From: a virus
Direction: 5' to 3' (one strand)
IMG/VR virus record: IMGVR_UViG_3300015171_000024
Location: 1-28,250 of that record
DNA length: 28,250 nt
In this document: positions 1 through 28,250 of the stretch, piece after piece
Numbering within the stretch: position 1 is the first letter of the stretch
Layout of the letters: every line of letters starts with the position of its first letter
The notes under the pieces: model-generated
The model's input: only the letters and a program-made list of their open reading frames with translations
What the model was told of the DNA's origin: nothing
The model's database searches: none
Position numbers and translations under genes: made by a program

Positions 1-3000
1 CCAACTTGACCGCCGTTCGCCATGCCAATAATGCCGCCGCCGTGGAAGTGTGGCGCGAGGCTCATCGCCCACTGGTTATAAGCCGCAATTGACGCGGGGT
101 TGTTAGACAATGGGTGATTCTGGACGCTCCCGCTCGTTAGTCCCACTTGGCTGTAACCGCCTCCCTCGTCTAACTGCCATCGTCCAGACCGGAATAAGTT
201 GCGCTCATCAGCTTGCGGAAGGTTGGGTGCGCCGCCGTAATCTGTGCTCGCTTTTATCCTCGCGTCAGAAGCGGACATCTGACTTGTCCCGTAGCCGATG
301 TAATCGGGCGAGTGACCGCCAACCCCGCCCGTCACCCCGCCGCTCGCGACGTTTGAGCCTACGTTGTGCGTTGCCCCGGCAAGCACGCGCGCCGCGCTTT
401 GCTCAACCAGTGTCGCGCTCGCGTCAATTCGGGCGACCGATTGCCACTGAGTGCCGTCCCATACTTGATAGACGCCAAGGGCGGTGTTCGGCTGAATATC
501 CCCGACATGGACCTGTCCTGAAACTCCAATGTTATAGCTAGGACTGCCACTTGGCAGAGTCACCCCTGCCGTTACGCCGCCAAAACCCGTGAAATTCAAA
601 CTCGCTCCTGCATCCAGCCCTGCTCCGACTCCGCTCGGCGACCTCCCTGCGTCAATCGCTTGCTGGATGTCGCTCATTCTCGGGAAGTTCCCGCCGGTGC
701 CGCGGTATGCGCCAACGTAGGTTGTAGCCGAGGTGGGAGTTACCCCGCCGCTGAAATGAGTGTTGAGGTTGCTCTGGTAAAAGCCGTAATCGGCTAGGTT
801 GCCGTCCACGTCGCCATGCCAAGGAGGATTTACCTCGCCGCCTGTTGCATATCCGCGAACATGCGCGCGCCCTGCGTTAAGTGCGTTTAAGTTGTCGAGG
901 CCGATGCTGCGCGCTGCGTCTTTCCGAATGACGTATTCGCCGCCCATTACCATAATCGGCACATCATCGCGCGAGCCGCTTCCGCCGCTGATTGGCCCAC
1001 CTTCTGCCAAGCCGCCGCCGATTTTCCCTGATCCGCCAGCGCCGACAACGCTGTTCCCGACGCTGTTGACGCTGCCGGTCACGCTCCCGCCGCCGCTAAA
1101 GTAGCCTAGCGCCTGCTGGATCGCCCATTGCACAAGCAGCTTGACGATAATTTTCTCGATGTCCTTGACGATGGATAGCGCCATATCCTTAAACCCCTGC
1201 GACACGCTCTTGGTTCCATCGAGGATGTCCGAAAGGCTGCTCGAAATGTCGTTGTCGAGCGCGTTGACGATTTCGGTCGTTGCCTTCTCTAACCCTTGCT
1301 GCCACGTCCCGAACGCTTGGCGGGCCTTTTCCAGCCCGCGAATGACCGCCTGCGTGGCTGTCGCGGTGCCGTTGATGATGGCCTGATCTACTTCTTTCTC
1401 AAGGCGCAACCGTTCGGCGGCTATCTCCATCGCCTTCCGTTGCGCGTCAGTTAGCCCGTTCGTTGCGGTCGTGGCTACCGTCAGTTGTTTCGGATCGTAA
1501 AGCTCTTTGTAGGTCGATTCCGTTAGTTCAAGCGAGCGCCGGTAACGTTCCGTGGCGTCCTTGATGTTGGCGATCTGCGACATCTGATTTTGATAATCAG
1601 CGATAATGTCCGAGTCCGTTTTTACCTGCGTGGCGCTATCCTTTGTTGCCTTGGGTATGCGATGCAACGCTTGGTCGCCGTAGCTTCCCTGCGATAAGTC
1701 GCTCACTAATCCAACGCCCCGTTGCGTCGCAGTTAGTTCCGCGCGCTTCAATGCATCCGCTATGATCCTAGACAACTCGTCTCCGCGCACCTTCCAGCCT
1801 TCAATGAGATTACTGAGGTATTTGTTGCCGGGGTCGTTCTCTCCGGTTAGCACGGAATGGACTGAGCGGAGAATGGACTTTCCCATTTCGAGGCCGAAAG
1901 TCTCGATCTTGGGCAGAAGGATGTCGAAAATCATAATGCCCATCTGAATCAACACTAGCTCCCACGCGGCCTTGATTGTTGTCTGCCAGCTTTGCTCCTT
2001 CGCGATCAGTTCAAGCGCTCTCAGGATATGCGCCACTTCCTCGCCTGCCGACTTCGCCAACGGCACTAAAGTTTCCAGCCACTTAGCCAAGTCATTGAGT
2101 AACGGCGCGAGCGCCGTCGCGATTGGCTTGCCGAACGCGGATTGTAACTCTTCCCAAACGTTCTTTAGGTGCATCGTCGCGCCGGGCAACGTGTTCTGCA
2201 TGTAGTCCTGCAACGTCTTGCCGAACACCCCGCCGCTTTTCGTCGCGTCCTGAATGGCCTTGTTGACCTGTTCAATGCTGATCTGGCCTTTCTTGAACAT
2301 TTCCTGAATCTGATCCTTGCTCTTACCGAACTCGGCCATGAGCGCTTGCACGAGCACGACACTGTCATTGACGCCCCGCGTCATTAACTCCGTGCTGTTC
2401 ATGATGGCCTGCTGCGCCCGCGCGTAAGCTTGCGTCATGCCGTCAATGCTCTGCCCACTCGCCGCAGCCAGCGTAGCCACGGCTTGCACGCGCGGGATCA
2501 AGTTGTCGGCGCCGGTTCCGAGTAAAGTCAATTGCTCGGCGGCTTTTGTTAGCTGCTCGAAATTGAAAGAGCCTTGGGACGAGGTAAAATCATGTAACTC
2601 TTTCAACTTCTCTTCCGCCAAGGTCGCGTTTCCGATTAATTGTTTGAAGGGGAACTCTATTTTTTGTTTCGCCGCGCCCGCTTCAATCGCGCCGCGAAAC
2701 TCTTTCCATGCGATAACGAGTGCCCCTACGGTCGCGACAAAGGCGGCCAGCGTGACAATCACGCCCGCAATAACCGCTCCTAACGCTAACGTGCTCATGC
2801 CAACCCCGGCCTGCGCGACGCTCAATAACTTGTCTGCTTCGGCTAACTCCTTTTTTGCCACCGTTTCCGCCCCCACCGCAACGGCTTTTTCTTTTCGCAC
2901 CGCGCTCTCAAGTTGATCTATTTGAGCCAGCTTGGTCGCGCCATCTTTTACGGTTTGCTGCGCCAGCGAATAATTCCTAAGCGCCTCGGACGCTTTCATG

Positions 3001-3518
3001 TGCTCTTGGCCTGAACGGTTGATGCCGTTGTTGACCACTGCCTGAGCCGCCGCCATGACGTTCATTACTTCGGCTCGCGCCCCCTGCAATTCCGCCAGCT
3101 TTCCCTCTGCCAGCCCTAGCGCGCTGGATGCCTGAACGCTGGCGCTTTTCGCTGCGTTCACTCTCCCGATAGCGCCCTCCAGTGTTGCAGACGCTATAAG
3201 GCCCGCCTTGAATGCCGTTGTGAGTGCATTTTGCGCCGCCGCCGACCTGTTCGCGCGCTCCGTGAACATTTCCGCTCGCGCCGCCATTCGTTCCAGAGCG
3301 ATACCTACTCGCGTTGACGAACTCTCTAAGGGGCCAAGTCCGCGCGCCATTGTGAGTGCGCTTTGGACGTTGCGCGACATGGCCGCGCTGTGCAGGTCGA
3401 TCTTCCGCGCGCTCGCTTCCGTAGCCGCCGCCATTGACGCCTGCGCCCTGTTCCATTGCTCAGCGGCTGCGGTGTCCGCTGTTAGTTTTACACCGTAAGT
3501 TGCAAGGTTTTCAGCCAT
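1..3518 (-). CDS. Tail tape-measure protein (3' end outside window)
   Basis: The frame opens with ATG at 3518 and stays open for 1172 codons to the window edge, so the C-terminus is missing. Tape-measure proteins set tail length and help DNA entry. The N-terminal about 230 residues are Ala-rich and helical with many Glu, Lys and Gln, as expected of a coiled rod. A hydrophobic stretch at about residues 243-272 fits the usual membrane-active segment. A typical tape-measure core follows (QLTKAAEQLTLLGTG, then IQEMFKKGQISIEQVNKAI). Around residues 836-880 is the C-terminal signature GGPISGGSGSRDDVPIMVMG followed by GEYVIRKDA. A second Gly-rich motif, HFHGGGIIGMANGGQ, appears at the truncated end, so more of this repeat type may lie beyond the window. 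The start overlaps the end of the chaperone extension by 8 bases. Family assignment is firm; no exact homologue can be named. Confidence 0.93.
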   Translation of the reverse strand, partial: MAENLATYGVKLTADTAAAEQWNRAQASMAAATEASARKIDLHSAAMSRNVQSALTMARGLGPLESSSTRVGIALERMAARAEMFTERANRSAAAQNALTTAFKAGLIASATLEGAIGRVNAAKSASVQASSALGLAEGKLAELQGARAEVMNVMAAAQAVVNNGINRSGQEHMKASEALRNYSLAQQTVKDGATKLAQIDQLESAVRKEKAVAVGAETVAKKELAEADKLLSVAQAGVGMSTLALGAVIAGVIVTLAAFVATVGALVIAWKEFRGAIEAGAAKQKIEFPFKQLIGNATLAEEKLKELHDFTSSQGSFNFEQLTKAAEQLTLLGTGADNLIPRVQAVATLAAASGQSIDGMTQAYARAQQAIMNSTELMTRGVNDSVVLVQALMAEFGKSKDQIQEMFKKGQISIEQVNKAIQDATKSGGVFGKTLQDYMQNTLPGATMHLKNVWEELQSAFGKPIATALAPLLNDLAKWLETLVPLAKSAGEEVAHILRALELIAKEQSWQTTIKAAWELVLIQMGIMIFDILLPKIETFGLEMGKSILRSVHSVLTGENDPGNKYLSNLIEGWKVRGDELSRIIADALKRAELTATQRGVGLVSDLSQGSYGDQALHRIPKATKDSATQVKTDSDIIADYQNQMSQIANIKDATERYRRSLELTESTYKELYDPKQLTVATTATNGLTDAQRKAMEIAAERLRLEKEVDQAIINGTATATQAVIRGLEKARQAFGTWQQGLEKATTEIVNALDNDISSSLSDILDGTKSVSQGFKDMALSIVKDIEKIIVKLLVQWAIQQALGYFSGGGSVTGSVNSVGNSVVGAGGSGKIGGGLAEGGPISGGSGSRDDVPIMVMGGEYVIRKDAARSIGLDNLNALNAGRAHVRGYATGGEVNPPWHGDVDGNLADYGFYQSNLNTHFSGGVTPTSATTYVGAYRGTGGNFPRMSDIQQAIDAGRSPSGVGAGLDAGASLNFTGFGGVTAGVTLPSGSPSYNIGVSGQVHVGDIQPNTALGVYQVWDGTQWQSVARIDASATLVEQSAARVLAGATHNVGSNVASGGVTGGVGGHSPDYIGYGTSQMSASDARIKASTDYGGAPNLPQADERNLFRSGRWQLDEGGGYSQVGLTSGSVQNHPLSNNPASIAAYNQWAMSLAPHFHGGGIIGMANGGQV

Positions 3519-3849
3519 GAGCGCGCGATGGGTTGTGATCCTTATGCCACTCGATGAACGCTCTGTCGAGTCCGAACATATAATCAACGAACTCCGCTGC
3601 CGTTAGCCACTCGTTAAAGCCGAACATTTCGTAAGCGGTTCTTACGTCCGGCAGAGTTATCGGCGCTGGCGCATCCCCCATTGATTGCGCCCTGCCCTTT
3701 GCCACCATCAGGTAGCAGTCGAATAGCGCTTGAAGGTCTGAGAATAGCTTGGGCGCGGCATCCAGCGCCGGTATCTCTTCCCCTTCGCAAGCTTGATCGT
3801 TAAGAAACTCCGCTTCTTGGCCCCACTTTAGGAGCCATTCCAGAGCCGC
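3511..3849 (-). CDS. Tail assembly chaperone T-type extension, probably made only by frameshift
   Basis: This frame is open from a TGA just upstream of 3853 down to the stop at 3511-3513. It encodes about 112 residues, starting ALEWLLKWGQEAEFL and ending AFIEWHKDHNPSRAHG. It has no ATG, GTG or TTG before an internal ATG at 3708, which lies well inside what looks like one continuous domain. The pattern (Trp-rich start, Pro-rich middle, then YEMFGFNEWLTAAEFVDYMF) resembles the T part of the G and GT chaperone pair found just upstream of tape-measure genes in long-tailed phages. The likely product is a 255-residue fusion of the first 143 residues of the upstream protein with this extension. A stand-alone 65-aa product from the ATG at 3708 is possible but would cut the domain. 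Confidence 0.75.
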   Translation of the reverse strand, partial: AALEWLLKWGQEAEFLNDQACEGEEIPALDAAPKLFSDLQALFDCYLMVAKGRAQSMGDAPAPITLPDVRTAYEMFGFNEWLTAAEFVDYMFGLDRAFIEWHKDHNPSRAHG

Positions 3850-4279
3850 TTTTCAATTCCTCGTGAGCGCTTTCCCCCTCTGTCTCTGCGCTCTGAGATT
3901 CGTGGTTAGTGGCTTGGAAGTTTTCGAGCACAGCGGCCTCGACCTGAACGAAGTCGCGAATCTCTTTGCTTTGAGTGAGCAACAGCTTGGCGTTTTCAGC
4001 GTTGTATTCGAACGGCTGACCGTTGTTCTCCAAGCCTTTCCAGTCGAGCAAGATCGTGTCGATGATTGCGTCCACGGTGACGCCTAGCACTACCGAGGCA
4101 GGTAGCACTCGCGTCCGGTTGCGCCGTCTTACCGCCGCCGCGATGCGGTTTAATTTATCGTCATACCGCGAACTGCCGATGTAAGCGATCTTGAATGCCA
4201 CGCCCTTGTTCGCGTCGTAGTCTAACCATACACCTTGCTGCTCCTTATCGGAGTCAGCGATGAATGCTTTAATGTCCAT
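3800..4279 (-). CDS. Tail assembly chaperone (G-type)
   Basis: Encodes 159 aa. Proteins of this position and type bind the tape-measure protein during tail assembly and are not kept in the virion. The N-terminal half has the usual pattern of an opening MDIKAF, GVWLDYDANKGVAFKIAYIG, then a basic helix. The middle has DWKGLENNGQPFEYNAENAK, a typical chaperone stretch followed by a phenylalanine helix. The last 16 residues (after Lys143) are low-complexity Ser/Gly and are the part lost when the frame shifts into the next gene. It lies between the tail-tube gene and the tape-measure gene, as expected. The ATG at 4279 is preceded by a purine-rich GAGAGA site. One copy of the 28-bp palindrome sits 27 bases upstream of the start. 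No sequence motif is catalytic; assignment rests on pattern and gene order. Confidence 0.8.
   Translation of the reverse strand: MDIKAFIADSDKEQQGVWLDYDANKGVAFKIAYIGSSRYDDKLNRIAAAVRRRNRTRVLPASVVLGVTVDAIIDTILLDWKGLENNGQPFEYNAENAKLLLTQSKEIRDFVQVEAAVLENFQATNHESQSAETEGESAHEELKSGSGMAPKVGPRSGVS
3848..3856 (-). promoter_or_regulatory. Candidate programmed +1 (or -2) frameshift site
   Basis: On the minus strand the sequence is TTG AAA AGC in the G frame (codons 142-144). The run of four A at 3853-3850 would let tRNA-Lys slip from AAA to the overlapping AAA one base downstream and then read GCG in the T frame. A TGA in the T frame lies just upstream (3855-3853), so the crossover must occur in the short window between this TGA and the G-frame stop at 3800-3802. 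Canonical G/GT shifts are usually -1. The +1 direction here follows from the frames, and an equivalent -2 slip cannot be excluded. Confidence 0.55.
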
Positions 4280-4306
4280 TTTCTCTCTTTCGTTTTCGTT
4301 GACCGA

Positions 4307-4334
4307 CAGTTATTCGATTTTTCGAATAACGCTC
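4307..4334. repeat. 28-bp palindromic hairpin repeat, copy 1
   Basis: Arms GTTATTCG and CGAATAAC flank the loop ATTTTT (plus strand). The left outer base is C instead of the usual G. It starts 4 bases after the stop of the tail-tube gene and ends 27 bases before the chaperone start, so it lies in the intercistronic spacer. Minus-strand orientation: GAGCG end first, loop AAAAAT. Confidence 0.9.
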
Positions 4335-4338
4335 CCGC

Positions 4339-5481
4339 TTAGGTGCGGGTGATTTGTAAGTGCGCCGCCGTCACGGAATCGTAAAGCGCGCGAAATTGGA
4401 GTGTCTGCATAACGTCCGCGTCCACGCCCGCGATTTCCTGATTCACGTCCGGCAGTTTGATCTTGGGCAGCAGAACAGTGTAGGTGCGACCAGAGAGCGG
4501 ATCAGCTATCACGAACGAGAACGACGTGGAGCCGTTCGTAAGGAACTGATCGTAGAGCGCGCCGCTCTTGAAGTAGCAGTCCATTTGCCCGGTCAAGTCC
4601 ATCACGCCGCGACCGAAGTCGTCCGACGCCTGACTCTCGACGTGATCGTGGAGGCGAAGGTTGTTGTGCAGGCTGAATTTCAAGGACTTCACCTTAATGC
4701 CCGTCATGTTGGTGTTCGTCTCGATGTTCGTGATTTGCGGCCCGCAAGGAATAGGCGGGGATACCGTCTGCGCCGTCTGACTCGCCGATACGGTTGCGCC
4801 GGAACGTGTCGCCTGCGCTCCCATGAATCCGAAGTTGCTCATAACGATCTTGCGAGCGCTCACGTCCAAGTCCCATGTGTTCACCGCGCAGCCTCGGAAC
4901 TGGAAAAACTGCGGAAGGTCGAGGAAACCTTTCTCGATAAGAAACGAGCGATTGACGACGCCGTTCTTAATGATGTTGCCGGTCGAGCGCGCCTTGACCG
5001 TGAAGGATAAGGCCGAGCCGCTGGCGGTCGCCGCGTTTGAGAGCACAATGGTTGTCCCGTTTGTCACCGACGAGATGGTGGTGTTTGGTGGGATGTTCGT
5101 GCCGGTGATAGAACGTCCGACATCAGGGGCCGTGAATGCGCCCGTCGCGCTCGTGAAAGTCGTGCTGGCATTAGTTGTCACGCCGTCCGCCAGCGTAACG
5201 TCTCCCTGTGTTCCCCATGTGCCGCACATCGCGGCCTCGATGAGCATGTCGAAAGTTCCGTAAGATAACTCAGCGTCAATCGCGCCCGCTACGTCAACGC
5301 CAAGTAGGATAAGGTCGCTTCGCATCCGGTCGGAGCGAATCTCGTTGCTGACCGTGGTGGAGTTTTTGTGCGCGATCGTTTCCTTGAGGAAACGCAGCTT
5401 TTGCATGACCGGAGTAGCCGGGACTTCGTTGAATACCGTCTCAGTCGAGAGTAGTAATTGGCCGCGCGAGGAATCAGACAT
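4339..5481 (-). CDS. Major tail-tube protein
   Basis: 380 aa. It polymerises into the tube of the long tail. The N-terminal part (GQLLLSTETVFNEVPATPV, then IAHKNSTTVSNEIRSDR) and the C-terminal part (SLHNNLRLHDHVESQ, then GQMDCYFKSGALYDQF) match the tail-tube fold of siphoviruses in which a Lys/Asp beta-sandwich is split by an inserted domain. The insert at about residues 93-165 is Thr/Ser/Gly/Val-rich (TLADGVTTNAS, VGRSITGTNIPPNTTISSV), a common Ig-like surface domain of tail-tube proteins. The ATG at 5481 has GGAG nine bases upstream. It follows the tail-terminator gene after a 64-base gap and precedes the chaperones, the conserved siphovirus order. No truncation is seen. Confidence 0.88.
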   Translation of the reverse strand: MSDSSRGQLLLSTETVFNEVPATPVMQKLRFLKETIAHKNSTTVSNEIRSDRMRSDLILLGVDVAGAIDAELSYGTFDMLIEAAMCGTWGTQGDVTLADGVTTNASTTFTSATGAFTAPDVGRSITGTNIPPNTTISSVTNGTTIVLSNAATASGSALSFTVKARSTGNIIKNGVVNRSFLIEKGFLDLPQFFQFRGCAVNTWDLDVSARKIVMSNFGFMGAQATRSGATVSASQTAQTVSPPIPCGPQITNIETNTNMTGIKVKSLKFSLHNNLRLHDHVESQASDDFGRGVMDLTGQMDCYFKSGALYDQFLTNGSTSFSFVIADPLSGRTYTVLLPKIKLPDVNQEIAGVDADVMQTLQFRALYDSVTAAHLQITRT

Positions 5482-5545
5482 TTGTTTTTATCTCCGGTTT
5501 GTTAGCGGCTTTTACAGCCGTGAGGCACCCTTAGCAAGGTTTTTT
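5482..5545. other. Intergenic gap with small hairpin
   Basis: This 64-base spacer separates the tail-terminator stop from the tail-tube start. It contains CGGCT-TTTAC-AGCCG (5509-5523), a 5-bp stem, and an A-rich minus-strand tract just after the upstream stop. The hairpin is too weak and lacks a following T-run, so I do not call it a terminator. It may simply space the ribosome site GGAG of the strongly expressed tail-tube gene. Confidence 0.3.
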
Positions 5546-5965
5546 TTATGGCGTATCAATCTGGAATGGGACGGTGCATCTCCAGAGTTGCCATCCCGTT
5601 CCGTCCGGCCCGATGAAAACTAAGTTAGCGCGCCGAAACAAAATCACCGTGGAGTCAGATACCGTGAGTCTTTTCTCGTCTAGAATGGCCGCGATCTTGT
5701 CGCCCATTTTCGCCGCGTCGATGGTTCCTTTGCCTTCTGGCACGAATAGCTGAAACCAAAGCATCGCGTGAGTGCGCCTCATAAGCCCGCCTACGTCTGC
5801 GCTGTCAGCGGTTATCGGCCTCAGCGACCATCGCGCCCATGCTGGCCCCGGTGGCGTGTAGGGCAGGTTTTCTGGTTGCAGCACGTAAGCGAAGCCGCCC
5901 GAACCCCACCCTGATCCGCCCGCTAAGTAGGTGCCGATTGTTTCCCTGACTAGCTCGTAGTTCAT
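5546..5965 (-). CDS. Tail terminator (DUF4128-like)
   Basis: 139 aa. The expected role is to cap the tail tube when the tape length is reached and to join it to the head. The sequence has the features of the phage tail-terminator-like family: an N-terminal helix (MNYELVRETIGTYLAG), a conserved WARWSLRPI strand, RRTHAMLWFQLFVPEGKGT, then the helix AAKMGDKIAAILDE and a beta C-terminus. Length is normal for the family. Its ATG overlaps the stop of the preceding gene as ATGA (5962-5965), so the two are translationally coupled. It lies directly upstream of the tail tube, where a terminator gene is usually found. The domain assignment is from pattern memory and was not checked by profile search. 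Confidence 0.75.
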   Translation of the reverse strand: MNYELVRETIGTYLAGGSGWGSGGFAYVLQPENLPYTPPGPAWARWSLRPITADSADVGGLMRRTHAMLWFQLFVPEGKGTIDAAKMGDKIAAILDEKRLTVSDSTVILFRRANLVFIGPDGTGWQLWRCTVPFQIDTP

Positions 5966-6393
5966 GGCTCTTGCAGCAAACCTAAAACGAAGTCAACGCG
6001 CGCCTCGACCGCTGCGATACTAATTTGAATCCAGCCCGAGGGAGCTTGCTTGGACGTTCCTTCGTTGAGGTATTGGATGTAGTCAACTGAGTTGGTGATG
6101 TAAACGGTGTTCTCGGCGTTGATTTGCGAAATAAGTCCAAGGTCAGGTGGCGGTGATGGCATAACCGCGCCGCCCCCGCGCGCCGGTGGCGTGCTCACGC
6201 TCTCATCTATTTCGCCAATCCCTATTTTCCAGTTGGCGCGCGAGTAACCCGTGTCAACCGGGTTGCGCAGCGTGAACTCATTGTAAATCTCCCATGCTAC
6301 TCGCTTCCGCAGCGCCACGTAATCGTGATCCAGTGCCTTGCTGAGTTTCGCCAAGTCAGCCTTAAACTCGGAAACGTTTTGCAGTTGACTCAT
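5962..6393 (-). CDS. Neck/tail-completion protein (HK97 gp10-like)
   Basis: 143 aa. It looks like the HK97 gp10 type head-tail joining family: a helical N-terminus with basic residues (ALDHDYVALRKRVAWEIY), then the diagnostic NPVDTGYSRANWKIGIG, and later VYITNSVDYIQYLNEGTSKQAPSGW. In the family these proteins join tail to connector. The central stretch has a Gly/Pro-rich loop (TPPARGGGAVMPSPPPD). It overlaps both neighbours by ATGA (6390-6393 and 5962-5965) and sits between the head-closure-like protein and the tail terminator, the expected place. Confidence in the family is high because the DTG.SRANW motif is distinctive. Confidence 0.85.
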   Translation of the reverse strand: MSQLQNVSEFKADLAKLSKALDHDYVALRKRVAWEIYNEFTLRNPVDTGYSRANWKIGIGEIDESVSTPPARGGGAVMPSPPPDLGLISQINAENTVYITNSVDYIQYLNEGTSKQAPSGWIQISIAAVEARVDFVLGLLQEP

Positions 6394-6761
6394 TTTCTGA
6401 TTTTGATTGTCACGGTTGCCTTCACCGGGTCAGGCCGAACATCGTAAACCGTCCAGAGCACAGAATTGATGAGCACGGTGAAGCCATTCACGATGTCGCC
6501 GCTAAATCCGGCTGCGATCAGACTGGCGACGCGCACTAGCAAGGTAGCAGTCCGAGCCGCGTCCTCCGCTAGCTTCTGATCGTGCGTTTGATAGAGGAAG
6601 CCCTTGACTGCGTAGGAAGTGCCGCCCGTGGTTGTATCGGTCACGGGATTGTAGCTGCCGCCATTCGTCGTGATCGTCGTCGCAACTGTAGCTTGCCCGG
6701 CAAGATCGAAAGCTAACGCGGTCGCATTGTCCGCGAGCGTCTTTATGTCGATCTGGCTCAT
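6390..6761 (-). CDS. Head-tail connector / head-closure-like protein
   Basis: 123 aa from the ATG at 6761, which overlaps the preceding stop as ATGA. A longer frame to 6860 exists but would lie inside the upstream gene, so I reject it. The sequence is beta-rich (TVATTITTNGGSYNP, GTSYAVKGFLYQTHDQKL, GFTVLINSVLWTVYDV) with a C-terminal Lys-rich strand VKATVTIKIRK. Position between a DnaT-like connector and an HK97 gp10-like protein suggests the head-closure (stopper) protein. The family cannot be confirmed without a structure-based search; the call rests mainly on gene order and size. Confidence 0.6.
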   Translation of the reverse strand: MSQIDIKTLADNATALAFDLAGQATVATTITTNGGSYNPVTDTTTGGTSYAVKGFLYQTHDQKLAEDAARTATLLVRVASLIAAGFSGDIVNGFTVLINSVLWTVYDVRPDPVKATVTIKIRK

Positions 6762-7333
6762 TGCCCGCGCCGCACGCGCACCTGTCCGCGACCGTAACGA
6801 AACGAGTGAACCAGCTTGACTAGCATCCGTTGCGCTTCCTCGGTAAGCGGTTGCTGCCAATCACCTTCGCGTTCCGGCTTAAATACCATCCGAACCGCGC
6901 CCGCTACATCAATGGATTGAATCCCTTTCTGTCCTAGCTCAAGCGTGCGATCCGTTCGAATCAAGTCCTGCGCTACGTGCGCGGTCGCTTGGCTTAGGTA
7001 ACTCGGAATCTTCGTGTCGTCGAAATAGTTGGCGAACAGCGCCGAAATTCGCCCCGGCATCTGACCATAGAAGTCATCGTTGCGCGCCCTGATGCGCGGC
7101 CATTCCAAACTCTGTGTCTCTGACTTCCGCCAGCCGCGAAAGTTACAACTCTTGTCAATCACCCGCGTTGCCATCGCGAGCGCCACCTTCTGCTTGTCTG
7201 TTACAGACGCCGCTGCCGTCCAGTCCGCGTTGTAAAGGCTCGCATCGTGATACGCCTGCGCGTCAACGAGGCTGCAATAGCTGTTCGCATTAGCTAGGCC
7301 AGTTCCATCCTCGACGACGAGAGTGAAGGCCAT
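6758..7333 (-). CDS. Head-tail adaptor, DnaT-like domain protein
   Basis: 191 aa. The N-terminus has the pattern of the phage DnaT-like putative adaptor family: VEDGTGLANANSYCSLVDAQ, AYHD, then VALAMATRVIDKSCNFRGWR, and TQSLEWPRI. The conserved AT..ID, RGWR and SLEWPR elements are all present. Despite the family name, location next to neck genes argues for the portal-proximal adaptor (head-tail connector 1) rather than a replication role. The C-terminus is helical and basic (LVKLVHSFRYGRGQVRVRRGQ). It starts at an ATG with GAGG close by and ends in an ATGA overlap with the next gene. Confidence 0.75.
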   Translation of the reverse strand: MAFTLVVEDGTGLANANSYCSLVDAQAYHDASLYNADWTAAASVTDKQKVALAMATRVIDKSCNFRGWRKSETQSLEWPRIRARNDDFYGQMPGRISALFANYFDDTKIPSYLSQATAHVAQDLIRTDRTLELGQKGIQSIDVAGAVRMVFKPEREGDWQQPLTEEAQRMLVKLVHSFRYGRGQVRVRRGQ

Positions 7334-7354
7334 AACCTCACGGTGCGCCCGCCC

Positions 7355-7750
7355 TTATTGCGCGACGAAACCGATTTTCAATACCCCGGCGAGCGCGTTC
7401 GTGGCGTGCGTGTTAATCACGTTCACCGTGAACGATCCCGCGCTAACGCCAGTAATTGTGACGTAAGGCACGCCGTTGGTGAAATATGTTCCGCTATAAT
7501 TCAAGATCGACGGAATCACGACCTGATTGGCCGTAACTGCCTTGCTCGATACAACGAATGAGGACACGGATGCCGCCGCCGTAGTTGCATTAAAGGTCGT
7601 GATGACGCCCGCTGGCGCATCCAGCGTCACGCCGGTCGTGAGTGACGTGATCTGCGTGACCGCCGCTTGACCTTGATAGTTGGCTTGTCCGAAGATTGGC
7701 GACACGCAGAGAGCGAGAATCGCCAGCATTGCAATCAGTTTGTTTTTCAT
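7355..7750 (-). CDS. Secreted beta-rich putative virion protein C (131 aa, Sec signal)
   Basis: 131 aa. Residues 1-21 form a clear Sec signal peptide: MKNK, a hydrophobic core LIAMLAILALCVSPI, then FGQA. The mature part is Thr/Val/Ala-rich and beta-stranded (TQITSLTTGVTLDAPAGVIT, then VSAGSFTVNVINTHATNALA). This pattern is common in phage head- or tail-fibre-like and decoration domains, so the body looks like a virion protein while the N-terminus looks exported. It is the last of three adjacent genes with the same architecture. AGGA lies about 11 bases upstream of the ATG. Function is unknown; a surface or adhesion role is possible but not shown. Confidence 0.7.
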   Translation of the reverse strand: MKNKLIAMLAILALCVSPIFGQANYQGQAAVTQITSLTTGVTLDAPAGVITTFNATTAAASVSSFVVSSKAVTANQVVIPSILNYSGTYFTNGVPYVTITGVSAGSFTVNVINTHATNALAGVLKIGFVAQ

Positions 7751-7795
7751 GTTTTTGGGTTCCTGCTCTTTTGCTGCGTTTATCCTAACGAAAGT

Positions 7796-8350
7796 TTAGT
7801 AATAGAAGCCAACCAGATGCACGGTGGCGACACTTGTCCCGCCCGTGGCCGCTACCGTGACCGGCAACGTGATAACATCTGCCGCCGCGAACGCGTTACT
7901 CGTTCCTTGTAGCGTAAGAGTTTGCACTTGCCCGACTAAAGGTGTCGCGTTCAACGCGCCGGATGCCACGATACTGGTCGCACTCGTTCCCGTGCTTCCG
8001 ACCGATAACGTAGGAGCGGTTGTAGCTCCCGCCGTCGTGCATTCCACTTTGACCGCAATAGCGATGAACTTCACGCCCGCAGGGATCGTCAATAGATTCG
8101 TGGTAGCTACCGCCGCGAGGTTGACGTTCGGCACCGTGATGTCGAACGGGATGCCCTTTTTCAACGCGGCCATCGTCGTGTATTTGTTCTGCCCGGCAGA
8201 CTCGATGCGAACATAATCAGTCGGCCCGAGCGGTTCCGTTGCTTTGCGGAGTTTCTTACTGATCGAAAACTCGGGCGCAAAATTCTGCGCGGTGACGTTA
8301 GTGACGAAAGCGATGGCGAGCGTCACCGCGAGAATTAGTTTTAGCTTCAT
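7796..8350 (-). CDS. Secreted beta-rich putative virion protein B (184 aa, Sec signal)
   Basis: 184 aa. Signal peptide at residues 1-21: MKLK, core LILAVTLAIAFVTNVTA, cut before QNFAPEF. A charged segment follows (SISKKLRKATEPLGPTDYVR), then a Thr/Ala/Val-rich beta domain with AVKVECTTAGATTAPTLSVG and an aromatic end LVGFYY. The C-terminal end resembles the end of the preceding gene (LVGLY), and the sequence around the two stop codons is similar, which suggests partial duplication. It lies between two other signal-peptide genes and downstream of the capsid genes. No Shine-Dalgarno site is visible. I recognise no named family; the mature domain looks like a decoration or spike-type domain. Confidence 0.7.
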   Translation of the reverse strand: MKLKLILAVTLAIAFVTNVTAQNFAPEFSISKKLRKATEPLGPTDYVRIESAGQNKYTTMAALKKGIPFDITVPNVNLAAVATTNLLTIPAGVKFIAIAVKVECTTAGATTAPTLSVGSTGTSATSIVASGALNATPLVGQVQTLTLQGTSNAFAAADVITLPVTVAATGGTSVATVHLVGFYY

Positions 8351-8395
8351 AAGGTTTGGGATTACAGCCGATAGGTTACGTTGTCGAGAGGAAAT

Positions 8396-8770
8396 TTAGT
8401 AAAGACCTACAAGGCCCGTCGCGGTAGTGCCTGTTGCATAAACCTTTTTCACTTGAATTGGCAGAATGAATCCGACCGCATTAGTGCCAACCGTAAAGGT
8501 AACTGCCGTGCCCGTGCCGACCATATCCACTTTGATCGTGCCCGCACCGCCCACGAAAATTCCTCGCACGCTGCTCGACAGATTCGCACCATCGTTAGGC
8601 GTAATCGCGAAAGCGTTCACCGGAGGCGCGGTAGCTTTCAGCATCTTTTGATCGGTCAACAGCGACGTATCTCCATTCATGGGGAGTAACGTCGAAAATG
8701 CCTGTTCCGCTGCGCTCGCCGCCGCGACAAGCAGGAAACTTACCGCGATGATTGCGAGAAGTTTTTTCAT
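8396..8770 (-). CDS. Secreted beta-rich putative virion protein A (124 aa, Sec signal)
   Basis: 124 aa from the ATG at 8770, chosen because it gives an ideal signal peptide (MKK, then LLAIIAVSFLLVAAASA, cut before AEQAF). An ATG at 8791 would add seven residues ahead of the basic start. The mature part contains SSSVRGIFVGGAGTIKVDM, AVTFTVGTNAVGFILPIQV and KKVYATGTTATGLVGLY. This second half matches the layout of small phage structural proteins that carry VxVGxxGxxxV...ILPVxVxxVxxTGTTA. In known phages such proteins have no signal peptide. It starts 52 bases after a palindrome copy and is probably the first gene of the secreted trio. Confidence 0.7.
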   Translation of the reverse strand: MKKLLAIIAVSFLLVAAASAAEQAFSTLLPMNGDTSLLTDQKMLKATAPPVNAFAITPNDGANLSSSVRGIFVGGAGTIKVDMVGTGTAVTFTVGTNAVGFILPIQVKKVYATGTTATGLVGLY

Positions 8771-8822
8771 GTTGTGCGGAGTGTGGTTCATTCTATTCGT
8801 TCTGTCGAATGTTTATTTTCGA

Positions 8823-8850
8823 GAGCGTTATTCGAAAAACCGAATAACTC
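8823..8850. repeat. 28-bp palindromic hairpin repeat, copy 2 (inverted)
   Basis: Same arms GTTATTCG and CGAATAAC, here as the full reverse complement of copies 3 and 6. Its edge (8849-8850) supplies two bases of the TGA stop of the small upstream gene. It lies between that gene and the secreted protein A gene. Confidence 0.9.
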
Positions 8851-8998
8851 AAGGCATGGGTGGCTTCTGACGGCGTTCCTTGTTTCGTTTCTCGACATAC
8901 AACGCCTGAAAGGCGGGCATATCCACCTTGCCGCGCGTCGAGGATCGCGCAGGACGCGCTTTTCCGCTCTTGGTGGGGTTAGATCGCTTACGGGCCAC
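8849..8998 (-). CDS. Small basic protein (49 aa, GTG start)
   Basis: 49 aa starting at GTG (8998), reading MARKRSNPTKSGKARPARSS, then a second half with FQALYVEKRNKERRQK and ending PPMP. A strong AAGGAGAG ribosome site lies eight bases upstream, and the start overlaps the end of the preceding gene, which supports a real coupled gene. It is strongly positive (many Arg and Lys), so nucleic-acid binding or a capsid-internal role is possible but unproven. Its stop TGA is completed by the palindrome repeat. No family recognised. Confidence 0.65.
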   Translation of the reverse strand: MARKRSNPTKSGKARPARSSTRGKVDMPAFQALYVEKRNKERRQKPPMP

Positions 8999-9485
8999 TT
9001 CGGACTCTCCTTGCCGCTGCCACGCGACCTTTTGCTTGTGCTACGCGGCTTCCGCCTTTTCTCCTGTCGCGACGAACCGGCACTTGCCCGTCTGCCTCGT
9101 ATAATCCGTTATCGCGCAGCTTTGGGCCGCGCATCGGAATCTTTCCCGATTCAAGTTGCTTTTGTCTGCGCGCATACGCGCGCTCTTCCGCGTCCGCAGG
9201 TAACGGCATCCTGTCATCCACGCCATCCAGCCTTTCGCGTAATGATTTTGCGCCACTGGCGCGCATTCGATCCTCTTCCTCGCGCTCTTCGCGTAAGCGC
9301 TTCAAATGCGCGGCGTGATTCTCGACCGCTTGCGCCTGCTTGCGATCTTGGTCTGCCTGCCATTCCTCTTCCGTGATTTGCTCCCGCTTGGGTCGCATTG
9401 AAGGCGGGAGGTTTAGTCTTACTTCTCTTTTGCGGCGCGGTATCGGCAATGTCCGCGCCTTGCCAATTTCGTTTTCGTTACTCAT
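8988..9485 (-). CDS. Charged helical protein of unknown function (165 aa)
   Basis: 165 aa from the ATG at 9485; a GTG two codons upstream (9491) is an alternative. The composition is dominated by Arg, Lys, Glu and Gln with a long helix (EEEWQADQDRKQAQAVEN, LKRLREEREEEDRMRAS) predicted as coiled coil, and a very basic C-terminus (PVRRDRRKGGSRVAQAKG). It follows a 12-bp hairpin and lies among capsid genes, so a head-associated or DNA-binding role is possible. I do not recognise a family. Its end overlaps the next small gene's GTG start. Confidence 0.7.
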   Translation of the reverse strand: MSNENEIGKARTLPIPRRKREVRLNLPPSMRPKREQITEEEWQADQDRKQAQAVENHAAHLKRLREEREEEDRMRASGAKSLRERLDGVDDRMPLPADAEERAYARRQKQLESGKIPMRGPKLRDNGLYEADGQVPVRRDRRKGGSRVAQAKGRVAAARRVRSGP

Positions 9486-9500
9486 AGTCACAAGAGTAAG

Positions 9501-9545
9501 CCGCTAGGGAGGTAGGCCGCAAGCACCTTTTTTCCTCCCTAGCGG
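9501..9545. repeat. Perfect 12-bp inverted repeat (strong hairpin)
   Basis: CCGCTAGGGAGG at 9501-9512 pairs with CCTCCCTAGCGG at 9534-9545 around a 21-base loop. It lies in the 66-base gap between the 181-aa gene and the 165-aa gene. No T-run follows on the minus strand, so it is not a classic intrinsic terminator. The minus-strand 5' arm and loop contain an AGGGAGG followed by A-rich bases, which look like a ribosome site paired with the CCTCCCT arm. It may act as an attenuator, an RNA-stability hairpin or a protein-binding site. Confidence 0.7.
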
Positions 9546-9551
9546 GCCTTG

Positions 9552-10097
9552 TTACTTCTTCTCGGCGCTGGTGCCTTTTTTCTCGTTCTTGGCTTTCGCC
9601 TTTTTCCCGCCCTTAGAGCGGTGAGCGTCAACCGTTGCCTGAGTCTTTTGCGGCTCAGTCAGTTGCGTAGCTCCCGGCACGCCGTTTTCGAGCAGCGATG
9701 GGGACGCCACGATGCTGTCGACGGTATCGCCATGCGCTTCCTGCTTGATAATCGGGAACTCGGTAGGCCGCGCGATAGCGAACCGATCCGCTCCCGCTTC
9801 CTTACCTACGCCGCCGTTTTGCTTGCGCGCTTCCTCTTCCTCGTCCTTGTGCGGTTCTCCCGGCACCTTACCGACGAACTCCTTTGTGGAGAGTTTCGTG
9901 GGCGTGGACAATTCCAAGTTGCGACGCTGCGTTTCAGTCAAGCCCTTCTCATGGCGCTCGACCGCCTCCTGTTGCAAGCGGGTCTGACGCTTATGCGTGT
10001 CCTCCGTTGCAGACGATGCCGTTTTGCCGGTCTTGAGAACCGGCTTGCGGTCACGTTTCACGGGCGCTTTCGCCTCAGTATTTTTTTCCTCGGACAT
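9552..10097 (-). CDS. Charged low-complexity protein downstream of capsid (181 aa)
   Basis: 181 aa, rich in Lys, Glu, Thr and Ala, with little hydrophobic content and so largely disordered. It starts MSEEKNTEAKAPVKRDRKP and ends in a Lys-rich tail (KKAKAKNEKKGTSAEKK). A middle segment (GADRFAIARPTEFPIIKQEA) is the only part that looks folded. It follows the major capsid gene directly with a 20-base gap and AAAGG upstream of the ATG. A head-associated or internal role is likely by position only. No family recognised. Confidence 0.7.
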   Translation of the reverse strand: MSEEKNTEAKAPVKRDRKPVLKTGKTASSATEDTHKRQTRLQQEAVERHEKGLTETQRRNLELSTPTKLSTKEFVGKVPGEPHKDEEEEARKQNGGVGKEAGADRFAIARPTEFPIIKQEAHGDTVDSIVASPSLLENGVPGATQLTEPQKTQATVDAHRSKGGKKAKAKNEKKGTSAEKK

Positions 10098-10117
10098 AAT
10101 AGTGATTTGCCTTTCTG

Positions 10118-11131
10118 TTAGAGGATGACGTTGTGCTTGATCGCAACCATGCGCACGTTTTTCGCCTCATAAACGCGCGACCAGTTGCCCGACAAGGCCA
10201 ACTCCGCATTGCTCGGAGAAGGGCCAGCCATACCCGCAGCGCCCGTCCATTTCACCCCGCGAGGGTGCAACAGGAACCGGCGACGGTTGATCATCACGTT
10301 TTGACCTGCGAGCGCGACGCGCGAGAACTCTAATTGCCAAGTCCCGAAGCCGCCCTCGATAGGATCATCCGTGCCACTCACCCCGAGCGCGATAGCGCCA
10401 AGGCCGAACATGACGCTCGTGTATTGCAACGCGCCGTTGACCGTAGCCACTGGCATGTTGTCATCCACGATGACTTCCAGCCCTTGAAACGTCGCGATCT
10501 GTTCGCGTGCGTCTGTGACGGGGATGAAGTCGATCAAGTCCAGTTTCATCAGACTAGCTTCCACCGCAGAGTGCATCGCGATAGCCACCAGCTTCCGCTT
10601 CGCGTCTCCGAGAAGTTGCTTTGCATTGATGAAGTTCACGCCGTTAAGCGTGTTGTCGGTTACAACCGTGCCGGGAGCCGCCAACGAGACATCAGTCTGG
10701 TTGCCACTCATTGTGCCGGTTGCGAACACGCCCTGCAACATGGCGATCAACTGATCTTCATGCCGACGGGCCCAATAATCTGCCACCAAGTCGCCGATGG
10801 TTTTCATCGGGTCGGAGCCAGAGAGATACTTCGCAAGGTCGTGAGTGCTCCACGCGTCAGCGCGGTTATGGATCACACTGACATCTGCGGTCGCCCCGAT
10901 TTTCTTCGTCGTGAGCGTTCCCGTGTCAGTGATGATTTGATCACTACCCTGCAAATCCTGCCAGAAAGGCATGTTGATTGTTTGACCGCCGCCAGCCGCG
11001 AGAGTCGCGAAAGCAGGATCAACGTCAACGATGCCGGATGCGAAAAACCGCGAGACTTGCGCCGTCCGTTCCACAACGTAGGGCAAGAACTCGGCTGGCA
11101 CGATCACATCGGAGATTTGCGTATAAGCCAT
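10118..11131 (-). CDS. Major capsid protein (HK97 fold)
   Basis: 337 aa. It forms the icosahedral shell. The opening MAYTQISDVIVPAEFLPYVV, then TAQVSRFFASGI, is typical of a broad family of phage coat proteins, followed by GGGQTINMPFWQDLQG (E-loop/N-arm region) and AWSTHDLAKYLSGSDPMKTIG. The helix DYWARRHEDQLIAMLQGVFA is the spine-helix pattern of this family. The C-terminal part has LEVIVDDNMPVA and LSGNWSRVYEAKNVRMVAIKHN, also family-like. Length is normal. AAGGAAAG lies about 11 bases before the ATG, and a candidate promoter plus structured leader occupies the 248 bases upstream. No protease fusion or long scaffold domain is fused to it. Confidence 0.92.
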   Translation of the reverse strand: MAYTQISDVIVPAEFLPYVVERTAQVSRFFASGIVDVDPAFATLAAGGGQTINMPFWQDLQGSDQIITDTGTLTTKKIGATADVSVIHNRADAWSTHDLAKYLSGSDPMKTIGDLVADYWARRHEDQLIAMLQGVFATGTMSGNQTDVSLAAPGTVVTDNTLNGVNFINAKQLLGDAKRKLVAIAMHSAVEASLMKLDLIDFIPVTDAREQIATFQGLEVIVDDNMPVATVNGALQYTSVMFGLGAIALGVSGTDDPIEGGFGTWQLEFSRVALAGQNVMINRRRFLLHPRGVKWTGAAGMAGPSPSNAELALSGNWSRVYEAKNVRMVAIKHNVIL

Positions 11132-11183
11132 CTAAGTTTCTTCTTTCCTTAGTTGACTGGCACCTTCCTCGCCCCTCCTCGGT

Positions 11184-11332
11184 CGCTCACACGAGCGTAA
11201 ATCGGAACTACGAAAACCAGCCAAAATTTACTTTGGGTTTCGCGTAGCTCCACCGGAGCCGGGTGCCAACGAATCGCGCTGCCCCGCCCGCTCTTTCGTT
11301 TCCCGCACCGTCTTACTATCCCACCGGAATAG
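11184..11332 (-). promoter_or_regulatory. Structured leader upstream of the major capsid gene
   Basis: The 248-base gap before the capsid start folds into at least four hairpins on the minus strand. Hairpin 1 (11316-11332) has seven paired bases with one G-U pair; hairpin 2 (11247-11259) is GCTCC-GGT-GGAGC. Both share the apical sequence TCCGGTGG. Hairpin 3 (11208-11247) pairs CTACG with CGTAG and encloses an inner CCAAA/TTTGG stem. Hairpin 4 (11184-11197) is CGCTC-GTGT-GAGCG. No coding frame fills this gap. The repeated loop suggests a protein-binding or RNA-control site, but no known RNA family was recognised. Confidence 0.5.
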
Positions 11333-11348
11333 CTCGACCTTGAATCTG

Positions 11349-11377
11349 CTTGTAGTCGCGCTCGCCTGTCGCGTCAA
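11349..11377 (-). promoter_or_regulatory. Candidate late promoter for the major capsid gene
   Basis: On the minus strand TTGACG (11377-11372) is followed after 17 bases by TACAAG (11354-11349), a fair sigma-70-like -35 and -10 pair. A similar TTGACGCGA occurs at 12909-12901 ahead of the scaffold gene but without a good -10. Transcription would start just downstream and give a leader of about 210 bases. Confidence 0.4.
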
Positions 11378-11379
11378 CT

Positions 11380-11646
11380 TTATTTTTGCTTATCCTGCCA
11401 GAACGGCCCGACAATCGACTGTTCACATGCCGTCAGCCATTCTCGAAAACACTGGATCGCCTCTACCGCATCCCGGCCTTCTCTGATTTGATGCTGCATT
11501 GCTTCGGCATATAGCTCTATCGAAAGGAGAGTAGACAATCCGCCATCTTCCCCGCGCACGCCCTTCGCTTCCTCATACAACTCGGGGTTGGGGTTGTGGA
11601 TAAATCCGGGCTTCTTTTCTATTGGCCCGTCACTAACAAATTCCAT
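11380..11646 (-). CDS. Unknown small protein upstream of capsid (88 aa)
   Basis: 88 aa from the ATG at 11646, starting one base after the stop of the lipoprotein gene. The first half is loop-rich (SDGPIEKKPGFIHNPNPE), the second half helical (LLSIELYAEAMQHQIREGR, then AVEAIQCFREWLTACEQS). It looks soluble and has no signal peptide or metal motif. It is the last gene before the capsid promoter region. No family recognised. Confidence 0.65.
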   Translation of the reverse strand: MEFVSDGPIEKKPGFIHNPNPELYEEAKGVRGEDGGLSTLLSIELYAEAMQHQIREGRDAVEAIQCFREWLTACEQSIVGPFWQDKQK

Positions 11647-11647
11647 T

Positions 11648-11869
11648 TCAGTAGCACATCGCCCCGATGAATTTCGGATCGCCCTGATGCTTGTGCGATG
11701 CGCGGGCGGTTTCTATTGTTCGACGCCCGTCCTGCCACCAGTTATAGCATTGCCCTGTCGGAAGCTCTGGCAAAGGTTCAAGACGTTTCGCCGCATCTTG
11801 AAACATTGCGTTGCAACCGCTGAACGTTAGACACAGAATCGCAGCGACAATGTGCTGCCATAACTTCAT
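11648..11869 (-). CDS. Small lipoprotein (73 aa)
   Basis: 73 aa from the ATG at 11869, which overlaps the preceding stop as ATGA. A longer frame to 11914 exists but lies inside the upstream gene. Residues 1-19 are MKLWQHIVAAILCLTFSGC, a signal peptide ending in a lipobox-like SGC, so the protein is probably lipid-anchored to the envelope. The mature part is short and polar with three further Cys or Trp-rich stretches (TGQCYNWWQDGRR, GAMCY). An outer-membrane spanin subunit or a superinfection-exclusion lipoprotein are options; position among capsid genes is unusual for either. The -3 residue is Phe rather than the usual Leu or Val, which slightly lowers confidence. Confidence 0.65.
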   Translation of the reverse strand: MKLWQHIVAAILCLTFSGCNAMFQDAAKRLEPLPELPTGQCYNWWQDGRRTIETARASHKHQGDPKFIGAMCY

Positions 11870-12042
11870 GTCGCGACGTTGTCGTCCATCACGAGCGTAT
11901 CGCTCAGGATGCATACGCCGTTCGTGTCCAGCGTTGCGCCGTTGATGTCGTAACGACGATCCGTGTCACTATCAAGTGAAGTAACCGGCGCGTTTTGGTT
12001 ACTGATCGCCTGCAATGCCGTGATAAGTGCTGCTACAGTCAT
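11866..12042 (-). CDS. Unknown small acidic protein (58 aa)
   Basis: 58 aa: MTVAALITALQAISNQNAPV, then TSLDSDTDRRYDINGATLD and ILSDTLVMDDNVAT. The stop overlaps the lipoprotein start as ATGA, which supports a real coupled gene. It is acidic with a short N-terminal helix and repeated Asp-rich turns. Position between scaffold and lipoprotein suggests a head gene. No family recognised; the start is the only ATG in the gap. Confidence 0.6.
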   Translation of the reverse strand: MTVAALITALQAISNQNAPVTSLDSDTDRRYDINGATLDTNGVCILSDTLVMDDNVAT

Positions 12043-12073
12043 GTCTGCGTTTTACAGCCGCGCTTTCACTTCG

Positions 12074-12871
12074 TCAAACATTGATTCCCGCTTCCTGCTT
12101 GAATCGCTTTGCCTTCACCGGGTCTTTCTTAACAATCTCCATCTGACGAGTCAGATTGAAATGCTCGCCTTTCTTCCACGGATTAGGTCCATCCGCGATG
12201 ACACGCCTTGTCCCGTCTCCGGTCGTTTGACTTTGCGCGCCCTCGTTGCCCTCAAATAGATGCACGGCGCTCGTGGAAAGTTCCTCGACCGCTTCCGCGA
12301 TGGTCTTGAGTTCGCTCTTGGTATTGTAATCCTTTTGCCCGTCCTGCTTGTAGAGCACTACCTTGTCGCCTTCCATCTTCGCGCGAGATTTGATGCGAGC
12401 CACGATGTCGTCCATCGCAGCGGGCTTCGCTCCGAGCCGCGCCGCTTCTTTCATCGCCTCTTGGTCGATCATCATGGACTCAAGCCGCGACTGCAACGCC
12501 TGCGCCTTAGCCGCTTCCTTGGCGAGTTTCTTTTCCGAATCTTCGCGCATCGTTTTCGTGCGCTCCTCGATCAACTTCTCGACGCCATCCTTTTTGACCA
12601 GCTTTGCGTCGGACAACTCCTGCTCCTTGCCCTTCAAATCACGAAGCCGCTCGGCGTCTCCGATGTCCTCAAATTCTTCCAGCTTGGTCTTGAGTTCGTC
12701 GCGCTCGCGCAGGATTCGCGTGTTAGAGTCACGCATTTCATTCAGGCGCGCGGTCGGAACTACGCCGCCTTCCACTTCCAGCACGAACTTTCCTTCCCCG
12801 TTTTTCTTGTAATGCTCTTTGAGCGTTTCAGGAATTTCGGCCTCGTTTTCGATAATCGGTTTCATTGCCAT
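12074..12871 (-). CDS. Head scaffold protein
   Basis: 265 aa from ATG 12871 (an upstream TTG at 12886 and an ATG at 12865 are alternatives). Scaffolds guide capsid assembly and are then lost. The sequence is helical and charged with a long coiled coil (RILRERDELKTKLEEFEDIG to LAKEAAKAQALQSRLESM). The N-terminus (KPIIENEAEIPETLKEHYKK) and the C-terminal NPWKKGEHFNLTRQMEIVKK, then PVKAKRFKQEAGI, match the scaffold type common in siphoviruses. It lies two small genes upstream of the 88-aa gene and capsid. A terminator-like hairpin lies directly upstream of it. Confidence 0.8.
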   Translation of the reverse strand: MAMKPIIENEAEIPETLKEHYKKNGEGKFVLEVEGGVVPTARLNEMRDSNTRILRERDELKTKLEEFEDIGDAERLRDLKGKEQELSDAKLVKKDGVEKLIEERTKTMREDSEKKLAKEAAKAQALQSRLESMMIDQEAMKEAARLGAKPAAMDDIVARIKSRAKMEGDKVVLYKQDGQKDYNTKSELKTIAEAVEELSTSAVHLFEGNEGAQSQTTGDGTRRVIADGPNPWKKGEHFNLTRQMEIVKKDPVKAKRFKQEAGINV

Positions 12872-12911
12872 AAGACTGAGAGTCAAGCGCGTTAGCGTTA
12901 TCGCGTCAAAT

Positions 12912-12950
12912 AGAAAACGCGCGCCCCAACCACAAGAGCGCGCGTCCCCT
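12912..12950 (-). terminator. Probable intrinsic terminator upstream of scaffold gene
   Basis: On the minus strand ACGCGCGC (12945-12938) pairs with GCGCGCGT (12924-12917) around a 13-base loop and is followed by TTTCTATTT. The 8-bp, very GC-rich stem plus a short T-rich tail is typical of an intrinsic terminator. It lies after the stop of the 53-aa gene at 12964 and before the scaffold start, so it may end the portal-to-small-protein transcript. The scaffold-to-lipoprotein genes would then need their own promoter; TTGACG at 12909-12904 is nearby but lacks a good -10. Confidence 0.6.
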
Positions 12951-12963
12951 TTCGGGAAATGTT

Positions 12964-13125
12964 TTACGCCATAGGACGTTTCCCCGGCGCTTTCCCAATT
13001 ACCGGCCCCGGCCCGCTTTTGATTTGCGGTTTAGGATTCGTCTTACCCACTCGCGGCTTATTAGCGCCACCTTTTAGTGTGCGCTGTGTTCCGCCCGACG
13101 TTTTGAATGTTGCTTTTCTAGCCAT
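12964..13125 (-). CDS. Gly/Lys/Pro-rich basic protein (53 aa)
   Basis: 53 aa: MARKATFKTSGGTQRTLKGG, then ANKPRVGKTNPKPQIKSGP, ending GKAPGKRPMA. Highly basic, Gly and Pro-rich, without hydrophobic core, so probably disordered. It resembles its neighbour at 13163-13306: both share a KPK or NPKP run followed by I(K)SGP. It ends 14 bases before the terminator. The ribosome site is weak (AAAAG). Role unknown; head-internal or DNA-binding peptides are possible. Confidence 0.5.
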   Translation of the reverse strand: MARKATFKTSGGTQRTLKGGANKPRVGKTNPKPQIKSGPGPVIGKAPGKRPMA

Positions 13126-13162
13126 AAAATCTTTTGTGTCACCCCCCTCGTATTGAACTCCC

Positions 13163-13306
13163 TTACTTCTTTGGCCCGCTTATCACTTTTGGTTTCGGAA
13201 AACGTTTTGGTTTCGGTGTTCCGCCTTGCACTCCACCTACGCGTCCTTCACCGTTGCCGATTCCTGTTCTGACTCGGGTCTTATTCATAGGAACTTGTTC
13301 TGCCAT
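13163..13306 (-). CDS. Gly/Lys/Pro-rich basic protein (47 aa)
   Basis: 47 aa: MAEQVPMNKTRVRTGIGNGE, then GRVGGVQGGTPKPKRFPKPK and VISGPKK. It is basic and Gly/Pro-rich like the next gene and may be a tandem paralogue. It begins 35 bases after a palindrome copy. A small CACGA-TCAAT-TCGTG inverted repeat lies just before the start. No family recognised. Confidence 0.5.
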   Translation of the reverse strand: MAEQVPMNKTRVRTGIGNGEGRVGGVQGGTPKPKRFPKPKVISGPKK

Positions 13307-13340
13307 CACGAATTGATCGTGTCAATAGTAATAGCGTTTT

Positions 13341-13368
13341 GAGTTATTCGGTTTTTCGAATAACGCTC
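13341..13368. repeat. 28-bp palindromic hairpin repeat, copy 3
   Basis: Arms GTTATTCG and CGAATAAC with loop GTTTTT (plus strand). It lies one base after the stop of the MuF-like gene and 34 bases before the 47-aa gene. Minus-strand orientation: GAGCG end first, loop AAAAAC. Confidence 0.9.
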
Positions 13369-13369
13369 G

Positions 13370-14569
13370 TCATGCCTTTACTTTCTTTAATAGCTCCTCT
13401 GCGCTTAACGGTCGATTGTCTTGATTCGTGATGTCGCTTAGACCTAGCTTGCCCTGTCGCCAGAGTTTCGCCGCCGTCTCTCCGAGTAGATCGTTCTGGA
13501 AGCTGTTGCTTTTCCCGTTGAGCCACTTCTCATAGCCGTTGTCCACGCCTACTTGCCCGTCCATACTGGCGCGCGTGCTAATCTCGATCTTCGCAGCTTC
13601 CTTTTCGGTGAAACCTTTCCCGACCAAGCGTTGCTGGAAAAAGTCCTTGAGCGGCTTGCCGCCGCCCTCCTTGGCCTTCCATGCGTTCGGCCCTTTCATT
13701 TCGTCAAAGCTGTATAGCACCGGGATTTGTGTGCTCCTGCAACCCCAATGAGCTGTCGGGCCGGGGAAGTTCTTATCGTGTGCGATGGGCTTGTAGCCGC
13801 CGTAATCAGCGATGTCGCCCGATGGAGGTAGCTCCCACGCCTTGCTGTCCAGAGCTATGCAAATTTCCGTTGTGCGCGAGTCGAGCGTGCTTACCCATTG
13901 AATCCCTTTGATGAGCGATTTGTTTTGCATGAACGATTCCAGCCGCGCCGCGTTCGCGACCGCAATCACGCTTGTTCTCACGAGAGTCTCCGCTTGAGCC
14001 GTAGGGATACGCATTAGACCGTCTGTGAAGCCCGCCTCGCGCGTCCCGCGCACCCGGCGCACAAGATCGCCTATCCCTTCGCCTTGGAGCATTCCTAGAC
14101 GCATCTGGACTTGAAACCGGGCAAGCAGTTCGGCCCCTTGGCGCGCCCACCATTCATCTGCGTAGCGCCCCGAAATAAACGTGTTGGACGCCAGCGCCTT
14201 TAGTTGCGCCTGCGTGAACGACACGTCGATTATCGGCACCTTGATTTTGTTGTTTACCGATAGGCCGATATGGCTGGCGCTCGCTTGCGCCACTTTCCCG
14301 AGTGCCGCCAAGTGACTCTTGGAAATGTCGCCGTAAGCCGTTCTGATAGTATCCTTGACCTGCGCCAACAACATGCGCAGCCGCGCCGCGTTTATGTTGT
14401 TCCGGCTCGTGATGCGCGCCAGCTTCCCGGTTATATCATCCTCAAGCGCGGAGAGCATCGTCAAGATGTCGCGCCGGATGCCGCCGCTCGTTCGAAGTAG
14501 GTCTATGACGTGCGCGTTCACCTGATCTATCAGATGCGCGCTTAGGTTATCTTCGGAGCCGCGATACAC
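13370..14569 (-). CDS. Minor head protein (MuF / SPP1 gp7-like)
   Basis: 399 aa starting at GTG (14569) with GGAG eight bases upstream. MuF-type proteins sit inside or near the portal and aid assembly or ejection. The diagnostic core is at about residues 224-284: QWVSTLDSRTTEICIALDSK, AWELPPSG, then GPTAHWGCRSTQIPV, with the His and Cys of the conserved HWGCRS motif present. The N-terminal 200 residues are helical. The C-terminus (FFQQRLVGKGFTEKEAAK, GETAAKLWRQGKLGLSDI) has no toxin motif I recognise, unlike polymorphic MuF proteins. It follows the portal with one 61-aa gene between, as expected. Confidence 0.88.
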   Translation of the reverse strand: MYRGSEDNLSAHLIDQVNAHVIDLLRTSGGIRRDILTMLSALEDDITGKLARITSRNNINAARLRMLLAQVKDTIRTAYGDISKSHLAALGKVAQASASHIGLSVNNKIKVPIIDVSFTQAQLKALASNTFISGRYADEWWARQGAELLARFQVQMRLGMLQGEGIGDLVRRVRGTREAGFTDGLMRIPTAQAETLVRTSVIAVANAARLESFMQNKSLIKGIQWVSTLDSRTTEICIALDSKAWELPPSGDIADYGGYKPIAHDKNFPGPTAHWGCRSTQIPVLYSFDEMKGPNAWKAKEGGGKPLKDFFQQRLVGKGFTEKEAAKIEISTRASMDGQVGVDNGYEKWLNGKSNSFQNDLLGETAAKLWRQGKLGLSDITNQDNRPLSAEELLKKVKA

Positions 14570-14573
14570 GGCT

Positions 14574-14759
14574 CTACTCCTCGACGATTCGGGCTAGCTT
14601 GTGAAGTTCGCAATACAAATCCAGCTTGACCATTTCCAGAATGCCAATCGTCTCCAATACCGTCATTGTTCCGTAGCGACCCCTTACGAGTTGGTGAATG
14701 TCGGCATGAAGGTATTCGCTCTGGCTCAGCGGAATTTCATCTGCCGCTCCTTCGCTCAT
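14574..14759 (-). CDS. Unknown small protein between portal and MuF-like gene (61 aa)
   Basis: 61 aa: MSEGAADEIPLSQSEYLHAD, then a helical half with LETIGILEMVKLDLYCELHK and LARIVEE. It has a good GAGG ribosome site and overlaps the portal end by 23 bases. It looks like a compact helical protein. Role unknown; portal-associated or head-completion is suggested by place only. Confidence 0.65.
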   Translation of the reverse strand: MSEGAADEIPLSQSEYLHADIHQLVRGRYGTMTVLETIGILEMVKLDLYCELHKLARIVEE

Positions 14760-16332
14760 ACCGCGCCCTCGCCGGATGCCGTCCCGCTCTGGTCGCCCTG
14801 TCGCCCCCGCCTGCTCCTGCCAGTGCCATAAGCATAGATTGCCCGTCCTTGATCGCCGCTTTCTCCTCCTCCATGTCGCGGCCAGCCGGGATAAGTTCGC
14901 CTTGCTGCAAGTTGGTAAAGAACACTTCGAAACTCATGCCGCCACCGATAAACACTTGGAACAAGCTTTGAAGCGTTGCCGCGTCCATCTTCGTTCCGAG
15001 GAAGTCAGTCGTGAGCGTGTAACCCACTAGCTTCTCGGCATCTTCTGGCGTCGCGAGGCTGCGCTGACACCACCAGTAAGCCCATGCCAGAACGTCCGTC
15101 ATACTAAGACTAAGCGCGAGCGAGATGCTGGTTAGAACGGCTGTCTCCCCGGTCTGCCTTAGCGCCACCGTCGCGTAAGCTTCCGGTGAGCGACCTAACG
15201 AATGTTGTTGATCCAGCATGCGCGCGCCTAGCGCCGCCATGTGCCGCTCTTTTCGCACCACGGCATCGTCCAGCGCCTTCAAGCCCGTGCCGCTCAACTC
15301 CAAGAATCCGGCCTTGGCGTTCGGCTCACTCGTGACCAAGCATTGCGTCGATCCAAGCACGACATCGGCGGAAGCGGTGTCCTTGAATCCGGCGAGATAA
15401 GGAGTCGGCACGCCCAAGAAGTGCAACGCATTTTCTAAGTCGGCGCTCGTCCGATACATGGAAAGGTTCACGTTTGCCATGTCCATTAGCGGCGGACGCT
15501 CTACGCTGTCGCCGTGCGGCCCGACCGGGCTATGGAACACAAACGGAATATCCGTGAGCGCTTTTGCGCCGCGTCGCGGAAAGTAACTGTTGATTGCCAC
15601 GAAGTCCTCTGCCTTGGACGTTCCTGCGCTCTCGCTTGGCCCCGTTCCCGGCAGGCCAGCTTGGTTGGTTCTTTTCGCTGATCCCTTTCTGCGCCGCCAA
15701 ACTATGCACGCGACAAACTCGCCGCCTTGCCCATCGCTAACCAGCTTCCACTCGCGCCATTGCTCGTAGTTGACCTGAGCGTAACCGTCCGGCGCTTTTG
15801 TTCCGTCGCCGGTGTTGACGTAAACATCACTTTGCTCTTTCAGGACGAGAAGCGAAAGCGTCATCCGGCCCCGAATGCGCGTGTATTTCCAGTTGATGAT
15901 GTCGCTCGCGTTGTAGTGCGTTGCGTAGGGCTGATTTTCTTCCTCGTTCCAATCTATGATTGTCCCGCAGCGCCCGTAAACTAGCACGCCCTTGGCTACA
16001 TCGGCGCACAAGTCATAAAACGCTTTCCCGGTCAGCGTGGCGTCCGCCACAAACGCGCTTACTTGCGGCCCCGGATTGGCGGGCAACTTGATGTCTGGGT
16101 CTTTCCTGAACAGGAATCCCATTAGCGCGGAAGTCGTGCGCCCGGTCGCGTTAAAGAAGTCGGCGCGCATCTTGTATTTGCCGTATTCCTCTGTGTCCTG
16201 ATCGCTCAGGAGAGGCAGATAGCGCTCATTCGCTTCCTTAACTGCTTCCTCGCCGCCTTCGACGATGTCCTGCATCGTGCGCCAACGCCCTAACGCAAAA
16301 TCATAGGAAGGGTGTGTGCTGTCGACCGGCAA
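14737..16332 (-). CDS. Portal protein (DUF4055-like)
   Basis: 531 aa from TTG at 16332, chosen because GGAGGG lies seven bases upstream and it follows the preceding stop directly. It forms the dodecameric DNA channel at one capsid vertex. The N-terminal GRWRTMQDIVEGGEEAVKEA, then ERYLPLLSDQDTEEYGKYKM and RADFFNATGRTTSALMGFLF, is the typical start of the DUF4055 portal-like family (RYLP.L, then FNATGRT). Middle parts RCGTIIDWNEEENQPYATHY, ASDIINWKY, and ATVALRQTGETAVLTSISLA fit the stem and crown. The C-terminal 40 residues are Gly, Arg and Ala-rich and may be disordered. It precedes the MuF-like gene in the usual order. Confidence 0.88.
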   Translation of the reverse strand: MPVDSTHPSYDFALGRWRTMQDIVEGGEEAVKEANERYLPLLSDQDTEEYGKYKMRADFFNATGRTTSALMGFLFRKDPDIKLPANPGPQVSAFVADATLTGKAFYDLCADVAKGVLVYGRCGTIIDWNEEENQPYATHYNASDIINWKYTRIRGRMTLSLLVLKEQSDVYVNTGDGTKAPDGYAQVNYEQWREWKLVSDGQGGEFVACIVWRRRKGSAKRTNQAGLPGTGPSESAGTSKAEDFVAINSYFPRRGAKALTDIPFVFHSPVGPHGDSVERPPLMDMANVNLSMYRTSADLENALHFLGVPTPYLAGFKDTASADVVLGSTQCLVTSEPNAKAGFLELSGTGLKALDDAVVRKERHMAALGARMLDQQHSLGRSPEAYATVALRQTGETAVLTSISLALSLSMTDVLAWAYWWCQRSLATPEDAEKLVGYTLTTDFLGTKMDAATLQSLFQVFIGGGMSFEVFFTNLQQGELIPAGRDMEEEKAAIKDGQSMLMALAGAGGGDRATRAGRHPARARYERRSGR

Positions 16333-16476
16333 TTACTTACCCTCCTTCCGATTCAAATATGCAATAGCTGAGCGCAGAATCCTCCCGCCGGTATATCGGT
16401 CGTCACGCCTGAACGTCTCAATCGGCTTTTCCTCCTGACATTTTGAGCAGGTTCGCGTTATCTCAATATCAGGCAT
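16333..16476 (-). CDS. Small zinc-finger-like protein, possible HNH remnant (47 aa)
   Basis: 47 aa: MPDIEITRTCSKCQEEKPIE, then TFRRDDRYTGGRILRSAIAY and LNRKEGK. The CSKC-EEKPIETF-(R)-GGR pattern is that of the N-terminal zinc knuckle found on phage and plasmid HNH endonucleases, but the second CxxC pair and the HNH core are missing. It may be a decayed homing-type endonuclease or a free-standing small protein. It is followed directly by the portal TTG start, whose ribosome site lies in this gene's last codons, so the two are coupled. Confidence 0.6.
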   Translation of the reverse strand: MPDIEITRTCSKCQEEKPIETFRRDDRYTGGRILRSAIAYLNRKEGK

Positions 16477-16536
16477 CGGCTTGTGCGGCCTTTCTTACTC
16501 CTCAACGGTTGCGGTGGCAATTCCTTTTTCTCTTGG

Positions 16537-16564
16537 GAGCGTTATTCGGTTTTTCGAATAACTC
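16537..16564. repeat. 28-bp palindromic hairpin repeat, copy 4 (hybrid)
   Basis: The arms are the same, but the outer ends are inverted relative to copies 1, 3, 5, 6 and 7 while the loop keeps the plus-strand GTTTTT. It lies 40 bases after the protease stop and 60 bases before the small zinc-finger gene. Confidence 0.9.
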
Positions 16565-16604
16565 TTTTTGTGCCTGCAAAAACGAAAATGACGATTGAGC
16601 CTTT

Positions 16605-17357
16605 TTACTTGTCTGTCACTAGCGCGATTTCCCCGCCTTCCCGCAAGAGCCTATCCATGATCGAATATGGCATCCAGACTTCGGGGTAGGTTATTCCCCA
16701 CGAGTTTTTGATGCGGAAAGCTTGGCGTTCGTCGCTCGCTCCGTAAACAGCAACGCAATGCCCGCCGCGCACTACGCCTAAGTCGCCGGTCTTGCCAATC
16801 CAGTATTCGCTGTTGTCGAAGGTCGGAGTGAAAAAGTTCGCATACCAATTCACGCCGATAGACATTGGCACGCCCTTGGCGATAGCTGCGCGCATTTCAT
16901 CCACGGTTTGTGCCCATCGCACGGTGTCAATTCCATAGTTGGAGTCAACCGGCCCGATGCTTTTACGATCTTCTTCATCCATCCAGACAACGTGCCCCTG
17001 CGTTGTCAGAATCTTGCACGCGGCGCTGACCGTTGTCCCATTCCCGTCGCCGGGGTTTGAGTCTGGAAACTCGTCAACCACCTTGGCGCTGTCCCATAGC
17101 CACCAAGGATTGTAACGAACGTAGGGTGTCTTATCTCCTTTCGACCGGCACACTCCTTCGTGCAGGATTGAGAGCATCATGGAAGTCCCGAAGCCTACGC
17201 AAGCGCCCTCCTCTCCTTGATCGTGCTTGGCGTGCCAAGTTGGCAGCACGAGACTTTTCTCCACCGGCTTGGTTGCGGCGCTGATCGCCGCGCCCATCGG
17301 CATCGCCCTAACGTGGTCGAAGTTTAGCGGGGGTCGTCGTCCAAGTCCGTTGCTCAT
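16605..17357 (-). CDS. Papain-like cysteine protease (C1A)
   Basis: 250 aa. It would cut peptide bonds; substrate is unknown. The catalytic set is complete: oxyanion-hole Gln47, nucleophile Cys53 in DQGEEGACVGFG (Gln-to-Cys spacing of six, as in papain), His200 in GVVRGGHCVAVYG and Asn218 in IKNSWG. Further family landmarks are YNPWWLWDSAK and GVPMSIGVNW. There is no signal peptide and no long propeptide; the N-terminus has only about 45 residues before the active site. It lies just upstream of the portal, so head or tail maturation, scaffold removal, host-protein cleavage or lysis are all possible. It is not a typical phage prohead protease (those are S14, S49, S78 or U9-like folds). Confidence 0.85.
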   Translation of the reverse strand: MSNGLGRRPPLNFDHVRAMPMGAAISAATKPVEKSLVLPTWHAKHDQGEEGACVGFGTSMMLSILHEGVCRSKGDKTPYVRYNPWWLWDSAKVVDEFPDSNPGDGNGTTVSAACKILTTQGHVVWMDEEDRKSIGPVDSNYGIDTVRWAQTVDEMRAAIAKGVPMSIGVNWYANFFTPTFDNSEYWIGKTGDLGVVRGGHCVAVYGASDERQAFRIKNSWGITYPEVWMPYSIMDRLLREGGEIALVTDK

Positions 17358-17391
17358 GCCTTGGACTGTTAGCGGAGCGAGCCGCGCTTGT

Positions 17392-17619
17392 CTAGACCGA
17401 ATCGCGCAGGAACTGCGCGGACTGCGGCATAGCGTTTACAGTTTTAACCGCGTCGCGCATTGCTCGGTGCAATCGAATCGTGAGACTGATTGCCTGTAAC
17501 GCGACTATATCGCCCTCGATCAACCTTCGCTTTTCCGGTGTGTGCTCGTGCTCTGTTAGTGCCCGCTGCTTTTGCTGAATCGTTTTATCCACCCATAGGT
17601 GTTGTTCGGAGAGTTTCAT
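17392..17619 (-). CDS. Unknown helical protein (75 aa)
   Basis: 75 aa from ATG 17619, overlapping the preceding stop as ATGA; a longer frame to 17658 lies inside the upstream gene. It reads MKLSEQHLWVDKTIQQKQRA, then EKRRLIEGDIVALQAISLTI and RLHRAMRDAVKTVNA. It is mostly amphipathic helix and may be a coiled coil. No membrane segment or metal site. It precedes the protease gene by 34 bases. No family recognised. Confidence 0.65.
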   Translation of the reverse strand: MKLSEQHLWVDKTIQQKQRALTEHEHTPEKRRLIEGDIVALQAISLTIRLHRAMRDAVKTVNAMPQSAQFLRDSV

Positions 17620-17816
17620 TGCATGATTATCCTCTCCGTGTTCATCGCCGCCGCCCACGCTGCGCGCGCCACTCGTTTACGGGCGCTCTCGTCCGTAGCC
17701 ATCATGGCTTCGTATATCGCCTCGTGGTTAGCGTGCCACCACGCGGAAAATGCCTGTTCCTCGATAACGCTCCCGCAGACCGGCGCATCGCAGTTTACTT
17801 GAACGTGACCAGCCAT
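17616..17816 (-). CDS. Small conserved-type phage protein (66 aa)
   Basis: 66 aa from ATG 17816, which has a strong GAGGGGGAG ribosome site. A much longer frame in the same phase (to 18203) would overlap two other genes and is rejected. It reads MAGHVQVNCDAPVCGSVIEE, then QAFSAWWHANHEAIYEAM and KRVARAAWAAAMNTER. The F..WW plus AR.AW.AA helix is a pattern seen in many small uncharacterised phage proteins. Function unknown. Confidence 0.7.
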   Translation of the reverse strand: MAGHVQVNCDAPVCGSVIEEQAFSAWWHANHEAIYEAMMATDESARKRVARAAWAAAMNTERIIMQ

Positions 17817-18139
17817 AGCTCCCCCTCTTTGGTTACAACCGGCTCGTGCGCGAACCGAATCTGAGTTACTTCCGGTGGCGGCAATTCGCCGTTCGGTGTT
17901 TCCTTCCCGTCTGTGCGCGAGACGCTGATCCACGATGATGCGCGCTGCATCGTGTTGAACGTGTTCGGCGTGCTCAGGTATTGAATCACGTTCGGGTCGG
18001 GCTGAAAGCCGCTTGGCGCCGGGCTTGGTATTTGAGTTATTCGATTTTTCGAATAACGCTCGTAGGCCACTCCTGAGAAGGCCAAGGCAATGCCAATCAC
18101 GGCACCAATCGCGTTGAATCTCGTCAAGATTCTCCTCAT
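17795..18139 (-). CDS. Single-TM protein with repeat-encoded peptide (114 aa)
   Basis: 114 aa from ATG 18139 (ATGA overlap with the upstream gene). Residues about 7-25 (RFNAIGAVIGIALAFSGVA) form a TM or signal anchor. The next ten residues, ERYSKNRITQ, are encoded by an intact copy of the 28-bp palindrome read in frame. The rest is a soluble, probably extracytoplasmic domain (DPNVIQYLSTPNTFNTMQRA, then FAHEPVVTKEGELWLVTFK). With the preceding TM gene it could form a lysis or envelope pair, but no spanin or holin motif is definite. The repeat insertion directly behind the TM is odd and suggests a tolerated insertion in a linker. Confidence 0.65.
   Translation of the reverse strand: MRRILTRFNAIGAVIGIALAFSGVAYERYSKNRITQIPSPAPSGFQPDPNVIQYLSTPNTFNTMQRASSWISVSRTDGKETPNGELPPPEVTQIRFAHEPVVTKEGELWLVTFK
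18034..18061. repeat. 28-bp palindromic hairpin repeat, copy 5 (inside a gene)
   Basis: Arms GTTATTCG and CGAATAAC with loop ATTTTT (plus strand). It is fully inside the 114-aa gene and is translated without a stop. It is the only copy not in a spacer. Confidence 0.9.
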
Positions 18140-18447
18140 CGCGCGTCCTCGGTTGGCGGCTGCAATGCCCGCACGAGCGTTGTGCCGTTGATTGTCTTAG
18201 CAATCGGATTCATTTCGACGGCAGGCCCGCGCCGCGCGCCCGTGAATCCCGGTGGCGTCGGCGTAGGCTTCACTTTCTTTTGCAGAGTAGCGCTAGCTTC
18301 GATGCGCGCGCTGGACTCCGGTTGTTTCGCGCTCTTTTTCTCCACGTAGCTGTTTAGGCTCAGGGCTGCACAGAACAGCAGCACGATTCCGATACTGACC
18401 GCGAGCATGATGCGCTCGGTTCGTTTCGTTCTTTCTTCGTATGTCAT
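18136..18447 (-). CDS. Single-TM protein (103 aa)
   Basis: 103 aa from ATG 18447, with ATGA overlaps at both ends. A basic cytoplasmic start (MTYEERTKRTERIM) leads into a TM helix at about residues 13-31 (MLAVSIGIVLLFCAALSLN), followed by a Ser, Pro and Thr-rich outer part (KPTPTPPGFTGARRGP). Topology is N-in, C-out. An inner-membrane spanin or a small envelope protein is possible; there is no cysteine lipobox. It is coupled to a secreted 225-aa gene upstream and a TM gene downstream. Confidence 0.65.
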   Translation of the reverse strand: MTYEERTKRTERIMLAVSIGIVLLFCAALSLNSYVEKKSAKQPESSARIEASATLQKKVKPTPTPPGFTGARRGPAVEMNPIAKTINGTTLVRALQPPTEDAR

Positions 18448-19121
18448 TTTCTCATTCTCCTTTTCATTGTTAACTGCGTTGTCTTTCTGATCTTAAAAAC
18501 GGGGTGAACTTCCCATGCTGTTGCGCGCCAGTTCGCTTTCGCGCCGGGATGCGTGTTCTCAGCGCTCGGAGCGTGGATCGCGTCGAAGAATAACAACCCC
18601 ATGACCGCGATTCGCTGGTGCAGCATAGCCGCGACCTGTTGATAGGTGAATCCAACTCGCGCCGCCGTATGCGGAGTTACTTCCACGATGACGTAGCGCC
18701 GCGCGTTCCCGAAGTCTTTCGGATCGCTTACAAGCGCGATGTGCCAGTCGCGGTGCGCCAAGTCTTTCGCGCCGCAGTTGCAGCTTTCAATCCCGCCGCG
18801 CTTCACTTCCGCAACGTAACCAGTTACCTCGACGCCTTCCGACTTGAATCTTTTGGCGTCGCTCCCCGGCCTGAGCATCGCCTCAAGCGTCACGCTCTTG
18901 TCGATCGTCGTGTAGGAAAGTTCCCGATTCTTTAGCGGGTTGCCGATCTTCTCCAATCGCGTTTTTGCCGTCCCTTCGGGCGGACACGGCGTCACGGCGC
19001 TCGCGGAACACGCGATTGCCATTGCGAGGATCGCGCAGGCGACGTTTTTACCCCTCGCGGTAAGGTTTGATAGCGGGACGTGGCTGCGACGATTCCTAGA
19101 GCGTTTTAGCGGCTTTCTCAT
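18444..19121 (-). CDS. Secreted protein of unknown function with CNC motif (225 aa)
   Basis: 225 aa from ATG 19121 (AAGGA five bases upstream). An unusually long basic n-region leads to a Sec core at about 26-43 (VACAILAMAIACSASA). The body has VTGYVAEVKRGGIESCNCGA, then DWHIALVSDP, RRYVIVEVTP, MGLLFFDAIHAP and NWRATAWEVHPVFKI. These blocks (CNC, DWHI, VIVEVTP, LFFD, WRATAWEVHPV) recall a widespread uncharacterised extracytoplasmic bacterial domain, though I cannot name it. Cys and His/Asp placement suggests metal binding. It may have been taken from a host and could act on the envelope during infection. Confidence 0.65.
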   Translation of the reverse strand: MRKPLKRSRNRRSHVPLSNLTARGKNVACAILAMAIACSASAVTPCPPEGTAKTRLEKIGNPLKNRELSYTTIDKSVTLEAMLRPGSDAKRFKSEGVEVTGYVAEVKRGGIESCNCGAKDLAHRDWHIALVSDPKDFGNARRYVIVEVTPHTAARVGFTYQQVAAMLHQRIAVMGLLFFDAIHAPSAENTHPGAKANWRATAWEVHPVFKIRKTTQLTMKRRMRK

Positions 19122-19326
19122 ATTTCCTTTTCATGTCGTTGAGTTCGATGATGAGCCGGGATACGCCCGACTTCCTGACACCTTGCAGACCGGCCAGCGC
19201 CAAGTCAACATAGACGCGCATTGCGGCGACGCCTTCCTGTTGTCTGTCTTCGTCGGACGCCTCGACGATTCCCTTTGCGTAGATGATTGCCTGCTCCTGC
19301 TCTCCGGTTAAAGCTTTGGCGCTCAT
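19096..19326 (-). CDS. Mosaic-module protein (76 aa)
   Basis: 76 aa from ATG 19326, an ATGA overlap with the upstream stop; the longer frame to 19452 is a shadow. It reads MSAKALTGEQEQAIIYAKGI, then LQGVRKSGVSRLIIELNDMK and RKYEKAAKTL. The LT-EQE--I start and the final helix before the C-terminus match the C-terminal module of the 23398 protein (KLTAEQERIINSW to ELKKELGK), so it is a paralogue of that module. Function unknown. Confidence 0.65.
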   Translation of the reverse strand: MSAKALTGEQEQAIIYAKGIVEASDEDRQQEGVAAMRVYVDLALAGLQGVRKSGVSRLIIELNDMKRKYEKAAKTL

Positions 19327-19745
19327 CGCATAATCCTCGGTGCTTCCGCCTTCTGATAGCGACCTTCTGCGTAAACGTAACCCATCCTCGCGGCTAACCG
19401 TTGCAAGGCAGGCTCTAAGCCGTTCGGATCGGACACTGCGCTGCATTCCCATTGCGGATTTGCATGTTGGTCGCCTTGGTTGTAGCGCATTTCCTCTATC
19501 ATCGCCCGAACCAACTCCATGACTTCGCGCGCCGCCGTTGATTTGATTACTTCCTCGCGCACCTTGGCATACTCTTCCGGCTCGATCTTAACGACGCCCC
19601 ACTTATTCCCGGCGTTGAATTGCACCACTCTGTCCTCGGCCTCAAAGCCATACTTGGCTAGGAACGCGCGCATGATGTCCTCGCGCTGCCCGTGGATCAG
19701 CCGCGAGTATTCCTCGACGATTTTGTCCTTCAATTCATTGTTCAT
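19323..19745 (-). CDS. Mosaic-module protein with AKYG block (140 aa)
   Basis: 140 aa from ATG 19745, ATGA-coupled on both sides. Residues 14-60 (LIHGQREDIMRAFLAKYGFE, then VVQFNAGNKWGVVKIEPEEY) match a block in the 21992-23398 gene (KRREEIIEAFIAKYGCDPSE, then QDYKWFVRRMTPEEI). This is clear internal paralogy between two genes 3 kb apart. The C-terminal half (GLEPALQRLAARMGYVYAEG) is not shared. Function unknown. Confidence 0.7.
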   Translation of the reverse strand: MNNELKDKIVEEYSRLIHGQREDIMRAFLAKYGFEAEDRVVQFNAGNKWGVVKIEPEEYAKVREEVIKSTAAREVMELVRAMIEEMRYNQGDQHANPQWECSAVSDPNGLEPALQRLAARMGYVYAEGRYQKAEAPRIMR

Positions 19746-20002
19746 AGGTTAGCTCCCGTCTCTTGGGTTGGCATCGCGGGCTTGTCCGTGGTTAACCTTA
19801 CCGGCTGCACGGAGCCGCCGAACGTCCAGATGGAATGCCACAGCTTGCCGCGCATTAGCACTTGGAGCCTCTCGCGCCAAGTCAGTTGCCAACAAACGAC
19901 GATTTCGCCTGTCGGACTGTGCTCGTCCACGTAAGCGGGCATGGGTAAATATTGCGGCTTCGCGATAACTACCGTCTGTTCATCAAATTCAATTAGTTTC
20001 AT
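19742..20002 (-). CDS. Small conserved-type phage protein (86 aa)
   Basis: 86 aa from ATG 20002, with ATGA overlaps at both ends. It reads MKLIEFDEQTVVIAKPQYLP, then EIVVCWQLTWRERLQVLMRG and KLWHSIWTFGGSVQPVRLTT. The CW.L.WRERL..L..GK.W block followed by a QPV strand is frequent in small uncharacterised phage and mobile-element proteins. It is probably a single beta-rich domain. No catalytic residues seen. Confidence 0.75.
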   Translation of the reverse strand: MKLIEFDEQTVVIAKPQYLPMPAYVDEHSPTGEIVVCWQLTWRERLQVLMRGKLWHSIWTFGGSVQPVRLTTDKPAMPTQETGANL

Positions 20003-20307
20003 AGGTCATGCTTGTGATTCTGTTCTTGGAGCACCTTCTGGCACTCGACGCATGTCACCGAATCGTATAACAGCGTCCAACATTCTTTCTCTAAGTCTAT
20101 CGGTCGCCATACCTTGGCGCAAAGCGGCGACACGCGCCCGTTTTCAATTGGCCCGGCAATGTGCCGTGGTCGCGTCTCCTTGTCCTCTTTCGGCTTTCTC
20201 CATTCCGCTTGCTGCTTCATCATCTTAGCTTTTATCGCGAGTAACTCAGGATCGTCGCCCGGTTTCCAAGGTTCCTTCTCATCTTCGAATAGATCAACTT
20301 CGATCAA
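19999..20307 (-). CDS. Putative zinc-binding protein with VTC..C end (102 aa)
   Basis: 102 aa. The start is TTG (20307), overlapping the preceding stop as TTGA. A charged N-terminus (EDEKEPWKPGDDPELLAIKA) is followed by RPRHIAGPIENGRVSPLCA and a C-terminal DSVTCVECQKVLQEQ. The H...PLC...VTC..C arrangement is typical of small zinc-binding phage and plasmid proteins of unknown role. Metal ligands would be His49, Cys63, Cys86 and Cys89 or similar (positions approximate). Confidence 0.65.
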   Translation of the reverse strand: MIEVDLFEDEKEPWKPGDDPELLAIKAKMMKQQAEWRKPKEDKETRPRHIAGPIENGRVSPLCAKVWRPIDLEKECWTLLYDSVTCVECQKVLQEQNHKHDL

Positions 20308-20642
20308 AGCTTGGCCGCTTCTCGCAGCACGCGAGCGATCCCGTAGTTGGCCGGGAGTCGTTGGATCAATTCCGCGAACGCTATAAAGTCAACGCAATCC
20401 AGCGCCTTGCCGTAGCTCACCGTAGGGCTTTTCCCGTCCACCCAATTTCGTTTCACAATAAAGCGCGACGGGTTGCACCCAAGTCTCTTCAATCCGTCGC
20501 GCATAGCGCGCTTGTAGCTCTCGGGCGCTTCGGGATGGATTACTTTGCGCGCGCTCCCGTGATCGTCGCTTAGGTATTCCGTTCCCGCGATGACGCCGCG
20601 CTGGTTCGGCCCGAAGTGAAACACCTTGGCTTTTATTTTCAA
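20304..20642 (-). CDS. Unknown protein (112 aa, TTG start)
   Basis: 112 aa from TTG 20642, overlapping the preceding stop as TTGA, with AGGA nine bases upstream. It reads MKIKAKVFHFGPNQRGVIAG, then HPEAPESYKRAMRDGLKRLG and KALDCVDFIAFAELIQRL. The layout (basic beta start, two helical parts) resembles a small nucleic-acid-associated protein, but no motif is diagnostic. No family recognised. Confidence 0.6.
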   Translation of the reverse strand: MKIKAKVFHFGPNQRGVIAGTEYLSDDHGSARKVIHPEAPESYKRAMRDGLKRLGCNPSRFIVKRNWVDGKSPTVSYGKALDCVDFIAFAELIQRLPANYGIARVLREAAKL

Positions 20643-20779
20643 GGCGTTTGTCCTATGAGATCAGCGACCACCTTCACGAGCACGAAAATGACCGCAAGTA
20701 TCCCTAGTGCGATGGCGTGCGCGGCGACTATTACCCAAAGTGGTTGCTTTACCCGTCCCTTAACGGTGTTAGTCCTCAC
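20639..20779 (-). CDS. Single-TM small membrane protein (46 aa, start uncertain)
   Basis: 46 aa if it starts at GTG 20779, which has GGGG seven bases upstream. ATG 20785 and ATG 20854 are in-frame alternatives, the latter giving 71 aa and a long overlap with the upstream gene. The core WVIVAAHAIALGILAVIFVL spans a membrane once, preceded by basic residues (TVKGRVKQPL). A holin-like or stress-type phage membrane peptide is possible; a single TM gives little to go on. Confidence 0.6.
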   Translation of the reverse strand: MRTNTVKGRVKQPLWVIVAAHAIALGILAVIFVLVKVVADLIGQTP

Positions 20780-21014
20780 GCCCATTCCCCTTTTCTTTGG
20801 AAATAAGAGACGCTGGCTGTCTTTCGTTACGTTCTGGGACTGATGAGAACACATCTGAATTTGTTGGAGAAATTAAAGGACGCCATAAAACAAGCGTTGC
20901 CTCTAGTAACTCTAAATCATCTCGACTCATTCCAAGCGGTATCCAGCACGGATCTGGATCGGTTGGAATACAAAGCCATCTCAGTTCACTCCTCTTTTGT
21001 CCTGTTGTGTCCAT
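20769..21014 (-). CDS. Unknown small protein (81 aa)
   Basis: 81 aa from ATG 21014: MDTTGQKRSELRWLCIPTDP, then WIPLGMSRDDLELLEATLVL and a polar C-terminus with PERNERQPASLISKEKGNGR. It starts within one copy of a 15-bp direct repeat. The first half looks folded (Trp and Cys near the start, one helix), the second half disordered. Overlap with the TM gene below is 11 bases with the chosen start. No family recognised. Confidence 0.55.
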   Translation of the reverse strand: MDTTGQKRSELRWLCIPTDPDPCWIPLGMSRDDLELLEATLVLWRPLISPTNSDVFSSVPERNERQPASLISKEKGNGRED

Positions 21015-21250
21015 AGTTATTGCGGCTCGGGATTAAACCGTTCTCCCAAAATAGCAGATGTTCGCAGCGCGAATGGTTGTGCGCGCGTCGTTTCTATTCA
21101 GGTTACGAAGCGCCCGTCCAATCTTCTTAAAGGCAGCGGCTCGGGCAGTGATTCGTTCGCGCGATCTCGGGTTACTGCGCGCGGTTTTCGATGTTATTGA
21201 ATCCATAGTCTACTCTATTCCTTCTGTTGGGTTGTTAGTTATTGCGGCTC
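21014..21250. repeat. 15-bp direct repeat flanking the 57-aa gene
   Basis: TAGTTATTGCGGCTC occurs at 21014-21028 and 21236-21250, each close to a copy of GTTCTCCC (21040-21047 and 21254-21261). The two repeats bracket the 57-aa gene, so that gene looks like a small duplicated or inserted unit. Confidence 0.75.
21033..21206 (-). CDS. Small basic protein (57 aa)
   Basis: 57 aa from ATG 21206: MDSITSKTARSNPRSRERIT, then ARAAAFKKIGRALRNLNRND and ARTTIRAANICYFGRTV. Strongly basic and helical, with GAAGGA 15 bases upstream of the start. It is flanked by 15-bp direct repeats. A DNA- or RNA-binding peptide is plausible from charge. No family recognised. Confidence 0.5.
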   Translation of the reverse strand: MDSITSKTARSNPRSRERITARAAAFKKIGRALRNLNRNDARTTIRAANICYFGRTV

Positions 21251-21262
21251 AGGGTTCTCCCA

Positions 21263-21427
21263 CTATACGGTGTTTGAGGCAGTTGCTTTCGCGTTACACA
21301 TTGGACATCTGGAATTGATTCGCGCCCTCCACCCACGATGCCCACAGTCCAAGCACGTATAAGTTCCACCGACTCGCTTACGAGGTGGCTTTGGCTTCAC
21401 GGTTGAGCGCGGCTTGTGACTCTTCAT
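21263..21427 (-). CDS. Small zinc-ribbon protein (54 aa)
   Basis: 54 aa from ATG 21427, overlapping the upstream stop as ATGA. It reads MKSHKPRSTVKPKPPRKRVG, then TYTCLDCGHRGWRARIN and SRCPMCNAKATASNTV. CLDC and CPMC form a four-cysteine zinc ribbon. The basic N-terminus could contact nucleic acid. The DNA around its start (21419-21444) is repeated almost exactly at 23006-23031, where it also forms an ATGA junction followed by MKS. Confidence 0.75.
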   Translation of the reverse strand: MKSHKPRSTVKPKPPRKRVGGTYTCLDCGHRGWRARINSRCPMCNAKATASNTV

Positions 21428-27889: not shown

Positions 27890-28250
27890 TCGTTAGCGCT
27901 GCCTTGGTTGTTTTCGTTACGCGGTTGTCATACCGCCCCTCTAGGATTTTCGCGTAGGTGTCTGGTCGCAGAAACCAATCCAGATTCGCTTTCCAGCCCC
28001 GCTCATTCCCTCCTTGGCAGAAAAGAGACGCGTTAACCTTCTCTAACAGGAGTTTGAGCGAGTCCCTGAATTTAGGCTCACGCATCCGAGCGCGGATCGC
28101 CGCTTTGCGCGGTTCGTTCAAGATAACATCCCCGGTGTTGATGGGATTTTTTGAGTAGATGGCGACAAAGGATGCGATAGCATCCTCTGGTTCTCTTACG
28201 TTTCTCTTATGGTTCGGGTGACTCGGTGACACCCCCCCCGGTGACTCGGT
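27807..28250 (-). CDS. Phage replication protein, C-terminal part (5' end outside window)
   Basis: At least 148 codons are open to the window edge, so the start is missing; a GTG at 28232 could be an internal false start. The sequence has a helical region (AAIRARMREPKFRDSLKLLL), then the block FCQGGNERGWKANLDWFLRP and TYAKILEGRYDN. The G.N..GWKA..DWFLRP....KILEG.Y pattern is the conserved C-terminal tail of phage replisome-organiser and DnaD-like initiators, where it marks a primosome or helicase-loader contact. It sits directly upstream of a DnaC-type loader, as expected for a replication pair. The upstream linker is Ser/Pro/Gly-rich near a run of eight C. Confidence 0.8.
   Translation of the reverse strand, partial: TESPGGVSPSHPNHKRNVREPEDAIASFVAIYSKNPINTGDVILNEPRKAAIRARMREPKFRDSLKLLLEKVNASLFCQGGNERGWKANLDWFLRPDTYAKILEGRYDNRVTKTTKAALTNDDYEKDEKANQAARATFGERLRSGVS
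28217..28250. repeat. Short direct repeat with C8 run in replication gene
   Basis: GGTGACTCGGT occurs at 28217-28227 and 28240-28250, separated by a run of eight C (28232-28239). The run may be a slippage-prone tract in the linker of the replication gene, or a sequencing-sensitive site. Confidence 0.7.

Follow-up and report, generated by a model that had tools for sequence, protein, structure and literature searches.

Why should genes that lie among the head genes of a tailed phage encode proteins with Sec signal peptides, when tailed-phage assembly is taught as wholly cytoplasmic? The question is raised by a tailed-phage contig of 28,250 bases (28 kb; hereafter the window), a virus record with its morphogenesis series on the minus strand. 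An initial annotation had described three adjacent virion-like proteins at positions 7355-8770, each with a Sec signal peptide, and had suggested signal-peptide prediction and structure prediction of the mature parts as checks. The three genes, here called A, B and C, were indeed found at these positions as minus-strand open reading frames with canonical signal anatomy, and the coordinates given earlier are correct.

The morphogenesis series comprises genes for the large terminase (24244..25731, identified by alignment with relatives), the portal (14737-16332), the major capsid protein (10118..11131; phrog_247, 1.8e-95), the head-tail adaptor (6758..7333; phrog_477, 1.3e-31) and the tail tube (4339-5481), all on the minus strand. 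The cassette lies in the interval from the major capsid gene to the head-tail adaptor gene and is transcribed in the order C-B-A from the same strand: gene C at 8396..8770, gene B at 7796..8350 and gene A at 7355..7750. Two hydrophilic genes separate the capsid gene from C, and the adaptor gene is directly 3' of A. Elsewhere in the window, a papain-like cysteine peptidase (16605-17357; phrog_16701) is encoded just before the portal gene, and in phage record MW202426 (L149) a similar peptidase gene is found directly before that of the spike base. A further predicted exported protein (18444-19121 and L159:11476-12048), which gave no family match in the profile search, has a conserved CNC.AKD.AHRD motif and is common to the window and the contig of one relative (L006, below).

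Signal calls were made with an n/h/c scorer written for this analysis, not with SignalP, and canonical Sec signals were obtained for all three proteins. With a slash marking the cleavage site, the signal of C (8711-8770, 20 aa) reads MKK-LLAIIAVSFLLVAAA-SA/AEQ and is cut at ASA/AE, that of B (8288-8350, 21 aa) reads MKLK-LILAVTLAIAFV-TNVTA/QN and is cut at VTA/QN, and that of A (7688-7750, about 21 aa) reads MKNK-LIAMLAILALCVSPI-FG/QA and is cut at IFG/QA. Their h-regions consist of 12-15 uncharged hydrophobic residues, and the anatomy recognized by Sec and signal peptidase I (basic n-region, hydrophobic h-region, small residues at -3 and -1) is present in A, B and C as well as in 12 relatives. 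When the residues of each protein were shuffled, the chance of an equal score was 0.0017 for C, 0.0047 for B and 0.036 for A. Judged by this anatomy, the signal peptides are real, and export and cleavage of the three proteins are predicted.

A chance or artefactual origin of the signals was rejected on the basis of these shuffles, of conservation in four relatives and of absence from 29 other C homologues. A wrongly assigned start of A was likewise rejected: a downstream in-frame GTG inside the signal has no ribosome site, and the upstream ATG is preceded by AGCAGGAA. No clear Shine-Dalgarno sequence precedes B or C. Gene C has an additional in-frame ATG at 8791, but its relatives begin at MKK, in agreement with the start proposed earlier. 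A lipoprotein of the Llp kind was also dismissed, as the lipobox [LVI][ASTVI][GAS]C is missing, the signals of B and C contain no Cys, and the ALC of A does not fit. The mature parts contain 3 Cys in about 2,580 residues, compared with 36 in about 4,790 residues of seven other phage proteins; this scarcity weakly favours exposure outside the cytoplasm, the capsid protein also having 0 Cys.

The mature part of C is clearly homologous to phage spike bases. It matches the RcGTA head spike base Rcc01079 (6tb9/6tba; E 6.8e-14 to 6tb9) and the phrog_12296 bases (1.7e-19 in the profile search) over the whole spike-base domain, is also homologous to a second solved phage spike base (8cjz) and, like the RcGTA gene, is encoded in the head region. 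In RcGTA, pentamers of Rcc01079 sit on capsid vertices, to which they attach through their N-termini, and bear a capsule-binding fibre (PMC7296036). Unlike Rcc01079, C bears a signal peptide followed by a linker of ~30 aa, which corresponds in position to the capsid attachment site of RcGTA bases (PMC7296036). This linker (LPxNGDxxxLxxxQKxL) shows 45% identity in L006 and is found again behind the signal of the base of another relative, L061; it is absent from the C protein of L008. An alignment of eight C proteins was too divergent to be used for scanning. A further difference from the RcGTA arrangement is that the next gene, B, starts with a signal peptide and not with the MxLGLGL start of a fibre; several other C homologues likewise have no leucine/glycine-rich fibre neighbour.

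Structure prediction for the mature parts of A and B gave models of unequal quality. That of B is a low-confidence beta sandwich (pLDDT 56) whose nearest structures are the capsid cement proteins KHP40, GP4, KHP30 and Pam1 (prob 0.99-1.0, with E-values of 5e-3 to 2.6e-2, that is, above 1e-3); unlike these proteins, B carries a signal peptide, and it has no sequence match to them. Protein A matches the fibre-tip profile phrog_18251 (E 1.9e-9), and its model (pLDDT 83) resembles H-type lectins and tailspike C-terminal domains with marginal E-values (TM 0.58-0.61 by target length to H-type lectins), as well as many uncultured phage proteins. Domains of the A type are widespread in phages, standing alone or at the C-terminal end of long fibre proteins; A itself stands alone and differs from tailspike ends and lectins in carrying a signal. 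The description of the three proteins as virion-like thus holds for C as a member of the Rcc01079 family, for B through its low-confidence cement-like model and for A through its lectin- and tailspike-like model.

The lineage, found by means of the capsid protein, has five members including the window, each on a single contig, and the tail-fibre region is covered in only two. Each of the four relatives encodes homologous proteins with signal peptides. In L006 (capsid 78% identical), A, B and C all have signals and occur in the order A-B-C. In L008 (capsid 61%), A and C have signals and lie on the strand opposite to the capsid gene. A contig of 69 kb, L061 (capsid 58%), encodes a signal-bearing B upstream of the portal gene, together with a 582-aa fibre and a 151-aa base that both have signals. 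The fourth relative, G005, is circular (92 kb, with ends overlapping by 127 bases), and its terminase is 53% identical to that of the window; here A, a base resembling gp13 of Sinorhizobium phage phiM5 and a 1571-aa fibre each carry a signal. Cassette genes are scattered or on the opposite strand in L061, L051 and L008.

The two relatives in which tail-fibre genes could be inspected, L061 and G005, are syntenic, gpJ being followed by one small gene and then by the signal-bearing fibre. In G005 this fibre ends in a Peptidase_S74 domain at its C-terminal end, the intramolecular chaperone of phage tail fibres. Its signal has a long, weakly charged n-region and therefore scores 8.5, below the other signals. 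Between the L061 and G005 bases the identity is 43%, and to phiM5 gp13 (phrog_22789), whose family has no member in the window itself, it is about 45%. In contrast to its two homologues, gp13 has no signal; it is encoded 3' of the phiM5 capsid gene, and its annotation records detection in the phage particle. The gene that follows the L061 base, likely a fibre by position, also has no signal.

Outside the lineage the picture is different. Among the matches listed, a signal was found on 3 of the 32 distinct C-domain proteins, all three from the lineage, and on none (0/29) of the C homologues outside it; the corresponding figures were 5 of about 46 distinct proteins for the A domain and 3/3 for B. 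Some 40 loci outside the lineage with a related capsid gene, again among the matches listed, showed no comparable gene near it. Of seven capsid matches in host genomes, six were scanned, and in none of these was a comparable signal-bearing gene seen close to the capsid gene. The A and C proteins of the window had no match among cultured phages. With the C protein of L008 as query, P8625 and phages of Flavobacterium, Caulobacter and Rhodobacter were matched, and no signals were seen on the C homologues of the cultured phages examined (P8625, immuto, elemo and Cr30). A search of the phylum to which an Opitutae MAG belongs (388 genomes) gave a single C match, at a phage-like spike locus and without a signal.

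One virus outside the lineage, L053 (IMG/VR UViG 2639763017_000002), nevertheless has three consecutive signal-bearing genes (L053:5848-7271), the first encoding an A-domain protein and the third a fibre-like protein. Its A gene had no match in the class to which a Mesorhizobium belongs (385 genomes), and the other two genes had none among cultured phages. Because L053 stands outside the lineage, the signal-bearing feature may have arisen more than once.

Putative regulatory sequences accompany the cassette. A near-palindromic hairpin repeat (8827..8848, inverted) lies just upstream of C and is one of seven near-identical copies in the window (4309, 8827, 13343, 16541, 18036, 23972 and 26955), with the sequence GTTATTCG-AAAAA[C/T]-CGAATAAC; the copies, of which none is expected by chance, are mostly in intergenic gaps, were not found in the relatives and are possibly promoters, operators or RNA-processing hairpins. 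A second motif, TTGAC[A/G]-N17-TAC[A/T][A/T]G, occurs only three times in roughly 220 kb searched: at L006:10229-10265 and L008:3998-3960, where it ends 7 and 10 nt, respectively, before the first ATG of the cassette, and at 11377-11349 of the window, about 220 nt before the capsid gene. It is promoter-like, and as a promoter in L006 and L008 it would give nearly leaderless transcripts.

Unusual starts were also noted on other proteins. In two related contigs, a common N-terminal leader, MK..LF.F..LS..AGG, takes the place of the usual start on the capsid protein, the tail tube and a small decoration-like protein (L007:610-1683, L007:4683-5984 and L007:58-432; L008:1236-2387 and L008:4047-4385; L273:2384-3715). 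It resembles a double-glycine leader, whether or not it is cleaved, and its presence on virion proteins of the cytoplasm is a combination for which we know of no precedent. About 2.6 kb after the capsid start, L011 and L143 (a Mesorhizobium soli prophage) have a 97-aa gene in which an export-type start, MNRRAFLGAIGLAPVAAVASVAKPAYA, is fused to a GGYVGERGPEAIVPL motif resembling the terminal part of a tape-measure protein.

What, then, is the function of these proteins with predicted export? The most likely explanation suggested by the sequences is that A, B and C serve as adhesins of the virion and are synthesized as Sec preproteins. We tentatively propose that the spikes, cement-like proteins and fibre proteins are made in this form and dock on virions at lysis. 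According to this model, A, B and C would together form the spikes and head decorations of a tailed phage. The preproteins would cross the inner membrane via SecYEG, signal peptidase I would remove about 20 residues, and the mature proteins would fold in the periplasm. At lysis they would meet spike-free capsids freed from the cytoplasm; C would dock through its new N-terminal arm, just as Rcc01079 uses its N-terminus, with B and A providing the parts that bind the surface. Glycan-binding adhesins held outside the cytoplasm until lysis could thereby avoid premature clumping. For the lineage as a whole, completion of virions outside the cytoplasm, with Sec-secreted capsid spikes and tail fibres joined to heads and tails at lysis, is a possibility that we put forward with still more caution.

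A rival to docking at lysis, which we consider rather doubtful, is that the proteins form an exported surface-masking set: secreted adhesin domains of virion origin would cover glycans on the infected or lysogenic cell and block re-adsorption of progeny or superinfection, in the manner of T5 Llp, from a different protein family. Products of the T5 Llp and lambda Lom types are exported phage proteins, and the lom gene lies among structural genes; A, B and C resemble them in their predicted export and differ in having no lipobox, unrelated sequences and virion-type folds. The signals on A, B and C and the likeness of A to lectins and glycan-binding tailspike ends would suit such masking, as would the scattered or opposite-strand positions in L061, L051 and L008 and the promoter-like motif close to the first ATG. 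Indeed, the opposite-strand cassette of L008 and this motif fit an independently controlled moron and thus speak against docking. So do the missing linker in the C protein of L008 and the unsigned gene after the L061 base, which would place a base and its likely fibre in different compartments. Against masking, no outer-membrane anchor or lipobox is seen, and the same signals are found on a capsid-docking spike base and on tail fibres of the gpJ locus. Docking is favoured over masking because the signals occur on several components of a single machine, among them capsid-docking bases and tail fibres, for which a decoy would have no use, and because the linker of C is conserved at the place of capsid attachment in RcGTA bases; the position of A, B and C in the head module supports it further.

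Two other explanations appear weaker. The hydrophobic starts might not serve export at all and instead be retained and packed in a hydrophobic pocket of the virion, for which the leucine-rich N-terminus of the RcGTA head fibre (Ile-Ala-Leu-Gly-Leu...), packed into the base pentamer, sets a precedent (PMC7296036). This is unlikely, because similar segments precede unrelated folds (base, cement-like, lectin-like and fibre) without one common docking site and have proper cleavage sites, mostly AxA/Q, after basic n-regions; moreover, homologues elsewhere have no such segments, and the segments do not look like the known fibre N-termini of this type (MxLGLGLSL). More improbable still is that the genes are morons for secreted adhesins serving the host or lysogen in attachment or biofilm, with domains that virions merely have in common. 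Bacteria do encode secreted proteins with tail-fibre and S74 domains, and the cassette genes are small, shuffled and independently oriented. Against this, C, the base resembling phiM5 gp13 and the A domain had phage relatives in all searches, and the one C match in the phylum of the Opitutae MAG belonged to an unsigned, phage-like spike locus.

The initial annotation had offered several roles, namely coating of the host surface, modification of the released virion from the periplasm, or adhesins or exclusion factors that use virion folds, and its interpretation is supported in part. What stands is that the signals are real by anatomy, kept in relatives and absent from homologues elsewhere, and that the families to which the mature parts belong are those of virion spikes, cement-like proteins and fibre tips. 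Virion adhesins that pass through Sec are somewhat more likely than adhesins or exclusion factors only borrowing virion folds, because the fibre after gpJ in L061 and G005 and a homologue of the virion-detected phiM5 protein also carry signals.

The domains are already known; signal-bearing virion spikes or tail fibres were not found described in the literature searched on signal peptides of tailed-phage virion proteins. For annotation, the locus cautions that a signal peptide does not exclude a virion protein among phage genes. Virion parts of this small tailed-phage lineage are probably sent out of the cytoplasm, and such export of head-stud and tail-fibre proteins is not predicted by known virion assembly. 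The lineage would either finish its particles outside the cytoplasm or secrete virion adhesins that control the host surface, and either outcome would be a new use of known parts.
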